A stretch of DNA of 62,233 bases, taken from IMG/VR virus record IMGVR_UViG_3300025030_000016, positions 1-62,233 of that record. One strand, written 5' to 3'. Each line of letters opens with the position of its first letter. The first letter of the stretch is position 1. This DNA comes from a virus. The notes beneath the pieces were generated by a model, which worked only from the letters and a program-made list of their open reading frames with translations, was not told the origin of the DNA and did not search any database. The position numbers and the translations under genes were made by a program. This document shows positions 1 through 62,233 of the stretch, in pieces.

Positions 1-127
1 CAGCGGTCCACGTTCGAGGAGCTGAGCGACTGCACCAGTCTGTCCGGATTCAGATACTGGTAGGTCGTCGCGCCGCTCGGGTATTTCGTGACGCTGCAGT
101 TGGCGCTAGACCCCGTCACGTTGAAGG
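1..127. repeat. Exact terminal direct repeat (copy 1), circular-contig overlap
   Basis: Bases 1-127 are identical to 62107-62233. A 127-base exact overlap is a usual k-mer length in short-read assembly, so this is most simply the overlap of a circular (or circularly permuted) assembly rather than a biological terminal repeat. A gene reads through the join in frame, which supports this. Confidence 0.93.
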
Positions 128-1382
128 TGAGGGTGCCGCCCCGCTTCTTGGTCGCAGTCAGCTTGATCGGGAAATTCAGCCTCTCGGCATAGGGGACCAC
201 CACGGAGAGCGGGATGTCGATGGTGGGAGCTGCCAAGGTCGAGTAGCTCGACTGCGTCATCGAGCCTCCTACGCAGGCGCCGCCCTGCAGGTCGAGAGTC
301 GCCTTGGACATCATCCCGAAGCTGCCGCCGACGGCGATGCCGCCCTCCATGGCTACCGCGCCCTCCTGCGGCGGTGGGTAGGTCTCGCCCATCGCACTGC
401 CCAGAGTCAAGCCTCCGATCATGGGGGATTTCACGAGGGTGCGGATGCCGAAGCTGCCGCCCAGGCTACCGCCGCCGTCCAGGAAGGTCCTTCGTCCCTG
501 GTTGAGGGTGACGGTGGTGATCTCGCCGGAGAGGCACATGCCCCCCTCCATGACGAAACTTCTGGCGGTGCGGGGCGACAGGCTGCCACCTAAGACGGCT
601 CCCCCCTCCATGCTCAGATTCAGGCTGTTGCCCGTGAAGATGATCATCTCGCCGCCCACGCAGCCTCCCCCCTCAAAGAGTGCGGGAGACGAAGGCTCGA
701 CCCCCGGACCGTACTCGGGGAAGCTGAAGTCGCCGCCGAAGAGCGTAGGTGCTGCGGCGTAGATCCCCGCCCCTGCCTGATCCAGGTGGAAACTCGACTC
801 GCCCCACGCTTCCAGCGTCAAGGTGAACTTGTGGATCGGCATCTGCGGAGTCACGGTGACCCGCTCGCCGACCGCAGGGTCGTAGATGAAATTGGGGGAG
901 GACGAGATCAGGGTGCCGGGCCAGCCTGCGGCGAGCGCCGCCAGTTCGGCAATGGTGAGAACGGTCGAGGTTGCGGAGACGACCCAGTCGGTCGACGAGG
1001 CGAAGAGGACCGGCCGCCCCGACTCGCCTCCTGCGGCGATCACGGTCCCTGTAACCCCCAGATGCTTGGCTCGGACGGTGTGCGAGGGGGAAGCCTCGGG
1101 GCCGTAGAACGGGACGCTGCTTCCCACGAAATCGGCGGGGGTGTCCCACGAAGAGACCAGCAGCTGGATCTCCTGCGGAGCGCCCACCTTCAGGATCTGG
1201 AGTATGTCGGCCTCAGGCGTGGCGGCGAGGAGGAACCTGCACAGGAGCGTGTCCGAACCGCCCCGATACGGCACGGCGTGGACCGCAGGGCGCGAGCCTT
1301 TGGAGAGCGCGGCGTACCGCCCTTTGGCGAAGGCCAGAGCCTCCCCCAGATTGGGGGATGTGCAGAGCGGCTGAAGTATCAC
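1..1382 (-). CDS. Tail fibre-like protein, N-terminal part of a gene crossing the contig ends
   Basis: This is the 5' part of an 848-codon gene that continues at 62106 and stops at 60942. The reading frame is open from the GTG at 1382 to base 1, and its residues join exactly to those read from the other end. GTG 1382 lies 3 nt after the stop of the 141-aa gene, so translation is probably coupled; no clear Shine-Dalgarno is seen. Residues about 230-400 hold seven or eight loose repeats rich in GG and EGG pairs with alternating hydrophobic residues, such as MEGG...GGS, which suggests a repetitive beta-strand fibre. Its place after the nozzle and beta-helix tailspike genes suggests a virion tail component. 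I do not recognise a named family. Confidence 0.75.
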   Translation of the reverse strand, partial: MILQPLCTSPNLGEALAFAKGRYAALSKGSRPAVHAVPYRGGSDTLLCRFLLAATPEADILQILKVGAPQEIQLLVSSWDTPADFVGSSVPFYGPEASPSHTVRAKHLGVTGTVIAAGGESGRPVLFASSTDWVVSATSTVLTIAELAALAAGWPGTLISSSPNFIYDPAVGERVTVTPQMPIHKFTLTLEAWGESSFHLDQAGAGIYAAAPTLFGGDFSFPEYGPGVEPSSPALFEGGGCVGGEMIIFTGNSLNLSMEGGAVLGGSLSPRTARSFVMEGGMCLSGEITTVTLNQGRRTFLDGGGSLGGSFGIRTLVKSPMIGGLTLGSAMGETYPPPQEGAVAMEGGIAVGGSFGMMSKATLDLQGGACVGGSMTQSSYSTLAAPTIDIPLSVVVPYAERLNFPIKLTATKKRGGTLTFNVTGSSANCSVTKYPSGATTYQYLNPDRLVQSLSSSNVDR

Positions 1383-1385
1383 GGC

Positions 1386-1811
1386 TTAGGCCGGGTCGGC
1401 GACGTATCCCGGCACGTTCCCGAGCTTCATGAGCGGCGAGATGGTGAGCTCATCTCCGGCATTGGCTGGAGTGTAGGGTGCTGCCAGAAGCTGCTCCACA
1501 ATGATGGTGGCGCCGCGCAGGAGCATGACCCCCTTGATCGTCTTGTTGACCGCATTGGTCAGCGGGCCGGAGAAAGTGAAGGTCACGTCCTCCCACTCCA
1601 TGGTCGGTACGCCGCCCACGAGGCTCCCGGCGCTTGCGACCAGATCCAGATCGACCTCGGCGTAGCCTCCGCCCGTTGCCAGCTCGCGCACGGCCTGACC
1701 GTCTTGCAGAGCGCCTGAATCGGTGAAGCACTCAAGCGAGAAGCCGCCGGCGGCGACGTAGGTGTTCAGTATGTCCAGACCGCCGGCATCGGTGAGTCTC
1801 ATTTTTCCCAT
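1386..1811 (-). CDS. Small virion-associated protein, unknown
   Basis: A 141-aa protein starting at ATG 1811 between a beta-helix tailspike gene and a long fibre-like gene. The sequence is beta-rich, with phrases such as GGVPTMEWEDVTFTFSG and an alanine/proline-containing C-terminus. It has no signal peptide or membrane segment. Position and tight spacing make a tail or fibre accessory role likely, but no family is recognised. Confidence 0.75.
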   Translation of the reverse strand: MGKMRLTDAGGLDILNTYVAAGGFSLECFTDSGALQDGQAVRELATGGGYAEVDLDLVASAGSLVGGVPTMEWEDVTFTFSGPLTNAVNKTIKGVMLLRGATIIVEQLLAAPYTPANAGDELTISPLMKLGNVPGYVADPA

Positions 1812-1868
1812 GGTTTACTCCCCGCCATTTTATGGCTTCTTCTCTTGGTCATTTGTCACCTCGTGTTG

Positions 1869-4181
1869 TCACTCTATCGCAGCCCCCGCCCAATCCTTGA
1901 GCGTGCCGGTAACGCTGCCGTCAGTCTGCCCTCGCCAGTATTTGACATAGACTTGGCCGGTTGCGCCGCCTCCCTGTGCCTCGTTGTTGAGCAGCCGCAC
2001 AGTGTCATCGTCGCCGTCATGGCCGGAGCAGCCCCATAAGTACATCCCGTTGGCCGCCCCCGCTGCCAGATAGTTGTCATGCCAGAAGCAGCTCTTAAAG
2101 TTCCCGCCCGTTGACGGGCCAGCCGACACATTCCAGGCCACCGAAACGCAACCGTTGACATCCGCGATAGTTGCGCCATTGCCCCCGCCGTGAAGACAGT
2201 TCATCCGCTCGATATGGATGGAGTCATGACAGGTCGAGCTATTGCAGGACGTTCCGAGTGTAGGCTGTCCGGTGAAACTGTCGTATCCCGACATCCCTCC
2301 TTTGCAATTGTATTCGTAGACCGTCATGTACTCGCCCTTTGTGCCGGTGGTCTGGAACGAGTGATAGTTGAAGTTGTCCGAGCGGTTGTATCGAGCATCG
2401 CACCCGCTGAAGACGACAATCTTCGCGTCATACGTTTCAAACCCGTTGCCGCTGGAGCCATAAGCTAGGCAGTTCTTGGCTCCATACTTGCTATTGTTGG
2501 TCGCGGTCGTAATATGGCGATAACGACATGCGGCGTTTGACGATGCGCCGGAGTTGGCGTAAAAGTGCAAACCTTCATACAAAATTACGCCGGTGTCAGA
2601 GTTCTGGATCATCTGCCAGTTGTTAGCAGTACGACTGTAAATCCACTTGTCGGCCGGGTCGGGTTCGCGCCCATCCAGCAGATGCACCCATTTTTTACTG
2701 TTGGCTGCGTCATGATACTGACTGCCGGGGGTTGCGATGCACGCCGCCGATGACCCGACATCGGGGATAGGCATCGCCCCGCCTGCGCCATCGGTGTACT
2801 TGGCATCGAACATGGAGAAACCGAGATCCGCGAAAATTGTCGACGTGGTGGTTGCCGCAGAAGTTGACCAGACCCCGCCCCCCTCGTCGGTCCATGCGAA
2901 TGTGGTCTTGGTGTAGCTTTCACGCATGGCTACAATGCGCGTAACGCCGGAACTATGCCCGCTGACGAACTTGAACATCCCGCTATAGTTCATTGTGTTG
3001 TCGGCAAAGTTCTGGTAGCCAACCCATTCGTCCATGAGATGAATCACGGCAGGTGACACAGCCGCCGATTGCGCCTTGTTCAGCGTTTTCCATGCGTTGC
3101 CCGTTCCCGCAGACGTGCCAAGATTGGTGTCTGCGCCGTTCACGTAGTCAATATAGTAGTGGTTGAGTATGATGCCAGGGGTCAGCGTGAAGTCGATCAG
3201 GTCGTAAGGGTCGCGCAGGTATACCGCCCTGTCGCCGTCGTAATATCGCGGGAGTGCCAACTGGTCGTTGAATACCGCAGGGGGCGTGAGCGTGCCAATG
3301 GGCAGAGACTTGGCAAAGGCGCGGTCGAGGGAGGTTGTCACAGGTACCTTGGCGTCGACTGCGGCGATGTCTTCGACCAACGTCGTCCCTGTGTCTCCTG
3401 TCCAGATCCCGTATATTTTATCCACCATACCGCTAAAGGTGACGGGCCCGGTCCCTTCGAGCACCTGGGCCATCGGCCACCGCGACGTGGTCCCTGCATA
3501 GTCGACAGCGTAAGCGCCATACAGGATCTTTGCACCGTTTAACGGCATCAGCTCTAGGGTCTGCGGCACGGCCAGATTTTCCGAGAGCGTCTGGTCGGTA
3601 TAAAAGTTCAACGTCGCTTTGGTCGCGCCTATGGCTGCTACAGCGGCCTCCAAGCTCGTGTAGGCTTCCGCCGTATATATGCGGTCCAGCTTGGCTTTGT
3701 CAGCGAACGCCATAAGGCCGTTGACCGTGGTGGTTGCGACAGCTGTCGCAGTGTTCACGATCGAGATGATGTTCGCCAGGAGCGCGTCGAAAAGCGACAG
3801 GGTCTGAGGCTGCAGCGCCTCCATGGCGGTCTTCGCGGCGAGGAGGGTCAGGTCTCCCTCCCCCTCAGTGACTCGGATGTAGAAAGGTTTCGCGGGTCCT
3901 CCCGCGACCCCGTCGGGGAGGCGTACCTTGTAGAGGGTCGCCAGCTCGCCCCTGTTGTTGGGCCAGAGGTCCACCGCGAACTGGCCGTCCACGTCGGTGG
4001 TCGCCGTGACCAGGTCGCCCACGATCAGGTCTCCCCCTTCCGCTGCTGCGTCGAAGAGGACCACGGGCTGCCTTTTGGCGGCGTCGACCAGCTGGAAGGT
4101 GATGGTAGCCCCGACTTTCGGGGCGCCGTCCGCGCCGAGGATCGGGTCGCCGGTATTTGTTACGTGTCGGATGACAGCCAT
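1869..4181 (-). CDS. Tailspike/tail fibre with probable right-handed beta-helix
   Basis: A 770-aa protein. Residues 1-130 look like a virion-anchoring domain: a short beta-sandwich with GDPILGADGAPKVG and a transthyretin-like turn around TDVDGQFAVDLWPNN. The rest has the repetitive Asn-, Gly- and short-strand-rich pattern of parallel beta-helix spikes (LHFYANSGASSNAACRYRH, CLAYGSSGNGFET, CDARYNRSDNFNYHS). Such spikes usually bind or cleave surface polysaccharide, but no catalytic pair can be assigned by eye. An SD (AAGGAG) precedes ATG 4181. It lies directly downstream of the nozzle-like gene. Confidence 0.8.
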   Translation of the reverse strand: MAVIRHVTNTGDPILGADGAPKVGATITFQLVDAAKRQPVVLFDAAAEGGDLIVGDLVTATTDVDGQFAVDLWPNNRGELATLYKVRLPDGVAGGPAKPFYIRVTEGEGDLTLLAAKTAMEALQPQTLSLFDALLANIISIVNTATAVATTTVNGLMAFADKAKLDRIYTAEAYTSLEAAVAAIGATKATLNFYTDQTLSENLAVPQTLELMPLNGAKILYGAYAVDYAGTTSRWPMAQVLEGTGPVTFSGMVDKIYGIWTGDTGTTLVEDIAAVDAKVPVTTSLDRAFAKSLPIGTLTPPAVFNDQLALPRYYDGDRAVYLRDPYDLIDFTLTPGIILNHYYIDYVNGADTNLGTSAGTGNAWKTLNKAQSAAVSPAVIHLMDEWVGYQNFADNTMNYSGMFKFVSGHSSGVTRIVAMRESYTKTTFAWTDEGGGVWSTSAATTTSTIFADLGFSMFDAKYTDGAGGAMPIPDVGSSAACIATPGSQYHDAANSKKWVHLLDGREPDPADKWIYSRTANNWQMIQNSDTGVILYEGLHFYANSGASSNAACRYRHITTATNNSKYGAKNCLAYGSSGNGFETYDAKIVVFSGCDARYNRSDNFNYHSFQTTGTKGEYMTVYEYNCKGGMSGYDSFTGQPTLGTSCNSSTCHDSIHIERMNCLHGGGNGATIADVNGCVSVAWNVSAGPSTGGNFKSCFWHDNYLAAGAANGMYLWGCSGHDGDDDTVRLLNNEAQGGGATGQVYVKYWRGQTDGSVTGTLKDWAGAAIE

Positions 4182-4191
4182 GGGCGCTCCT

Positions 4192-5637
4192 TTAAATGTA
4201 TCGTTTGGTCACTACCGGCACGACTTTCAGCGACAAGACGGTGAATCGGCAGCCGTCGACGTTGGAGATCTTGAACTGCCAGTTGGTCCCCTTGACTCCG
4301 ATCGGGAGCTTGGCCCGCAGACGCCTGAGGCCGTTACCGATCTGGTGCGGACCCGTGAAGGGGAGATCGGCTGAAACCTCCTCCTCGTCCACGAACAGGT
4401 CCAGGGTCATCTCCCCCTCGGTGCGGACGTGCAGGTAGGCGTGGGAGCAGATCTTTCGCTGCGGCTGACCGAAGTCGGCCACAGGGGTCACGGCGAAGGC
4501 TTCCACCAGAGTCCCGTCGTAGTCGGTCTCGCCTTCCAGGAGCATCACACCGTCGGCGTTGGCCCCGTAGCTCTGCGTCCCGATCTGGAAGAAGCCCTGG
4601 TAGTCGAAGCTGGTGTATCTGCTGTGTGCGCCGTTGCCCAGGTTCACCACGACCCCCTCGCCGGAGATGCTGGCGAGATACTGCTGGTCGTCGCCGTTCT
4701 TGCGGCAGAGCGCCGCGGCGCTCGTCCCGCTCGGGATGCTTACCTTCTCGGCACTGAGGTTCGTACAGCTCCCCTCTGAGGTGCCGACGAAGACGCCGTT
4801 GGGGGAGAGCCATGCGGCGCCGACTTCGCCCTTCTCGCCTACAGGGACCGCCACAGCCGAGCCGTAGATAACCTTGAAAGAGGTGAGGCGCTTCTGCTTG
4901 AAGCCTATGCCATCACTTCGCAGGAAGTAGGCGGCCTGCTCGGTGCCGACGAAGAGACCCTCGTTCACCGCCTTGACCATAGTGACCGGCGCGGAGAAAC
5001 CCGCGACCACGTTGTAGCGGATGTCCATGGCCTCTACATTGAAGGTCTTGGTGCGGAAGATGAAGTTGTCTACCGCCAGGTAGAGCGCGCCGTTGTAGAA
5101 CTCAAGGCAGCGCCCCGCGAAGGTGGCGAGCTTGAAGGCGTCGATCTCCATGTTGCTCTCGGCCTGATCGGCACCCGCAGGGTAGGTGAGCTTGACCCAG
5201 GTCTCCAGGTCCAGGATGTCGGTCTCCTCCCCCGGGGAGCTCACCACATAGGGGATGCCCTCGGAGAGGTAACCGATGGTGGCGTTGTCGCTGAACACCG
5301 TGATATCATTCACCTGGACGAACTCGGTGACGTCGGCCATGGTAGGGGAGTTACCCACCGGCAAGAGCGTGCCGTCGATCAGTCGGTTGATGACCTGATT
5401 GGCGATGCAGAAGGTGTCGGTGCCGTTACCCCATGCAGAGGTGACATCGGCGGGGGTGACCAGCGTGGAGCCTTCGCGGCGGGTCAGGTTGAAGTCGTCG
5501 TCCACGTCGCAGTTCACGATGTCGACGCAGCCGGTGTAGGCGCGGTCCTGGAGGTACTTGGAGGTGTCGGGAGTCCCCACGCTGGCCGGGTCACTGACGT
5601 TGTCCATGCCGCCGAAGGTGAAGTTCGATACCGCCAT
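4192..5637 (-). CDS. Tail nozzle / stabilisation-like protein (podovirus tail)
   Basis: A 481-aa beta-rich protein beginning MAVSNFTFGGMDNVSDP, followed by CDVDDDFNLTRREGST. This pattern of 'defined bindings, read script, then beta-propeller blades' is typical of podoviral nozzle or tubular-B-like and phage-stabilisation proteins. It lies directly after the adaptor gene, as expected for a head-adaptor-nozzle order. In the virion it would close the short tail below the portal ring. The family call comes from pattern and position. Confidence 0.7.
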   Translation of the reverse strand: MAVSNFTFGGMDNVSDPASVGTPDTSKYLQDRAYTGCVDIVNCDVDDDFNLTRREGSTLVTPADVTSAWGNGTDTFCIANQVINRLIDGTLLPVGNSPTMADVTEFVQVNDITVFSDNATIGYLSEGIPYVVSSPGEETDILDLETWVKLTYPAGADQAESNMEIDAFKLATFAGRCLEFYNGALYLAVDNFIFRTKTFNVEAMDIRYNVVAGFSAPVTMVKAVNEGLFVGTEQAAYFLRSDGIGFKQKRLTSFKVIYGSAVAVPVGEKGEVGAAWLSPNGVFVGTSEGSCTNLSAEKVSIPSGTSAAALCRKNGDDQQYLASISGEGVVVNLGNGAHSRYTSFDYQGFFQIGTQSYGANADGVMLLEGETDYDGTLVEAFAVTPVADFGQPQRKICSHAYLHVRTEGEMTLDLFVDEEEVSADLPFTGPHQIGNGLRRLRAKLPIGVKGTNWQFKISNVDGCRFTVLSLKVVPVVTKRYI

Positions 5638-5646
5638 GAGGTGCTC

Positions 5647-6276
5647 CTAGACGAGGTAAAGCGGGTTGGGGGAGAAGAGGCCGGAACCGGCGCAGATCCT
5701 GCGGAAGGCTCGTTTCCCTTCGGGGACGTAGTGCCTGTCGAACTTGGCCTTGTGGTCGGCCGCCTTGACGGGGTCCTGCAGCTCGCGGTCGTGGTCGGAG
5801 AGGGCCAAATGCGCCGCCCACTCGACGGGCGCCAGATGGAAGTCTTCGGGGATCTCCAGATCGCCGGAGGTGCTGAAAGCGATCTTGCTCTTTCTCCAGA
5901 CCCTGAGGCTCGCCTGGTAGACGGCGTCAGGGGTAGGGTAGAAGGAGATCAGGCCGGTCTCGTCGTCGGTGCGCCATGCGAAAGGTGTCCCTTCCGAGGT
6001 GCCTGCCGGCGCGTCTCCGGCGAACTTCCGGAGCAGGTTGCCGTCGATGCGGACCTGCAGGATCTCGATCACGCGGCCGGGGATCGAGTATGCCTCGGTA
6101 CCGGCGACGGTGTTTATCTTGTAGGTCTGCGAGTCGCGGAAGAAGCCGGTGTCCTTGCAGAACTGGTCCTGCCCCAGCGAGAGGAAATTCAGGAGACGCA
6201 GGTCGGACCATGCGTAAGGAGCGACCTTGTCGCCCAGCACCTCTCTAAGTTCTGCAAGGACTTCGGCTCGATTCAT
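5647..6276 (-). CDS. Head-tail adaptor protein
   Basis: A 209-aa protein starting at ATG 6276 (MNRAEVLAELREVLGD), overlapping the previous stop as ATGA. It has an N-terminal helical part (WSDLRLLNFLSLGQDQFCKDTG) and a beta segment ending in a TYPxPD-like stretch (LISFYPTPDAVYQASLRVWR). This is the usual look of phage adaptor proteins of the gp6/tubular-A type that bind the portal. Its place next to the nozzle-like gene supports the role. Confidence 0.7.
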   Translation of the reverse strand: MNRAEVLAELREVLGDKVAPYAWSDLRLLNFLSLGQDQFCKDTGFFRDSQTYKINTVAGTEAYSIPGRVIEILQVRIDGNLLRKFAGDAPAGTSEGTPFAWRTDDETGLISFYPTPDAVYQASLRVWRKSKIAFSTSGDLEIPEDFHLAPVEWAAHLALSDHDRELQDPVKAADHKAKFDRHYVPEGKRAFRRICAGSGLFSPNPLYLV

Positions 6277-6644
6277 TCGGGCTTCCTCTCCATGTAAGGC
6301 CCTTCGACCATGCTGAAGGGGATGGCGGCGACCGGGCGCCACTCGTGCTCCTCGGAGCCGTCGGGGTTCTTCTTGGTGAACATCTTGCTGGTTATGGCGT
6401 TTCTCAGGACGTTGATGAAAGCCTGCGGGATGTTCGGGACATCCACGCCGCGCGCTACCTGGATAACCTCGCCGTTCACCCCGATCACCTCGAACTCAGG
6501 CATGTGCTCCACATGCTGCACGTTGATGGTGTAGAAGGGCGGGGCGTACTCGATCTTGCCTTTGTGAAACTTCTGGGTGGCTGTTGCGGTCCGGACGGCT
6601 CCAAGCTGATCGAGGTTCAGGTCGAGATTCAGGGGCGCTTCCAT
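6273..6644 (-). CDS. Unknown virion-region protein with N-terminal LNLDLNLD motif
   Basis: A 123-aa protein starting at ATG 6644 after an AAGGAGG Shine-Dalgarno. It opens MEAPLNLDLNLDQLGA; similar GLNLD motifs occur in the Cas4-like nuclease and the SSB-like protein of this genome. The body holds PPFYTINVQHVEHMPEFEVIG. It lies between the PE-repeat protein and the adaptor and overlaps the adaptor start by ATGA. It is probably a small head or connector accessory of unknown function. Confidence 0.75.
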   Translation of the reverse strand: MEAPLNLDLNLDQLGAVRTATATQKFHKGKIEYAPPFYTINVQHVEHMPEFEVIGVNGEVIQVARGVDVPNIPQAFINVLRNAITSKMFTKKNPDGSEEHEWRPVAAIPFSMVEGPYMERKPE

Positions 6645-6661
6645 CGGTGTCCTCCTTTTGA

Positions 6662-6973
6662 TTAAACGAGATTGGCGTCCTTCAGGACGTTGTAGATTTG
6701 CTTCGATACCTTCTGCGAGCCTTTGGCGAGGTGCTGCAGGCTTCCGTTGATCTGGACCGGTACAGCGTCGAACAGGTTGACCTCGAAAAGTTCTTCAGGT
6801 TCGGGTTCGGGTTCGGGTTCGGGTTCGGGTTCGGGTTCGGGTTCGGGTTCGGGTTCGGGTTCGGGTTCGGGTTCGGGTTCGCCGCCCAGAAGACCGAGAT
6901 TCTTCAGGTGCTGCTCGACGGTGATCCCTGTCTCGACCTCAACCTTCGGCTCCGCTTTCTTTCTCTTCGCCAT
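6662..6973 (-). CDS. Small virion-region protein with 14 Glu-Pro repeats
   Basis: A 103-aa protein with a basic N-terminus (MAKRKKAEPK), a short helix, then 14 Glu-Pro dipeptides at about residues 32-59 and a C-terminal helical part ending in VLKDANLV. The dipeptides come from 14 perfect copies of a 6-bp unit. Such EP rods are stiff spacers, as in TonB. The start ATG overlaps the stop of the upstream gene (TAATG). Function unknown; perhaps a head or tail linker. Confidence 0.75.
   Translation of the reverse strand: MAKRKKAEPKVEVETGITVEQHLKNLGLLGGEPEPEPEPEPEPEPEPEPEPEPEPEPEPEELFEVNLFDAVPVQINGSLQHLAKGSQKVSKQIYNVLKDANLV
6798..6881. repeat. 14 x 6-bp tandem repeat (GGTTCG on plus strand)
   Basis: Fourteen perfect head-to-tail copies of GGTTCG, coding for Glu-Pro dipeptides on the minus strand. 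The unit is a multiple of three, so slippage would change rod length without breaking the frame. Confidence 0.97.
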
Positions 6974-7260
6974 TATTTGTCTCCTTCCAGCCCCTTCGCC
7001 GCTGCGGCGAAGGCTTTGTCGAATTCGGACTCGTTCTTGTACTCGCCGTCGAGAAGCGGCATGAGGTCTGCGATCAGCTCGCCTACCTCCTTGGCGTCCT
7101 TGGCGATGTACTGCTTATCTGCGCCTGAAGGGCCGCAAGGCGAACAGCAGCAGGACTCGGTTTTGGTCGAAGGCTTCACGTCCTTCTTGAATGGGACTCG
7201 GCACTCGACGATGAATCCGTTGGTCGCTTTCCCGACTGTGAGCATAGATTCAAAATACAT
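6973..7260 (-). CDS. Unknown Cys-containing small protein
   Basis: A 95-aa protein (MYFESMLTVGKATNGF...) with a CCCSPCGPSG cysteine cluster near residue 40 and an acidic-helical C-terminus. It is the first gene after a strong terminator that follows the coat operon. It shares a TAATG junction with the PE-repeat gene. Position suggests a head or connector accessory; no family recognised. Confidence 0.65.
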   Translation of the reverse strand: MYFESMLTVGKATNGFIVECRVPFKKDVKPSTKTESCCCSPCGPSGADKQYIAKDAKEVGELIADLMPLLDGEYKNESEFDKAFAAAAKGLEGDK

Positions 7261-7289
7261 GGTGCCTCCCCCAAGATCTCAGATACGAC

Positions 7290-7318
7290 AAAAGCCCCGC
7301 TCCTCGTGAGAGCGGGGC
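7290..7318 (-). terminator. Rho-independent terminator after coat-gene operon
   Basis: Read on the minus strand, a 9-bp GC-rich stem (arms 7294-7302 and 7310-7318, GCCCCGCTC / GAGCGGGGC) with a 7-nt loop is followed by TTTTGT. It lies just past the stop of the 147-aa gene and would cap coat-protein transcripts. Confidence 0.88.
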
Positions 7319-7340
7319 AACGTCCGGGAGCAGCGGACGG

Positions 7341-7784
7341 TTAAGCGAGGGCCGCCGAAGGGGCGCAGGAGAGGTTCACGTAGGTGGCCGTGACCTGGGC
7401 CGCATCAAGCAGCGTGGTTGCCGGGACGAAGGTGCCTGCGCCCGAGGTGACGATCTTCACGTAGCCCACCGGGCAGACTCCGTCAGGGACATCAGGGAGC
7501 CCGGTCGAGGTGCCGCTGATCACGGTGGCGGTGCCGGCTGCGTCCAGGCAGAGCAGGTAGTACTTGGTCGAGGAGATCGCCTGCACGGTGACGTCGGTGA
7601 AAACGAAGAGGTCGTCGGTGGCGGCCTTGACGTACATGATCCCGTCGATGCAGTAGTTGATCGCGGCGGCGGTCTTGATCTTCGACTTGGTGGTGCCGAT
7701 GGCAAGAGCGCCCGTGGTGAAGGCGCGGGTTCCCAGCAGGAAACGCTGGACCGCGGTGGTGATGCTTTTCAGAGAAGGAAACAT
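7341..7784 (-). CDS. Unknown protein co-transcribed with the coat gene
   Basis: A 147-aa protein. I chose ATG 7784 (MFPSLKSITTAVQRF) because GGAGG lies just upstream; a longer in-frame version would need a TTG start. The sequence is beta-rich (DLFVFTDVTVQAISSTKYYLLCLDAAGTATVI) with no membrane segment. It sits right after the coat gene and before a terminator, so a head decoration or fibre role is possible. No family recognised. Confidence 0.75.
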   Translation of the reverse strand: MFPSLKSITTAVQRFLLGTRAFTTGALAIGTTKSKIKTAAAINYCIDGIMYVKAATDDLFVFTDVTVQAISSTKYYLLCLDAAGTATVISGTSTGLPDVPDGVCPVGYVKIVTSGAGTFVPATTLLDAAQVTATYVNLSCAPSAALA

Positions 7785-7840
7785 GGAGACCTCCAAGTTA
7801 TCGTTAAAATGTAGTGAAGGGGCCGCAGCCCCCGTCAGGT

Positions 7841-8833
7841 TTACAGGTCGGTCGCGCCTACTTCCAACCTTGCGCCGAAAAGCTGGTTCAGGATGATGGC
7901 CCCGAAGTACGCTTTCCAGCCGACGTGGCCGCGCTGACCCAGCTTGTCGGAGTCGGAGATGGTGCCCGGGTTGCGGACGATCGGGGCGGTGACCGCACCC
8001 TTGCCCTTCAGCGGGACCGAAGCGGCGAAGTGGGCGCCCAGGTAGATGATCGGGTAGACGTCCGCCTTGACGCCGGTGGTGGAGACCATGGTCCCCTTGT
8101 TGCCGCCCGCGTCCGGGAAGGACTCGAAGATGGTGGAGCGGATGTAGCGCACATCCTCCACCGAGCCGATCTCGAAGGAGTCGACCGGCACCTTGGAGCC
8201 GTAATCGACGGCGTCCTTGAACCCTGCCAGAGCGCGCACGTCGTTCTCGCAGTCGGGGTGGATCAGGCCGATGTAGCCCGCGCGCACCGCCACGGTGCCG
8301 TAGTTCGGGGTGGAGGCGGTCTGGTTGGTGATGTAACCCACGTTCTGGCGCTTGAAGGCGCGGGTCACCTTGCGCTGGCCTGCCAGCGTGATCGCCGTGT
8401 TCACGTCGGTACGGGCGGTGCCGTTGCCGTAGAAGACGTTGGTGCCTGCCTTCAGGACGTTGTAACGCAGGGTCTCAAGGGTCTGGGCGCACTGCTCGGC
8501 GGTGATGGTCACGTACTCCTGCAGGACCGGGTCGGTGTGCAGGTCGGCGATCTGGTCGGTGAGCTGGACGAAGTCGCCGTACTGCTGCAGGGTGACCTGG
8601 ATGTCGGTCTTCTGCATGGACTTGCCCTGCGGGGTGACCCCCTCGACCAGCGGCGTGAGCGCCTTGGCGAGTGCTTCGTAGCGCCGGAAGATCGCCACTT
8701 TGGTGTTGTTGGAGGGGAGCGGCTTCATGTCCAGGTACTTTTCCAGTACCAGATACGGGAGTGCTCTCATCAGGAACTGGGGATTTACATACCCCGCGAC
8801 CGCCGGCGAAATATCGCCATATACGTTTAGCAT
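7841..8833 (-). CDS. Major capsid protein, N4-gp56-like
   Basis: A 330-aa protein beginning MLNVYGDISPAVAGYV, with KYLDMKPLPSNNTKVAIFRRY, TPLVEGVTPQGKSM and a QYGDFVQLTDQIADLHTDP block. This pattern is typical of the N4-gp56 family of HK97-fold coat proteins. It follows a scaffold-like gene and carries a strong SD (AGGAGG). The leader at 8834-8906 contains two small hairpins (GCGGG/CCCGC and CCCCG/CGGGG), which may affect mRNA processing or stability. Confidence 0.88.
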   Translation of the reverse strand: MLNVYGDISPAVAGYVNPQFLMRALPYLVLEKYLDMKPLPSNNTKVAIFRRYEALAKALTPLVEGVTPQGKSMQKTDIQVTLQQYGDFVQLTDQIADLHTDPVLQEYVTITAEQCAQTLETLRYNVLKAGTNVFYGNGTARTDVNTAITLAGQRKVTRAFKRQNVGYITNQTASTPNYGTVAVRAGYIGLIHPDCENDVRALAGFKDAVDYGSKVPVDSFEIGSVEDVRYIRSTIFESFPDAGGNKGTMVSTTGVKADVYPIIYLGAHFAASVPLKGKGAVTAPIVRNPGTISDSDKLGQRGHVGWKAYFGAIILNQLFGARLEVGATDL

Positions 8834-8906
8834 AGTGCTACCTCCTGGCGGGTGTTCTCCCGCAAAGGTCCTACTGAGATTCCCCGGCGGAGCGGGGTTT
8901 GGTTAT

Positions 8907-9797
8907 TTATGCTGCCACTTTCTTGGATGCCGCATCCCATGCGGACTCGAAATCCTGCGGGTCGGGTTCCGTGGTGACCGAGGTGCGCGAGCCGGTCGGG
9001 GGCTCCATCTTCTTCAGCTTGGCGAGGCGCTCGGCCTCGGCCTTCTCCGCTGCCGCTTTCACCGCAGGGTCCACCGTCTTGCCGGTGGCGGTCTTGAAGT
9101 CGGTCAGGAACTCTGCCACCTCCGCCGCACTGCCGTGGTCCAGAACATGGTTCATGGCGGGGCGCAGGTAGGCGGGCTGCTTCTCGATCCAGGCCTCCAC
9201 GGCCGGGATGATCTCGTAGGCATCGGGGTGCGCCGCCTTCAGCGCGGTCTCGAACTGGACCTGGGTCTGCGCGGCGGTGGCCGCCACTACCGGAGCTATC
9301 TGCGCCTGGAGCGGCTCCAGAATCTTGGCGAACTCAGCCTTCAGGCTCTTGGCCTGCTTCTCCAGCAGGGTGTTGATCGCCAGCGCGTGGCTGCCCCAGT
9401 TCTTCTCCAGATCAGCGAGGGCTTCCTTGACCTCGGGGGAGTCTTCCTCCTCGGCTGCGGGTGCCTCCGGTTTCTTCTCAGGCTCGGCGGGCTTCAGGGC
9501 TTCGGCGATCGCCTTGGCGATCTCGGCGGCGCTGGCCGCAGGAGGGGGGGCCGCTTTCGCCGCTTCTTCTGCGGCTTTTAATTCTTCTGCGGCTTTTGCT
9601 TCAGCGGCTTCGGCTTCCTCGCGCGCCTTTGCCTCGTCGGTGGCAGCGGCTTTCGCTTCGTCGGTCTCGTCGGCGTCGTCGGTGGCAGCCTCCGCAGAAC
9701 GGGTGGCGTCTCCCTCTTTCGGCTCGACGAACGAATCGAACGCCGCACTGAAAGCATCATCCCCCAGCAATTCCGTTACCGAAGTCTCCTCGTCCAC
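8907..9797 (-). CDS. Scaffolding protein (probable)
   Basis: A 296-aa, very acidic and Ala/Glu/Lys-rich protein with a long predicted coiled-coil in the first half (runs such as EAKAREEAEAAEAKAAEE) and a basic patch in the C-terminal third. It starts at GTG 9797 behind GGGAGG. Its location between portal and coat genes and its low-complexity helical make-up are typical of phage scaffolds, which direct coat assembly and leave the procapsid. Confidence 0.78.
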   Translation of the reverse strand: MDEETSVTELLGDDAFSAAFDSFVEPKEGDATRSAEAATDDADETDEAKAAATDEAKAREEAEAAEAKAAEELKAAEEAAKAAPPPAASAAEIAKAIAEALKPAEPEKKPEAPAAEEEDSPEVKEALADLEKNWGSHALAINTLLEKQAKSLKAEFAKILEPLQAQIAPVVAATAAQTQVQFETALKAAHPDAYEIIPAVEAWIEKQPAYLRPAMNHVLDHGSAAEVAEFLTDFKTATGKTVDPAVKAAAEKAEAERLAKLKKMEPPTGSRTSVTTEPDPQDFESAWDAASKKVAA

Positions 9798-9852
9798 CTG
9801 GCCCTCCCTTAGAAAATGAGTATGTGTAACCTCTTAAATATATTGCGGGTGA

Positions 9853-9881
9853 GTGTATTCCATACTCAGCGTGTAAGTCAA
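9853..9881 (-). promoter_or_regulatory. Possible internal late promoter before scaffold
   Basis: TTGACT (9876-9881, minus strand) with a weak ATACAC 17 nt downstream. The spacer holds a near-palindrome and a TACTCAG motif also seen at the 22.74 kb palindrome. This lies in the only AT-rich gap of the head operon. Confidence 0.3.
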
Positions 9882-9905
9882 GTGTAAAATTACATATTTC
9901 AGGTC

Positions 9906-10151
9906 TCAGTGCTTAAATAATTCAATGAGTTCCTTCAAGGCCCTCGCCTCCCCCTGCTCCTTGGCCCCGCTCCCCTCCTTGGCGAGGGATTCCTTGACCA
10001 CCTCGCGGCGCAGCACCAGCAGGTTGAAGAGCGCCTCGCCCACGTCGCTATTTGGCAGCCGCTCCTTTAGCAGCTTTACCAGCTCCTGCTCCTGTTTCTT
10101 TTGGTTCTGAAGCTCTGAGAAGTAGGTCGACCGATTGTAGGGCTGAAGCAT
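9906..10151 (-). CDS. Unknown small helical protein overlapping portal
   Basis: An 81-aa charged, helical protein (KKQEQELVKLLKERL...). It starts at ATG 10151 with AAGGAG six bases upstream, inside the last 104 nt of the portal gene in another frame. The clear SD and the absence of an alternative in the gap argue that it is translated. It could be a scaffold-like or connector accessory. Confidence 0.65.
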   Translation of the reverse strand: MLQPYNRSTYFSELQNQKKQEQELVKLLKERLPNSDVGEALFNLLVLRREVVKESLAKEGSGAKEQGEARALKELIELFKH

Positions 10152-12129
10152 CTTTGACTCCTTTGGCTGCCGCCAGGTTGTGTACCGTCTTGGAGTGGAT
10201 CTCCGCCGCCTTGGCCTCTACCAGCGCCACGATCTCCTCGGCGGAGGCCTGCGCCTTCTGCGCGTCGGCACTCTGCTTGGCGGCCTTGCTCTGGTCCAGA
10301 CCCTGCTGGATCTGCGCCGCCTGCGCCTGCTGCTGGTCGAAAGCCGCCAGCGCCGCCTCGGCCTCCTTACCGGTCTTCACCAGGCGTCTAGGCAGGTCGC
10401 GGGACAGGAACTCCTCGATCAGGAACTCATCCTCGTTGATCAGCACCATCTGGCGCGGGGTCAGGGTGGTCTTCAGTTGAGCCAGCGCAGCGCCCCGGAC
10501 TTCCTTGGCGACCAGGGAGAGGTTCCCTTTGGGGAGCACGCTGAAGTCCCCCTTGATGTCCTGCTTCGGGTTGAGCTCCATGTTCCACGCCACCAGCGAA
10601 CCGATCAGGGATTTGACGAAGCGGTCGAAGGAGCGCACGTCGTCCTTGGTCACCATGTCGCCGCCGGAGGCCATCATGCTCATGTTGTTGGAGGTCCGGA
10701 ACGCCTCGCCCAGGGGCTGCGCGTTACCCATGCGCCAGGAGGGGAGGTTCGACTCGACATCGAAGACCTCCAGCACCGTCTTTCGCAGCTCCAGAAGCTC
10801 GGAGATGTGCGAGGGGATGTCCACGGAGCGCACCGCGGGGTAGTTCGCCTCGGCGCCTTCGCCGTGGCGGAACACGGTCATACCACCCGTTATCGGCTGC
10901 CCCTGGCTCTCCACTTCGAGGAGGTCGTTGTTCACCTCCACGATAGGCCTGCTGGCGGAAGCCATGTTGTCCATGGTGCAGCGGTCGATGGCGCAGAGCT
11001 TCATCTGCGAGTCCCTCAGGATCTCGACCTTGGCGGTGCCGGTGAGCGGGCCGTCCTCGTCCTCCTCGGGGATGAAGACGTGGAACATGTCGGAGACCTT
11101 CTCGCCGAAGGGTGCGGTGTCGGCCTTGATCACGGTGTTGTCCAGGAGCCACACGTCGGCCAGGATGTCCTTCTGGAGCGCCGACTCGGGGATCTCGACG
11201 CCGATCTCCTTCAGATCCTTGGCCGAGACGAAGCCGTAGTAGCGGATGATCTCGTACTGCCTGCTCATGTGGGGGGCGCTGGTGCTGATATGCTTGATCT
11301 CGTTCAACTCGCTCTCGAAGCTGCGCGCCTTGTAGTTCCCCCCCTGCGAGTTGGCAAGGTAGGTCTTGATCTCGGAACCTATGAAATTGTCGTCGGCGAT
11401 CAGGCTGGAGAGGCGGTGCTTGGGCAGCACCTTCCGGACGAAGAGACCTTCCTGATCCTCCCACCTCATGGCGGTCAGGTCGGGATAGACGTCCCACGCC
11501 TTCTGAGGCTCGTAGTAGGGGCGCTTCACCGGGGTGGAGACAGCGACGTAGTTGCCGCTTTGGTCCGGTTTCCACTCGCGGGAGGTGGTCGAGTAGACCA
11601 GAGGACCCTCGGCGACACCGAAACCGTAGATGCCGCCCCGGCGCACTACCTTCTTGCAGAGTTCCGGATAGTCCAGCTTGGAGTCGGCCAGCTGGTCCTC
11701 CATCTCAAGCTCCATGCGCGCTGCACGCTGCTTGGCGAAAGCCTTGACCGCCTCCTCGATCATCTCGGAGGTGACCGGCGTGCCGGCTTCGGCCTGCTGC
11801 TCGTTCAGCGTGGAGATGATCGTCTCCAGATCCTGAAGGGCGATGTTGGGGAAGGGGGTCGGCTCCAGCCCCCAGTTCTTCTCCTGGGCCGGGAACATCA
11901 TCTCCATCATCTTGGCGACCCAGCCCACGAGTTTTGTGTGGGTGTCCTTGGGGTAGACCCTGGAGCGCCCCTCGGGGATCTTGACCTCGGAGTCGTAGAC
12001 CGCCTTGTACTGGCGCAGGTTCTTCAGCCACTGGATCTCCAGCTCGCGGCGCTCGGATTCATAGGTATCGAAACGCTTGCGGAGGCTCAGCCCCAGCTGC
12101 TCCAGTTTCTCTTTGTTCTGGACGATCAT
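10048..12129 (-). CDS. Portal (head-tail connector) protein, podovirus type
   Basis: A 693-aa protein. I chose ATG 12129 because GGAGG lies 8 nt upstream and the ATG overlaps the stop of the 40-aa gene (ATGA). Features are a helical start with basic YESERRELEIQWLKNLRQY, a KIPEGRSRVYPKDTHTK stretch, a long central part, and an Ala/Gln-rich helical C-terminus (AAFDQQQAQAAQIQQGLDQ). The size and pattern fit large podoviral portals that form the dodecameric DNA gate. Terminase lies upstream and scaffold and coat downstream, the classic order. Confidence 0.82.
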   Translation of the reverse strand: MIVQNKEKLEQLGLSLRKRFDTYESERRELEIQWLKNLRQYKAVYDSEVKIPEGRSRVYPKDTHTKLVGWVAKMMEMMFPAQEKNWGLEPTPFPNIALQDLETIISTLNEQQAEAGTPVTSEMIEEAVKAFAKQRAARMELEMEDQLADSKLDYPELCKKVVRRGGIYGFGVAEGPLVYSTTSREWKPDQSGNYVAVSTPVKRPYYEPQKAWDVYPDLTAMRWEDQEGLFVRKVLPKHRLSSLIADDNFIGSEIKTYLANSQGGNYKARSFESELNEIKHISTSAPHMSRQYEIIRYYGFVSAKDLKEIGVEIPESALQKDILADVWLLDNTVIKADTAPFGEKVSDMFHVFIPEEDEDGPLTGTAKVEILRDSQMKLCAIDRCTMDNMASASRPIVEVNNDLLEVESQGQPITGGMTVFRHGEGAEANYPAVRSVDIPSHISELLELRKTVLEVFDVESNLPSWRMGNAQPLGEAFRTSNNMSMMASGGDMVTKDDVRSFDRFVKSLIGSLVAWNMELNPKQDIKGDFSVLPKGNLSLVAKEVRGAALAQLKTTLTPRQMVLINEDEFLIEEFLSRDLPRRLVKTGKEAEAALAAFDQQQAQAAQIQQGLDQSKAAKQSADAQKAQASAEEIVALVEAKAAEIHSKTVHNLAAAKGVKDASALQSVDLLLRASEPKETGAGAGKAAKGAAAK

Positions 12130-12248
12130 TGAAACCACCTCCACACCGAAATAGCTGCCATGCCTGCCAGACCTAGTATGACCAGCGCAACCCCGCCGGT
12201 CATTTCGACACGTTTGTCGCCGTCTTTAGATGAGATGGTGATAACCAT
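12126..12248 (-). CDS. 40-aa single-pass membrane miniprotein
   Basis: A small gene between terminase and portal with a good SD (CGGAGG) and an ATGA overlap with the portal start. It encodes a short basic N-terminus (MVITISSKDGDKRVEMTGG) and one hydrophobic helix (VALVILGLAGMAAISVW). A small holin or membrane accessory is possible; function unknown. Confidence 0.6.
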   Translation of the reverse strand: MVITISSKDGDKRVEMTGGVALVILGLAGMAAISVWRWFQ

Positions 12249-12260
12249 TGAATCCTCCGT

Positions 12261-13718
12261 TTAGTATCCTGCATAGCCGTCGGCAGGGCGGGGGGCGCGA
12301 GCCCTGGCGGTGCTGCGCTCGTCGCGCCGGTAGTCCGAGGCGTTGTAATCCTTGCCTAGCGCGAAGCCGGTGCCGTACTGGTCCGCCTCCACAACATGCG
12401 ACCAGCGGTTCTTCTCCGGGGTGTCCTTGACCTGCCCTGCGGAGCCTTTCAGCCTCGCGTAGCGGTACTTGCTCCGGAGCCCCTCGACGCACATGCGGCA
12501 CTCGACGTCGTACTCGATCCCGGGCTCCCCGTCGGGCCACCAGTTCCTGAACGGCTCGTCCAGGTGGTTGATGCGGGAGATCGGGTCGTTGGTCTTGGCG
12601 GGGCGCACCTTGTTGCCGCTTCCCGGCTTCTTCGTCACGTACTGCAGCTTCAGTTCCTTGTAGGTCGAGTTGTCGTCCCCGTCACCCTGTCGGGTCCATG
12701 AGGGGTCGCCCACGAAGACCAGCGGGTTGGTGCGGAAGTAAGTGTTCACGATCGGGTTCAGCTTCTGCTCGATGAAGGTCCGCATCCCCATGTCGAAACC
12801 GACCGCCTCGCGCAGCTTTCTAAGCTTGCCGTCGTGACCTACCTGCATGAAGACCATGGCCGGGTTCCTCGCCCCGTCCACCCCTACGATGATCGGGAGG
12901 TGCGGGTCGATGCGCAGGTTCGCCCTGACCCTGCGGTCGTACTGGAAGGAGAGCTCGTAGACCGGCTTCCCTGACATGCTCTTCGCGTAGCGGCCGTGGA
13001 CGTAGACCTCGATCCAGTCGGACCGCTTGCCCTTGGAGAGTTCCTCGTAGTAGCCCGGCCGCAGGTTCTCTTTGTTCTCTGCCTCGGGGGAGAGTCCGGA
13101 GGGCTGCTTGAAAACGTCCACGTCGATGATCGAGTTGTCGTTCCCCTCCTCCTGCGGCAGATGCTCCAGGAGCTTGTAATGGTCGGAGTCGGTCTCCGGG
13201 GGGTTCGTGGTGTAGATGATCCCCGAGCGGTAACGGAACCCCGCCGCCTGCGACGGGTAGCGTCCGGTTCGCCCTTCAAGGTCGGAGAGGAGCTGCACGG
13301 GTACCTCACGTGCCTCCTCAACCCAGGTCCAGGACACCTGGAGGGAAAGAACCCTCTGCACGTCCTCGGGGGAGTCCAAGGCCCTGAAGAGCCAGTCGCT
13401 CTCGATGTCGTGGAACTTGAAGCGCATGATCTGGTCCTGCTCGCGCCACTTGTAGATTTCGACCGGGAGCAGCTCCAGCACCGAGGCGAGCGTGGTGTCC
13501 TTCAGCTGCTGCTTCGTGTTCCTGATGATCAGCATCTTGGAGCGCCGGATGCCGTCGGCGCCGGGAGTCATGAGGATGCTCTGCCGCAGAAGCTCCACGA
13601 TGGCTGCCGTGGTCTTGCCGCCGCCGACCGGCCCCATGAGGGCGCGCATCTTAGCCTCCGAGAGCATGAACTCCCTGCAGGTCTTGGACGGCGTATAGTT
13701 CAAACCCCCGACTGCCAT
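12261..13718 (-). CDS. terL: Terminase large subunit
   Basis: A 485-aa DNA-packaging motor. The Walker A motif GPVGGGKT is at residues 29-36, a Walker B-like WVEEA at about 132-136, and the RuvC-like nuclease start VGVDGARNP, with D281, at about 278-286. It cuts concatemers and pumps DNA through the portal. ATG 13718 follows the TAA of the small Cys-rich gene. The portal gene lies downstream, separated by the 40-aa membrane protein. High-confidence call from motifs and neighbours. Confidence 0.93.
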   Translation of the reverse strand: MAVGGLNYTPSKTCREFMLSEAKMRALMGPVGGGKTTAAIVELLRQSILMTPGADGIRRSKMLIIRNTKQQLKDTTLASVLELLPVEIYKWREQDQIMRFKFHDIESDWLFRALDSPEDVQRVLSLQVSWTWVEEAREVPVQLLSDLEGRTGRYPSQAAGFRYRSGIIYTTNPPETDSDHYKLLEHLPQEEGNDNSIIDVDVFKQPSGLSPEAENKENLRPGYYEELSKGKRSDWIEVYVHGRYAKSMSGKPVYELSFQYDRRVRANLRIDPHLPIIVGVDGARNPAMVFMQVGHDGKLRKLREAVGFDMGMRTFIEQKLNPIVNTYFRTNPLVFVGDPSWTRQGDGDDNSTYKELKLQYVTKKPGSGNKVRPAKTNDPISRINHLDEPFRNWWPDGEPGIEYDVECRMCVEGLRSKYRYARLKGSAGQVKDTPEKNRWSHVVEADQYGTGFALGKDYNASDYRRDERSTARARAPRPADGYAGY

Positions 13719-13883
13719 TTACAGAATCCCTCCTATGGTCTCAAACACATCCTCGATCTTCATGGCGGGCTTGCGGAAGCTGTTCAGCTGCAGGTTCTCG
13801 CCGGTCCCCGGGCAGTCGTCGCAGTCGGCGCAGGCCTCGTCCATGGTCTCCCGCCGCTTCTTGCAGTAGAAGGGGGCGGTCAT
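13719..13883 (-). CDS. 54-aa Cys-rich protein
   Basis: It starts at ATG 13883 overlapping the DUF1353-like stop (ATGA). A cluster of Cys (FYCKKRR, ACADCDDCPG) suggests a small metal-binding knuckle. It lies directly upstream of terminase; function unknown. Confidence 0.6.
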   Translation of the reverse strand: MTAPFYCKKRRETMDEACADCDDCPGTGENLQLNSFRKPAMKIEDVFETIGGIL

Positions 13884-14248
13884 GCGGGCCTCACCTTGAA
13901 CATCCCGTTCTCGCGGGCTTCGCCGCCCCCGAACATGAAGGTGGCCCAGAACCACCGCTTGCTCTGCCAGTAGCGCCCCTCCTCGACCATGATGTCCTGC
14001 AGCACCTGAGAGCACTGCCAGTTGCTGAGTTTCGTACCGTCGTCCCACATGCCGCGGTCGCACAGCATGTCGTGGACCCACCAGGCGCGGCTGGCTATGT
14101 CCATAGCTCCTGTGGCTCCGTCGCTTACGTAGCCGGCAGGTACGAAGATGGTCTTCTGGTAGCGGGGTGAGAAGTAGGCGATTGCCTCGTCCAGCTGGTA
14201 CTTCCCGTTGTCGAGGATGGAGAATCTTATGCTTGAAATGACTTTCAT
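13880..14248 (-). CDS. DUF1353-like protein
   Basis: A 122-aa protein starting at ATG 14248 (MKVISSIRFSILDNG), overlapping the previous stop by ATGA. It carries a GYVSDGATGAMDI segment followed by WWVHDMLCDRG, the hallmark of DUF1353 proteins found in many phages near lysis and tail genes. The conserved His-Asp and Ser-Asp-Gly suggest a metal or catalytic site, but the role of the family is not established. Confidence 0.7.
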   Translation of the reverse strand: MKVISSIRFSILDNGKYQLDEAIAYFSPRYQKTIFVPAGYVSDGATGAMDIASRAWWVHDMLCDRGMWDDGTKLSNWQCSQVLQDIMVEEGRYWQSKRWFWATFMFGGGEARENGMFKVRPA

Positions 14249-14418
14249 CTCGCCGCCTCCTCGTTCTTCTGCCGGCAGTTCCGGCACTCGACAGGGTTAC
14301 GCTTGGCGCACTCCTGGACGTTGTTGCCGTGGACGCAGTGACCCATGGCGTAGGAGCAGTAGGCTCCGCCTCGGGTGCCATAACTTTCCAGCATCTTGAC
14401 ACGCTCGCTGTCTTCCAT
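14245..14418 (-). CDS. 57-aa Cys-rich, zinc-knuckle-like protein
   Basis: ATG 14418 overlaps the preceding stop (TAATG) with GGAGG upstream. Six Cys and two His (AYCSYAMGHCVHG...ECAKRNPVECRNCR) suggest metal binding. Function unknown. Confidence 0.6.
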   Translation of the reverse strand: MEDSERVKMLESYGTRGGAYCSYAMGHCVHGNNVQECAKRNPVECRNCRQKNEEAAR

Positions 14419-14657
14419 TACCTGGCCGCCTCCTTTGCGATCTCGGCTGTCCTGCCGAGCGCCGCCACTCCTGCCGCCCAGACCTGGCCTACAGGTCCTC
14501 GGTTGTCCACGATCACATTCCCGTCCTGACACTTCCCGTCGCTCTGGCAGTAGACTACGACCTTCCGCCCGTCCGAATACTCGAAAGAGGATCTCCTCGC
14601 CCCCAATCCTACGCAGCTGGGGAGCAGGATTATGAAGGCGAGGAGGAGCCGTTTCAC
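14418..14657 (-). CDS. Small lipoprotein of the lysis region
   Basis: A 79-aa protein starting at GTG 14657, overlapping the endolysin stop (GTGA). The N-terminus MKRLLLAFIILLPSC is a lipoprotein signal with the lipobox Cys at residue 15. The mature part has two further Cys (VYCQSDGKCQDG). It follows the amidase gene, so an outer-membrane spanin-type role is possible, though the sequence is not clearly Rz1-like. Confidence 0.65.
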   Translation of the reverse strand: MKRLLLAFIILLPSCVGLGARRSSFEYSDGRKVVVYCQSDGKCQDGNVIVDNRGPVGQVWAAGVAALGRTAEIAKEAAR

Positions 14658-15142
14658 GCCCGTACCTTTTCCATGAACTTCGCCCACGGGAATAGTTTGC
14701 CCGGGCAGCTCTTGGCCGCGAAGTCGTGGTGCCGGTGTACTGTGTCGGCGGAGAGCTTGAACCTTTTCAGATAGTTCGCCGTGACGGTTGCCGCGAGCGA
14801 GAGCATCGCGTCGTCGGGCGGTGCCAGGTCGAAGTTCCCCACCAGGCAGATCCCGATATGGTCGTTCTTCCCGACGCAGTGCGCCCCGTACTTGGACAGG
14901 TCGCGGCCCGTCATGAGCGTGAGCACGCCGTTCACCCTCTCGATCCCTGCATGGTAGCCGATGTCGGACCAGGGCGACTCCAGCCCTCGGGCTCCCGCCG
15001 CCTGCAGCGTTATGAAGCGATCCTTGGTGACCACCTCGCCGTGGTGCCTGTAAGAGGTGTGGAATTTCCGGATGCCCTCCCAGTCGACGGTCTTGCCGTC
15101 CTTGGTGAGCGAGTGGTGGATGACGATCCCTTGTGGGGTCAT
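14654..15142 (-). CDS. Endolysin: N-acetylmuramoyl-L-alanine amidase
   Basis: A 162-aa single-domain amidase of the T7-lysozyme/PGRP type. Zinc ligands can be placed at H9 in IVIHHS, H138 in HRHHD and C146 in KSCPG; K144 matches the catalytic Lys of T7 lysozyme. It cleaves the amide bond between MurNAc and L-Ala at the end of infection. It has no signal peptide, so a holin is needed. Small lipoprotein genes lie on both sides, forming a lysis cassette. Confidence 0.9.
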   Translation of the reverse strand: MTPQGIVIHHSLTKDGKTVDWEGIRKFHTSYRHHGEVVTKDRFITLQAAGARGLESPWSDIGYHAGIERVNGVLTLMTGRDLSKYGAHCVGKNDHIGICLVGNFDLAPPDDAMLSLAATVTANYLKRFKLSADTVHRHHDFAAKSCPGKLFPWAKFMEKVRA

Positions 15143-15270
15143 GGCTTAGCTCCTTGAGGCGCCTGCATGGTGGCGGACACCCCGATCAGGAAGACGTTGG
15201 CGTCCCGCCGCTTAGGTGCGGCGCAGGCGGCGAGGGCGAGACAGAGAGCCGCGATCACCGCCCGGGTCAT
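15139..15270 (-). CDS. 43-aa lipoprotein, possible outer-membrane spanin subunit
   Basis: MTRAVIAALCLALAAC is a lipoprotein signal with the Cys at residue 16, followed by a short basic mature part. ATG 15270 overlaps the upstream stop (TAATG), and the stop overlaps the amidase start region. Its size and placement recall Rz1-type lipoproteins, but the mature part is not proline-rich. Confidence 0.6.
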   Translation of the reverse strand: MTRAVIAALCLALAACAAPKRRDANVFLIGVSATMQAPQGAKP

Positions 15271-15758
15271 TACTGCACCCTCACGATGGCGTTGGTCGCG
15301 TCGGCGGTCGGGAAGGTGACGGTCAGGGTTCCGGCGCTGGGCTGCACGGCGGAGGCCAGGTTCCCCACGTAGATGGCCGGGTCGCCCACCACGGTGTCGT
15401 TGTAGATGATCACGCACTTGGCTGCGGAGGTGAAGGTGACGCCGGCCGCCACCTCGTCGGCGAAGTCGATCCAGGCGGTGGTGCCACTTGAGTTGCTGGC
15501 CCGGGTGTCCAGGGTGTAGCCTCCGGCGGTGTAGCCGGTGCCGCTCACCTCGTTGGTCGCCGAGTAGGCCGTGGTCGCCGCCCCGTAGGTCGCCGTGTCG
15601 GTGTAGAAGGCGATCTTGTAGGTGTTGGCGGCGAGATGCACGCCATCCAGGAACTCCTTCTTTGCCGAGGTCGGGAAGGCGGTGGTGCAGGCGGCGAAAC
15701 CATTGGCGCCGAATGCGAGGACGATGAGTACTGCGAGAAAGAGGTGCGCTTTTTTCAT
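15270..15758 (-). CDS. Exported virion-like protein with Sec signal peptide
   Basis: A 162-aa protein. I chose ATG 15758 (MKKAHLFLAVLIVLAF) because AGGAG lies 8 nt upstream. Residues 1-22 form a clear Sec signal ending near GFAA. The mature part (TYKIAFYTDTATYGAATTAYS, NEVSGTGYTAGG, ASAVQPSAGTLTVTFP) resembles a common small phage virion protein that normally has no signal. A signal on such a protein is odd and implies export to the periplasm. Its position between the propeller tail protein and the lysis genes gives no firm role. Confidence 0.7.
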   Translation of the reverse strand: MKKAHLFLAVLIVLAFGANGFAACTTAFPTSAKKEFLDGVHLAANTYKIAFYTDTATYGAATTAYSATNEVSGTGYTAGGYTLDTRASNSSGTTAWIDFADEVAAGVTFTSAAKCVIIYNDTVVGDPAIYVGNLASAVQPSAGTLTVTFPTADATNAIVRVQ

Positions 15759-15771
15759 GGTGAGGCTCCTT

Positions 15772-17277
15772 TTAGATCTGATTTCCGCTGGCATCGTAAA
15801 ATGTAACTGCGGCGCCTCCGGCGCTCTTGAATGCCGCGGCGCTGCCTTGGCTGTCTTTCAGGGCGGAGATAGTGATGGTCACACTGTCGCTCACGGGGTC
15901 CGATACATTCCCCGCTGCGTCCTTGGCCCATGCGTAGAGGGTTTTGCTCCCCTCAGCGGTGAAGACGTACTCTGTCGGTGGCGTGGCACTCCACGCCAAC
16001 ATAGCGGATTTGGCTGTGCCTCCTGCACCGTCAGTAGTCACATTGCTAAAATCGGCAAGCGGGGCGACGTTGTTCTCGGTGAGGAGAAATCCATCTGCTG
16101 CTACATTGTCCGTTGCAGATACGGTGAGGGCTACGGTCAGGCTATTTGATGTTGCAGGCATACTGAAAGTAACTGTCGGCGCAGTGTTGTCAGTTGGTAC
16201 AGGTGCAACAATCCCCCCAGCATCATACTGGTAGATCACCCCTTCCGTGTATCCTGTGCGGCAACTCTCCGGGTATCCCGCCGTTGCTATGCCGGAGTAC
16301 CAGAGCCTCATGGTCATGGTGCCGCTTGCTGCAGTCAGTATGAAGCCTGACCTGTAAATACCGATGTCGTCCCAACTGCCAGCGACAGGAGCAAGTACCG
16401 CCGTGGGTGCCAGAGGGTAGCTGATTGCGGTCGGATCGGACAGGTTGACAGCGGCGTGTACCAATACCTGACCAACAAGCCAGTTTGCCGGTCTCGGCGT
16501 CACAATCGCGTTGACAAGTAAATCTATCTGTCCCGAAATCACCGGATTTGCAAATGCCGTGATGTGGTTGGGCTCAAATCCTGGATAGGCCGCTGTGAAT
16601 TCGGCCACCGTGCCTAGATATTGAGTCGTACCCCACGTAATGCCGTCCGTTGATGTGTGGTAGGTGATGCGTAAGTAGTTAGCACCCTTAACAGCGTTGG
16701 CGTCCTGCACCACTCCGAACATGTGCCAACTGTCGGCAGCAGTGCGTACCACGGCGGGGGAGTTGGCGTAAAGCACCTTGCTCACCCACGGCATGACGCA
16801 AGAGGGAGCGGATAACACCCCCGCGTTAGAATACGTCCGCCGCATGACGCCGGGGCCGGGGTTTACCGTGCCGCTATAGTCGGCAACTATCGTCTCATCC
16901 GTCCTGACCCAATAACATACGATTTGGTCGCCTACAGAGTCATAGAGGATTTCAGCATCCTCTGCCACCGGGCCTATGATTCCGTCAACGTCCTCGAACC
17001 ACGAAACGTCATCCATCCAGAACTGTAATGCCCAATCGACATTATCGTTCGACGCGTAAACAACAGGGTTTTCTGGCACGATGGTGGTCATGCCTAGCCA
17101 GTAGCGATATCCCCGCCACTGGTTGATTGGGTTGCCGGAAAGGTCGTTTACCAGCGTGAAGTCGATTACGGTGTGATGTACGCTCTGGATGTCCGATTGT
17201 GCGGAAGTGCCGTAATTGGGGTGATCCGGATTGATGGAAGCAATCCACGATACCGCGTTCTGGAGTATGGTTGTCAT
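15772..17277 (-). CDS. Receptor-binding tail protein: beta-propeller plus Ig-like domain
   Basis: A 501-aa protein. Residues about 1-350 show repeating strands like five-bladed sugar-binding propellers (VDWALQFWMDDVSWFEDVDGI, YHTSTDGITWG). Residues about 365-470 form a bacterial Ig-like domain (NTAPTVTFSMPATSN ... LYAWAKDAAGNVSDPVSD). The combination suggests binding to, or trimming of, a host surface glycan. It has no signal peptide, unlike both flanking genes. The call rests on fold-like patterns only. Confidence 0.6.
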   Translation of the reverse strand: MTTILQNAVSWIASINPDHPNYGTSAQSDIQSVHHTVIDFTLVNDLSGNPINQWRGYRYWLGMTTIVPENPVVYASNDNVDWALQFWMDDVSWFEDVDGIIGPVAEDAEILYDSVGDQIVCYWVRTDETIVADYSGTVNPGPGVMRRTYSNAGVLSAPSCVMPWVSKVLYANSPAVVRTAADSWHMFGVVQDANAVKGANYLRITYHTSTDGITWGTTQYLGTVAEFTAAYPGFEPNHITAFANPVISGQIDLLVNAIVTPRPANWLVGQVLVHAAVNLSDPTAISYPLAPTAVLAPVAGSWDDIGIYRSGFILTAASGTMTMRLWYSGIATAGYPESCRTGYTEGVIYQYDAGGIVAPVPTDNTAPTVTFSMPATSNSLTVALTVSATDNVAADGFLLTENNVAPLADFSNVTTDGAGGTAKSAMLAWSATPPTEYVFTAEGSKTLYAWAKDAAGNVSDPVSDSVTITISALKDSQGSAAAFKSAGGAAVTFYDASGNQI

Positions 17278-17286
17278 GTCAACTCC

Positions 17287-18693
17287 TTACGGTATCGGGA
17301 TGGAAATATCGTCAATCCAGCCGCCGCCGCCTATGCTCGATATTGAGATCATGATTGTCGTACCGGTCGCAGCAGTGACGGGTACAGTAAACTGGTACCA
17401 TGTCCCGTTGGAATATGTTCCCCCCAGTGGCTGAGTTAGCTTGTTAACTCCGCCCACATAGACATGCAACGTCCCAGCATCCAGTGATCCCGTATCGCAC
17501 TTGTACCAGAACGTCATATCCCCTGCGGCAATGTCCATAGTACGGGACATCGCGCCAGATCCAGACGTGTCGCCGTCACCGCCGCCGAGATTCCATGATG
17601 GGGCACTGGTCTTGCCTGTGATGGTAGCCACATGTGACGCACCGCCAGTTCCATCCGTGCTTGCCGTCCAATCATCGAACGTGGTAGCTCCGTTGGGTGC
17701 GCCGTCTAAGCCGGTAGTGTATGTGCTGCCGGATGCTGCTGCGGCTACGACAAGCGTGCCGACCGCACCAGCTCCGGAGATCCCTGCGAGGGGGACAGTC
17801 CCGTCCGTTGCGTCGGACGCAGTCAAGGTGCCGATGTCTCCGGTCGCAGCTGCGCCGGCCAAGGTGACCGCCCCGTCTCCGGCGACCGTCAGGGCTCCGA
17901 CCGCACCGTCTGCGGAGACGCCTGTCAGGAGGATGTCCCCCGCTCCGCTGGCCGAAGCGACCAGGTCTCCGACGGCGCCTGCGCCGTAGACTCCCGTAAG
18001 GGAGAGCGTCCCGCCTGCAGCCATGGTGAGCGTGCCGACCGCGCCCGTGCCGTTGACCCCGGTGAGCGATGCCGTGGCTGACCCCGCCTCGATCAGGCTG
18101 GCATCATAGCAGAAGATGTAGCTCGCGTTGATGCCGCGGCTGGTGTACTGCGACACCTCCGAGGCCATGGTGGTCTGCCAGCCCGCCCCGCAGCCGGTGG
18201 GGGAGGCGAGGAAAACGGCAGAGTGGGTCGTGATCGGGGGAACCGAGGTGAACCTGCTGTCGTTTCCCGCCGCGACCGTGCCGGCGGTCGTGCCGACACC
18301 CAAGGCTGCAGCTGCGCCCAAGGTGGGGAGGTTGTTCAGGGCGTTATAGTCGGTGGTGCCGGAAGCTCCAGCCGGTCCTTGAGGACCTTCGGGTCCGGTC
18401 GGCCCTGTTGCCCCCTGAATACCTTGAACCCCCTGCGGACCCTGTGGTCCGGTGGGTCCTTGAGGTCCTGCCGGTCCTTGAGGTCCTTCAATCAGGACCC
18501 CGCCGTCACCCGCGATGAAGGCGTGCTCGTAGACCCCTGCGGCGGAGTCGTAGACCAGAGCCTTGCCGTTGTCGCCGGAGGTGGGCGCCAGCACCCGCTT
18601 CCCGTTCAGCTTCCCTGCGTCGGTGAGAAGCGGCGCGGCCTGGGCGAGGCTTGCGGCCAGAAGGAGTGCAACTGTGAGGGCGAACTTTCTCAT
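17287..18693 (-). CDS. Collagen-like tail protein with Sec signal peptide
   Basis: A 468-aa protein starting at ATG 18693, which overlaps the upstream stop (ATGA). Residues 1-19 (MRKFALTVALLLAASLAQA) are a Sec signal. Residues 70-112 are fourteen Gly-X-Y triplets, as in phage collagen-like fibres. A central part has six or so repeats around GxGAVGTLTVA, and the C-terminus is a carbohydrate-binding-like jelly roll (DDWTASTDG...WYQFTVPVTAATG). A fibre bearing an export signal is unusual. It could be displayed from the infected cell, or the signal could be a decoy of the N-terminal anchor. Confidence 0.7.
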   Translation of the reverse strand: MRKFALTVALLLAASLAQAAPLLTDAGKLNGKRVLAPTSGDNGKALVYDSAAGVYEHAFIAGDGGVLIEGPQGPAGPQGPTGPQGPQGVQGIQGATGPTGPEGPQGPAGASGTTDYNALNNLPTLGAAAALGVGTTAGTVAAGNDSRFTSVPPITTHSAVFLASPTGCGAGWQTTMASEVSQYTSRGINASYIFCYDASLIEAGSATASLTGVNGTGAVGTLTMAAGGTLSLTGVYGAGAVGDLVASASGAGDILLTGVSADGAVGALTVAGDGAVTLAGAAATGDIGTLTASDATDGTVPLAGISGAGAVGTLVVAAAASGSTYTTGLDGAPNGATTFDDWTASTDGTGGASHVATITGKTSAPSWNLGGGDGDTSGSGAMSRTMDIAAGDMTFWYKCDTGSLDAGTLHVYVGGVNKLTQPLGGTYSNGTWYQFTVPVTAATGTTIMISISSIGGGGWIDDISIPIP

Positions 18694-19118
18694 ATGATCT
18701 CCCAGCCCAGAGTGAGCCCCTCCAGGGACTGCCCCTCGACCATCTCCACAGGGTTCCCGTCGGCGTCTGTCAGGGTCGGCACGATGTACCTGTTCCCGAT
18801 CTTGATACTCCCCACGGTGGGGCCTGCCAAGGTCGCGTTGTCGCCCAAGTAAGCGGCGAACTGTTTCTCGGCGTCGGCTGTGACCCGTATCGTCTTCAAC
18901 CCCCACTGCGCGATCTTGATATGGTAGACCACCCCCTGCAGAAGGGTGAGCGACCAGGCGCCGTTCTCGTCGGTCACGTCGGTGAGCGTCAAGGCCTGGG
19001 TGTCCACCGTCGCATCGTCGATGTGCTGCTCGGGGAGAGGCATCGCCTTCACGGCGCGGCCGGCAAGCGGCACTCCCGCTCCTGACAGGTGAATCCCGGT
19101 GAGGGTCTGCAGGTTCAT
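18690..19118 (-). CDS. Unknown tail-module protein
   Basis: A 142-aa beta-rich protein (MNLQTLTGIHLSGAGVPL). It has a carboxypeptidase-regulatory-like segment, TDENGAWSLTLLQGVVYHIKI, common in phage anchoring domains. It lies between the SGNH spike and the collagen-like protein and shares short overlaps with both, so it is probably a fibre or connector part. Confidence 0.65.
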   Translation of the reverse strand: MNLQTLTGIHLSGAGVPLAGRAVKAMPLPEQHIDDATVDTQALTLTDVTDENGAWSLTLLQGVVYHIKIAQWGLKTIRVTADAEKQFAAYLGDNATLAGPTVGSIKIGNRYIVPTLTDADGNPVEMVEGQSLEGLTLGWEII

Positions 19119-20893
19119 GGATACCTCGCGGAAAGCCGCTCGATCTCGGTCTTTGGATCAGGGTGCTGAACTGTTGCGATAAAGGGGATATTGCCCGCAA
19201 AATGGTTAGCGTTGTTCATTGCCCCGATCTGGTAACTTGCCGGTATCACGGCATCCAACAGGCTCGTTGCGTCGGTCGTTTCCGCCCATGCCGACCATTC
19301 GCCGCCATCCTCCTTAACCCTGATACCCATGCCCGCAGCCGACTGGTACGCTTGAAACTCGAACGCGGTTCCCGACGCGTGAGTATATGTGGCAACCGGC
19401 CCTGCAAACGCTCCCGCCACCACCTTGTAAAACCGCACCTGGGTAGCGTTCATGTAAACTTCCAGAAGGTTGCTTGCGTCCGAACGGGCCGACCAGAGGT
19501 TAACGGTTGCCTGCCCCGTTGCGGAAGGGACGCAGCGACCCCACACGGCGAAATTGTTGGGCCGGAGAACGTTTGCAGTGGAGCGGGTGTAATTGGTGGA
19601 TGCTGCCGCGCTGTTCTTGTATCCAAGATACGCGGCTGCGTATTTGAAAATATTTCCTTTTCGCGTCCGAAGTGCCAGGGCATCCCATATAGGCACGGCA
19701 GTGGGCGCTAATGCCATTGCTGCTGCTTCTGCGATATAAATGTTCCCTAGCTGGTTGGGGTGTATCCCATCGCCGGAACTGTAGGCCGTCCTGAGGTTGA
19801 TGCCGTCCCGTAATGCATCGTAAATGTTGACCAGCGGTATGTTCTGGGACGCGCTATACGTTACAAGCCACTCGTTATATTCCTCAATCCATAACTGCCT
19901 TGTCGCCGTCCACGATGCGTGGTCACCTATCGGCGGAAGATTGAACAGAACCACAGCTATTCCGTTGGATTGGGCGGAATCCACCATTTCCTGCAGTTTC
20001 GTCTGCATGGTCGCAACCGGCGACGATGACGCGCCGAGAATGTCATTTATCCCTCCTTCGATGACTACCGATGATGGCGTATTGTCCAGTACATCGGCCT
20101 GCCATCTCAGCGCCATAGCGGATAGCGTGTTTCCGCCGACTCCCTTATCCAAGATGGAGACTCCCCATATACGGTCTAAGGCACTAGGTATCCAACTGTC
20201 ATCTCGCGCCCCGCCTGTAAGAGAGTCGCCTATTGCCACGCAATCCGTAAACACCCCGCCGTCAGCGTGAGGATATACGCTCATTGATGCGCTTGATGTT
20301 GTCCCTATTGACTCCATTAAAGCCCTGGTTGCGTTGGAGATGAGCACGGCGCGATGCACATTTACCGTTACGGGGTAAGCCCCGCCCCCATTACCGCCGA
20401 TGCGGACCCTTACGCTTGTGGTCCCAACTGGGGGGGTCCATGTCACGCTGTACCACGTAGGGTTCGCAGCAAGTGCAATATTGACCTTGCTGCTGGTGAA
20501 CCCTGGCAGTTCCATCATCGTAATGGCTGTGCGATCCCCTTCCGTGCCTGACATCTGGACAAAGAATATGTGCTGCGTGGTCGGCGCATCGCTCACTACT
20601 GTGTTTTGCATGAACGATGTGATGTCGCCTATGGTGAGCGATGCCCCCTCATTTTTGACAGCGGCACCGGAAAGCGTCCATGCTGCGTTGCTGATATCGT
20701 CCGAATAGGTCAATAGGTTCTTCACCATCCGCGAGCCCTGCACGGGTAGCACGTTGGCCGGAACGCTGCGGCTAGCCTCGATATAGTCATCCACGGCCTG
20801 CGCAGAACCGGAATAAGTGCCATCAGTGTTGAAACCGTTGAAGAGGTCGGTAACGGTGGCCCTGGCCCTCTGTCTCCCCCCGAAGCCCAGCAT
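19115..20893 (-). CDS. Tailspike with SGNH/GDSL esterase domain
   Basis: A 592-aa protein. An N-terminal part with a jelly-roll look (residues about 60-190) is followed by an SGNH hydrolase: block I IGDSLTGG with Ser224, block II near GVGGNT, block III GGINDI with Asn283, and block V DGIHPN with Asp375 and His378. All four catalytic blocks are in order. A C-terminal LamG-like jelly roll follows. It probably removes acyl groups from surface polysaccharide during adsorption. ATG 20893 directly follows the 102-aa gene. Confidence 0.8.
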   Translation of the reverse strand: MLGFGGRQRARATVTDLFNGFNTDGTYSGSAQAVDDYIEASRSVPANVLPVQGSRMVKNLLTYSDDISNAAWTLSGAAVKNEGASLTIGDITSFMQNTVVSDAPTTQHIFFVQMSGTEGDRTAITMMELPGFTSSKVNIALAANPTWYSVTWTPPVGTTSVRVRIGGNGGGAYPVTVNVHRAVLISNATRALMESIGTTSSASMSVYPHADGGVFTDCVAIGDSLTGGARDDSWIPSALDRIWGVSILDKGVGGNTLSAMALRWQADVLDNTPSSVVIEGGINDILGASSSPVATMQTKLQEMVDSAQSNGIAVVLFNLPPIGDHASWTATRQLWIEEYNEWLVTYSASQNIPLVNIYDALRDGINLRTAYSSGDGIHPNQLGNIYIAEAAAMALAPTAVPIWDALALRTRKGNIFKYAAAYLGYKNSAAASTNYTRSTANVLRPNNFAVWGRCVPSATGQATVNLWSARSDASNLLEVYMNATQVRFYKVVAGAFAGPVATYTHASGTAFEFQAYQSAAGMGIRVKEDGGEWSAWAETTDATSLLDAVIPASYQIGAMNNANHFAGNIPFIATVQHPDPKTEIERLSARYP

Positions 20894-21201
20894 TACACCA
20901 TCTCCACGATTCTAAGCGTGTCGGCCCCGGCCGCCAGGATGCCTGCGATCTTGCTCCCGGGCGGGACCGCGATGGTTCGCGGGATGCCTGCGTAGACCGG
21001 GATGCCTGCCGCCGTGGCAACGGGGTTGTCTCCGACCGCGACGAAACAGGTGGTCTCGCAGTAGAGTTCCACGAAAGTGGTGGAGGCCCCCAAGGCTGCG
21101 GACTGGGCCGAGACTGCGCTCACCGCGACCGCCTGGTGCGCCGCTGCTGGCTGGAGGAGTTGCAGGATTTGACCGTTCAGGTCTCGGACAAGATTTGACA
21201 T
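20893..21201 (-). CDS. Small virion protein, unknown
   Basis: A 102-aa beta-rich protein with TTFVELYCETTCFVAVGDNP and a PPGSKIAGILA turn. This pattern is common to small phage structural proteins of unknown role. It lies between the coiled-coil membrane protein and the SGNH spike. Confidence 0.7.
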   Translation of the reverse strand: MSNLVRDLNGQILQLLQPAAAHQAVAVSAVSAQSAALGASTTFVELYCETTCFVAVGDNPVATAAGIPVYAGIPRTIAVPPGSKIAGILAAGADTLRIVEMV

Positions 21202-21223
21202 TTTACACTCTCCTATTTCGGGT

Positions 21224-21658
21224 TCAGCCTGCGAACTCTCTCCAGAGGCTCAGAAGGCGGGTCAGGAAGCCCATCTTGTCGATCAGCCAGAGCAGGAAGA
21301 AACTGCCGGCGAGCGCGGGGGTGACCAGCTGCAGCTTGACGTCGGTCCAGAATTTCTTCTTCTCCTCCACGACCGCCTCGGCCCCCTCTTCCTTCGCCAC
21401 CTTTTTCTCCAGCTCGGCCACTTTCAACTCGACCCGCTCCAGCCGGTCCTGATCGTTCACGCGATGAAACACCTCGCGCAGGTCCAGGTCATGCTTATCC
21501 AACCGTTTCTCATGCTGCGCCACGATCGCCCCCTGCTCTGCTATATGCTCCAGAGCCACTGCGGTCCTCTCGCCATGCGCGTCAAGACGGCGCAGGGTCT
21601 CTTTTATCTGCTCGAAGGTCTGGGTCTGCGAACATTCCGCAAGGGAGGTGTGGGTCAT
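21224..21658 (-). CDS. Coiled-coil membrane protein, possible XhlA-like holin
   Basis: A 144-aa protein starting at ATG 21658 (MTHTSLAECSQ) with GGAGG 8 nt upstream. Residues about 15-95 form a heptad-rich amphipathic helix (LRRLDAHGERTAVALEHIAEQ...). Residues about 115-135 are one membrane span (LVTPALAGSFFLLWLIDKM). This layout resembles haemolysin XhlA-type membrane proteins, which act with holins. No other clear holin is present, so it is the best holin candidate. Confidence 0.55.
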   Translation of the reverse strand: MTHTSLAECSQTQTFEQIKETLRRLDAHGERTAVALEHIAEQGAIVAQHEKRLDKHDLDLREVFHRVNDQDRLERVELKVAELEKKVAKEEGAEAVVEEKKKFWTDVKLQLVTPALAGSFFLLWLIDKMGFLTRLLSLWREFAG

Positions 21659-21680
21659 GGGCGGAGCCTCCGGCATTGAA

Positions 21681-22142
21681 TTACAGATTGATTTGTGCAG
21701 GCGCTTTCTGGCGCATGAGATGTTGGCGGTTCGCCTCTGTGGAGCACGCTCTGTGGTGATGCACCGATGGTTTCTTCTTGTATATGTACATATTCTCAGG
21801 GGCATCCCACTTCCCGCAGTAAGGGCATTTAAGCCAATCCTCGTGTCCGCACGCTTTTAGCGCTCGCAGCCTTACATGTATCTGTTTGTGTTCGCTCTCG
21901 TTCTCGCAAACAAGTAAATTCTCAGGAGCGTTGTTCTGGCGGTTCTCATCTATGTGATGGACTACTGCTCCGGGCGGCAGGTATGCCCCTAGCTGTCGCT
22001 CCGCCACCAGAATGTGCTCCATCACTCGCCCGTTTTTGTTGGCTCGGGGGTGTTCAGGCGCTTTAATCATGATGTAGCCGTAAGAGGTTAGGTTGCGCCC
22101 TCCTGCCCACCTGGGATTTTTGTCGCCTGTCCACCGCCCCAT
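21681..22142 (-). CDS. HNH homing endonuclease
   Basis: A 153-aa protein with an HNH core (VVHHIDENRQNNAPENLLVC) plus a CPYCGKW / HHHRACS zinc-finger-like C-terminus. It lies alone between the small-terminase-like gene and the tail genes, a typical site of a free-standing homing endonuclease. The DNA looks like an insert because neighbouring late genes are otherwise tightly coupled. Confidence 0.85.
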   Translation of the reverse strand: MGRWTGDKNPRWAGGRNLTSYGYIMIKAPEHPRANKNGRVMEHILVAERQLGAYLPPGAVVHHIDENRQNNAPENLLVCENESEHKQIHVRLRALKACGHEDWLKCPYCGKWDAPENMYIYKKKPSVHHHRACSTEANRQHLMRQKAPAQINL

Positions 22143-22152
22143 TTAAAGTCTC

Positions 22153-22692
22153 CTATAGGTTGATATTTATCTGCACCGCGACAGCGGAGGATTGGGTTCC
22201 GGCCGCTGCGACCGTCGGCTCAAGGCCGCCCATCTTGGTCAGGTACTTGAAGACATCCACCTTGGTGTTCAGCCCCACCTGAGGGTTCTGCAACTCCAGA
22301 TAGAGATTGTCCAGGAAGTCCTCGGCGATCCCTTTGCACTTTAATTTAAAGGTATGGCCCTGCTCGCGCACGTCGCGCTGCGCCTCGGCCAGAGCTTTCC
22401 TGAAGGCCGGCAGCGGTTTCAGGAGCTCGAATCTTTCGGGGGTGATGTTGAAGCGGTCCAGGATGGAGGGTATGTCTTCCACCTCAAGGGCCAGCGCCAC
22501 AGGGAACTGGGCGGGCCACTCGGAGAGGTGCTTCTTGGTCAGGGGTTCGTCTTCGTCGTGATAGTCGCGGAAGGTGGCAGGGAGAAACACCTCCGAGCCG
22601 GGTGGGAGATCCTCCAGCAGAGGGTCCACGGGCGCAGGGGTAGGGTCGTCAAGTAGATCGCCCAAACCCCATGTCTCGACAGTAGTTTCCAT
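22153..22692 (-). CDS. Small-terminase-like DNA-binding protein (probable)
   Basis: A 179-aa protein with an acidic N-terminus and a helical middle (DIPSILDRFNITPERFELLKPLPAF, then FKLKCKGIAEDFLDNLYLEL). The segment looks like the HTH-containing proteins found near terminase in many podoviruses, so a DNA-recognition role in packaging is likely but not proved. No Shine-Dalgarno lies before ATG 22692. A -10-like CAGAAT ends 8 nt upstream, so the mRNA may be leaderless. Confidence 0.5.
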   Translation of the reverse strand: METTVETWGLGDLLDDPTPAPVDPLLEDLPPGSEVFLPATFRDYHDEDEPLTKKHLSEWPAQFPVALALEVEDIPSILDRFNITPERFELLKPLPAFRKALAEAQRDVREQGHTFKLKCKGIAEDFLDNLYLELQNPQVGLNTKVDVFKYLTKMGGLEPTVAAAGTQSSAVAVQININL

Positions 22693-22700
22693 GGTGCGGC

Positions 22701-22729
22701 ATTCTGAGGTACTGTTTTGGAAAAGTCAA
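22701..22729 (-). promoter_or_regulatory. Probable late promoter
   Basis: On the minus strand, TTGACT (22724-22729), a 17-nt spacer and CAGAAT (22701-22706). The predicted start of transcription is at or within a base or two of ATG 22692. Confidence 0.5.
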
Positions 22730-22736
22730 GTGATTT

Positions 22737-22766
22737 TACTCAGATCTGAGTACTTTTCTTACTCAG
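22737..22766. promoter_or_regulatory. Perfect 16-bp palindrome plus half-site, likely operator or activator site
   Basis: TACTCAGATCTGAGTA (22737-22752) is a perfect palindrome lying 8 bp upstream of the late -35 box. A further TTACTCAG half-site is at 22759-22766. The spacing suits a late activator. No matching regulator can be named. Confidence 0.6.
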
Positions 22767-22770
22767 TTCC

Positions 22771-23724
22771 TCAATTGAAAAACGGCACCCATTCGGACTT
22801 CAATCTCTCGATGCCTCCCTCAGGCGCAGGAAACACTTCGATGATCCAGAAACCGCAGTGGGCCGCCAGTTTCTTCCCCCTCATCCAGCCGGTCTGGCCG
22901 CAGAGCGTGCCGCACTCAAAGACCATGACGTTGCGGCACTCGTGCATGATCGCTTTGTGGGCGTGGCCCGAGAGCAGGATGTGCGGCTTCTCCCCGCCGG
23001 TCAGGCCCTCCACGAACTTCTGGGTCCGGTAGCTGGTCGCGTAACTGGACCCGTCGCCGCCGTGCCAGAGCTTGATGGTGACCCCGTTGATGGTGACATC
23101 CGCCTCGTCCTGCCCCAGGTGCTTGTAGTTGGGGAGTTTCGCCGCAAGCTCCGCCCCGACGTCCACCCCCACCGACTTGTAAGCCCAGCCGTCATGGTTC
23201 CCGGTGATCGCCTCCACCGGGCAGGGAAGCATAGAGAGCCTACGCACTGCGAGGTCGATCTGTGCCGTGACTCCCACGGCGTCCAGCTCGTAGACATGCC
23301 CGGGTCTCCCGCTCATCCCCTCGGTGATGTCGCCCGGGAGCAGCACCAGCTGGCACCCTTCGCGCCTGATCAGGTCGCACGCTCTCAGCCACCACTCCTC
23401 GTGTGACTTGACGTGTCCGAAATGGGTGTCGGAGATGGTGGCGAACTTGAAGCTCTGGCCGTTCCAGACATGCTGCGATTTTGGACGGGACTGCGGGGTG
23501 GATTTGACAGACTGCAGGATGACTGCCAGTTCTTTCTCGGTGATGCCGGCCGCTTTGATCTGGGCTTCCAGGGGAGAAACGGCGGGAGTCGGAGGAGATG
23601 TTTCGGGGTGCTTCATGCTCTGCAGGAAGGTCTGGGCCTTGTACTGAGTGCAGCCTGCCAGCCTCGCCAATGTGTGTCTGCCTCGGGTCGGGTCTTCCAG
23701 ATACAGCTCTTCCAGTGTCGGCAT
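22771..23724 (-). CDS. Calcineurin-like metallophosphoesterase
   Basis: A 317-aa protein. Residues 1-60 look like a helical DNA-binding tail. The enzyme part has the classic metal motifs SDTHFGH (D99, H101), LPGD (D132), GNHDG (N176, H177, D178) and a later SGHAHK block. Such phage enzymes may be phosphatases or nucleases; the substrate is unknown. A TTGACA promoter lies just upstream, and GGAGG precedes ATG 23724. Confidence 0.85.
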   Translation of the reverse strand: MPTLEELYLEDPTRGRHTLARLAGCTQYKAQTFLQSMKHPETSPPTPAVSPLEAQIKAAGITEKELAVILQSVKSTPQSRPKSQHVWNGQSFKFATISDTHFGHVKSHEEWWLRACDLIRREGCQLVLLPGDITEGMSGRPGHVYELDAVGVTAQIDLAVRRLSMLPCPVEAITGNHDGWAYKSVGVDVGAELAAKLPNYKHLGQDEADVTINGVTIKLWHGGDGSSYATSYRTQKFVEGLTGGEKPHILLSGHAHKAIMHECRNVMVFECGTLCGQTGWMRGKKLAAHCGFWIIEVFPAPEGGIERLKSEWVPFFN

Positions 23725-23752
23725 GAGTTCCTCCGTGTTGAGGTTCTCATGA

Positions 23753-23781
23753 GCTTTAGCCTTTTAATTATTTATTGTCAA
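23753..23781 (-). promoter_or_regulatory. Promoter for metallophosphoesterase gene
   Basis: TTGACA (23776-23781), a 17-nt AT-rich spacer and TAAAGC (23753-23758) on the minus strand. It follows directly after the terminator of the structured RNA. Confidence 0.6.
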
Positions 23782-23796
23782 GAGATTTATACAAAT

Positions 23797-23820
23797 AAAG
23801 CCCCGCCGAAGCAGGGCTTT
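23797..23820 (-). terminator. Terminator with UUCG tetraloop
   Basis: Read on the minus strand, a 10-bp stem (one G-U pair) closes on a C-UUCG-G tetraloop and is followed by a T-rich tract. The stem is fully paired only on the minus strand, which fixes its orientation. It ends the candidate RNA at 23797-23975. Confidence 0.8.
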
Positions 23821-23975
23821 TGGGTGAAACCTTGAACGCGGAAGAGTCTGAAGGGGTGCGCAGGTTTCGGCCGACGATCCGGGTCAGGAGCCCGATGAAT
23901 GACAACCGCTTGTCCGAGGCGAGCTGAAGACCTAGACCACGCCACGTCAGGAGACCCTCGGGGCGGGACTTAGCT
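23797..23975 (-). ncRNA. Candidate stand-alone structured RNA, about 175-180 nt
   Basis: There is no gene in this 270-base gap, yet it has its own promoter (TTGACA-N17-TAAATG, 23982-24010) and a UUCG-loop terminator. Inside are several self-complementary parts on the minus strand: CCGAGG with CCTCGG, GACA/TGTC, CGGG/CCCG around a CTCCTGA loop, and GAAACC pairing with GGTTTC across about 40 nt. CTCCTGA occurs twice. It is GC-rich, unlike the flanking AT-rich promoters. It does not fold as a tRNA. Function unknown; an sRNA, an RNA-polymerase-binding RNA or a decoy are all possible. Confidence 0.6.
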
Positions 23976-23981
23976 TCGGCT

Positions 23982-24010
23982 CATTTACCATTTCTAGTTT
24001 TGGGTGTCAA
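23982..24010 (-). promoter_or_regulatory. Promoter of the candidate RNA
   Basis: TTGACA (24005-24010), a 17-nt spacer and TAAATG (23982-23987) on the minus strand, preceded by AAACTTC. It overlaps the 3' end of the zinc-ribbon gene. Confidence 0.6.
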
Positions 24011-24227
24011 GAAGTTTATTCGAGACTTGGTCTGCCAAGTCTCGCAGTGCCTTCGCGAGTGCTTCGGACGCCCGAGGGTCTTTGTCTGCCCCCAAGTCCA
24101 CCTCCCTGATCTCCCAGGTGGTGAATCTGTGGGCGTTCTCGCACTCATGCCTGCGCCATTTGCGCTCGCCTTTGGTGCGGCTGTCGATGATTTTGGTGTT
24201 TCTGGATTTGCACTCGGGGCAGCGCAT
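23994..24227 (-). CDS. Zinc-ribbon protein, NrdR N-terminus-like
   Basis: A 77-aa protein starting at ATG 24227 (MRCPECKSRNTKIIDSR). CPEC...HECE forms a zinc ribbon like the N-terminal part of NrdR and related DNA-binding proteins; there is no ATP-cone. It is followed by an acidic helical tail. It lies in a run of small genes behind a TTGACA promoter. It is probably a small transcription or nucleic-acid binding factor. Confidence 0.65.
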   Translation of the reverse strand: MRCPECKSRNTKIIDSRTKGERKWRRHECENAHRFTTWEIREVDLGADKDPRASEALAKALRDLADQVSNKLLDTQN

Positions 24228-24228
24228 C

Positions 24229-24342
24229 TTATTTAACCGCACTCTGAATCAGCAGCACTGCCACGATGATCACTGCGGTGGTCCAGAGGCGGATGGTCGC
24301 TTGTCGGGCTTCGCGTTTCTGTCTTGAAGATTGCCAGGGCAT
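24229..24342 (-). CDS. 37-aa single-pass membrane protein
   Basis: It starts at ATG 24342, six bases after AAGGAG, and ends just before the zinc-ribbon start. A basic N-terminus (MPWQSSRQKREARQ) precedes one membrane helix (TTAVIIVAVLLIQS). Function unknown. Confidence 0.6.
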   Translation of the reverse strand: MPWQSSRQKREARQATIRLWTTAVIIVAVLLIQSAVK

Positions 24343-24362
24343 TTTATTCTCCTTAACCGCAC

Positions 24363-24554
24363 TCATTTTCTCCCACTTGGTAGGCTCACCCACGTGTAGA
24401 CTGCTCCCGCCAAAGCGGCGTAAACTATGGCTGCGACGAAAAGCAGGGCAATCCCCCACCACGGCATGTGGTCCATATAGAAAGATGCGCCGATTAACAA
24501 CATGCCGAGCAGGGCTGTAATCATGGCTGCGGCCAGCTTTAGAGATTCAATCAT
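24363..24554 (-). CDS. Small two-span membrane protein
   Basis: A 63-aa protein with hydrophobic helices at about residues 8-28 and 34-56 (ITALLGMLLIGASFY; IALLFVAAIVYAALAGAVYTW). AAGGAG precedes ATG 24554. It lies in front of another small membrane protein, behind a clear promoter. A membrane or exclusion role is possible; no family recognised. Confidence 0.65.
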   Translation of the reverse strand: MIESLKLAAAMITALLGMLLIGASFYMDHMPWWGIALLFVAAIVYAALAGAVYTWVSLPSGRK

Positions 24555-24581
24555 TGTTGGCTCCTTATTTAGTTTCGAGGG

Positions 24582-24610
24582 AGTTTAGCGGTTACGGGGC
24601 GGGGTGTCAA
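24582..24610 (-). promoter_or_regulatory. Promoter for small membrane-protein genes
   Basis: TTGACA (24605-24610), a 17-nt spacer and TAAACT (24582-24587) on the minus strand, preceded by AAAGTTC. Identical in form to the promoter at 25.33 kb. Confidence 0.72.
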
Positions 24611-24628
24611 GAACTTTATTTAGGAAGT

Positions 24629-25285
24629 TTACAAAGGGATCAGGTCGTCCTGCATGTATTCTCTCGCCGCTGCCAACCACTCCGCCTTACCTGCGGCTCG
24701 GTATGCTTGTCGCTCCGCCAGCGTCAACTTGGGTGGGCGAACTTTTTTTACATATTTAGGTTTGGGCGGTTTTTTAGTCCGTAATATTCGGAACCACGGG
24801 CGCGGGTCCAAGTGGCGGTTTACATGCGGTGCGTACTCCCCAAAATACATCAACTCGGCCCCACGTCGGACACTCGCGGCTTCGACCAGCGTCTTGAAAT
24901 CTCCCAAGTACAGCTGCTTCCCGTTTACAGATATTGAAGCTTTCCAGTACTTTCCGTTTCTGCTTACGCCAAGAACCCCTGACTTGTTAGTTGTGGGAAG
25001 CCTAGTTACATTCCTACTGTTCTGCTTGGCTGTACAAGGCCGCAGATTCGCGCGGGTATTATTGAGTCCGTCCCCGTCTTTGTGGTCTGTGACGCTCCAC
25101 GCTTCGTCGCCCAGTATGAACCTATGCATCTTCACGCGTACCCCTCGGACCGTACCTTCGGCGTAGTAAGCACCTGCGGCTCCGCCTGGGATGCGGCGCC
25201 AGCTGTATGCTTGCACCCTTTCAGCATCAGCTTCGTCTACCAGTGCGAAATATTTGCCCCTTGAGATCGGGATTTTTACAACCAT
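24629..25285 (-). CDS. HNH homing endonuclease with AP2-like DNA-binding domain
   Basis: A 218-aa protein. An N-terminal strand part (YFALVDEADAERVQAYSW) is followed by the HNH core (MHRFILGDEAW...DHKDGDGLNNTRANLRPC). An AP2/ERF-like DNA-binding module follows (GVLGVSRNGKYWKASIS...LGDF), and a basic, Pro-rich C-terminus. It is free-standing with its own promoter and GGAGG before ATG 25285. The broken gene at 36.96-37.47 kb belongs to the same family. Confidence 0.88.
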   Translation of the reverse strand: MVVKIPISRGKYFALVDEADAERVQAYSWRRIPGGAAGAYYAEGTVRGVRVKMHRFILGDEAWSVTDHKDGDGLNNTRANLRPCTAKQNSRNVTRLPTTNKSGVLGVSRNGKYWKASISVNGKQLYLGDFKTLVEAASVRRGAELMYFGEYAPHVNRHLDPRPWFRILRTKKPPKPKYVKKVRPPKLTLAERQAYRAAGKAEWLAAAREYMQDDLIPL

Positions 25286-25312
25286 TTAAGATCCTCCTTT
25301 AAGGTTTTCCGC

Positions 25313-25341
25313 AGTTTACAAGCGCAGGCGGTCTATGTCAA
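25313..25341 (-). promoter_or_regulatory. Promoter for HNH endonuclease
   Basis: TTGACA (25336-25341), a 17-nt spacer and TAAACT (25313-25318) on the minus strand, with AAAGTTG just upstream. Confidence 0.72.
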
Positions 25342-25421
25342 CAACTTTATATATTTTCAGGAAAATTTTAGCCGTATAATTCTAAGGTAATGTAGAGGGT
25401 CCGGGGGCCGTTGACTTTATC

Positions 25422-25560
25422 CCCCCAACGGGGGGTGAGCCTTTTCGCCGCGAAGCGGCTACTCATAAGCCTTCGGCGCGACAGCGCCTGTTACTTACGG
25501 CGAGCCGTTAACCGCGAAGCGGTCGCGGCAAAATCGTTTCGTGCGGTCTCCTGGAACCGC
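25422..25560. repeat. Cluster of GC-rich palindromes with GAA triloops
   Basis: A gene-free stretch holding CCCCCC-AAC-GGGGGG, GCCGC-GAA-GCGGC, GGCGC-GACA-GCGCC and ACCGC-GAA-GCGGT. The core CCGCGAAGCGG occurs twice and a half copy runs into the tandem repeat. It resembles REP-like dispersed palindromes. Together with the tandem repeat it fills the 458-base gap 25286-25743. Confidence 0.7.
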
Positions 25561-25563
25561 GAA

Positions 25564-25679
25564 GGGACGAAGGGACGAAGGGACGAAGGGACGAAGGGAC
25601 GAAGGGACGAAGGGACGAAGGGACGAAGGGACGAAGGGACGAAGGGACGAAGGGACGAAGGGACGAAGGGACGAAGGGA
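25564..25679. repeat. 14.5 x 8-bp tandem repeat (GGGACGAA)
   Basis: Fourteen perfect copies of GGGACGAA plus half a copy, in non-coding DNA just outside a terminator. The unit is not a multiple of three and no real gene covers it. It is likely prone to copy-number change. Confidence 0.95.
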
Positions 25680-25688
25680 AGCGGACGC

Positions 25689-25717
25689 AAAAAAGCCCGG
25701 GCTGGTAGCTCCCGGGC
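25689..25717 (-). terminator. Strong rho-independent terminator
   Basis: On the minus strand, a 7-bp GCCCGGG/CCCGGGC stem (25695-25701, 25711-25717) with a 9-nt loop and six T residues. It ends the 28.7-25.7 kb cassette. Confidence 0.9.
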
Positions 25718-25743
25718 GGCTTTGTCGCTTCGCTTGTGGCGCG

Positions 25744-26091
25744 CTATGCGCCGTAAATCATGCCGTCATCGCCTATGTAAAGATTCACCTCTCCGAATTC
25801 CTTGCTCAAGGCCGTGAGCTGGGACGCCTCGGGCTCTTGCCAGTCACCATCCCAGAATCCGGCGCCGTGTCCGTTGCGCGTCAGCCAGAAATCATGAGCA
25901 GCGCGGCTCTCCTCGGCGATGGAGTAGAGGCCGTCCGCTTTGGCCTTGAACAGTTCGCAGTCGGTCCGCATGGCGTCAAGCGTCTCCGGCGCTATGTCCT
26001 CAAAGCTGTAGTTGTCATCCAGCGGCCGGCCTTCATCGTCGGTGCTGCTCCACAATGCGCAAATGATGTAATGCTGCAGGAAGTTGTCCAT
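25744..26091 (-). CDS. Conserved phage/plasmid-type unknown protein
   Basis: A 115-aa protein with the recurring pattern ALWSSTDDEGRPLDDNYS...DIAPETL...HDFWLTRNGHGAGFWDGDW...YIGDDGMIYGA, seen in many phage and plasmid proteins of unknown role. AAAGGAG precedes ATG 26091. It is the last gene before the terminator of this cassette. Function not established. Confidence 0.75.
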   Translation of the reverse strand: MDNFLQHYIICALWSSTDDEGRPLDDNYSFEDIAPETLDAMRTDCELFKAKADGLYSIAEESRAAHDFWLTRNGHGAGFWDGDWQEPEASQLTALSKEFGEVNLYIGDDGMIYGA

Positions 26092-26103
26092 TTCAATCTC
26101 CTT

Positions 26104-26454
26104 TTACTGGTAATCGTTCATGTGCCGCTCTACGATGTCTCCCCAGCTGGTAATTGCTATCGTGCCGCGGCTGTGGTTGTAGCAGATAGTAGGCGCGTAG
26201 GCGTCGCCGGTGTTCAGGTAGCTGGTACGTACATTCTGCCTGCTCACAATACTTTCAACTCCGTAACAGCATAGCAGCGCGTTAAGTCTCTCCAGCGTGC
26301 GCAGTACGTCAATCTCTTTCGGGTGCCAGTAATTTGAGATACGCCTCAAATCTTCGAGCTCTTCCCGGACCTGCTTGGCTAGTATCTTCGGGTCTCCTGC
26401 CCGGCTTAACCAGGTGAGGCGGGTCTCAATGGTTTTGGCTGTCGGGATATTCAT
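26104..26454 (-). CDS. Unknown early-cassette protein
   Basis: A 116-aa protein (MNIPTAKTIETRLTWL) with a helical first half (REELEDLRRISNYWHPKEIDVL) and a beta C-terminus. AAGGAG precedes ATG 26454. No family recognised. Confidence 0.65.
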   Translation of the reverse strand: MNIPTAKTIETRLTWLSRAGDPKILAKQVREELEDLRRISNYWHPKEIDVLRTLERLNALLCCYGVESIVSRQNVRTSYLNTGDAYAPTICYNHSRGTIAITSWGDIVERHMNDYQ

Positions 26455-26520
26455 TTCAATCTCCTTATATCACATGCCTCTGAATATAGATGCCTACGAT
26501 GATGAGGGAAAATAGTATAA

Positions 26521-26718
26521 TCATGGGGTGAGCTCCCTCGCTGCCGCTCGGACCCTGTTCGCGGTCCTGGTGAGGCGCGCGGCCTTCGCTTCGAGCTCCT
26601 CGGCGTAATATGCGAGCTCTGCAGGTTCGCCCCGCTCCGTCCTGATTGACATGCTGCCGTGCTCGTCCTGAATCTCGATGTAATGGCCGGCGGCCGATAC
26701 TTGGCTTGTCACTTTCAT
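26521..26718 (-). CDS. Unknown 65-aa protein
   Basis: The N-terminal half is beta-like (VTSQVSAAGHYIEIQDEHGSMSI) and the second half is an Arg/Ala-rich helix. ATG 26718 overlaps the stop of the 28-aa gene (ATGA). Function unknown. Confidence 0.6.
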   Translation of the reverse strand: MKVTSQVSAAGHYIEIQDEHGSMSIRTERGEPAELAYYAEELEAKAARLTRTANRVRAAARELTP

Positions 26719-26801
26719 CTCTCCCCTCCCCTTTTAAATACGTTGTTCAACCTGGTGACGATCCTGTGCAGCTCCTGGGAGTGCCGGTTTTCAGGTTTCA
26801 T
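26715..26801 (-). CDS. 28-aa coupled miniprotein
   Basis: ATG 26801 has AAGGAG upstream, and both ends overlap neighbours as ATGA. The product is a short basic helix (MKPENRHSQELHRIVTRL). Its coupling to both flanking genes suggests real translation, possibly mainly for coupling. Confidence 0.5.
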   Translation of the reverse strand: MKPENRHSQELHRIVTRLNNVFKRGGER

Positions 26802-27202
26802 GTCGTGGGCTCCTTCGGAATCAGCCGGCGCAAACAAAAAATGTTACTGCTTGGATAGTACGTCGTGTCTTTGAACCAACCATTATAGCTGTTCATGCTG
26901 TTAATTATGTTGGCGTGGTCCTTAGGCCATTTCTCGGCCTGTTCAAGCTCCTGTTCTCTGCTGCTGTCGATGTAGCTGAAAAACCCGTCCGGCATCTCTT
27001 TAATCGCTTCGATCACGTCGGCGGTCTCTATGGTGGCGAAGTCAACACAGTAATCCGGTTTTGATTCGCCGTAGTTGCTGCATAATACGGTTTTCCCGGT
27101 TTCGGGGTTCCGGATGATGCCGTACTCAAAAAGCGATATATCCAAGCTGTAATCAACTCGATCTGTGAAGTGCTTGTTTAGGTAGGCTCTTAGTTTTCCC
27201 AT
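26798..27202 (-). CDS. Unknown early-cassette protein
   Basis: A 134-aa acidic protein (MGKLRAYLNKHFTDRVDYSL) with GGGAG upstream. It contains CVDFATIETADVIEAIKEMP and ends ...RRLIPKEPTT. No family recognised. Confidence 0.65.
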   Translation of the reverse strand: MGKLRAYLNKHFTDRVDYSLDISLFEYGIIRNPETGKTVLCSNYGESKPDYCVDFATIETADVIEAIKEMPDGFFSYIDSSREQELEQAEKWPKDHANIINSMNSYNGWFKDTTYYPSSNIFCLRRLIPKEPTT

Positions 27203-27203
27203 C

Positions 27204-27293
27204 TTATTTCTCCCTTATGATCCCGGTCAGTTTGATCTTGACGGTCTCTCCGTTAATCCGCTTGTGAATGGCGATGAGGCGCGGTTTTTTCAT
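27204..27293 (-). CDS. 29-aa basic miniprotein
   Basis: ATG 27293 with GGAGG nine bases upstream, just after the stop of the 234-aa gene. It encodes MKKPRLIAIHKRINGETVKI... The strong SD and lack of other coding in the gap support it. Function unknown. Confidence 0.5.
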   Translation of the reverse strand: MKKPRLIAIHKRINGETVKIKLTGIIREK

Positions 27294-27297
27294 GTGG

Positions 27298-28002
27298 TTA
27301 GCCTCCGAAATAGAAACATCTGCAGTACTCCAGCACGGCGTCCGCGTCCTCGCGGTCCAAGATCAGCTCCTCCCAGCTGGTAAACCAGTCCTGGAAATAG
27401 ATCAAAGCGCGGTCGGGCTCGTTGTACTGGTTCAGCTCGCCCCATATCTTGACGGCCGGGCCGCCGGTGCAGAGCAGTATCTCGAATTCGCTGTCTTCGG
27501 CCTCCTCGCCGGGGCTGTGCCAGTCACTGCGGACCTGCACGCTTAGCGCGTCCTCTTCGATCCTGCGGCGCGCCTCCTCCGGGTCTTCGCAGTCGCCGGC
27601 GGCTTCGATCAATTCGGCGAGCTCGTCGGCGTACTCCTCTTTCCACTCGTCAATGTCGGTTTGCGCTGCCGTGCGATCTTCCTCATCATCTGCATCTACG
27701 ATGCGCGCCTGCAGTGAGTCAAGATCCCCCTCCAACTCCTCCAGCCGGTCGTAATCGCATAGGTACGCGGCTACCATCTCCTTGATGCTCGAAAGCTGCG
27801 CTTTTGCCTGCTCTCTTGCAGCTGCATTCTTGTCTTCTTTTTTCGGTTCCGGCTGGTCGAGCAGCGCGCGGACGCCGGTTGCGGCCTGGTTGACGGCGGT
27901 CAATGCCTCCTGCGGTATCCATGCGCCGGGGCGGGTTGCGTCTGCTATCAGGTTCAGCAGGTCGTTTATTGCGACAGTGGTTTTAGGGTCACGGTAAGTC
28001 AT
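27298..28002 (-). CDS. Unknown acidic helical protein
   Basis: A 234-aa protein with a long acidic coiled-coil in the middle (DYDRLEELEGDLDSLQARIVDADDEEDRT...) and a C-terminal beta part (FEILLCTGGPAVKIWGELNQYN). It starts at ATG 28002 after AGGAGG. Phage proteins with this acidic C-terminal layout are common in early cassettes, but the role is unknown. Confidence 0.7.
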   Translation of the reverse strand: MTYRDPKTTVAINDLLNLIADATRPGAWIPQEALTAVNQAATGVRALLDQPEPKKEDKNAAAREQAKAQLSSIKEMVAAYLCDYDRLEELEGDLDSLQARIVDADDEEDRTAAQTDIDEWKEEYADELAELIEAAGDCEDPEEARRRIEEDALSVQVRSDWHSPGEEAEDSEFEILLCTGGPAVKIWGELNQYNEPDRALIYFQDWFTSWEELILDREDADAVLEYCRCFYFGG

Positions 28003-28035
28003 TTTTGTTTCCTCCTGGCGCCGTGGCGCGGTTGG

Positions 28036-28692
28036 TTAGGTCCTGCTGCCGTCCACGTAAAACTCGTACTCATTGGCTCTGATTGCCTCGTCGACGTTTT
28101 CGTCAGAATAGATCCAATCGTTTTCCTGCTCCAGCTGCGAATAGATCCAGTCCGCGAAGTCGCGCATCAGCTGCGCCAAGGTCTCCTCCTGGTCCTCGGT
28201 CACCTCGCGCTCGTCGCTTCTCTCCACGTCGACGGACATAGTCCCGGAATGACTGTAGTAATTGGAGTTATGGCCGCGGCCCATGCGCGCGGTCAAGGTG
28301 TAGAAAGCGGGGCGCTGCAGATCCTGGAGCTGTCGAGCGATTCTCAAAAGCTCGCGGTCTCCCTTACTGGCATCCTCGCGGCCGGCGCCGGTCTCGGCAA
28401 GAATCGCTTTAACCGTGCCTTTCTTGTACTCATAGCGACCCTCGAAGCTGGCGCCGTCTCCCTGCGAGCAGAAACCGGACCAATAGATCAAGGGCTCCGA
28501 GCCCTCGTACCCGTAGCTGTTTTTCCAGGACCTGGTTTCGATCTCGATCCCCAGCAATTCAGCCATGCGGGCGGCGTCCTCAATCACGGCGCTGTAATCG
28601 TCAACGCATCCGCGCCACCATTCGCGCGCCTTCTCTTTGGCGTCGTCACTCAGCTCGTCGAACATGTAAACCATCTTGGTCTCCTGTCTCAT
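28036..28692 (-). CDS. Unknown early protein with FDELSDDAKEKAREWWR motif
   Basis: A 218-aa acidic protein. The N-terminal motif VYMFDELSDDAKEKAREWW occurs in many phage and plasmid proteins, sometimes labelled as toxin-antitoxin related, a label I consider unproven. The middle has IYWSGFCSQGDGASFEG and the C-terminus is rich in Trp, Asp and Glu. Two starts are possible: ATG 28692 (GGAGG 8 nt before) and ATG 28674 (AGGAG 6 nt before). It is the first gene of the minus cassette behind a TTGCAT-TATAGT promoter. Confidence 0.75.
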   Translation of the reverse strand: MRQETKMVYMFDELSDDAKEKAREWWRGCVDDYSAVIEDAARMAELLGIEIETRSWKNSYGYEGSEPLIYWSGFCSQGDGASFEGRYEYKKGTVKAILAETGAGREDASKGDRELLRIARQLQDLQRPAFYTLTARMGRGHNSNYYSHSGTMSVDVERSDEREVTEDQEETLAQLMRDFADWIYSQLEQENDWIYSDENVDEAIRANEYEFYVDGSRT

Positions 28693-28727
28693 TTTCGGGC
28701 CCTCCCTGGTAATTTCGATCTGAGAAA

Positions 28728-28755
28728 ACTATAGCACATTACTGTAATTATGCAA
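28728..28755 (-). promoter_or_regulatory. Promoter of the minus early cassette with palindromic operator
   Basis: TTGCAT (28750-28755), a 16-nt spacer and TATAGT (28728-28733) on the minus strand. The spacer contains the palindrome ATTACTGTAAT (28738-28748), a likely repressor site. Confidence 0.6.
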
Positions 28756-29359
28756 TTTATTTATTCTTGCCGGTCCTGGAGGACCAGGCCTGCTCGACCC
28801 CGGCCTGGAGGTCGGTCGACCACTAAGCCTAAGTTTTGTAAAGTAGTTGATTACTAAGATAAAGAGTTGTGTAAAGTTTTGGTCGCTTTTTCGAGGCCCA
28901 AACGGAGGGGTTATTCAAAGCATAGTGCGCTTGAACATTAGAGGTCAAATTATATAGTTTGATCTATTTTGAATAATGGTAAAATATATGCGTAATTTTT
29001 TAAGTTGGAATGCACTGAAAATATGTAGAATTAGCTGGAGTTCGCTAGCTCTGCGTTCAAGGAATCCACAGGCGCAGATGCCCACGGTAAGCGGGTCCAC
29101 GTTTTGATGTATTATTATTATAGGTTGTAGAGACTAATATCCTAAAAAAAAACTAGACCTAAAATCGACTTGAGATTTTACATATTTTCAAACTACACAT
29201 TAGAAGGCTGTTTGAATAACGTGTAAAATCCAAAAACGATTGGGGTCTCTGTCAGAAAATCGCGTGCTTTTATACTACTTAACTTTGATTTAAATTCAAA
29301 ACGCACCTAAACCCGCACCCCCGCACAACTTTATTTCTCAAACGCAATAGTAAAATTAC
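28756..29359. promoter_or_regulatory. AT-rich divergent control region, possible origin
   Basis: No gene is seen here. The left end has GC-rich hairpins (GGTCC-TGGA-GGACC; GGTCGGTCGACC). Further right lie three copies of TTTGAATAA (28911-28919 inverted, 28968-28976, 29211-29219) and an 18-bp near-perfect inverted repeat around TATATA (TCAAA...TTTGA, about 28945-28962). It is the most AT-rich part of the genome and separates the two early operons. It may hold operators, an origin or both. Confidence 0.5.
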
Positions 29360-29388
29360 TTGCCCTAGATTGGTTTTTATGCTATCTA
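29360..29388 (+). promoter_or_regulatory. Probable promoter of the plus-strand early region
   Basis: TTGCCC (29360-29365), a 17-nt spacer and TATCTA (29383-29388), 30 nt before the ATG of the 351-aa gene. The -35 match is weak. Confidence 0.45.
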
Positions 29389-29418
29389 ACTTAAAACGAC
29401 CGAAAAGGAGGCAAAATC

Positions 29419-30474
29419 ATGGCTCGACCTGCCAAATCCGAACTCCGCAGTTCCATAAGATTCCGCCGCGTGGAACTCATCCTCGAACACCCGTTGGCCG
29501 CAGCCACCAAGATCAACCAGATGCTCGCCGAAGAGTTCAACGTCTCGGTCCAGACCATCTGGTATCATCTGCGTGTGGACAGCTCCGACGACAAGCGCAC
29601 CAAGTACACCCAGCAGGAGCGCGACAAGTTCTGCTCCATGACGCGCAAACAGCTGCTCCTCTACGCCACGCAGAACGACCTGAACTTCAACACGCTCTAC
29701 GCTATGGTGTGGCGCGAGAAGTCGAAAGGGTTCAGCAACAAGATGCGCACCGAGGATTATGTGGAGGTATGCGAGAGGCGCAACTTCATGGACTTTGGGC
29801 GGCTCGCCGACCTGAAAGCGTTCCACCACCCTCGGGACGCCTACAAAGAGGCTAAAAAGGCTGTCCAGAGCGTCCAGAGCATGGATCTTCTGGCCCCTAA
29901 CTTCCTGGTCCACCCGCCCTCTCGAAAATATTACATCCTAAGCCTAAGCGAGCAACGCTTCCTCCTGACGAATCCCCGCAGGTTCCTGCGTGAGAACGCC
30001 CAGCGTATCTCGGAGAACTGGAAGAGCTACGACGACCGCGACAGCTATTTCGTCCTTCTGGATGCCCGCTTTGCGGACTCGCACCATGAGGGCAAGACCT
30101 TGAGCGTTCACAGCACCTTCGAGAACGCGGCCCATGCGGCATCGGCCAAGGCTCACTCGGAGAACCCCGTCCCCACCAAGATCATCCGCAGGTATGGCTC
30201 GGCGAAAGGCGCCGCCTGTGTCCGGTACGAGGTGGGAGAGTACGTGCCTAAGCGTGGCCTGGACGCCGCACCTTTGAGCCCGTCCCAAACCATCGAGTTC
30301 ATCCCGGACACCAAGGCGGTGACTCCCGGGACTCAACCGGCTATCTCATCCGCCGCGATAGATCATGCTCTGGACTCCCTCCTCGTGGACGAAGACGCAC
30401 CCAGCGAGAACCTGGCCGAACTCACTCCCGAGGAGTGGGAGGAAGAGGATCGCATGGCAAAAATAAATTTGTAA
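29419..30474 (+). CDS. Unknown early protein, possible regulator or replication factor
   Basis: A 351-aa protein (MARPAKSELRSSIRFRRVEL) with AAGGAGG before ATG 29419. Residues about 20-50 may form a helix-turn-helix (INQMLAEEFNVSVQTIWYHLR). The middle is basic and Tyr-rich (KYYILSLSEQRFLLTNPRRF), and the C-terminus is acidic. As the first gene after the divergent control region, it is a good candidate for the phage's own regulator or origin-binding protein. No family recognised. Confidence 0.75.
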   Translation: MARPAKSELRSSIRFRRVELILEHPLAAATKINQMLAEEFNVSVQTIWYHLRVDSSDDKRTKYTQQERDKFCSMTRKQLLLYATQNDLNFNTLYAMVWREKSKGFSNKMRTEDYVEVCERRNFMDFGRLADLKAFHHPRDAYKEAKKAVQSVQSMDLLAPNFLVHPPSRKYYILSLSEQRFLLTNPRRFLRENAQRISENWKSYDDRDSYFVLLDARFADSHHEGKTLSVHSTFENAAHAASAKAHSENPVPTKIIRRYGSAKGAACVRYEVGEYVPKRGLDAAPLSPSQTIEFIPDTKAVTPGTQPAISSAAIDHALDSLLVDEDAPSENLAELTPEEWEEEDRMAKINL

Positions 30475-30479
30475 AGTTG

Positions 30480-30508
30480 TTGACAAGCACAGAGGTGCAT
30501 GGTAAAGT
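30480..30508 (+). promoter_or_regulatory. Promoter
   Basis: TTGACA (30480-30485), a 17-nt spacer and TAAAGT (30503-30508), preceded by AAAGTTG. It drives the small genes from 30.54 kb. Confidence 0.68.
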
Positions 30509-30538
30509 TCTTAAAACGATGAACTACAGGAGGCACCG

Positions 30539-30685
30539 ATGAAAGACCCTAAAGAACCCAAACCCGCACCCCACGTCATGCCCTCCCGCTTCACCGCCGC
30601 CTACGATCAGAACCGCGACAGGTTCTACGGGTTGGAGCGTAACCCTTACACCGGGAAGGTCGAGGACTGCAGGGATCGGGATTAA
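30539..30685 (+). CDS. Unknown 48-aa protein
   Basis: ATG 30539 with CAGGAGG upstream; encodes a Pro- and Asp-rich peptide (MKDPKEPKPAPHVMPSRF...FYGLERNPYTGK). It is followed directly by the lipoprotein gene. Function unknown. Confidence 0.6.
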   Translation: MKDPKEPKPAPHVMPSRFTAAYDQNRDRFYGLERNPYTGKVEDCRDRD

Positions 30686-30703
30686 CCCAAAGGAGACCCC
30701 CAA

Positions 30704-31003
30704 ATGAAAAAGATCCTCGCCTTGATCGCAGCCCTGCTCCTCACAGGCTGCGGCGCCGGAGTCGACTGGTTCCCCGACGCACAGAAGACTGAGACCGAAC
30801 CCGCCGGCACTTTCGTCCGCAGCGAGAGAAACCAGGGCACGCACGACTGGTTCACCACCACGACCGTGGGTGTCTTCCGCATGTACACCTCGACCAGGAT
30901 GGCCGACTCCGAGCCGGTCACGCTGGAGACCGTGAGAGACTCCCAGCAGATCCTGAGACGGAGCCTGAACGCGAGTTCAGGGCGGTGGGAGGTGAGGCTG
31001 TGA
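30704..31003 (+). CDS. Early lipoprotein
   Basis: A 99-aa protein with a lipoprotein signal MKKILALIAALLLTGC (Cys16) and a beta-rich mature part (VGVFRMYTSTRMADSEPVTLE). An early-expressed lipoprotein could act at the cell surface, for example in superinfection exclusion; this is inference. AAGGAG precedes ATG 30704. Confidence 0.75.
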   Translation: MKKILALIAALLLTGCGAGVDWFPDAQKTETEPAGTFVRSERNQGTHDWFTTTTVGVFRMYTSTRMADSEPVTLETVRDSQQILRRSLNASSGRWEVRL

Positions 31004-31263
31004 AACGTCTTAAACCAGGCGAGTCTAAGAAGCACAAAGACAGCTGGAACTCATGGCTGCTCACGTTTGAAGTAGGCGAGTGCCGGTATGTGGAGACCAC
31101 CTACGAGGGTTACCCTGCCGCAATGCGGACCATCAACACACCGAAATCTCGACGTGGCAGCGTGCTTGAAGGGTGGAAGTTTTCGGTCAGTCTGTTTACG
31201 GCGGTGAGTGCCAGCGCCGCAAGTGATGTCAGGTATCTGATCTGCATTACGAGGGAGGCTTGA
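31000..31263 (+). CDS. Unknown 87-aa basic protein
   Basis: GTG 31000 overlaps the lipoprotein stop (GTGA) and has GGGAGG upstream. Encodes MKRLKPGESKKHKDSWNSWL... with beta-like C-terminus. No family recognised. Confidence 0.6.
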   Translation: MKRLKPGESKKHKDSWNSWLLTFEVGECRYVETTYEGYPAAMRTINTPKSRRGSVLEGWKFSVSLFTAVSASAASDVRYLICITREA

Positions 31264-31265
31264 GA

Positions 31266-31400
31266 ATGCGTAGAATCCTGTGTTTTATCGGCTGGCATAC
31301 TTGGAAGTGGCGGCTCTACGGCCCCGACAAGAAGCCGCGCTTCGACATCCCTGCGGACGCGACATGTGAGCATTGCGGCGCGAGGTACGAAGAGAACTGA
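31266..31400 (+). CDS. 44-aa DUF1660-like small zinc-binding protein
   Basis: ATG 31266 begins MRRILCFIGWHTWKW, the usual opening of small phage DUF1660-type proteins, and ends with CEHCGARYEEN. Cys and His residues suggest a zinc knuckle. Function unknown. Confidence 0.65.
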   Translation: MRRILCFIGWHTWKWRLYGPDKKPRFDIPADATCEHCGARYEEN

Positions 31401-31423
31401 AACGATTCAGAGGAGATGCTGAA

Positions 31424-31573
31424 ATGGTCACCGAGAAGAACTTCCAAGCCTTCAAGAAGGCTTACGAGCAGGCGGTTAAGGACGGGGCCAAAGTCTTCAC
31501 ATTCGAGAGGCAGGACGTGTTGACGGACTATGCGAAATATCTGATTGAGTATTTGGAGAAGAACCGGACATAG
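31424..31573 (+). CDS. Conserved small phage protein, unknown
   Basis: A 49-aa protein, ATG 31424 with AGGAG upstream. KNFQAFKKAYEQAVKDGAKVF...DYAKYLIEYLE is a recurring small phage sequence of unknown function. Bases 31574-31710 after it hold no gene that I can see. Confidence 0.65.
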   Translation: MVTEKNFQAFKKAYEQAVKDGAKVFTFERQDVLTDYAKYLIEYLEKNRT

Positions 31574-31710
31574 AGCACGCAGGCTAAGCGATCGGCGGGT
31601 CGCGGCAGAAGGAAAAAACCTCGCTGTCGTCCTGCGGCTCCACACGAACCGCGGCCATCCGTAATAGTGCGGCTCTGGCTGCGGGACCATAAACCTAAAA
31701 GGAGCGAGGG

Positions 31711-31950
31711 ATGAGGGATGCTGTAGTCACGCTGAAGGTAGTACCTAAAGGCTATAACAGCCAAGTGATAGAACACTTAGAGCGGTTGTTGGCGCAGGCA
31801 AGATCTGGAGAGGTTTTTGAACTCACAGCGATAACCAAACTCAAGAGCGGAGAGTACGAGAGCAGTTGGACAGGCTGTGAGAACTTGGTGGAGCTCGCAG
31901 GACATCTTGAGCGATTGAAGCTGCAGATGCTTAGAAGGATGGACACCTAA
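31711..31950 (+). CDS. Unknown 79-aa protein
   Basis: Begins MRDAVVTLKVVPKGYNSQVIEHLERLL after GGAGCG; ends with a helical LERLKLQMLRRM. No family recognised. Confidence 0.6.
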   Translation: MRDAVVTLKVVPKGYNSQVIEHLERLLAQARSGEVFELTAITKLKSGEYESSWTGCENLVELAGHLERLKLQMLRRMDT

Positions 31951-31975
31951 AATTCCACAACTAAAGGAGCCACGA

Positions 31976-32173
31976 ATGGATGAGACAATCAGGCCTGACA
32001 GCAGCATGATCGAGGAGTACAGCTACGACGATGAAACCCAGACCCTCACCGTCACCTTCTGCAAAGGCGGCACTTACTCCTACTCGGGAGTCCAGGAGGA
32101 GGTCTTCGAGTCGATGAAATCGGCGGACTCCGTGGGCAGGTTCTTCCTGCAGAACATCAAGGGGCAGTATTAG
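31976..32173 (+). CDS. KTSC-domain protein
   Basis: A 65-aa protein with the KTSC pattern: DSSMIEEYSYDDETQTLTVTF, KGGTYSYSGV and SVGRFFLQNIKGQY. KTSC domains are found alone or beside RNA- and DNA-processing proteins, with no firm biochemical role. It lies just before the polymerase promoter. Confidence 0.8.
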   Translation: MDETIRPDSSMIEEYSYDDETQTLTVTFCKGGTYSYSGVQEEVFESMKSADSVGRFFLQNIKGQY

Positions 32174-32186
32174 GAGGATAAAGTTC

Positions 32187-32215
32187 TTGACACCGCCTCA
32201 AGACTCCCGTATAAA
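32187..32215 (+). promoter_or_regulatory. Strong promoter for the DNA polymerase gene
   Basis: TTGACA (32187-32192), a 17-nt spacer and TATAAA (32210-32215), preceded by AAAGTTC. Confidence 0.82.
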
Positions 32216-32249
32216 GAACTGAACAATAAGTTAGAAAGAGGTAAGGACC

Positions 32250-34235
32250 TTGGAGCTAGACTTTGACACACAGGTTTTGGGTTTCGACGTAGAGACACAG
32301 GGGCGGCTCCCAGAGTACGCCCTGCAGCCTTTCCGCTACCTTACAGGCGAAGCCTGGATCTCCGCCGCAGCGTGGACCAGAGGCGAAACCACTACAGGTA
32401 AGCTGTTCCCCAAGACTCCAGTCTTACGGCAGTCTTTCGAGATGGCTGTAGCCAAGGACCTTTACGTCTGCGGGTGGAACGTTGCTTTCGACGCCGCCTG
32501 GCTGATCGCCGCAGGGCTTGAGGATTTGGTGTTCAGAGTCAGATGGTTGGATGCCATGCTCATGTGGAAGCATTGGGTCGTGGCGCCTGAGCCTGACGAC
32601 GTGCCGGCGACCAAGCGGAAGTCCTACAAGCTGGAAGCCGCCATGCATGAGTTCTTTCCTGCGGAGGCAGGGTTCAAGGAGTTTACCAACTTCCAGACTC
32701 AGGATCCTGAGGAGTTGAAACGGCTGCTCTTCCGATGCCAGGAGGACACCCGCTTCGCGGTGCGGCTGGGCCAGATGTTCTGGGGGATGCTCACCTCGAA
32801 CCAGCGGCGTGCGGCCCTCATCGAGGCGCAGTGCATTCCGCAGGTAGCGAAGACCTTGGTACTAGGGATCAAGTCATCGCAGGAGCACGCCGAGGCATTG
32901 AAGGTGAAGCTGATCAAGGAAGGGGAGGCGGCCAAAGAGGCGCTGCGCGCAGCCAATCCGGGGATCGAGTTCGTGGAGAGCGGCCTCACGCCCAAGCAGT
33001 TGAAGACGATGAAAGCCGAGCACCCTGAGACTGATTTCGTAAACCTGGGAAGCCCTAAGCAGCTGGCGACTCTACTGTACCAGACGTGGGGCCTGCCGAT
33101 ACAGGGAGTCTCCAAGAAGACGCAGGAACCCAGCACCGACAAGTACGCCCTCTACGAGCTTGCCTTCATCGACCCGCGAGCGAAGCTCCTGAAGGACGTG
33201 CGCGAGGCCAAGGGTAACTGCACCAAGTACGCCGAAGGGACGTTGAAGAGTTTGGCCTACAACGGCGACGGTTTTGTGCGCCCTGGTGCGAGGATCTTCT
33301 CTACCTACTCGTCACGCATGACCTACAGCTCCAGCCAGAAACGTAAAGGCGACAAGGAGCAAGGCACCAAGAACGAGGAGTACCCGACAGGGATAGCTCT
33401 ACATCAGTGGAAGCGAGGTAAGGACTTCCGCAGACTGGTCAGACCTCCGGAAGGCTACTCTCTGGTGGAGCTCGACTTTGCCGGTCAGGAATTCGGCTGG
33501 ATGGCTGTAGCCTCCGGCGATGAGACCATGCTGAGCCTGCGCGAGCCTGGAGAGGATGCCCACAGCTACATGGGAGCGCAGATCGCCCAGATCGACTACC
33601 GCACTCTGATTCAGAGGGTGGCGGAGGACGATGCCGAGGCGAACCTGCAGAGAAAGTTGGGCAAGTTCAGTAACCTGTCCTTCCAGTACAGGATCGGCTC
33701 AAAAAGTGCGACGAAGAAAGCCCGGGTCGACTATGAGTTGGACATCGAGGAGGCTGCGGTCAAACAGTTCCTCGCCACCTACAAGGCGACCTTCATAAAA
33801 GTGTCAGGCGGCCCTGCAGGTATGGGGGGTTACTGGCAGACTCAGATTTACAAGTGCAAGCAGCTAGGCTATGCTGAGACCTTCGCCGGCCGCAGGGTGC
33901 AGCTCACGGGAAACTGGTCCGGGCGGGATGCCTGGCAAATGGAGAGTTCCGCTATCAACTACCCGATTCAAGGTACAGGCGGAGACCAGAAATACTTGGC
34001 CCTAGCCGTGGCTCGGAACCTGCTGCCGAAGTTCAACGGCTACTTCTACTTCGAGCTCCATGACGGTCTGTTCTTCATCTTCCCGCACGCTGTGGCTCGC
34101 AAAGCCGCTGAAACTTTCAAGTACGTGCTGTCGAACCTGCCGTACAAAAAGGCTTGGGGTGTGGACCTACCTATTACGTTCCCTGTGGACGCCAAAATCA
34201 GCACGGAGTCCTGGGGCGATTTGAAGAATCTTTAG
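32250..34235 (+). CDS. DNA polymerase, family A with 3'-5' exonuclease
   Basis: A 661-aa replicative polymerase. The exonuclease begins with DVET (D13, E15) and NVAFD (77-81). Polymerase motif A is LDFAGQEFGW with D409 and the steric-gate Glu. Motif B (about 468-492) has RKLGKFSNLSFQYRIG, and motif C is ELHDGLFF with D605 followed by Gly606 instead of the usual Glu. The start is TTG 32250, preceded by AAGGA. It lies in the core of the replication block, followed by ligase and nuclease genes. Confidence 0.9.
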   Translation: MELDFDTQVLGFDVETQGRLPEYALQPFRYLTGEAWISAAAWTRGETTTGKLFPKTPVLRQSFEMAVAKDLYVCGWNVAFDAAWLIAAGLEDLVFRVRWLDAMLMWKHWVVAPEPDDVPATKRKSYKLEAAMHEFFPAEAGFKEFTNFQTQDPEELKRLLFRCQEDTRFAVRLGQMFWGMLTSNQRRAALIEAQCIPQVAKTLVLGIKSSQEHAEALKVKLIKEGEAAKEALRAANPGIEFVESGLTPKQLKTMKAEHPETDFVNLGSPKQLATLLYQTWGLPIQGVSKKTQEPSTDKYALYELAFIDPRAKLLKDVREAKGNCTKYAEGTLKSLAYNGDGFVRPGARIFSTYSSRMTYSSSQKRKGDKEQGTKNEEYPTGIALHQWKRGKDFRRLVRPPEGYSLVELDFAGQEFGWMAVASGDETMLSLREPGEDAHSYMGAQIAQIDYRTLIQRVAEDDAEANLQRKLGKFSNLSFQYRIGSKSATKKARVDYELDIEEAAVKQFLATYKATFIKVSGGPAGMGGYWQTQIYKCKQLGYAETFAGRRVQLTGNWSGRDAWQMESSAINYPIQGTGGDQKYLALAVARNLLPKFNGYFYFELHDGLFFIFPHAVARKAAETFKYVLSNLPYKKAWGVDLPITFPVDAKISTESWGDLKNL

Positions 34236-34245
34236 GAGGGGCAGA

Positions 34246-34542
34246 ATGGACTCGTACTACAAAATCCTCAAAGATCTGCATCGCGCAAGGTATGCAGCTG
34301 CGTTAGAGGGCCGTCCCAGAGCGGAGTTCGCAGTCTACGTAGGCACTGAGGTGCATCGCAAACTGATGGCAGAGTCGCACGCAGTGCAGCTCTATCTTGG
34401 AGGCCTGCTGTCACTCGACCCAACTCTCGGTGGAGCGAAGCTGTACATCGTGGACAACCTGGAGGGCTACAAGATCCACGAGGACAGGCAGGTCTTGGAA
34501 TTGGTACGTCCTTCAGGGCGGTCGGAATTTAGGTTTGAATAA
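34246..34542 (+). CDS. Unknown 98-aa protein
   Basis: MDSYYKILKDLHRARYAA... with EFAVYVGTEVHRKL in the middle and an Arg/Glu-rich end. It starts soon after the polymerase stop with AGGAG. Similar short proteins follow polymerase genes in some phages, but I cannot assign a role. Confidence 0.65.
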   Translation: MDSYYKILKDLHRARYAAALEGRPRAEFAVYVGTEVHRKLMAESHAVQLYLGGLLSLDPTLGGAKLYIVDNLEGYKIHEDRQVLELVRPSGRSEFRFE

Positions 34543-34554
34543 AGGAGGAATGAA

Positions 34555-35628
34555 ATGGTCACGATGTACCGCAAACACGTAAACGGCATCGGCACCTGGT
34601 CCATCGACCACAAAGGCGCCGTGATCACCATCTCCCACGCCACCGTGGAGGGAGGCCAGGAGGTAAGCCACCGGGAGACGGTGACCATGAACGCTTCCGG
34701 CCGCTCCCTGGAGGAGCAGGTTGCCCTGAGAATCCGGTCCCGCATTTCCCGCCAGCGGGACAGAGGCTACACCGACAGCCGCGAGGAGGCGCTCCAGGGG
34801 AAGACGAACCAGCTGGGGCTGCCGCTCCCCATGCTGGCGCAGCCCCTGAAGAAAGTGAAGAAGATCAACTATGAGGACGCCGTCCTCCAGCTGAAACTGG
34901 ACGGGCACCGCTGCCTCGCCACCAAGCAGGACGGCGAGATCCTGCTCTACAGCCGGCAAGGTAAGGCGATCACACTGCCTCACATCTCCGACTACCTCAA
35001 GCCGCGGCTCCCCGAGGGAACCTTCGTCGACGGCGAACTCTATCACCACGGCACGAAACTTCAGACCATCGGGAGCTGGATCAAGAAACAGCAGCCGGAG
35101 TCTCAGAAGCTCCGGTACTATGTCTACGACCTGATCTCGCAGGACACCTTTCGGGACCGGTACCAAGAGCTTTCGGACTTACTCCCCGACTGGCAGGACG
35201 CCGTTGACACCGACTGCCCTGCGAGGCTCCTGCCGTGCATCCCTTTCGATGCGTGGGATCAGTCCCGCCTCTTCTCCCACGCCCGCTCCCAAGGCTTCGA
35301 GGGGCTCATGCTGCGCACCAACGACACCTCCTACGAGGACGGTGTCCGGAGTAACTCGCTGATCAAGATCAAGGAGTTCCAGGACTGCGAGGTCACGGTG
35401 GAGGACATCGTCAAGGCGGAGAAGAGCGGGACGGTGATCTGCATCTGCCGCACCGACAGCGGCAAGGAGGTGAGACCGGTGGCACCAGGAAACCAGTGGG
35501 AAAAGTCGATGACCTACGAGCATCGAGAGAAATTCAAGGGGCGCAGGCTCACCATCGAGTACAGCATGTTGACCGACGACGGCGTACCTTTCCAGCCGGT
35601 GGCGAGGGAGTGGAGGGAGGATATATGA
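34555..35628 (+). CDS. ATP-dependent DNA ligase
   Basis: A 357-aa protein. Residues 1-75 resemble a WGR DNA-binding domain (GTWSIDHKGAVI). The ligase core has motif I LKLDGHR with Lys114, motif III FVDGELYHHG with Glu161, motif IV FEGLMLR (248-254) and motif V IKIKEF, then an OB-fold. It seals nicks in replicating DNA. An N-terminal WGR fused to a compact ligase is a less usual layout. The stop overlaps the next start (ATGATG). Confidence 0.9.
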   Translation: MVTMYRKHVNGIGTWSIDHKGAVITISHATVEGGQEVSHRETVTMNASGRSLEEQVALRIRSRISRQRDRGYTDSREEALQGKTNQLGLPLPMLAQPLKKVKKINYEDAVLQLKLDGHRCLATKQDGEILLYSRQGKAITLPHISDYLKPRLPEGTFVDGELYHHGTKLQTIGSWIKKQQPESQKLRYYVYDLISQDTFRDRYQELSDLLPDWQDAVDTDCPARLLPCIPFDAWDQSRLFSHARSQGFEGLMLRTNDTSYEDGVRSNSLIKIKEFQDCEVTVEDIVKAEKSGTVICICRTDSGKEVRPVAPGNQWEKSMTYEHREKFKGRRLTIEYSMLTDDGVPFQPVAREWREDI

Positions 35629-35801
35629 TGGAGATAATGTGGGTGGCTGACACCCTCCACTCAACCTATCGCGTCCCATGCAACATATCAGGCGAGCCTG
35701 AGTTCGCGTTCAAGTTTAGAGAAGGTGCAGGAGTCAAGTTTAGGTACGAAGTCCGATCGCACGGCGAATTGAAGGCGTGCACATGGGAGGCGAAGCCGTG
35801 A
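35625..35801 (+). CDS. Unknown 58-aa protein
   Basis: ATG 35625 (or 35628) overlaps the ligase stop, and its own stop overlaps the nuclease GTG. Encodes MMEIMWVADTLHSTYRV... beta-rich. Coupling on both sides supports translation. Function unknown. Confidence 0.55.
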   Translation: MMEIMWVADTLHSTYRVPCNISGEPEFAFKFREGAGVKFRYEVRSHGELKACTWEAKP

Positions 35802-36958
35802 CCATCGAAGTCATCCCCCCCGAGCGCACCGCGCCGAACACTGCGATCCTCTTGCACACCCTGACCTTCCCCGACGTCCTGGAGGCCAAGAAGCCGGTCT
35901 CCGACCGCTGCGGCTACCTGGTCGCAGGCCCGGACAGGCGCGGGGCCAACGCCCTGAACCCGATCACCCTCTGGCGCACCTGGCAGCGCGACGTGCAGAC
36001 CGCGACCCTGCGCCCCGGCGCCTGGCCTGTCCCGGCCAAGGTGCAGGAGTATTTCCAGAGGACCAAGCACATGCAGGCGCCGCCCAAGGACATGCATCAC
36101 CCCGAGATATTTGGGGTCAACCCGTCAATAATGGAAGAAGAACTTGTTTTTAATGATCTTGCACCCCAGGAGGATACTTTGGATCTCGACTTAGGACTGA
36201 ACCTCGACGCGCTTGCTCCGCAAGCTCCTGCGCCCAAGAAGCGTATCGTTGACCCACAACCGCACTTCGCTACCTCGTACACAGGTATGGCGGAGTTTAT
36301 GCTTTGCGCGCGCAAGTGGGCCGCATCCAAGTATTTCAAAACGGTGAAGTACGTTGAGTCCCCTGCGATGGCGGACGGGAACTGCGGGCACAAAACCGCT
36401 GAGAATTACTTACTAAACGCGCAAGGGCAGAATCTGCCGGTAGACCCGGCGTACCTCCCCAAAGTAAAACGTTACTGCGACTTCCTTATCCGCTCCGAGG
36501 CAACTATCCACGTCGAGAAGGAGCTTTGCTGCACGAAGGACAAAAAGCCTTGCGGATGGTGGGACAACAAGACCGTCCACATCCGAGGCAGGGGAGACGT
36601 ACTAGCGATAAAAGACCGCAAACTCAACTACATAGACTGGAAGTTCGGGAAAGTCAAAGACGACCCGTTCCAGGTAGAGGTCATGGTAGCTCTTGCTGAT
36701 TTGCATCTAGGGGACCAGTTCGACACCGCTGACGGCAAGCTTATCTTTGTCAAAGAGTCAGACCCTGCGAAAGCCTTGGTAGGGCTCCCGAAACCGATCA
36801 CAAAAGCCGACATCCCAGGGATCTGGGATCGGATTGACTGCATCACGGACCGCATGGAGATCGCGTGTCGGGATGAGGTCTTCCCTTGCACTCCTAATTT
36901 TCTGTGCAAGAACTATTGTGATGACCTCACCTGTCACCATAACGGACGAAAGGCGTGA
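35798..36958 (+). CDS. Cas4/RecB-like PD-(D/E)XK nuclease with extra N-terminal domain
   Basis: A 386-aa protein starting at GTG 35798 (GGAGG 7 nt upstream; overlaps previous stop). Residues 1-110 are an unrecognised domain, followed by an acidic linker with LDLDLGLNLDALA (128-140). The nuclease part has Cys170, a GHKTAENYL helix, RGRGD (D267), IDWK (D280, K282) and the QVEVMVAL helix. Four C-terminal Cys (364, 370, 374, 379), with Cys170, suggest an iron-sulphur cluster as in Cas4 and AddB. It probably processes DNA ends in replication or recombination. Confidence 0.85.
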   Translation: MTIEVIPPERTAPNTAILLHTLTFPDVLEAKKPVSDRCGYLVAGPDRRGANALNPITLWRTWQRDVQTATLRPGAWPVPAKVQEYFQRTKHMQAPPKDMHHPEIFGVNPSIMEEELVFNDLAPQEDTLDLDLGLNLDALAPQAPAPKKRIVDPQPHFATSYTGMAEFMLCARKWAASKYFKTVKYVESPAMADGNCGHKTAENYLLNAQGQNLPVDPAYLPKVKRYCDFLIRSEATIHVEKELCCTKDKKPCGWWDNKTVHIRGRGDVLAIKDRKLNYIDWKFGKVKDDPFQVEVMVALADLHLGDQFDTADGKLIFVKESDPAKALVGLPKPITKADIPGIWDRIDCITDRMEIACRDEVFPCTPNFLCKNYCDDLTCHHNGRKA

Positions 36959-37465
36959 AAGCGGTCCCGTTGACGCACGGCAAAGTTGCACTGGTTGACG
37001 CTGCGGACTACGAAAGAGTCTCCCGACATACATGGCACTATGTTGGCGACGAGAGAAACAGTTACGCGCGGACCACCATAGTGGATGCGCAAGGGTCGCA
37101 CAAGGTGTGGATGCATAGATTTATTTTAGGGGATCAGCCCGATCTGCTGGGTCGACCACCGGGATGGGGATGGGCTGAACAATCGCAGACACAACCTTCG
37201 ATGGGCAACCCGAAGCCAGAACAAGATGAACGGGCGCCGGAGTCCAAGCAAGTTGAAAGGCGTGCGGCAAAGGCCCAGCGGAGCGTGGGAAGCCCGTATC
37301 ACAAACGACCACAAGCCTATCTATTTGGGGCAGTTCCCTACAGACCTAGAGGCGGCGTTCGCCTACGATCAGAAGGCGAGAGAACTTTTCGGCGAGTTTG
37401 CCTGCCCCAATTTCCACCCTGACTACGAGGGAGCTTACTACGAGAGGAGAAGCATGAATGACTAA
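36955..37465 (+). pseudogene. HNH-AP2 homing endonuclease, broken by +1 frameshift
   Basis: The first frame from 36955 reads GKVALVDAADYERVSRHTW and HRFILGDQPDL, the N-terminus of an HNH-AP2 endonuclease. At about 37135-37151 the family sequence continues one base out of frame: VDHRDGDGLNNRRHNL, then an AP2 part (GVRQRPSGAWEARITN, IYLGQF). A single extra G at about 37150 explains it. The whole gene would match the intact endonuclease at 24.6 kb. It is a decayed homing endonuclease, unless the base is a sequencing error. Confidence 0.85.
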
Positions 37466-37661
37466 CTCCAACCAGGACAAATACCTGGCCCTGCACGAGG
37501 CGATGATGGCCGAGTTCGACTCTGAACCCGACGAAGCGGAGGTGACCGCCGAGCTCCGCTCCCTGGGGCCGCTCCTTGAGAACGTCTCGCCGGAGCAGAG
37601 GAGCCAGTTGGACCGAATCGCGGCGATGCAGCCGGTGAAGAGGAAGAAGCGCAGGAAGTAA
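37458..37661 (+). CDS. Unknown 67-aa acidic protein with basic tail
   Basis: MTNSNQDKYLALHEAMMAEFDSEPDEAEVTAEL... ending KRKKRRK. It overlaps the end of the broken HNH gene. The basic tail suggests nucleic-acid contact. Function unknown. Confidence 0.65.
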   Translation: MTNSNQDKYLALHEAMMAEFDSEPDEAEVTAELRSLGPLLENVSPEQRSQLDRIAAMQPVKRKKRRK

Positions 37662-37688
37662 TCCACAGAAGTTATCAACTTATCCACA
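37659..37688 (+). promoter_or_regulatory. Two DnaA-box-like sites
   Basis: TTATCCACA (37680-37688), a perfect DnaA box, with TAATCCACA (37659-37667) 21 bp upstream in the same direction and a half-like TTATCAACT between them. Possible site of host initiator binding. The second box also overlaps the SD of the next gene. Confidence 0.55.
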
Positions 37689-37701
37689 GGAGGAGGGGCA
37701 G

Positions 37702-38040
37702 ATGGAGAAGCAGTTAAGTAAGCGAGGTCAAGACTGGCAGGAGTTCGCGGCGAAGGTCCTGGACCACATCGAGAACTACACCGTGCCGCAGTACGGAGAT
37801 AAGGGCGAGGACCAGGCGAGTGACTTCAAGAGCCACGACCACGTGGTGCAGGCTAAGAAATACCTGAACCGCTACGGCAAGAACTCCCGCCCCGGCCAGG
37901 AGGTCCTCGACCTTGTGAAGACGGCGCACTACAGTCAGATGGCGGCGATGGAGCTGACGAAGGAGCTGCGGGAGGCGAGGGAACGTATCCCGGTCGAAGA
38001 CTGGGCGTGCCCTGCAAAGGAGCTCTCCCATGCCTCTTAA
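37702..38040 (+). CDS. Unknown 112-aa protein
   Basis: A charged, helical protein (MEKQLSKRGQDWQEFAAKVLDHIENY...). It contains KSHDHVVQAKKYLNRYGKNSR. AGGAGG precedes ATG 37702; the last bases overlap the ThyX start by 11 nt. Similar short helical proteins sit before thyX in other phages; no function is known. Confidence 0.65.
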   Translation: MEKQLSKRGQDWQEFAAKVLDHIENYTVPQYGDKGEDQASDFKSHDHVVQAKKYLNRYGKNSRPGQEVLDLVKTAHYSQMAAMELTKELREARERIPVEDWACPAKELSHAS

Positions 38041-38701
38041 AGTCTCCCTGCTGGCAGCCACCCCGGACGCCGTCAAGGTCGTCGCCACCGCGGCGCACCG
38101 CTGCGTCTCGCTGGACGACCCGGCCTCTTTCCTCCTGCGGCTTGACCGCGCAAGGGCTGAGAGGATCATCGACAAGGCCCTCGGCATGGGGCACGACTCC
38201 ATCCTGGAGCACGCCTCGTTCACCTTCAGCATCGACGGTGTCTCCAGATCCCTCAGCCACCAGCTGGTCAGGTTCCGCATAGCATCCTTTGCTCAAGCCT
38301 CGCAGCGCTACATCGAGTTCAAGAACGGTTTCAAATACGGCACCCCGCCCAGCATCGCGGCGAACCCGACTCAGCTGGCCCGGTACAAGGCTCTGATGGC
38401 TGAGATCTCGGCCTTCTACGAGCTGGCCGTAGAGGCAGGCATCCCTGCGGAAGACGCCCGTTTCGCGATTCCCAACGCCTGCGAGACCGGTCTTCTTATG
38501 ACGATGAACGCCCGCGAGCTGCACCACATGTTCCACCTGCGCTGCTGCACTCACGCCCAGTGGGAGATCAGGGAGATGGCGAACCAGATCCTGGAGATCG
38601 TGCAGACTTGGACTCCGGCGCTTTTCAAGAATGCCGGCCCTTCCTGCGTCTCGACGGGGCGCTGCCCTGAAGGGGCGAGGGGATGTGGGAGGCTCCCATG
38701 A
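38030..38701 (+). CDS. thyX: Flavin-dependent thymidylate synthase
   Basis: A 223-aa ThyX. The helical core and the signature region RFRIASFAQASQRY (residues 81-94) are present, but the usual RHR is RFR here (His82 replaced by Phe). Downstream ARFAIPNACETGLLMTMNARELHHMFHLR is typical. It makes dTMP from dUMP with FAD and NADPH, feeding DNA synthesis. The His-to-Phe change may alter FAD or substrate binding. Confidence 0.88.
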   Translation: MPLKVSLLAATPDAVKVVATAAHRCVSLDDPASFLLRLDRARAERIIDKALGMGHDSILEHASFTFSIDGVSRSLSHQLVRFRIASFAQASQRYIEFKNGFKYGTPPSIAANPTQLARYKALMAEISAFYELAVEAGIPAEDARFAIPNACETGLLMTMNARELHHMFHLRCCTHAQWEIREMANQILEIVQTWTPALFKNAGPSCVSTGRCPEGARGCGRLP

Positions 38702-39066
38702 GACTCTCAGGAAAGACCTACAGGGCAGTCTTACGAGCCTTGGCCGACGCAAGCGAGGGGAAGTTCGTCGTTTTCGTTTCAGGGTACAGCCACGACGATC
38801 GCGCGCTTCGGTTCGCCCACGACCTGACGCACTGCCTCCACGACTGTGCATATTTCAACGCACAGCGGCGGGAGGTGACCTTCCGGAAAGACGACGGGGT
38901 GGAAGTTATCGGCACGCTCAACGTTACACACATCGAAGCTTTCGAGCAGGATGTGCGGGGAGGCAGGTACAGAGGCACTGAGCGGACGAAGTTCAAGGTG
39001 GTTTTTGACGACTGCGGACCGAGCGAGCGCCTGAGGGACTTCCTGAAGGAGTGCGCCTGTGGCTAA
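38698..39066 (+). CDS. Unknown 122-aa protein
   Basis: ATG 38698 (MRLSGKTYRAVLRALADASEG) overlaps the end of thyX, with GGAGG upstream. Contains RFAHDLTHCLHDCAYFN and FRKDDGVEVIGTL. No family recognised. Confidence 0.65.
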   Translation: MRLSGKTYRAVLRALADASEGKFVVFVSGYSHDDRALRFAHDLTHCLHDCAYFNAQRREVTFRKDDGVEVIGTLNVTHIEAFEQDVRGGRYRGTERTKFKVVFDDCGPSERLRDFLKECACG

Positions 39067-39397
39067 AACTCCCGAAGGCGAGATCAAAAAAATGATTACC
39101 CGCCGGCTGGTCGCCCGCGGCCTGCTTCAGGCCAAAGACGCAGCCTTGGCGACGAGCAACCACACCGGCAAGTTCATCATGCCGGTCCCCAATTTCAGGG
39201 GCGTGATGGGCATCCCCGACTACTACGGGCATTACAAAGGGCGGTTCTTCGAGATCGAGGCGAAGCGCCCGGGAGAGGAGCCTACCGCACTCCAGGGGCA
39301 CCAGTTGAACGCGACCAGCATCACAGGTGCCGCCTCTTTCGCCGTGGATTCCGAGGAGTCAATGGACGCAGTTGAAGCATGGATGGATCAAGTTTGA
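39059..39397 (+). CDS. VRR-NUC nuclease
   Basis: A 112-aa single-domain PD-(D/E)XK nuclease of the VRR-NUC type. GIPDYYGHYKGRFFEIEAKRPGEEPTALQ carries the catalytic D, E and K. It starts at GTG 39059 overlapping the previous gene. VRR-NUC proteins cut branched or flapped DNA in phage recombination. Confidence 0.88.
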   Translation: MAKTPEGEIKKMITRRLVARGLLQAKDAALATSNHTGKFIMPVPNFRGVMGIPDYYGHYKGRFFEIEAKRPGEEPTALQGHQLNATSITGAASFAVDSEESMDAVEAWMDQV

Positions 39398-39425
39398 AAG
39401 AAATAAGATAATCCTCGTAAAGTTC

Positions 39426-39454
39426 TTGACAATGATTTCAGGGTACGGTATCTT
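39426..39454 (+). promoter_or_regulatory. Promoter whose -10 lies in the loop of an inverted repeat
   Basis: TTGACA (39426-39431), a 17-nt spacer and TATCTT (39449-39454), preceded by AAAGTTC. Ten-bp arms CAGGGTACGG (39439-39448) and CCGTACCCTG (39457-39466) flank the -10 box exactly. Confidence 0.65.
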
Positions 39455-39493
39455 CGCCGTACCCTGTTTCACATTCAAGCCAAAGGAGGATCT

Positions 39494-39841
39494 ATGCACG
39501 CATTTGTCGAGGAAGACGGGCCGTTCAACGTCGTGGTCGTTTACGAGTACCCTGTTCCCGGCGGGATGAATTACCGCTCGGCCGTCGAGAACAAGGAGCC
39601 TCTGACTCTGGAGGAGGCGAAGCGGTGGAACCACAGGATCAAGGAGCTGGTGGACCTCGGCAAGGGCATGGGCGCGATCGGGTCCTACACCGAGATGTCC
39701 GTCTGCCCCAGGCCCTTCACCCGCGAGATCCTGAGGAAGCTCTGCAGGGTGCAGGTGCTGGACAAGCTTGAGGAGCAGGAGAAGCAGGCATTACCACTCC
39801 CCAGCGAGAACTTCTGGGTCGGCCGCGTGGCGCCGATATGA
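39494..39841 (+). CDS. Unknown 115-aa protein
   Basis: MHAFVEEDGPFNVVVVYEYPVPGGMNYRS..., with a helical middle (AKRWNHRIKELVDLG) and a Glu/Gln-rich C-terminus. AAGGAGG precedes ATG 39494. First gene after the hairpin promoter. No family recognised. Confidence 0.65.
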   Translation: MHAFVEEDGPFNVVVVYEYPVPGGMNYRSAVENKEPLTLEEAKRWNHRIKELVDLGKGMGAIGSYTEMSVCPRPFTREILRKLCRVQVLDKLEEQEKQALPLPSENFWVGRVAPI

Positions 39842-39919
39842 GGGAAGGGGATGATCGAGGCAGTAAAATTAGTAACCATCCTCTGCCCTGTGCGGCTGGG
39901 GATATTTGAGGAGGGGAAG

Positions 39920-40264
39920 ATGAAGACTAGGGAATTCCAATCGTACTCTGGCGACACCTACGAAAGCTGGACAGACGAACGAGAAAGAGTCAGATACCGC
40001 CGCATTAAAAAGGCAGCAGCGCCGGAATGGGCACCAGCTCCGAGAATTGTGACATCGGCCGAAATAATCGCTGACCTCCGCGCCGAACTCTCCCGCCTCA
40101 CCCTCTCCGCAGCCGAATCGCAGCGGGAGGAATGGAGGGACGGGGCGGCTGACTTTGCTTGCCACCTCAGCAACAACTGTGAATTGGAGACGATCACTGA
40201 AGAGTTTATCCGTCAAGCGCTGGTGGACTTCGCAAAAGCGGCAGAGGCGGTGCGCCATGAGTAA
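39920..40264 (+). CDS. Unknown 114-aa protein
   Basis: I chose ATG 39920 (MKTREFQSYSGD) because GAGGAGG lies just upstream; an earlier ATG at 39851 is possible. A basic N-terminus (YRRIKKAAAPEW) is followed by two helices. Overlaps the next small gene. Function unknown. Confidence 0.6.
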   Translation: MKTREFQSYSGDTYESWTDERERVRYRRIKKAAAPEWAPAPRIVTSAEIIADLRAELSRLTLSAAESQREEWRDGAADFACHLSNNCELETITEEFIRQALVDFAKAAEAVRHE

Positions 40265-40370
40265 GCCGGGGTTCCTCCTCAAATTCATAGCTGAGTGTGT
40301 AGCTTTTGCCGTCACCGGTTCCGCTTGCAGCACTCCCAAGAGGAAGAAAAAGAAGGAGGGGAAGAAGTGA
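40257..40370 (+). CDS. 37-aa basic miniprotein
   Basis: ATG 40257 overlaps the previous gene. Encodes MSKPGFLLKFIAECVAF... and a Lys-rich tail (KRKKKKEGKK). A short hydrophobic part may touch membrane. Function unknown; confidence is limited because the SD is weak. Confidence 0.4.
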   Translation: MSKPGFLLKFIAECVAFAVTGSACSTPKRKKKKEGKK

Positions 40371-40404
40371 CGAACTCCCCAGGCGCAGTTAACAAAGGAC
40401 CACA

Positions 40405-41985
40405 ATGAACCCTAGAATCATCTCCAACTCCATAGTCTTCAAGCCCTCCGACCTCGCGCAGGCGAAACAGGTGCGAACCTGCATCCCTGCCGCGAGGTTC
40501 AAGGAGTCCCCTGTCGGGGTGCTCTGCGCCGTGCCTCTGACTTTGGAGGCGGCGAGGATTTTAAGGAACCTGGGGGTCGAGGCGCCGAGTCCCATTGAGG
40601 CCGTTTACAACTGGCCCATAATCCCGGGACGAAAGCCTCGACCGCACCAGATCAAAACCAGCGCCTACCTCACGCTGAACCCGCGGGGACACTGCCACAA
40701 CAGCCCGAGGACCGGCAAGACCATCTCCACGCTCTGGTCCATCGACTACCTGCAGCAGATAGGAGCGATGGGCAAGGCTCTCGTCGTGGCCCCACTCTCC
40801 ACACTGGAGCGCGCCTGGGGTGACGAGATCTTCCTGAATTTCCCAGGGAAGAAGTTCGCCGTCTTGCACGGCTCGGCCGAGAAGAGACGCAAGCTCCTCG
40901 CCACGGACCAGGACATCTACGTAATCAACCATGACGGGGTCGAGATCCTCCAGAAGGAACTTATGGCTCGGGGCGACATCGACCTGATCGTGATCGACGA
41001 GGTGGCGGTTTTCCGCAACGCCAAGACCAAGAGGTGGAAGGCGATGAACGCCGTGGTGAACAACCGCGGAGTCTACACCTGGTGCTGGGGGCTCACCGGC
41101 ACTCCGACCAGCAACGAGCCGACCGATGCCTATGGTCAGGCCAAGCTGGTACGCCCTGAGAGCGTCAAGGGTCAGAGCTTCACCGCCTTCAAGGACCTCA
41201 CCATGCAGCAGTTCGGGCCGTTCAAGTGGGTGCCGCGGAAAGGAAGCGAGCAGACCGTGGCGAGGGTCCTCTCGCCGTCCATAAGGTTCGACCGCTCCAC
41301 AGTCACCGACATGGAGCCCTGCCTGATCGAGCGCCACGCCGAGCTCTCCCCCGAGCAGAAGCACCACATCAACAAGCTCCTCAGGGAGGCGGTCACCGAG
41401 ATCAACGGGTCGACGGTGTCGGCGGTGAATGCGGCGGTGCTGATAAGTAAGGTCGTGCAGGCTGCCTGCGGGGTGGTTTACGGCGCCAACGGCGAGTTCC
41501 TGCGCCTGGACTTCGGCCCCCGCATGAAGGTGCTGGAGGAGGCCATCGAGGAGAACGACACCGGCAAGGTGATCGTGTTCCTCCCCTTCACAGGTGCCCT
41601 GAATGCCGTGGCTACCGAGCTGCGTAAGAAGTGGAGCGTCGAGGTGGTGGACGGCGGCGTCTCCGCCGGCAAGCGGAACCAGATCTACTCGGATTTCCAA
41701 ACAAAGAAGCACCCCCACGTCCTGGTGGCGCACCCTCAGTGCATGGCGCACGGCCTTGAATTGACCGCCGCGGACCTGATCATCTTCGGGGCACCGATCA
41801 CCTCCAACGAGATTTACACCCAGGCCTGCTGCCGCATCGACGGCGGCGGCCAGAAATCCAAGATCGACATCATGCACATCTCGGCGACCCCCACGGAGCG
41901 CAGGATCTACTCGGTGGTGCGGGAGAAGGGGAAACTTCAGGACGTGGTTCTGGAACTTTTGAAAGAAGGCAAATTAAGTTCTTGA
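40405..41985 (+). CDS. SNF2/DEAD-like helicase
   Basis: A 526-aa superfamily 2 helicase: Walker A SPRTGKT (GKT at 104-106), VVAPLSTLERAW motif Ia, IDEV (197-200), LTGTP (230-234) and a second RecA lobe with VIVFLPFTG, ending near QACCRIDGGGQKSK (QxxR-like). SNF2-type phage helicases remodel or branch-migrate DNA in replication. The stop overlaps the next promoter. Confidence 0.88.
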   Translation: MNPRIISNSIVFKPSDLAQAKQVRTCIPAARFKESPVGVLCAVPLTLEAARILRNLGVEAPSPIEAVYNWPIIPGRKPRPHQIKTSAYLTLNPRGHCHNSPRTGKTISTLWSIDYLQQIGAMGKALVVAPLSTLERAWGDEIFLNFPGKKFAVLHGSAEKRRKLLATDQDIYVINHDGVEILQKELMARGDIDLIVIDEVAVFRNAKTKRWKAMNAVVNNRGVYTWCWGLTGTPTSNEPTDAYGQAKLVRPESVKGQSFTAFKDLTMQQFGPFKWVPRKGSEQTVARVLSPSIRFDRSTVTDMEPCLIERHAELSPEQKHHINKLLREAVTEINGSTVSAVNAAVLISKVVQAACGVVYGANGEFLRLDFGPRMKVLEEAIEENDTGKVIVFLPFTGALNAVATELRKKWSVEVVDGGVSAGKRNQIYSDFQTKKHPHVLVAHPQCMAHGLELTAADLIIFGAPITSNEIYTQACCRIDGGGQKSKIDIMHISATPTERRIYSVVREKGKLQDVVLELLKEGKLSS

Positions 41986-42010
41986 CACCACTTCCAGACC
42001 CTGCTATAAA
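41982..42010 (+). promoter_or_regulatory. Strong promoter
   Basis: TTGACA (41982-41987), a 17-nt spacer and TATAAA (42005-42010), preceded by TTAAGTTC. It starts within the last codons of the helicase gene. Confidence 0.82.
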
Positions 42011-42050
42011 GTTGTTAACAATTGAATTACGAACTTCAAAGGAGGAACAG

Positions 42051-42695
42051 ATGTCAGCCCCCACCAACCAGCAGATCATCGACCAGTATCTTCTCGACCG
42101 CGAGAAGATCAAGCGCATCAAGGCGAAGGCCGCCGAGGCGATCGCATCCCTTGAGGCTTTCCAGTCCAATCGCGAGGCGTACCTTCTGAAGCAGGAAGAC
42201 CCGACCCTCGTCGAGTTCCTCACCGACCTCTACATCAACGGGCGGGACGGCAAGGCGGCGGCCGAGGCCAAGAAGAAAGACATCGGCCTGAAGCAGAACG
42301 AGATCGAGGCCTGGCTCCTGAAGATGCTGGACAAGCTGAAGTCCAAAGGGATCAAGACCGAGTTCGGCACCGTCTACCCGACGAGAAAAGAGGGCGTGTC
42401 CGTGGAGGACTGGGACGCCTTCCTTGAGGCGGAGATCCTGCGGCCTGCGGCCGAGGAAATCATTGAAGCTATCGGGAAACTTAACCACCCCGGAGAGGAC
42501 ATTTTTGATGTAGAGGATGTGGTAGCCATCCTCCGCTCCGCCGCCCACCTCGAATTCATCAACAAGGGGGTGAACAAGACGGCTGTGCTGGAGCGTATGG
42601 GCGAGAAAGATGAGAAGAACGACTCCCGCCCGAAGCCGCCGCCGGCAGGGGTGAAGTACAGTGCTATTCGCACTGTAGGGGTCCGTAAATCTTAA
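42051..42695 (+). CDS. Gp157-like (siphovirus Gp157 family) protein
   Basis: A 214-aa protein starting at ATG 42051 after AAAGGAGG. The long N-terminal coiled-coil and the pattern IGLKQNEIEAWLLKMLDKLKSKGIKTEFGTVY followed by VSVEDWDAF match Gp157-type phage proteins, which are linked to recombination. The C-terminal part is helical and basic. The exact role of the family is unsure. Confidence 0.7.
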   Translation: MSAPTNQQIIDQYLLDREKIKRIKAKAAEAIASLEAFQSNREAYLLKQEDPTLVEFLTDLYINGRDGKAAAEAKKKDIGLKQNEIEAWLLKMLDKLKSKGIKTEFGTVYPTRKEGVSVEDWDAFLEAEILRPAAEEIIEAIGKLNHPGEDIFDVEDVVAILRSAAHLEFINKGVNKTAVLERMGEKDEKNDSRPKPPPAGVKYSAIRTVGVRKS

Positions 42696-42705
42696 ACCTG
42701 ATTTG

Positions 42706-42785
42706 AGGCAGCTTGGCATAGCCTGCGCTGTGCGTGAACCGGAAAACGCAACGTGCGGTCAGTGGTTCGAGTTCCACTACTGCCT
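42706..42785 (+). other. tRNA-like element, not a standard tRNA
   Basis: The 80-nt stretch starts AGGCAG and ends CTGCCT, which pair like an acceptor stem. It holds AGTGG-TTCGAGTT-CCACT near the 3' end, close to a T-arm (loop 8 nt). A middle stem TGCGT/ACGCA has a 10-nt loop. D- and anticodon arms do not meet tRNA rules. It could be a decayed tRNA, a tRNA mimic or chance. Confidence 0.35.
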
Positions 42786-42816
42786 TTCCACAAAATTCCC
42801 AAAAAAGGAGGGGACA

Positions 42817-43083
42817 ATGGATCGCCCAATGTATAAGGCAGCACTTCAAAACGGCACACTTGAGGTAACTGAAGTGACTCCAGAGATTTGGCGGCGGATA
42901 GGTACGCAAGGCTTAGGCCACAGCAAGATGGGAGCAGTGGAGATCCTTAAACGGCGAGTCATGAATCAGTTCGCCAAAGACATGCAGGCAATCGACTGGC
43001 AATCACTTCAGTACGTGAAGGACTACCACGACGAGAGTAACCCGCTCACCGAGGAGCTTCACAGGGAAGCGAGGAAGTCATGA
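42817..43083 (+). CDS. Unknown 88-aa protein
   Basis: I chose ATG 42817 (MDRPMYKAALQNGTLEV) with AAAGGAGG upstream. Includes VTPEIWRRIGTQGLGHSKMG and ends ...EARKS. Its stop overlaps the next ATG (ATGA). No family recognised. Confidence 0.65.
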   Translation: MDRPMYKAALQNGTLEVTEVTPEIWRRIGTQGLGHSKMGAVEILKRRVMNQFAKDMQAIDWQSLQYVKDYHDESNPLTEELHREARKS

Positions 43084-43274
43084 AAGTCATCATCGAAGGG
43101 TACAAAATAGTGGATGAAAACTCACTCTCACCTTGGAGGCACACTCAGGAAGAACTGATCATTACAGAGGAGAGATTCGCCCACGCCGACATGGTGACCT
43201 TGGAACTGCACGCAGAACGCATAACCGTCTCCCGGCGAGAACTTTTGAATGCGGTGGAGATGCTCAAGCCGTAG
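43080..43274 (+). CDS. Unknown 64-aa protein
   Basis: MKVIIEGYKIVDENSLSPWRH... beta-rich, then a helix (SRRELLNAVEMLKP). Coupled by ATGA to the preceding gene. Function unknown. Confidence 0.6.
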   Translation: MKVIIEGYKIVDENSLSPWRHTQEELIITEERFAHADMVTLELHAERITVSRRELLNAVEMLKP

Positions 43275-43338
43275 ATCCTTAAAATCAAACCCCAACCCTC
43301 CCTCGAACGGGGAGGCATCAAACCAAGCGAGGTAACAA

Positions 43339-44394
43339 ATGAGCAACGAAGTCATGATCCCCGGAATGTCCGCACTCCCCGCCTACCTCCAGGCCGCTCT
43401 GGCAGCCAACCCGGCGCTGCTTCAGGCCAACATGGACGCCGCCAACGGCATCGGCGGTGGGGCGGTTCCGACCATCACCGCGAACCAGGGCATGTTCAAG
43501 ACCAAGGTGGACGGGGTTGAGGACATCATCCAGATGGATGTCCCCGGCATGGGCAAGATCAACGCCCCGAAAATCGCCGCCGTCATCCTGGCAGGCAAGC
43601 CTGCGCTGGATCGCGCTTTCTTCCTCACCGCCTACACCGCAGGCCCCGAGCCCGCCTCCCCCGACTGCTCCAGCGAGGACGGCATCAAGCCCAAGGCGGA
43701 CTCCCCCAACAAGCAGTGCGAGAGCTGCGCGGGTTGCCCGCAGAACATGTGGGGCAGCGCCAAGCTGCAGGACGGCACCCCCGGCAAGGGGAAGGCGTGC
43801 GGCGAAAAGAAGCGCCTCGCCATCTACGCCAACCAGGGCGTCTACCGTTTCAGCGTACCGCCCGCATCCCTTGGCGACTTCGCGGCCTACGCCCGCCAGC
43901 TGGCCGGTCACGGCCTGGCACTCTCCACGGTGATCACCACCATCTCCTTCGACCCTGCGACCCCGACCAAGCTGGTCTTCGCTTTCCAGGGCGTACTCCC
44001 CGAGGCGGCTCTGAACAAGCTCCTCCCGCTGGTGAACGGCGAAGAGGTCAGGGCGATCATGCAGAACTTCACCCCGGCGGTGCAGCAGCTCGCCGCCCCG
44101 GCTGCGACCCCCCAGCAGTCCGGACCCTCGGAGGCCGACAAGGCCGCAGCTGCGGCGAAAGTCGAGGCGGATAAGAAGGCAGCCGCAGACAAGGCCGCAG
44201 CTGACAAGAAGGCGAAGGCGGACAAGGCCGCTGCTGATAAGAAGGCGAAAGAGGAAGCTGCCACAGCCGCTGCGAAGCCCGCAGACGTCGGGCTGGGTCT
44301 GAATCTCGACCTCGGCATGGGCGGGGTCGCCGAGACGGCTGCCGACGACCCGAACCTCTCCGACGAGGCGCTCTCCGCCCTGTTCGCCCTGTAA
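43339..44394 (+). CDS. SSB-like/zinc-cluster replication accessory protein (tentative)
   Basis: A 351-aa protein. Residues about 110-155 hold a Cys cluster (CESCAGCPQNMWGSA, GKGKACGEKKRLAIY), as in a widespread phage protein family of unclear role. Next comes a beta part (TVITTISFDP...KLVFAFQG), then a Lys/Ala-rich repeat (ADKKAAADK...), a GLGLNLDLGMGG motif and an acidic end (DDPNLSDEALSALFAL). An acidic tail is usual in single-strand binding proteins, but the OB-fold is not proven. It sits between small genes and the DHH enzyme. Confidence 0.55.
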   Translation: MSNEVMIPGMSALPAYLQAALAANPALLQANMDAANGIGGGAVPTITANQGMFKTKVDGVEDIIQMDVPGMGKINAPKIAAVILAGKPALDRAFFLTAYTAGPEPASPDCSSEDGIKPKADSPNKQCESCAGCPQNMWGSAKLQDGTPGKGKACGEKKRLAIYANQGVYRFSVPPASLGDFAAYARQLAGHGLALSTVITTISFDPATPTKLVFAFQGVLPEAALNKLLPLVNGEEVRAIMQNFTPAVQQLAAPAATPQQSGPSEADKAAAAAKVEADKKAAADKAAADKKAKADKAAADKKAKEEAATAAAKPADVGLGLNLDLGMGGVAETAADDPNLSDEALSALFAL

Positions 44395-44405
44395 CATTTC
44401 ACCGG

Positions 44406-44425
44406 CCCTCCCCTTCGGGGGAGGG
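44406..44425 (+). promoter_or_regulatory. UUCG-capped hairpin between genes
   Basis: A perfect 8-bp stem (CCCTCCCC/GGGGAGGG) with a TTCG loop just after the stop of the SSB-like gene. There is no long T-run, so it is more likely an mRNA-stabilising or attenuating hairpin than a full terminator. Confidence 0.6.
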
Positions 44426-44439
44426 TTCAGGAGGATCAA

Positions 44440-45363
44440 GTGAAAATAGCTGTACTTCATCATGCAGATGCCGACGGCTTCGGGGCAGCATTCGCTGCCC
44501 ACCACGCCCTCTCCGAGTCCCACGAGATGCTCTTCGAAGCCGTGCAGTACGGCGAGGAGCCTCCCTACCAGGACCTGAACGCCTTCGACCCCGACCAGAT
44601 CTACATCCTGGACTTCAGCTACAAGGCGCCGGTCCTGCGCGAACTTATGTACCAGTTCCCCGCCACCGTGGTGATCGACCACCACAAGAGCGCGGCGGAG
44701 GATCTGGTGGAATTCCCCGAAATCCAGGTCGCCGACTTCCACGAAGTGGAGGGCGGTCAAACGCCCATCTTCTCCGGAGTCAGGGTCTTCCAGGAGAACT
44801 CCGGCTGCGTCCTGGCCTGGCTCTTCTTCAACCCGAACGAGCCGATCCCCGAGATCCTGCATTACGTTCAGGACAGGGACCTCTGGAAGTTCGAACTGGA
44901 ACACTCCAAGGAGATCAACGCCTTCATCGCCACGATGCCGTGGACGTTCGAGGCGTGGCAGGATTTCTACATGCCACTGGCCTACGACGCAGGGAAGGCG
45001 ATCATCGCGTTCCGCGACAAGCAGATCGAGAAGCGGGTAGAGGCGGCTGAGTTGATCTCCTTCGACGAATCCGAAGTCTTCGTGGGCGGCGACATTTTTG
45101 GGCGGAAAGATGCACTGGGGGTACTCACCCGCATTCCCGTCGTCAACGCCTCCGAGAACATCTCGGAACTGGGCGAGGCGCTCTGCCACGCCTATCCCGA
45201 CGCCCCCTTCTCCATGTCCTACTGCGACTGCCCGGGCGGGCTGAGAAGCTACTCGCTCAGGTCCCGCAACGGCTTCGATGTTTCGGAGGTCGCCAAGGCA
45301 TTCGGGGGCGGAGGCCACAAGGCCAGCAGCGGGTTTACACTGAAAGCCCCGAGGGTCATCTGA
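44440..45363 (+). CDS. DHH-family phosphoesterase
   Basis: A 307-aa DHH/DHHA1 enzyme: HADADGFG (D10, D12), ILDFS (D58), DHHKS (80-84) and the DHHA1 signature GGGGHKASSGF near residue 289. Such enzymes include RecJ-type nucleases and small-nucleotide (cyclic or oligo) phosphodiesterases. It is compact and lacks the RecJ OB domain, so breakdown of nanoRNA or a cyclic dinucleotide signal is possible. GAGGATC precedes GTG/ATG 44440; the stop overlaps the HNH start. Confidence 0.85.
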   Translation: MKIAVLHHADADGFGAAFAAHHALSESHEMLFEAVQYGEEPPYQDLNAFDPDQIYILDFSYKAPVLRELMYQFPATVVIDHHKSAAEDLVEFPEIQVADFHEVEGGQTPIFSGVRVFQENSGCVLAWLFFNPNEPIPEILHYVQDRDLWKFELEHSKEINAFIATMPWTFEAWQDFYMPLAYDAGKAIIAFRDKQIEKRVEAAELISFDESEVFVGGDIFGRKDALGVLTRIPVVNASENISELGEALCHAYPDAPFSMSYCDCPGGLRSYSLRSRNGFDVSEVAKAFGGGGHKASSGFTLKAPRVI

Positions 45364-45926
45364 TGCCTAAAGGTGAGTATCTAGCAGAAATAAACAGGCT
45401 GAGGGGTGAAGAGTTGCGCACTGCGCAGCTAATTAACTACAAGGTACTCGCCAATGGTTGCTGGGAGTGGCAAGGTGGCTCAGGTCAAGACGGGTATGGT
45501 AAGTTAAAACGCCACAAGAAAACACTCCGAGCTCATCGAGTGTTTTATGAGCACCACAAGGGCGAGGTACCTGAAGGTATGTGGGTGCTGCATGAGTGCG
45601 ACAACCCGCTATGCGTCAACCCAGCGCACCTATGGCTTGGAACGCAACTAGATAACGAACAGGACAAGGATAAGAAGAAGCGAAGACCGCCACCGGCACT
45701 GACAAAGTACATAGATCACTGCGGGCAGACTTTGACTGTTCGAGAGTGGGCTAAGTTTGCCGGAGTCAAGTACGAAGTGCTCCGGGATAGAGTCAGGCGC
45801 GGGTGGACGATGGAGAGGGCTCTGGCGCATCCGGCTGATAGGTCTGCGTCACAGCGCGCCAGCCAGATTGAACGGATCGCCGCAGGTACATTAGCAAAGA
45901 ACCACAAAGGCCGATATCAAAGTTAA
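45363..45926 (+). CDS. HNH homing endonuclease
   Basis: A 187-aa protein with a CWEW...GYGKLKR N-terminal part and the HNH core VLHECDNPLCVNPAHLWLG. The C-terminal half holds a helix-turn-helix-like repeat (LTVREWAKFAGVKYEVLRDRVRRGW), common in homing enzymes. ATG 45363 overlaps the DHH stop (TGATG). Confidence 0.87.
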   Translation: MPKGEYLAEINRLRGEELRTAQLINYKVLANGCWEWQGGSGQDGYGKLKRHKKTLRAHRVFYEHHKGEVPEGMWVLHECDNPLCVNPAHLWLGTQLDNEQDKDKKKRRPPPALTKYIDHCGQTLTVREWAKFAGVKYEVLRDRVRRGWTMERALAHPADRSASQRASQIERIAAGTLAKNHKGRYQS

Positions 45927-45937
45927 AGGAGAACCCA

Positions 45938-46273
45938 ATGTCCATACACGCAAGAACGCCACCCCAAGACGAAGAAAAATTCACCGGCCTGAAGGCGCTC
46001 CTTGAGCGCGCAGGCCTCTCCGTGGACGAGGTGGTGGGCCTCTTCGAGGTCTCCCGCGTCTCCATCTACGCCTGGATGAAAGACCACGGCCCGCAGCAGC
46101 CCCTGATCAGGTCCCGCGCCCTGCGCGTCATAGCCCTCCTTGAGAAAGTCGTCGCCTCCGGCGATCTCCCTCTGGTGGAGGTGGAGAAAAAGGACCGTCC
46201 GCAGGTCTTGAAGGCGGTCTTCAAGAAGCACCTGATGCAGCCCCCGAAACCCGCCCCGAGGGCGGAAGACTAG
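45938..46273 (+). CDS. Small helix-turn-helix DNA-binding protein
   Basis: A 111-aa protein with an XRE-like HTH (LKALLERAGLSVDEVVGLFEVSRVSIYAWMKDHGP) and a basic C-terminus. Could be a regulator of middle genes, or the factor that reads one of the palindromic operators. AAAGGAG precedes ATG 45938. Confidence 0.75.
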   Translation: MSIHARTPPQDEEKFTGLKALLERAGLSVDEVVGLFEVSRVSIYAWMKDHGPQQPLIRSRALRVIALLEKVVASGDLPLVEVEKKDRPQVLKAVFKKHLMQPPKPAPRAED

Positions 46274-46291
46274 GAAAGGAGGATTCAAAAT

Positions 46292-46657
46292 GTGGATCAT
46301 TTAACGGTAGTAGCAATCGCAGCAGTCTGCCACGAGGCAAACCGCGCCCTTTGCGCTGGTCTCGGCGACTACAGCCAGCCTACATGGCCTGAGGCTCCGG
46401 AGTGGCAGGCGCAGAGCGCCGTCACAGGTGTAAAGTTCAACCTTGCCAACCCTGACGCTCCGGCCAGTGCTTCGCATGATTCGTGGCTCGCCGAGAAGGC
46501 GCGCGATGGCTGGAAATACGGCGAAGTGAAAGACCCTGAGAAGAAGGAGCACCCCTGCTTCGTCCCCTACGAGGCGCTGCCTAAAGCCCAACAGGCCAAG
46601 GACCACCTGTTCAAGGCAGTCGTGGCGGCGCTGGCCCCGCTCGTCGCGGAGGATTAA
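46292..46657 (+). CDS. RyR-domain protein
   Basis: A 121-aa protein starting at GTG 46292 (GGAGG 9 nt upstream; the nearby ATG at 46290 leads to an early stop). AAVCHEANRALCAGLGDYSQPTWPEAP, HDSWLAEKARDGWKYGEVKDPEKKEHPCFVPY and LPKAQQAKDHLF match the RyR domain, a module shared with ryanodine receptors and found in phage proteins. In bacteria the domain has been linked to nucleotide sensing. The role here is unknown. Confidence 0.82.
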   Translation: MDHLTVVAIAAVCHEANRALCAGLGDYSQPTWPEAPEWQAQSAVTGVKFNLANPDAPASASHDSWLAEKARDGWKYGEVKDPEKKEHPCFVPYEALPKAQQAKDHLFKAVVAALAPLVAED

Positions 46658-46663
46658 AAGAAG

Positions 46664-46693
46664 TTGACACGGCTGCACCGCAGGGGGTAGCAT
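46664..46693 (+). promoter_or_regulatory. Promoter whose -10 lies in a hairpin loop
   Basis: TTGACA (46664-46669), an 18-nt spacer and TAGCAT (46688-46693). The -10 lies between the arms GCAGGGGG and CCCCCTGC. Confidence 0.6.
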
Positions 46694-46710
46694 AATGCCC
46701 CCTGCCTTTT
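46680..46710 (+). terminator. Hairpin with T-run overlapping the promoter
   Basis: An 8-bp perfect stem (46680-46687, 46698-46705) with a 10-nt loop, followed by CTTTT. It would end transcripts coming from the RyR gene and also encloses the -10 of the next promoter. Confidence 0.65.
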
Positions 46711-46741
46711 AATGTTTGTCTTTTCCGGAGGATTACCCCAC

Positions 46742-49597
46742 ATGGATTTTCTATCAAGGCTCCTCCCGACCGCGGGGCTTTATTGCACGGCCCGCCTCTT
46801 TCCCGGGGGCGGTTTCATCCACACCTTCCACTCATCCATCGCCGAAGCCGAGACGCACCTGAAGACCATGGACTCCCAGGGGCACACCATGTACCTGGCG
46901 CAGGCATCCTACTCCATGGAAGCCTACCAGAACTGGAGCGCCAACAAGGGGCTGGACCGCGGCGCCAAGCGCGCCGGCGAGCGCACCCAGCAAAACGCAG
47001 CATACCTCAGGAACTTCTTCATAGACATCGACTGCGGCGAGGAGAAGTTCGCCAAGGACCCGCACAAGGCGTACCCGAACCAGGTAGAGGCGACCAAGGA
47101 CCTGCGCCGCTTCGTGTCCGAGACAGGTTTCCCCTTCCCTGCTCTGGTCTCCTCAGGCCACGGCCTCTACGCCCACTGGACCATCTCGGAAGACATCCCC
47201 GCCCTGCAGTGGAAGGCTCTGGCCGACATCTTCAAGCAGGTGCTGGTCAAGCACAAGTTCCGGCAGGACCCCTCCAGAACCTCCGACTCCGCTTCGGTGC
47301 TGCGCCCTGTAGGGACGCACAACCGGAAGACCAGCGAGGTGAAGGACGTGAAGGTCCTGGTCGAGGGGACGGACATCTCGCTCGCCACCTGGATAAAGAT
47401 TCTGGAGGCAGCAGCTGCCGGTGCCAAGGTGATGGCCCCCGCCCTCGCCATCCCGTCGCAGTTTCGAGGCATCAACGACGAGTTCACGGCAGGGCTCGAA
47501 GGGCCTCCCGCCTCGGCCCTGAAGGTCGCCGCCAAGTGCGCCCAGATCGGCTGGATCAAGAGCACCAAGGGGGACGTCTCGGAGCCGTTGTGGTACGCGG
47601 CCATCGGCCTCCTGCGCTACTGCGTCGAGGGTCCGGAGCTGATCCACGAGTGGAGTACCGGCCACCCCGACTACTCGGTGGAGGTGACCGACAACAAGAT
47701 CCAGCACCACATCGACTCCGGCGTCGGCCCCACGACCTGCGCCAAGTTCGCCTCGGAGAACCGGCAGCTCTGCGTGGGCTGCCCCTCCGCCAACAAGGTC
47801 AAGAGTCCCATCGTCTTGGGCCGCCCCGAGATGGAGAACTCCGCCGTCGTCACTGAAGAGGAGGACTCGTTCCAGCCCTACGGCTACCGGCGCGCTCCGG
47901 ACGGGGTCTACTTCGACGCCGACGACGCAGCACCCCTCAGGATTTACCCCTACGACATCTACCCTACGCGCATCGCCATGGACCAGAGCTTAGGCTACGA
48001 GACCGTGACCATCCGGCACCAGTTGCCGGTCTCCGGCGACTATCGAGAGTTCACCCTGCGCAGTGCGCTTCTGCACGACCAAAAGACTATGCTCATGCAC
48101 CTGGCCGACAACCACGTCCAGGTGAGCGGAAAGGAGGAACGAATCCGGATGAACAGCTATCTGGACCAATACATGGCGAGACTCAGGAGCATGAAGAACA
48201 TGTCGACTCTGCACTCCCAGATGGGGTGGCGGGCCGACGGCCTGGATCAGGCCTTCGTTTTGGGCGAGAACACCTACAAAATTGACGGAACCACGGAGGT
48301 AACTGGATTTGCCAAGAACATACCTGAAGTCGCCAAAGCATTCCACCCCCAAGGGGACCTCGCAGAGTGGTCGGAAGCGACTGCGGCCCTGGGTCTCGCC
48401 GGCATGGAGCCGTTCGCGTTCGCGTTTCTCGCCGGCGCTTTCGGCGCACCGCTCATGCGGTTTACTGGCTATGCGGGTGCGGTCGTTGCACTTGTCGGCC
48501 ATACAGGCATCGGCAAGACTCTGGCGGGCGAGTGGATCTTGTCCACCTACGGCGACCCCCGCCAGCTCTCACTCCTCAAAAACGACACCGTCAACGCCCT
48601 GGTCTCCCGCCTGGGCCTCTATGGCTCTCTCCCTCTTTACCTCGATGAGGTGAGTAACATCGAGGGGCAGGAGCTCTCGGACCTTCTGTACCGCATCACC
48701 CAGGGAAGGGACAAGGCGCGCCTGGGGCGCGACTCCCGGGAGAAGGCGGTCCTTAACTCGTGGAACACCGTCGCAGTGGCGAGCTCCAACCACTCGCTGG
48801 TGGACAAGCTCTCCACGCTGAAGGCCGACTCCTCGGCCGAGATCAACAGGATCATGGAGGTCTGCTGCCGCCCGGTGTTGACCTTCGGCCGGAACGAGGC
48901 CACCGCCGTCTACCGCACCTTTCACCAGAACTACGGCACCGCGGGGCCGCTCTATGCGGCGTACCTTGCCGAGCACCAGGCCGAGCACCGGGACAAGCTG
49001 GACGCCATCACCAAGAAGATCGACGCCATGAGTAACGCCAGCGCCGACGAGAGGTTCTGGTCCGCCATGAGCGGGGTCGCCATCTACGGCGGCATGATCG
49101 CCAAGAGCCTGGGGTTGATCAAGTTCGAGGTGACACCTATCTTGGTGTGGCTGGTGGATCGCATCAAGGAGATGCAGGGCGAGAAGGCAGAGCTGGTATC
49201 CTCGCAGGTGGACGTCCTGGGCCAGTTCCTGGACGAGGCCGCAGCAGGCATCATGGTCACCTCCGGCGACGACACCAAGCTCTGCTCGGTGCTGCGCGAG
49301 CCCAGAGGTCCTCTGGTGGGCCGCATCATGGTGGAGAAGAACATACTCCTGATCTCCCGCCAGGCACTGAAGAAATACCTGGACAAGCACTACGGGAGCT
49401 ACACCGACCTGAAGAACGAGTTGCAGGATTTAGGCGCCCTGAAGAGCTCCGACACCCGCAGGGTCTTGGGTTCCGGCACTTACATCGCCGGGTCGCAGCA
49501 GCCGGTCTGGGTGGTCGATCTGAACTGCCCTGCTCTCGGGCGCAAGGTCCTGACGCTGGTGTCGGACATCAACGAGGGGAGAAGGAGAGCAGAATAA
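46742..49597 (+). CDS. Primase-helicase (AEP-type primase plus DUF927-like helicase)
   Basis: A 951-aa protein. I chose ATG 46742 (MDFLSRLLPT), 10 nt after GGAGG. The N-terminal part has an archaeal-eukaryotic primase look: FIDID (D95, D97), SSGHGLYAHW and SVLRPVGTHNRKT. The C-terminal part is a DUF927-like helicase: GHTGIGKT (586-593), LDEV (634-637) and an AAA-like remainder. It would unwind the fork and prime DNA synthesis. A long Cys-containing middle part (CVGCPSANKVK) may bind zinc. Confidence 0.87.
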   Translation: MDFLSRLLPTAGLYCTARLFPGGGFIHTFHSSIAEAETHLKTMDSQGHTMYLAQASYSMEAYQNWSANKGLDRGAKRAGERTQQNAAYLRNFFIDIDCGEEKFAKDPHKAYPNQVEATKDLRRFVSETGFPFPALVSSGHGLYAHWTISEDIPALQWKALADIFKQVLVKHKFRQDPSRTSDSASVLRPVGTHNRKTSEVKDVKVLVEGTDISLATWIKILEAAAAGAKVMAPALAIPSQFRGINDEFTAGLEGPPASALKVAAKCAQIGWIKSTKGDVSEPLWYAAIGLLRYCVEGPELIHEWSTGHPDYSVEVTDNKIQHHIDSGVGPTTCAKFASENRQLCVGCPSANKVKSPIVLGRPEMENSAVVTEEEDSFQPYGYRRAPDGVYFDADDAAPLRIYPYDIYPTRIAMDQSLGYETVTIRHQLPVSGDYREFTLRSALLHDQKTMLMHLADNHVQVSGKEERIRMNSYLDQYMARLRSMKNMSTLHSQMGWRADGLDQAFVLGENTYKIDGTTEVTGFAKNIPEVAKAFHPQGDLAEWSEATAALGLAGMEPFAFAFLAGAFGAPLMRFTGYAGAVVALVGHTGIGKTLAGEWILSTYGDPRQLSLLKNDTVNALVSRLGLYGSLPLYLDEVSNIEGQELSDLLYRITQGRDKARLGRDSREKAVLNSWNTVAVASSNHSLVDKLSTLKADSSAEINRIMEVCCRPVLTFGRNEATAVYRTFHQNYGTAGPLYAAYLAEHQAEHRDKLDAITKKIDAMSNASADERFWSAMSGVAIYGGMIAKSLGLIKFEVTPILVWLVDRIKEMQGEKAELVSSQVDVLGQFLDEAAAGIMVTSGDDTKLCSVLREPRGPLVGRIMVEKNILLISRQALKKYLDKHYGSYTDLKNELQDLGALKSSDTRRVLGSGTYIAGSQQPVWVVDLNCPALGRKVLTLVSDINEGRRRAE

Positions 49598-49618
49598 GGT
49601 TGACAGCGTGTCAACCTT
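49596..49618. promoter_or_regulatory. Perfect inverted repeat overlapping a -35 box (operator)
   Basis: Ten-bp arms AAGGTTGACA and TGTCAACCTT separated by GCG. The left arm contains TTGACA (49600-49605), so a bound regulator would block RNA polymerase. Confidence 0.7.
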
Positions 49619-49629
49619 TGAGCTAGGAT
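49600..49629 (+). promoter_or_regulatory. Promoter for the HTH-HNH gene
   Basis: TTGACA (49600-49605), an 18-nt spacer and TAGGAT (49624-49629). ATG 49635 lies about at the expected transcription start, so the mRNA may be leaderless. Confidence 0.5.
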
Positions 49630-49634
49630 GCCGT

Positions 49635-50057
49635 ATGTCATTTAAACGCGATCCAAAATTTGATGAGGCTGCACGGATGTACGATGCCGGTATGTCCGTG
49701 CAGAACGTAGCTGATTTCTACGGTGTTACCAGACAGTCTATGTGGAAGAGCCTCAAGCGCAGGACGACGCTCCGCCCCCAACTACGGTTTGGCGCTGATA
49801 ATCACTTCACCCGAGAAGGCGTGACCCCTAAAGATAGAGCGCACAACCTCTGCGAGCAAGCGATGAAGAGGCGGGTAATCGTTGCCCAGCCCTGCGAGGT
49901 TTGCGGGTTCGCAGGTAAGGCTAAAGACGGGCGTAATCTTGTTCAGGCTCACCACGACGACTACAACAAACCCCTTGAAGTGCGCTGGCTCTGCCAGAAG
50001 CACCACCATGAGTGGCACAAGCACAATTTACCAATTCCATTTAGTGAGGGAGATTGA
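49635..50057 (+). CDS. HTH plus HNH-like zinc-finger protein
   Basis: A 140-aa protein. An N-terminal HTH (EAARMYDAGMSVQNVADFYGVTRQSMWKSLKRR) is followed by a Cys/His part (PCEVCG...VQAHHDDYNKPLEVRWLCQKHHHEWHK) like phage HNH endonucleases. I chose ATG 49635; there is no strong SD, and a GTG at 49608 falls inside the operator. Probably a homing endonuclease or self-regulating factor. Confidence 0.75.
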   Translation: MSFKRDPKFDEAARMYDAGMSVQNVADFYGVTRQSMWKSLKRRTTLRPQLRFGADNHFTREGVTPKDRAHNLCEQAMKRRVIVAQPCEVCGFAGKAKDGRNLVQAHHDDYNKPLEVRWLCQKHHHEWHKHNLPIPFSEGD

Positions 50058-51245
50058 ATGTGGATATTACCAAACCGACTCTTGTCTCAATATGCACAGG
50101 CTACGGGGGGCTGGAACTCGGCATCGAAAGAGCAATTGGCCGAAAGTGCCTCACACTCGCTGCATCAGAGATCGAAGCATGGGCCATCGAAAACCTGGTT
50201 GCGAAAATGGAAGCAGGGCTTCTGCCCCCGGCTCCAATCTGGAGCGATCTGCGAACCTTTCCGGCAAGACCATTTCACGGCTTGGTGGACATCCTGTGCG
50301 GCGGCTATCCTTGTCAGGATTTTTCGGCAGCAGGTAAGCGCGCCGGATTCGACGGGGAGAAGGGTAAGATCTGGGGGTATGTGCGTACTCTCGTTCGAGA
50401 CATGCAACCGCGATTCTGCTTTTTCGAAAATGTCTCCGGGCACATCTCGCTTGGACTCTCCACAGTCCTCAGCGACCTGGAAGAAGATGGTTACCGCACA
50501 GAGTGGGGAGTATTCTCAGCGGCTGAAGTCGGCGCGCCTCACCAGCGCAAACGGGTGTTCATCCTTGCGGCAAGAGCCGGGGTCGTACCCGACTCCGGCT
50601 GCCAGGGACTACAAGAACACTTCAGAGAACCCGGAACACAACGAGGCGAGGTGGGAACACTCCAGGGGCAAGACGCTGCCGGAGTTTGTGAAACATGGCC
50701 CTCACGCCCTGGAGAGCCGCAGCACTGGTGGGAGCCTCCAAGAACAGTGGCCCACAGCCACAAGCAACATGATGACGGGAGCGGGGACTGCGGGGCGGGA
50801 AGGCGGGATGAATTTGCAGACGAAAGTCTCGGGGAAGCTCAACCCCCGTTGGGTCGAGACTCTCATGGGACTTCCCGTAGGCTGGACCATGCCGAGCTGT
50901 TCAGCACCTGTGACAATCGAGTCGATGAACTGCGCCTGCTTGGAAACGGCGTCGTGCCTGCCACCGCTGAGAAGGCTTGGCGAGTTCTCTACGGGAGACT
51001 CGTGGGGAACTCGCCGAGTCACCACTAACGGCGGCAACGGGAACCCTGAGAGGTTCGACGACAAGAAGAGTCGGTTGGAGGATCAGGTTTACTGGCCCAC
51101 CATCCGCGCCTCGGATGCCGACCCTGGCATCACCGTAGGGCGGCTTGAAGGCGAACTTGGAGGCCGTCTCTACGACAAAGAGACTGGCAGGAACTGCCAG
51201 TACGGTCTGACTCAGCAGGTCCAGCTGGCAGGAGGCCTCGCATGA
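50058..51245 (+). CDS. Overlapping ORF on the methyltransferase gene, MTase-like C-terminus in the second frame
   Basis: A 395-codon frame, one base off the methyltransferase frame, runs without stop from ATG 50058 (GGGAG upstream). Its later part holds motifs typical of phage cytosine MTase C-termini: SYPTPAARDYK, QWPTATSNMM, KLNPRWVETLMGLPVGWT, YWPTIRASDAD and GLTQQVQLAGG. It goes on for 72 codons after the MTase stop, and its TGA overlaps the Nudix ATG (ATGA). Either it is translated by frameshifting, or as an overlapping gene, or it marks an ancient pair of compensating indels. Confidence 0.45.
   Translation: MWILPNRLLSQYAQATGGWNSASKEQLAESASHSLHQRSKHGPSKTWLRKWKQGFCPRLQSGAICEPFRQDHFTAWWTSCAAAILVRIFRQQVSAPDSTGRRVRSGGMCVLSFETCNRDSAFSKMSPGTSRLDSPQSSATWKKMVTAQSGEYSQRLKSARLTSANGCSSLRQEPGSYPTPAARDYKNTSENPEHNEARWEHSRGKTLPEFVKHGPHALESRSTGGSLQEQWPTATSNMMTGAGTAGREGGMNLQTKVSGKLNPRWVETLMGLPVGWTMPSCSAPVTIESMNCACLETASCLPPLRRLGEFSTGDSWGTRRVTTNGGNGNPERFDDKKSRLEDQVYWPTIRASDADPGITVGRLEGELGGRLYDKETGRNCQYGLTQQVQLAGGLA
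50060..51028 (+). CDS. DNA (cytosine-5) methyltransferase
   Basis: A 322-aa C5-methyltransferase. I chose GTG 50060 because GGAG lies 7 nt upstream; TTG 50054 overlaps the previous stop and is an alternative. Motif I is ICTGYGGLELG (11-21), motif IV GGYPCQ with Cys85, motif VI FFENVSG (121-127), motif VIII QRKRVFILA (162-170) and motif X LGNGVVPATA (294-303). It probably methylates phage DNA against host restriction. The target-recognition region in this frame is oddly unlike known TRDs, while the overlapping frame carries MTase-like sequence. Confidence 0.88.
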   Translation: MDITKPTLVSICTGYGGLELGIERAIGRKCLTLAASEIEAWAIENLVAKMEAGLLPPAPIWSDLRTFPARPFHGLVDILCGGYPCQDFSAAGKRAGFDGEKGKIWGYVRTLVRDMQPRFCFFENVSGHISLGLSTVLSDLEEDGYRTEWGVFSAAEVGAPHQRKRVFILAARAGVVPDSGCQGLQEHFREPGTQRGEVGTLQGQDAAGVCETWPSRPGEPQHWWEPPRTVAHSHKQHDDGSGDCGAGRRDEFADESLGEAQPPLGRDSHGTSRRLDHAELFSTCDNRVDELRLLGNGVVPATAEKAWRVLYGRLVGNSPSHH

Positions 51246-51649
51246 TCCACTACGTCCTAGGCTTCGCCTTCACTGAAGACCGGCAGAAGGTGGTCCTGAT
51301 CAGGAAGAACAGAGGGCCGGTCGAACTGCACGACCTCCTGAACGGCGTCGGAGGCAAGATCGAGCCGCATGAAACGACTTACGACGCCATGAGCCGAGAG
51401 TTCGCCGAGGAGACGGGAGTTCAGGCGCTGGATTGGCGCTACCGCGGCTGCTTCTCAGGCCCGGGCTACAGCGTCAAGGTCTTCTCCGCCTTCAGCGACG
51501 AGATCCTGAAGGCCAGAACCGTGGAGGACGAGGAGGTGGAGATCGTCGATCTGCCTCAAGGGGTGCCGCAGCCCTGCCCCAACGTCCCGCTCCTGGTGGG
51601 ACTCTGCCTTAACCCGAGGGTTAAGCGATTCAGTTTTGAGGAGGAGTAG
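51242..51649 (+). CDS. Nudix hydrolase
   Basis: A 135-aa protein with a complete Nudix box GX5EX7REUXEEXGU at residues 38-60 (G38, E44, R52, E53, E56, E57, G59). It would hydrolyse a nucleoside diphosphate linked to another group; the substrate is unknown, perhaps a modified dNTP. ATG 51242 overlaps the stop of the second frame of the methyltransferase locus. It ends the plus-strand region. Confidence 0.93.
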   Translation: MIHYVLGFAFTEDRQKVVLIRKNRGPVELHDLLNGVGGKIEPHETTYDAMSREFAEETGVQALDWRYRGCFSGPGYSVKVFSAFSDEILKARTVEDEEVEIVDLPQGVPQPCPNVPLLVGLCLNPRVKRFSFEEE

Positions 51650-51663
51650 GTTCGGCCTACTCC
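51643..51663. other. Hairpin at convergent gene ends
   Basis: An 8-bp inverted repeat GGAGTAGG/CCTACTCC with a 5-nt loop contains the TAG stops of both the Nudix gene and the giant minus-strand gene. There is no clear T-run on either side. It may protect both mRNA ends. Confidence 0.6.
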
Positions 51664-54600
51664 CCCCTCACCTTCTCCTGAATCAGTTTCTCCCGCTCCG
51701 TGAGTATGCCGGAGCGGGCTCTGATCCCCCGCTTCACCGCCTCCAGCAACTCCGACTGCGCGATCTTCATCTCGGGCTGCTTCTCCCCCCAGGCGTTGAT
51801 CGCCTCCAGAGCCTCCTCCCTCGCCTCGAAATCCCCCTCCATGGTTGCCTCGGTCATCCGGCGCACCAGAAGTGAGCGTCTCTGCCTGAGCTCCACGGTG
51901 AGCCCTGACATGGCGCGCCGCTCGTCCTGCGCCAGCGACACCTCAGTCGGGTTGATCCCCAGAAGCTGCAGGGCGATGCTGACCGGCGAGACGTCCTCCG
52001 GCTGGATCAGGGTGTTTCCTCCCGCACCCACGGCGCCCCGCTCCGTGAGGTTGTACGCCTTGGCGAAATCCTTGACGACCTTGGGGGAGGAGGCGGTGAC
52101 CGCCAGCCCCAGATCCCCGTCGCTCAGAGCATCTATGGCGCGCATGGAGTCGGAGGCGATGCCGAAAGCAGGACCCAGAACCCTCCCCGCATACCACTGA
52201 GCCTTCTGCGTGCCGGAGAGTCCCGGGGGCGGCTCTCCCGAGATCACGTTCGCCATGCCGCCCAGACCCACCCTCTTGGAGATGTCCGCGCCCAGCATGG
52301 CCGGGAGGCCCTTCAGGAAGGCGTTGCCGGCGGTGTCGCCGACCGCTTCCCGCACCATGTTCTCGAACTCCCGCTTGGGCTCCCATGGGTCGTCGGGGTC
52401 GCCGAAGGCTGCGGCAAGCCCCGCCCAGATCGCGCTGGTCACGGTGTTGGAGGCGAGGAGCGCCACGGGAGTCCCTGCGGCGCCTGCAAGCCCCATGCTC
52501 ATGCCGGTCATGTAGGCCAGCTCCTTGCGGGCCTCACCCCACCCCTTCTCGCCGTAGGCATCCTTGGCGAGCTGCACCATCTTGCCCAGCATGTGCAGCC
52601 TGAAGAACTGGAACTGCCCCAGGATGCGCCCCGTGTTGCCCCGCAGAAGCCCCGGCCGGTTCTGGCTGGAGAAGTCGGCCAGGGTGTCGTCGATGATGTT
52701 GGAGGCATAGTCGTTCGCCTCCATGAAGTCCTTGCCGTGGGAGAGCGCCAGCTGGAAGGAGGAGACCGCCGCCGCGCGCCGGGAACCTGTCTCCGACTTC
52801 TGCATGAAGAAGGCTCCCTTGTTCACTACGTCGTCCAGCATCTTCTGCCCGTCCGAGGCCCCGGTGATCAGGTCCTGCAAGGCGTGCGAGGAGGAGAGGT
52901 CCAGCATCCCCTGGAGTCCCAGGGTCTTCAGGATCAGGAGGCGCTTACCCTTGTCGTCGAAGCCGTTGTAGAGCGCCTGCATCGCCTTGCGAAGCCCTGC
53001 CTTCTCGGCGGGGAGGGCCTTGCGCTCCTGCTGGATCAGGTCGTAGAGCCGCTCGCCTGCATTCTCGTGCGCCACGTTGAACGCCTCGATCTTCTCGTCG
53101 GAGAATTCGCCGGCCAGATACCTCTTGGCCTCTTTCACATAGGCGCCGAACGCCTTGGTGACCCCGTAGCGCGCCGCCATCTTGGGGATGGTGGTCATGA
53201 AGGGCTGCGACCACTGCACCGCCCAGACCGAGGGGCTGGAGAGGTACCAGAGGAAGGTCGCCTTCCCCACAGCCTTGGTGAACTCGTTGACCTTCTCGGC
53301 GTTATGCTGCATCTCCAGACGGTACAGGTTGTCCTTCAGGCTGGACATCCTCTCCACGGCATGGGGTGACCAGTCGGCCGAGGGGTCCTGGTAGGCCTTG
53401 ATGCTGTTGTTCATGTCGCGGAAGCTCTGGTCGATCGCGGTGCCGTACTTCAGATTCGCAATCGCCCTAGCTGACTTGGCGACGTAGGTGGCGTAGGAGC
53501 GCAGCGCGTCGGTGGAGTAGCCCTCGACCCCCTCACGCTTCAGGGAGTGACCGGCCACCGAGTAGCGGGGCATGGTCTGAAGCCTGGCCGCCTTGAAGTC
53601 GTCCATGAGCGCGTCCAGTGCCTCTCCGGAGAGACCCCTCGCCTCGGCCGCCATCTTCATCTTCTCCAAGAAGGCCAGCGGGATGTTGGTGACGTTACGG
53701 TCCCCCTCGGTCTGAAGATCGTAGACCGGGAACACTCCGGCCTCGCCGCGGATGCGAGCCACGGCATCCATCGCCTGCTGCTTGGTCTCGAAGAACTCGG
53801 TCTTGACCCGCTTCTCGGAGTCGGCCTCAAGGGTGCGCACCACATGGTCGCCGAAGCGCATGAGGGGCGCGTAGTCCCCCTTCAGTTGCCCGCGGTCGGA
53901 GTTGATCATGGCGATCTGCTCCGCGAGGCTCATGGCGTCGGCGCCGTGCTTCTCGTACATCTTGCCGATGCCGTCGGCGTCCAGTTTCCATAACTGCTCG
54001 GAAAGCTGCTCCGCCAGGTCGAAAGCCTCGTCGCCGAAGGAGGCGCGCAGGGGTTCCAGCTGCGCCGCGCGGAACTGCTCGGAGAGGACTTTCATGTGGT
54101 CGATGATCTTCTGCTGCACCCGGCGCTGTTCAGGGTTGAGCTTCTTCCAGAGGGCTGCGATCTCGGCCCGGGCCTCGCCCAAGGTCTTGCCGGTCTGCTC
54201 CAGCTTCCCTGACTCTTTCCACGACGCCTCGGTCCAGCCAGCGTTCCTGCCGTCGGCGTGCTGCTCGTAGAGGGTCGCCTTCAGGGTCAGGTCGTCGAAC
54301 GCCTTATGCTCAGCGTCGGTCTTGAAGGCCTTCTCGAACTCCAGCCGGATGGTCTGCGCTCTTGTGGGGGGCTCGTCACCCGCCGCAGCCTTGGCCCGTT
54401 TCTGCCTGAGATAAGTCTCCAGGTGCGCCTTGATGGGGGCGTAGAGCGGCATGGACTGAGCCATGCGGATGGTCCGGTCCACTGGCATGACAGCGCGCCA
54501 GATGTTCCCCGAGAGGTCGGAGAGGACCCTCTTGGCGACCTGCCCGTCCAACTTTTTGGTGAAGGCGGTGAGCGCCTTGGGGTCAGAGAGAGTGCGAGCG

Positions 54601-57600
54601 AAGCGAGTCTCAGGGTTCGCCTTCTCATAGTCAGAAATCAGTTTCGCTGTCACGGTGCGGATCTTGTTGAAGTCTTTGTAGATGACCGCTGTAGCCTGCG
54701 CCGGGAACCTGCCGCCGTTCTTCTCGAAGACACGGCTGATCAGGTCGGAGACGTAGGCCAGCACTTTCTGAAACAGCGTCGGGTTCTCCTTGCTCATCTC
54801 GACCCAAAAGTCCTTCTCAGCGAGCAGAGCACCTACAGTGTCGGCCACGACTTCTTTTCCCGCCCGAGGTTTCGGAAAAGCCTTCAGATACTTCTTAGCC
54901 CCTTCCGCAGTGATCTGAGACCGGACGAACGCCTCGAAGGGGGCGTACAGTTCAGGTGCGCTCAGCTCAATGGTGTGCAGCAGTTCGTGTCCGAACACAG
55001 CCAGATGCGGCTCACTGGCGTTGGCGTTGATGTAGATGGTCGAAGGGTCGGTGTTTCGTATGAATCCGTCAGGAACTTCCAGCCCGTTCAAACTCTCAAA
55101 CACCACAACCTTCTTCCTGAAGGCTGCGCCAATTCCGCTGAGATGTCTTCCCACTTCCGTCTCTCGGCTAATTCGGACACCTCCTGGTATGACAGGTTTT
55201 CCAAGTGCTTCGGCAACGGCAGCCCTAACTCGTTCGAGTTCTCCGCCTGCGCCACCATCATCTTCAGTGACAGAAGTCCCGGGTGCATTTTCTTCTCCTT
55301 TCCTCTGCATCACCTCTCCGGCGCGGGCCACCAGCGAGCGGAGTTCGGTGTCCGTGTACTTCAGGTCGAACCCGAGTTTCCTCAGCGCCGCCTTGAAAAT
55401 CTCCACGAAGCGGTCCCACAGGGGATGCTTGGCATCGGTCTTCGCCAGCTCGACGATGTACTCCTCGGTCGCCTCCAGCTTCCCTTCCTTGTCCTTGGTG
55501 TCGATCCCCTTGGACTTGGCGAACTCCCTGACCCCCGAACCCAGATCGCCCCACGCCTTGGCGAGCAGTTTCTCCAGACCGTCGCGGCCAAGAAGCGAGC
55601 GCAGGCCGGCGTGCTGCAGTTCGTGGCGCAGGAGGACATCCTCCGCCTCTTTCAGCGAGGTGATGTGCTCGGCGTTCAGGTAGATGGTGCCGTTGTGGAA
55701 GACGCCGTTGAAGGCCGGAGCGTCCGGGCGAAGTCCCGGGATCTCGGAACCGGTGGCGACCACCTTGACGGGGATCTTCAGCTTGGCGACGATGGGGGCG
55801 AGATGCGCGCGCAGCGCCTCCGCCTCGACGGGTGCCTGCAGGTCGGCATACGTCGCCCTCCCTGCGAGGATCTGGTTGTACTGGTCCAGCTGCACCTCAA
55901 GGCGCGAGGTCAGGTCGTCCGCCGTGATGCCTTGCTGCGAGGCCGCAGCGGCGATCCCTTTGGCATCAGCCAGTCGGCGCACCGTCTCCTGCTTGGCCTC
56001 CTGGATGTCCGCCTTCGAGGGGGTGCGGGAGAATGCTGTCGCGTCCTGCTTCAGCTTCTCAGAGATATAAAAGGCGAGAGCGTTCCGGCGTATCGCGTTC
56101 AAATGCTTTTCAAGCTGCGACTGTTTCGCGTCCTCTGAACGGTTCACCCACGCTGGGTTGTTCTTCCAAGTATGCTCGCGCAGTCGGGTGGTCTCTTTGT
56201 CGAGAGACTCCTGGACTCCGATGGATTCCCATGCGGCGTGGGAGACTTTGCTCAGTTCTGCGTCGGTAATCGACTCGGACATCTTTAGCTTGCTCTGAAC
56301 TCCTTGCGCGATGAGGCTTCGGATTGACCCCACCACCGACTTCGGAATCCCCGCATCTGCGAAGGATGCGACTCGGGCGAATCTCGCCCCTTCAGGACTC
56401 AAAAGCCCCGCCTGCCTCAAAGCGCCAACCATGCGCTGCGCCGCCTCAGGGCTCTCAGCCGTTCCGGCATCTACCTCGAACTCACCCTTGGCGTTCTTCT
56501 CCGCCTGCGCCACCTTGGCGCGTTTCCCCCGCGGGTCGGTCATGACCAGGATGACCTTGTCGTCCTTACGCATCAGGGTCTCCGTGGGGGAGAGCTCCAT
56601 CTGCTGGCCGCTTAGGAGGGTCTTAGGCTCCTGTGGAGCCAGGGCCGCTGCCTGCTCTACAGCGGCCTCCGCCTTCTTCTCAATCCTCCACTCCCGCCGC
56701 TTGGCCGAGCCGCCTGCGGTCCGGTCCAGACGCTCCCCCTTGACCAGCGTGAAGCCCAGATCGTCCAGATGCGCCGCGACCTCCGCATCAGGGAGGAGCC
56801 CCTCTTTCAGTACGGTCCTGCCTGCCTTGGCCCAGGTCTGCGCGCGCAGGAGCGAAGGGTCGGCCACAGGCTCTGCCGGGATGGCGCGACCCTTCGTGCT
56901 CCCTTCCTGCACTACGACAGGCTCCTCCGGAGTAAAGAGATCCTGCTGAACCGGCTTCAACGCCTCCACGACCTTTGCCTCTTCCTTGGCCTGCAGGATC
57001 TCCAGAGGGTTCTCCTCCACGGAGAGCGACTCGGCTACCGCCTCAAGGAGTGCGGCCCTCGTCTCCTCCGGCTTCGCCTCTCCTGCCAGCTCCTCGACGA
57101 CCTTCTGCGTCTCGGCATCAAGCGGATGGTCCCCCGCATCAAGCCGGTCCAGAGCCTCGGCCTGGAAAGCTACTGAGTCTTCCGGGTTCAGCCGGGCGGC
57201 CAGAGCCTCGACTGCCGGTTTCTGCTCCTCAGGGAAGAGGTCCTGCAACTCGTCCAGCTCCTCCTTGATCTTCGTGGCTTCGCCGCCCACCCCCGCCGCC
57301 TTGGCGGCCAGGTTGAAAGCAGCCGAAGTCCCGCCGCCCATGACCCCGCCGGCCAGAGCGCCTGAGGCCGCCGCTGCACCCACCCCTTGAGTCAAGGGTT
57401 TCCCTGTCGCAAGGTTCTGTGCCGCCTGCTCCTGCGCGGACTGCGGCATCTCTTCAAGGAGACCCTCGGAGGCTACACCGCCTGCCAGAGCCTTGACCGT
57501 TCCAGTCTTGGCCGCCTGCGCCCCTCCGGCCAGAGCCGTGTCCACGTCGGCGATACCGAAACGGCGGGCGAGTCTGCCTCCCGCCACACCGAGAGCTCCT

Positions 57601-58175
57601 GTGGCTGCCCCGCTCCCTGCCGCAATCGCCGCCTGCTTGCCGGTGATGAGGCCCGTGGGACTCTCCTGCCTGATCTGCTCCGCCGTGGAGCCTGCGCTCA
57701 TGACCCCCTCGCCCGCGGCCGCAGCAGCGACCACCGGCACTCCTGCTTTCATAAGCCCTCGGGCTACACCCGCGCCGCCCAGCATGGAGGGCGCCGACTC
57801 GATGACCGTGTGAGCGATCGTGGACGGGTTCCTGAAAGAAGCCTTCAGTCTCGGCACGAAGCCGTCGGCCTGAGAGACCTCGGCGTTCGCCGCCTGCTGC
57901 TCCAGAGAGTAGAGGGTGTCCAGGGTCGCCTTGGCTTCCTTGGGCCTGAAGCCTACGGCCTCCGCCGCTTTCCCCGCAAGCCCTCCGGTGGCAATGTCCG
58001 CCACACCTACCACCGCCTCGGGGAGGCCGATGGCTCCCTTGGTCGCGGAGATTAGAGGGTCTGCCACGAACCGGCGCAGGCGGGAAGGAGGTGCCGCAGG
58101 TCCGACTTCCGGACCCTCGTAGGGGGTGAGCTTGGGCGCGTCTACTTCTTCGCCGTCATAGGGGGTCAGGGCCAC
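51657..58175 (-). CDS. Giant polyvalent/ejection protein with two zincin-like motifs
   Basis: A 2,172-aa protein starting at GTG 58175 behind AAGGAG. The N-terminal 350 residues have several Gly/Ala-rich hydrophobic segments (VARGLMKAGVPVVAAAAAG; AAIAAGSGAATGALGVAGG) that could insert in membrane. Two HExxH motifs occur: HELQH at about 851-855 and HELLH at about 1063-1067. A long helical region (MYEKHGADAMSLAEQIAMINSD...) resembles polyvalent-protein-associated domains. Such proteins are packaged and injected with the DNA. It is the last gene of the late operon. Confidence 0.8.
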   Translation of the reverse strand: MALTPYDGEEVDAPKLTPYEGPEVGPAAPPSRLRRFVADPLISATKGAIGLPEAVVGVADIATGGLAGKAAEAVGFRPKEAKATLDTLYSLEQQAANAEVSQADGFVPRLKASFRNPSTIAHTVIESAPSMLGGAGVARGLMKAGVPVVAAAAAGEGVMSAGSTAEQIRQESPTGLITGKQAAIAAGSGAATGALGVAGGRLARRFGIADVDTALAGGAQAAKTGTVKALAGGVASEGLLEEMPQSAQEQAAQNLATGKPLTQGVGAAAASGALAGGVMGGGTSAAFNLAAKAAGVGGEATKIKEELDELQDLFPEEQKPAVEALAARLNPEDSVAFQAEALDRLDAGDHPLDAETQKVVEELAGEAKPEETRAALLEAVAESLSVEENPLEILQAKEEAKVVEALKPVQQDLFTPEEPVVVQEGSTKGRAIPAEPVADPSLLRAQTWAKAGRTVLKEGLLPDAEVAAHLDDLGFTLVKGERLDRTAGGSAKRREWRIEKKAEAAVEQAAALAPQEPKTLLSGQQMELSPTETLMRKDDKVILVMTDPRGKRAKVAQAEKNAKGEFEVDAGTAESPEAAQRMVGALRQAGLLSPEGARFARVASFADAGIPKSVVGSIRSLIAQGVQSKLKMSESITDAELSKVSHAAWESIGVQESLDKETTRLREHTWKNNPAWVNRSEDAKQSQLEKHLNAIRRNALAFYISEKLKQDATAFSRTPSKADIQEAKQETVRRLADAKGIAAAASQQGITADDLTSRLEVQLDQYNQILAGRATYADLQAPVEAEALRAHLAPIVAKLKIPVKVVATGSEIPGLRPDAPAFNGVFHNGTIYLNAEHITSLKEAEDVLLRHELQHAGLRSLLGRDGLEKLLAKAWGDLGSGVREFAKSKGIDTKDKEGKLEATEEYIVELAKTDAKHPLWDRFVEIFKAALRKLGFDLKYTDTELRSLVARAGEVMQRKGEENAPGTSVTEDDGGAGGELERVRAAVAEALGKPVIPGGVRISRETEVGRHLSGIGAAFRKKVVVFESLNGLEVPDGFIRNTDPSTIYINANASEPHLAVFGHELLHTIELSAPELYAPFEAFVRSQITAEGAKKYLKAFPKPRAGKEVVADTVGALLAEKDFWVEMSKENPTLFQKVLAYVSDLISRVFEKNGGRFPAQATAVIYKDFNKIRTVTAKLISDYEKANPETRFARTLSDPKALTAFTKKLDGQVAKRVLSDLSGNIWRAVMPVDRTIRMAQSMPLYAPIKAHLETYLRQKRAKAAAGDEPPTRAQTIRLEFEKAFKTDAEHKAFDDLTLKATLYEQHADGRNAGWTEASWKESGKLEQTGKTLGEARAEIAALWKKLNPEQRRVQQKIIDHMKVLSEQFRAAQLEPLRASFGDEAFDLAEQLSEQLWKLDADGIGKMYEKHGADAMSLAEQIAMINSDRGQLKGDYAPLMRFGDHVVRTLEADSEKRVKTEFFETKQQAMDAVARIRGEAGVFPVYDLQTEGDRNVTNIPLAFLEKMKMAAEARGLSGEALDALMDDFKAARLQTMPRYSVAGHSLKREGVEGYSTDALRSYATYVAKSARAIANLKYGTAIDQSFRDMNNSIKAYQDPSADWSPHAVERMSSLKDNLYRLEMQHNAEKVNEFTKAVGKATFLWYLSSPSVWAVQWSQPFMTTIPKMAARYGVTKAFGAYVKEAKRYLAGEFSDEKIEAFNVAHENAGERLYDLIQQERKALPAEKAGLRKAMQALYNGFDDKGKRLLILKTLGLQGMLDLSSSHALQDLITGASDGQKMLDDVVNKGAFFMQKSETGSRRAAAVSSFQLALSHGKDFMEANDYASNIIDDTLADFSSQNRPGLLRGNTGRILGQFQFFRLHMLGKMVQLAKDAYGEKGWGEARKELAYMTGMSMGLAGAAGTPVALLASNTVTSAIWAGLAAAFGDPDDPWEPKREFENMVREAVGDTAGNAFLKGLPAMLGADISKRVGLGGMANVISGEPPPGLSGTQKAQWYAGRVLGPAFGIASDSMRAIDALSDGDLGLAVTASSPKVVKDFAKAYNLTERGAVGAGGNTLIQPEDVSPVSIALQLLGINPTEVSLAQDERRAMSGLTVELRQRRSLLVRRMTEATMEGDFEAREEALEAINAWGEKQPEMKIAQSELLEAVKRGIRARSGILTEREKLIQEKVRGE

Positions 58176-58185
58176 AGGCCTCTCC

Positions 58186-59562
58186 TTACTGAACGAATTT
58201 TTTACCCTGCGCGTCGACCAGGATGGCCTTGCCTTCAGGGGTGAACTTGCCGGATGCTTTGAAGCCTGCAGGGATCGCCGCCGCGGCAGGGTCGAACAGC
58301 TGCCCCGCATCGTTGACCAGCCCCGCCTGCTGATCAGGGCCGAACCATTTGTTCTTCGCCTTCTGGACTTTCCGGTAACCGCCACGAACGGCGAGGGCGG
58401 CCTCGGAGGGGAGGAGCCCTGCGCTGGTGGCGAGGGACTCGGCGTAGGCTGCGTCGGCCTTGACCATGGGGGAGTTGTTCCTCGCCTCCAGAGCCTTCAG
58501 CTTCCCTTCCTCGATCATGCGCTGCTTCTCTAGCGTGAGGTCTGCGTCCGACTTGCTCCGGACTCCCTCGCCCAAAGCATTCTTGTAGGCGATGTCGGCG
58601 CGGGTCGCCTCGGGGTAGAACTGAGCCTCCAGATCGGTCTTGGTGGCGGCTGCCCTCAGGCTGTTCCGGTAGGACGCTGCGGTCTGGAGGTCGGAACCCT
58701 GGTCCAGCACCTTCCCCGGGAGGAGCGTATCCCTCTCCGCGATCTGCGAGACCGTACCCGCCTCGGTCGTGTCCGCGTTCTGCTGGCTCACCCTGTAGGT
58801 GCGCAGGTTGTTCGCCTCGGTCTCGGCCTGCTTCTGCTGCTCCAGAGCCAAAGCCCTGCGCTTGAAGAAGAACGGCTCTCCGTCGGGGGTGGACGCCTGT
58901 GCATCCTCCCACGCCTCCTGACTCCCCGTGTAGCCTACGTCTCCGGCCCGTTTCCGATAGGTGGGAGCGGAGTCGAACTGAGCCTCTCCTGTGGAGCCGA
59001 GCCCGTCGTAGGCCTTGCTCCCCGCGATGTACATCCTGACCCCGTCCTGCTCGATGTAGCCTCTGCCTGCGGACTCCGCCACAGGCTCCTCTGCGGAGTA
59101 GGAGACGGTCGGCGTGGGGATCGGCACGGGGCGCTGCGGGACCGCTGCAGCCTGAGGCCTGCGGTAAGAGGGGGCTGAGGTCGATGCCGCAGAAGCGGCG
59201 GGGGAGATCAAACGCTCCCCGGGAGTGTGCGCGGCGATCGTGGAAGGTCGCAACCCCAAGGCCGGAGCCGTAGCCGCCTGTGCAGGGGTGGTCCCCCGGG
59301 CCTCGTAGCGTCTGAGGTTCGCCGCAGGGAAAGCCGCCTGCCGCTCCTCGAAGGTCGTGGTCGGCGTGCCGGTGGCTGCGACGGCGTTGTAGGTTCGCAC
59401 CCCCGCGTTGACCAGACCGTTCACCCCTGCCTTGGCGAGTCCGCCCAAAGCTCCCCCAAGGGTTTTGACGTCACCCAGCTTGGCGGGGTCGGTCTCGTAG
59501 TCGTTCAGTTTTGCCGGCAAGCCGAAATAGGATCGAGCGTTGAACCTCGCGGTTTCCGCCAT
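58186..59562 (-). CDS. Internal virion protein (probable)
   Basis: A 458-aa Ala/Glu-rich helical protein (MAETARFNARSYFGLP) with a Pro-rich middle (RPQAAAVPQRPVPIPTP) and long coiled-coil (KRRALALEQQKQAETEANNL). It lies directly before the giant ejection protein. The pattern and place fit internal core proteins of podoviruses. Confidence 0.7.
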   Translation of the reverse strand: MAETARFNARSYFGLPAKLNDYETDPAKLGDVKTLGGALGGLAKAGVNGLVNAGVRTYNAVAATGTPTTTFEERQAAFPAANLRRYEARGTTPAQAATAPALGLRPSTIAAHTPGERLISPAASAASTSAPSYRRPQAAAVPQRPVPIPTPTVSYSAEEPVAESAGRGYIEQDGVRMYIAGSKAYDGLGSTGEAQFDSAPTYRKRAGDVGYTGSQEAWEDAQASTPDGEPFFFKRRALALEQQKQAETEANNLRTYRVSQQNADTTEAGTVSQIAERDTLLPGKVLDQGSDLQTAASYRNSLRAAATKTDLEAQFYPEATRADIAYKNALGEGVRSKSDADLTLEKQRMIEEGKLKALEARNNSPMVKADAAYAESLATSAGLLPSEAALAVRGGYRKVQKAKNKWFGPDQQAGLVNDAGQLFDPAAAAIPAGFKASGKFTPEGKAILVDAQGKKFVQ

Positions 59563-59586
59563 TATGCACCTCCGATATGCGGGGCG

Positions 59587-60696
59587 TTAAGCCCCGCCGG
59601 TATTTAACGTAATCGTGCTGGCTCCTGCCGCCAGTGCCAGTGCAGCCTGCGCCGCCGCCGTCGAGGCTGCGATCTGGTTCCTGACATTGGCATCGCGGTC
59701 TTCCAGGTTCAGCTTCGCGGTGTCCAGGAAACTCTTGACTCTCGCCTGGAAGTCCTGGATCTCCAGCTTCATCGACTCGGCCGTGATGTCCGCGTTCAGT
59801 TTCGCCACGTCGGCATCAAAGGCCGCCTCTTTCAGCTGGATCTCTTTCAGCGTCTTGTGCTTCTCCAGCTCGTTGTTGAACTGCGCCAGGAACTCCTTGA
59901 CCTTCAATTCCGCCTGGCTCACCGCCGCGACGACATCGGCCTGGTACTTCTCCACCTGGGCTGAGACCGTGGCGCTGTAGACCTTGACGGTGGTGTCCAG
60001 GTAGCGCACGTTGAACTCCACGTCGGCGCCATGGGCGGCGATCCCCTGCTGCAGCGAGAACTGGTAGTTGGTCTTGGCCCAGTCGAAGATTCCCGCGATC
60101 AGGGTGCGCGAGGCCTCGGAGAGGTCGAACTGGTATTTCTGCTGCGCGTCCAGCTTCAGCGCGGTGGTCATGGAGTTGGGGTGGCTGAACCCTGCGGCGC
60201 CTGTCGTGGCGTCCGCCATGGAGTAGAGGTCTCGCAGCGTCTGGGTCTTGCGCTCGTACTCCTTGGCATAGAGCGCCGACTGCAGCCTGGTCGTGTCCGA
60301 GGAGAGCTTGTCGATCGCACTGTCGATGTCGTCGGCGCCGGTGATGGAGTCGGTGAAGAGTGCGAGTTTCGACTTCAGGTTGGTCCAGAAGGTCTCGCTC
60401 CACATCGCCGTGACCCCTCCCGCAAGCGACGGGGCGGCGGGGAGCGCGGGGGCTGCCAGTGCCGTGAAGTCTGCGGCGACGAAAGCGGGGAGCGAGAGGG
60501 CCGTGAGCGCGGGCTTCGCCCCGGAGGCTGCGGCGAGCGGGTCCAGTGTCAGGTTCGACACGGCACTTAAAGCCGTGTAGGTCCAGGAGGTGGCCTGCGC
60601 CGTGAGCCTGGCGATGGCCGCATCGGCCTGGGTCTGCATGTGGTCGACGAAGGCTCTGGTTGCAGTGGCCTCCGCCGAAGCATCGAAAGTAGCCAT
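59587..60696 (-). CDS. Internal virion/tail protein with coiled-coil
   Basis: A 369-aa protein starting at ATG 60696 (MATFDASAEATATRAFVDHM) after GGAGG. The C-terminal half is one long alpha-helix pattern (QVEKYQADVVAAVSQAELKVKEF...). A DNA-ejection or tail-core role fits its place between the fibre gene and the internal protein gene. Confidence 0.7.
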   Translation of the reverse strand: MATFDASAEATATRAFVDHMQTQADAAIARLTAQATSWTYTALSAVSNLTLDPLAAASGAKPALTALSLPAFVAADFTALAAPALPAAPSLAGGVTAMWSETFWTNLKSKLALFTDSITGADDIDSAIDKLSSDTTRLQSALYAKEYERKTQTLRDLYSMADATTGAAGFSHPNSMTTALKLDAQQKYQFDLSEASRTLIAGIFDWAKTNYQFSLQQGIAAHGADVEFNVRYLDTTVKVYSATVSAQVEKYQADVVAAVSQAELKVKEFLAQFNNELEKHKTLKEIQLKEAAFDADVAKLNADITAESMKLEIQDFQARVKSFLDTAKLNLEDRDANVRNQIAASTAAAQAALALAAGASTITLNTGGA

Positions 60697-60726
60697 CGAC
60701 ACACCTCCGGAAATATTAGCGCGATA

Positions 60727-60942
60727 CTATCTTAACCGGCGCAGAACTGCAAGGTTTTCCTTGACTTTTTCGCCGAACTGGTTCAGCGCCTCTTGCCTCT
60801 TGCCGCAGCCGCAGTCCCGCCCCGTCAAAGAGGTGTAGGCGTGGGCGAGTTTATCCAGCCCTGAGGCGTGGATCGCGGCTGCGACCTGGTCGCCCAAGCC
60901 TGTGAGCGTCCCCGTTATGTGCCTGCCGTTTTCGTCCAGCAT
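60727..60942 (-). CDS. Small phage protein with CGCG motif
   Basis: A 71-aa protein. ATG 60942 overlaps the fibre stop (TGATG). Contains LDKLAHAYTSLTGRDCGCGKRQEALNQFG, a motif common to small phage proteins of unknown role (possible metal knuckle). Confidence 0.75.
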   Translation of the reverse strand: MLDENGRHITGTLTGLGDQVAAAIHASGLDKLAHAYTSLTGRDCGCGKRQEALNQFGEKVKENLAVLRRLR

Positions 60943-62233
60943 CAGTAGTACTCCTCGAAACTCCGAATGTCGAAGATGTAACCAAACATGGTTGGGAAGG
61001 AAACCCCCTGAACGAAGTTGTAACCTGTTGCGGCATTCAGGTGTGAGAAGAAGCAACCATACCCGCAATTTTCCGTACATACGCCGTTGACGTAAAGCGG
61101 AGTGAACCGGCTCTGAATGTCGTAGTTGCCTGTAATGCGATACCGCCCGTCGCTGGACACATAGGTCAGCACTGGAGCAGTTGTAGGCGAGACGTAATTG
61201 CCTGCGGCGTCAATGGTCAGCCAACTGCTCCATTGTGGATGTGTGCGGATAGACGTCCGTGAACAAAACGGAATAAGATGCCACGTCGGGGTAGGCGGAG
61301 TCGACCCGCAGTTAGGTATGTACAGGCTGGACATACTTATGTCGATCGAAGCCCCTGCGGAGTCCGTGATGCGTACGTAACCGCTCGTGGTGCAGCCTCC
61401 CGAACCCACGATCAATCTCAGGGTCTTTCCGGCCACCACCCAGGTCGACGTGATGCCGGCGTAGCTCCCGAGCAGCGTGAAAGAGTAAGTCCCGCTGGCT
61501 GAAGGTGTCCCGCCTGTCGCGGTTATGTCCAGTCCGTTCCGCGTGTAGCCCAGCGGCAGCTTCGGCGCCTGCACCTGAACGTTCCCCAAGGCGGGGGCGC
61601 TCGTGGCGGGAACCCCTCCTGCGGTCTCGGTCGCGGTGTAGGTGAACCATGCGGTGTGCGGGTAGCTGCCGGTCGGGTGCGCGGCGGTGAGATCTACGAA
61701 TTTCACATGGTCCTCGGGCGACACGGACACCAGGCCGACGGAGAACCAGCACTCGTGGATGGAGACAGGGTAGGCTGCATTCCAACCGTTGAAGCACCAG
61801 AGCGAAATGGTGTCGAACTCCTCCCACGAGTTGCAGGAGATGGATGGCATCCACGCCTCCACTTGGTTGGCGATCTTGGCGAAACTGATTGCCGAAGCCA
61901 CCGCGCCGCCTTTACGCACCTCCGCCCGTGCAGGGGTTCCTCCGGCGTAGACCGATGTACTGTACACCACGACACCCTGCACGCTGATAGGTCTGTACTG
62001 CAGCTTGAAGGCCGCATCTATGTTGCGCCTGGCGACAGCGAAGTAATTGAAACTGGGGTAGTTGCCGGGGTTGATCGTCGCTGCGGTCGACACGTTCCCA
62101 TCGTAGCAGCGGTCCACGTTCGAGGAGCTGAGCGACTGCACCAGTCTGTCCGGATTCAGATACTGGTAGGTCGTCGCGCCGCTCGGGTATTTCGTGACGC
62201 TGCAGTTGGCGCTAGACCCCGTCACGTTGAAGG
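60942..62233 (-). CDS. Tail fibre-like protein, C-terminal part of the gene crossing the contig ends
   Basis: This is the 3' part of the 848-aa gene that starts at 1382. Bases 62107-62233 duplicate 1-127, so on the circle the gene runs 1382 to 1, then 62106 to 60942. The C-terminal part has Ig/jelly-roll-like strands (GYTRNGLDITATGG, SGTYSFTLLGSYAGITSTW) and a Cys-containing end (CTENCGYGCFFSHL) before RSFEEYY. It is probably a receptor-binding fibre or spike tip. Confidence 0.75.
   Translation of the reverse strand, partial: FNVTGSSANCSVTKYPSGATTYQYLNPDRLVQSLSSSNVDRCYDGNVSTAATINPGNYPSFNYFAVARRNIDAAFKLQYRPISVQGVVVYSTSVYAGGTPARAEVRKGGAVASAISFAKIANQVEAWMPSISCNSWEEFDTISLWCFNGWNAAYPVSIHECWFSVGLVSVSPEDHVKFVDLTAAHPTGSYPHTAWFTYTATETAGGVPATSAPALGNVQVQAPKLPLGYTRNGLDITATGGTPSASGTYSFTLLGSYAGITSTWVVAGKTLRLIVGSGGCTTSGYVRITDSAGASIDISMSSLYIPNCGSTPPTPTWHLIPFCSRTSIRTHPQWSSWLTIDAAGNYVSPTTAPVLTYVSSDGRYRITGNYDIQSRFTPLYVNGVCTENCGYGCFFSHLNAATGYNFVQGVSFPTMFGYIFDIRSFEEYY
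62107..62233. repeat. Exact terminal direct repeat (copy 2)
   Basis: Identical to bases 1-127. See copy 1. Confidence 0.93.

Follow-up and report, generated by a model that had tools for sequence, protein, structure and literature searches.

Two overlapping reading frames in a viral genome that probably encode the subunits of a single C5-methyltransferase

The window analyzed here, a virus record taken at its full length of 62,233 bases, carries two same-strand frames that are open at positions 50058–51245, and we conclude that this locus very probably specifies a single two-subunit C5-methyltransferase of the M.EcoHK31I kind, made from two overlapping genes. Judged by comparison with related sequences, both frames are genes, because they are conserved, open and constrained, and the pair is present in well over 170 related loci. 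An earlier first-pass annotation of the same DNA had noticed both frames; the functional reading absent from it is that the frames divide the conserved parts of one enzyme between them.

Under the reading that we favor, the zero-frame product (alpha) would provide the catalytic large domain, with motifs I–VIII and a C-terminal motif X, and the +1-frame product (beta) would provide the small domain in trans, with the target-recognition region (TRD), the WPT blocks and motif IX. One Shine–Dalgarno site would load ribosomes, with coupling to the stop codon of the upstream ORF (TGA, 50055–50057) probable. Initiation at the ATG would then yield beta and initiation at the GTG two bases farther on would yield alpha, such that one messenger would serve for both subunits. 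Beta would determine the sites at which the resulting alpha–beta complex methylates phage DNA, which would thereby be protected from host restriction. We infer that both proteins are translated, that they bind each other to form a complex with methyltransferase activity, that beta sets its specificity and that its role is anti-restriction.

Organization of the locus and its start region

The features of the locus are collected in Table 1. The first-pass annotation had described the zero frame as a C5-methyltransferase with motifs I, IV, VI, VIII and X, and all of these are present and in order, with the coordinates of the locus as claimed. Its account of the +1 frame was equally accurate with regard to the 395 codons, the separate ATG and Shine–Dalgarno sequence, the blocks YPTPxARD, WPTxxS, LNPRWVETLMGLPVGWT and WPT..ASDAD, the extension of 72 codons beyond the alpha stop, and the ATGA overlap between the end of beta and a Nudix ORF that starts at 51242. 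A further claim, that the LNPxWVE block and motif X lie in different frames of the same DNA, is correct for the frames but not for the bases, since the two are neighbors with 29 bases between them.

Table 1. Coordinates of the two genes and their parts within the window
Feature	Position	Strand	Remarks
Shine–Dalgarno-like AGGGAG	50047–50052	+	Serves both starts; from sequence; SD-like matches 5′ in most relatives
Alternative alpha start, TTG	50054	+	Shares its frame with GTG 50060
Interlocked start, ATGTG	50058–50062	+	Beta ATG; alpha GTG 2 bases downstream
Beta, +1 frame	50058–51245	+	ATG start; putative TRD region, WPT blocks and LNPxWVE
Alpha, C5-cytosine methyltransferase, zero frame	50060–51028	+	GTG start; motifs I–VIII and X, without IX
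Alpha motifs I to VIII	50084–50566	+	From motif positions; same DNA encodes the N-terminal half of beta
Alpha motif I	50084–50122	+	
Alpha motif IV (PCQ)	50300–50326	+	
Alpha motif VI (ENV)	50420–50434	+	
Alpha motif VIII (QRxRxF)	50531–50566	+	
Beta WPT block 1, YPTPAARDYKNT	50586–50621	+	YPTPAARD from 50586
Alpha block WPSRPGEPQHWWEPPR	50696–50743	+	Kept within the window type
Beta WPT block 2, WPTATSNMMTGA	50748–50783	+	WPTATS from 50748
Beta LNPRWVETLMGLPVGWT	50838–50888	+	LNPxWVExLMGxPxGWT type; motif IX by position
Alpha motif X, RVDELRLLGNGVVPATAEKAW	50918–50980	+	
Alpha stop	51026–51028	+	
Beta WPT block 3, WPTIRASDADPG	51093–51128	+	WPTIRASDAD; C-terminal extension past the alpha stop
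Beta stop	51243–51245	+	

The start region is conserved in a manner that ties the two genes together. Among relatives of the window type, the alpha GTG lies exactly 2 nt downstream of the beta ATG in 59 of 81, and when the second alpha codon specifies Asp it is GAT in 56 of 56 cases, although the rest of the gene uses GAC more often. A second class, termed MNELALF for the N terminus of its alpha protein, has the layout NTG-A-ATG with four bases between the starts. Within MNELALF loci that were gathered without using the start, alpha codons 2 and 3 are AAT-GAG in 75 of 79, although AAC and GAA are used more often elsewhere (p values for start codons are overstated because the sequences are related). 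These locked alpha codons are fixed by the M-S-W or M-W-I start of beta, and the GTG at 50060 that overlaps the beta ATG is most likely the alpha start.

The two translations were searched separately, as the first-pass annotation had suggested. Alpha matches PF00145 (E = 1.3e-33), with the match limited to motifs I–VIII, and phrog_363, described as 'DNA methyltransferase' (E = 3.4e-55). Beta matches phrog_1008, also described as 'DNA methyltransferase', over amino acids 103–277 (E = 1.6e-11), and the beta proteins of all classes form this single family. Searches with beta matched no family in Pfam or NCBIfam, and a sequence search of the PDB returned nothing. An AF2 model of alpha, built from 68 sequences, has an M.HhaI-like methyltransferase fold over the large domain and a middle of low confidence (pLDDT 73). 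Beta modeled alone reaches a pLDDT of 52.6 and is confident only at residues about 131–165 and 261–280, a poor fold that would be expected of a partner-dependent subunit and equally of a weak protein.

The ORF located immediately 5′ of the locus (49608–50057) gives helix-turn-helix and endonuclease-like (HNH) profile matches, and its TGA abuts the beta ATG. Elsewhere in the window, an ORF of 2242 codons occupies positions 51657–58385 of the minus strand.

Conservation and constraint in the two frames

An open +1 frame of this length exceeds chance expectation. When the window zero frame was shuffled synonymously, the +1 frame was stop-free in 0.7% of shuffles (0–2% in the relatives tested), and when the +1 frame was held fixed under shuffling the zero frame was open in no case. 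Searches with the +1 frame recovered hundreds of loci from phages and bacterial genomes, many of them matched across the full length of beta; both frames are open in 146 of the loci fetched, and the overlap of alpha and beta has a median length of 979 nt. A scan of a genome-contig collection with the window alpha returned no relatives.

Circularity was avoided by also gathering loci with the alpha (zero frame) query alone, which gave 76 loci after the exclusion of 12 more in which motif VIII was unrecognized. In this alpha-only set, 74 of the 76 loci keep the +1 frame open through the N-terminal half. The LNPxWVE motif lies in the +1 frame in 65 of 76, the pattern was missed in nine, and it falls in the alpha frame solely in two loci (L015 and L016) whose frames are fused by an indel. 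The arrangement is common to hundreds of phages and prophages. The first-pass annotation had proposed to judge the second frame by its homologues in unrelated phages and by its freedom to change; such homologues were found in unrelated phages and in prophages, and they are constrained, which leaves the claim standing. In one Escherichia coli prophage (PCP07014; L026 601–1362), alpha is interrupted by an internal stop and the +1 frame, too, closes early, after 121 codons.

Substitutions were taken from 73 MNELALF-class pairs, all disjoint, and from 33 pairs of the window type, and isolated changes were tallied by zero-frame codon positions 1/2/3. Over motifs I–VIII these number 207/69/953 in the MNELALF class and 143/56/591 in the window type; the corresponding counts are 297/28/29 and 97/23/57 over the TRD, and 110/17/88 and 76/5/102 over the end region. 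Because zero-frame position 1 is position 3 of the +1 frame, the MNELALF TRD evolves mainly as a +1 gene. Substitution patterns of this kind indicate that the catalytic part evolves under the zero frame and the end region under both frames at once. They likewise indicate that the beta-frame signal over the TRD is strongest in the MNELALF class and that the middle of the window type is constrained in both frames.

The N-terminal half of beta, which shares its DNA with motifs I–VIII, was examined through changes that are silent in alpha. Beta stops arose through such changes in 0 of 502 and 0 of 909 cases (together 0 of 1,411), a count that is biased because loci were retained only with both frames open, yet the alpha-only set shows that almost none fail this requirement. 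Single-chain phage methyltransferases were taken as the control because a control based on substitutions in neighboring genes gave only five pairs, and in these enzymes silent changes create a stop in the +1 frame in 26 of 630 chances (Fisher p = 2e-7 and 6e-11). Alpha-silent changes that create stops in the third frame occur freely. Moreover, changes that are silent in both frames exceed in frequency those silent only in alpha by a factor of 2.1–2.9, compared with ratios of 1.4 and 1.07 (not significant) in the controls. From this constraint, beta appears to be translated over its N-terminal half as well, and to be constrained more weakly there. Single-chain methyltransferases of the streptococcal type (L282–L360) also have a long +1 frame, with a median of 161 codons and without the beta-type LNPxWVE; silent changes creating stops in it do occur, slightly under expectation.

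Division of the conserved motifs and alternative readings

Across the two main classes, 177 loci have LNPxWVE in beta and no locus has it in alpha; for motif X, 181 loci have it in alpha and seven have it in beta instead. In all loci of these classes, a motif IX of the beta type is absent from the alpha chain ahead of motif X. Single-chain controls from streptococcal phages have a canonical motif IX in frame in 60 of 67, and the beta type in the +1 frame in none. In five loci (L080, L084, L092, L106 and L171) alpha stops after motif VIII and X lies in beta, downstream of LNPxWVE; mycobacteriophage Broseidon and Streptomyces phage Vash have the same split.

Both sets of motifs can also occur in one chain. 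A single ORF of Gordonia phage Gudmit (L277 944–2326) contains motifs I–VIII (phrog_363), WPTP-like blocks, an LNPxWVE-like motif and motif X, and it matches phrog_1008 over amino acids 301–457. By these matches it is a natural fusion of the alpha and beta families; its +1 frame holds an apparent remnant of the N-terminal part of beta. In two contigs from different metagenomes (L015 3032–4179 and L016 3980–5374), an indel at motif VIII has brought motifs I–VIII into one frame with the WPT/LNPxWVE part, and motif X is left in a third frame. LNPxWVE was assigned as the putative motif IX by its position, by its shape (L-[NT]-P ... [MQ]-G-x-P) and by the fusion; a profile comparison with canonical motif IX (hhalign) was not significant.

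The number of WPT modules counted per beta varies from 0 to 5. A block similar to that at 51093–51128 of the window stands behind LNPxWVE in three loci (L009, L011 and L016) and ahead of it in two (L002 and L003), as though modules had changed place or been duplicated.

The first-pass annotation had left three options for the two frames, of which dual coding is supported by the homologues and by purifying selection on both frames. Programmed +1 frameshifting, wherein ribosomes would begin on alpha, change frame near motif VIII and end in the beta frame, would give a chain with motifs I–VIII, TRD and IX beside plain alpha. In-frame fusions that exist naturally (L016 and the Gudmit ORF) and the beta-frame constraint on the TRD region would suit such a product, but it would be without motif X in most loci, and a mid-gene shift has no need of a conserved beta ATG at constant spacing from the alpha start or of a beta N-terminal half that is open, stop-free and under graded constraint. 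Because beta has its own conserved start beside that of alpha and an open, constrained N-terminal half, we disfavor frameshifting and consider it unlikely. The third option, a double-indel relic or annotation artifact in which one frame is functional and the other a fossil, might draw on the existence of broken-looking loci (L050 and L026), but well over a hundred loci show conservation and constraint in both frames. Constraint in both frames rules out the relic and sequencing-error readings and excludes a double indel as a general explanation, so that we assign this option a negligible probability.

A further reading gives the two proteins separate functions, such that alpha would be a complete methyltransferase that has an unusual TRD and no motif IX, and beta would be unrelated, such as a regulator or anti-restriction factor. 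This would accommodate the failure of beta to match Pfam or NCBIfam and the conserved block that window-type alphas have of their own between motifs VIII and X. Nevertheless, the motifs are complementary across loci, X is found in beta where alpha is without it, and the two families are fused in one chain, which together make separate functions quite improbable in our estimation. The two-subunit reading offers a testable answer to the absence of motif IX from the alpha proteins.

Relation to known systems and existing annotation

The beta gene of M.EcoHK31I, a two-polypeptide C5-methyltransferase recognizing YGGCCR, lies inside its alpha gene in another frame; its product is short, at 176 amino acids, and starts within alpha. 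The window and over 170 loci likewise have beta in another frame of alpha, but the window beta begins at the alpha start, is 395 amino acids long, overlaps the whole of alpha and carries the putative TRD region. In M.EcoHK31I, motifs I–VIII and X are on one polypeptide and IX is on the second, with the TRD predicted in the larger subunit (PMC3404938). It is the characterized precedent for this I–VIII plus X versus IX layout, which the window shares, with its motif IX assigned by position and by the Gudmit fusion. Two plasmid matches (L280 and L281) that were checked proved to be ordinary single-chain enzymes. The split C5-methyltransferase M.AquI (CYCGRG) also consists of two polypeptides with motif IX on the second, but there motif X is on the second as well (PMC3404938), whereas the window has X in alpha; the M.AquI arrangement corresponds to the minority of loci with X in beta (L080, L084, L092, L106, L171, Broseidon and Vash). 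A different hidden out-of-frame gene in phage methylases, the ShiLan-type HNH endonuclease (PMC11855218), is an inserted homing endonuclease and not an enzyme subunit.

Alpha and beta belong to phrog_363 and phrog_1008, respectively, and the family description is silent on their overlap in one locus. Searches of the open literature found no account of such an overlap in phages, although this absence is not proof of novelty. As far as could be searched, the new elements are the near-complete overlap, the interlocked starts, the predicted recognition region in beta, the wide spread, the X-in-beta variants and the natural fusion.

In many tailed phages and prophages, almost all of the DNA that encodes these two long, conserved proteins of known family is common to both. 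Should beta be the recognition subunit, methylation predictions based on alpha only are wrong, phage methyltransferases cloned as 'single-gene' enzymes could lack activity for a simple reason, and the locus is a clean natural case of dual coding that shares constraint between frames. We give roughly even odds to a broader proposal that a large share of the annotated single phage C5-methyltransferase genes are in fact dual-coded pairs that overlap over ∼1 kb and start at interlocked codons. In these, the WPT modules of beta, variable in number, would provide recognition in trans, and specificity would shift by module gain or loss while alpha need only stay open.

Most of the records examined have just one of the two genes annotated. 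Alpha alone is annotated in Acinetobacter phage ABMM1, Salmonella phage S9-5, and E. coli and Leptospira records. Paenibacillus larvae phage Shelly has an alpha/beta pair (gp55/gp56; L020 1335–2372 and 1519–2223) in which, unlike in the window, beta starts 184 nt inside alpha. Both Shelly genes are annotated, as a DNA-cytosine methyltransferase and as 'g55 internal gene', with no functional reading offered, and no mention of the latter was found in papers on these phages. In Pseudomonas phage VB_PaD_phPA-G (L279 936–1664), it is the beta frame that is annotated, as 'hypothetical protein', and the methyltransferase frame that is left unannotated.
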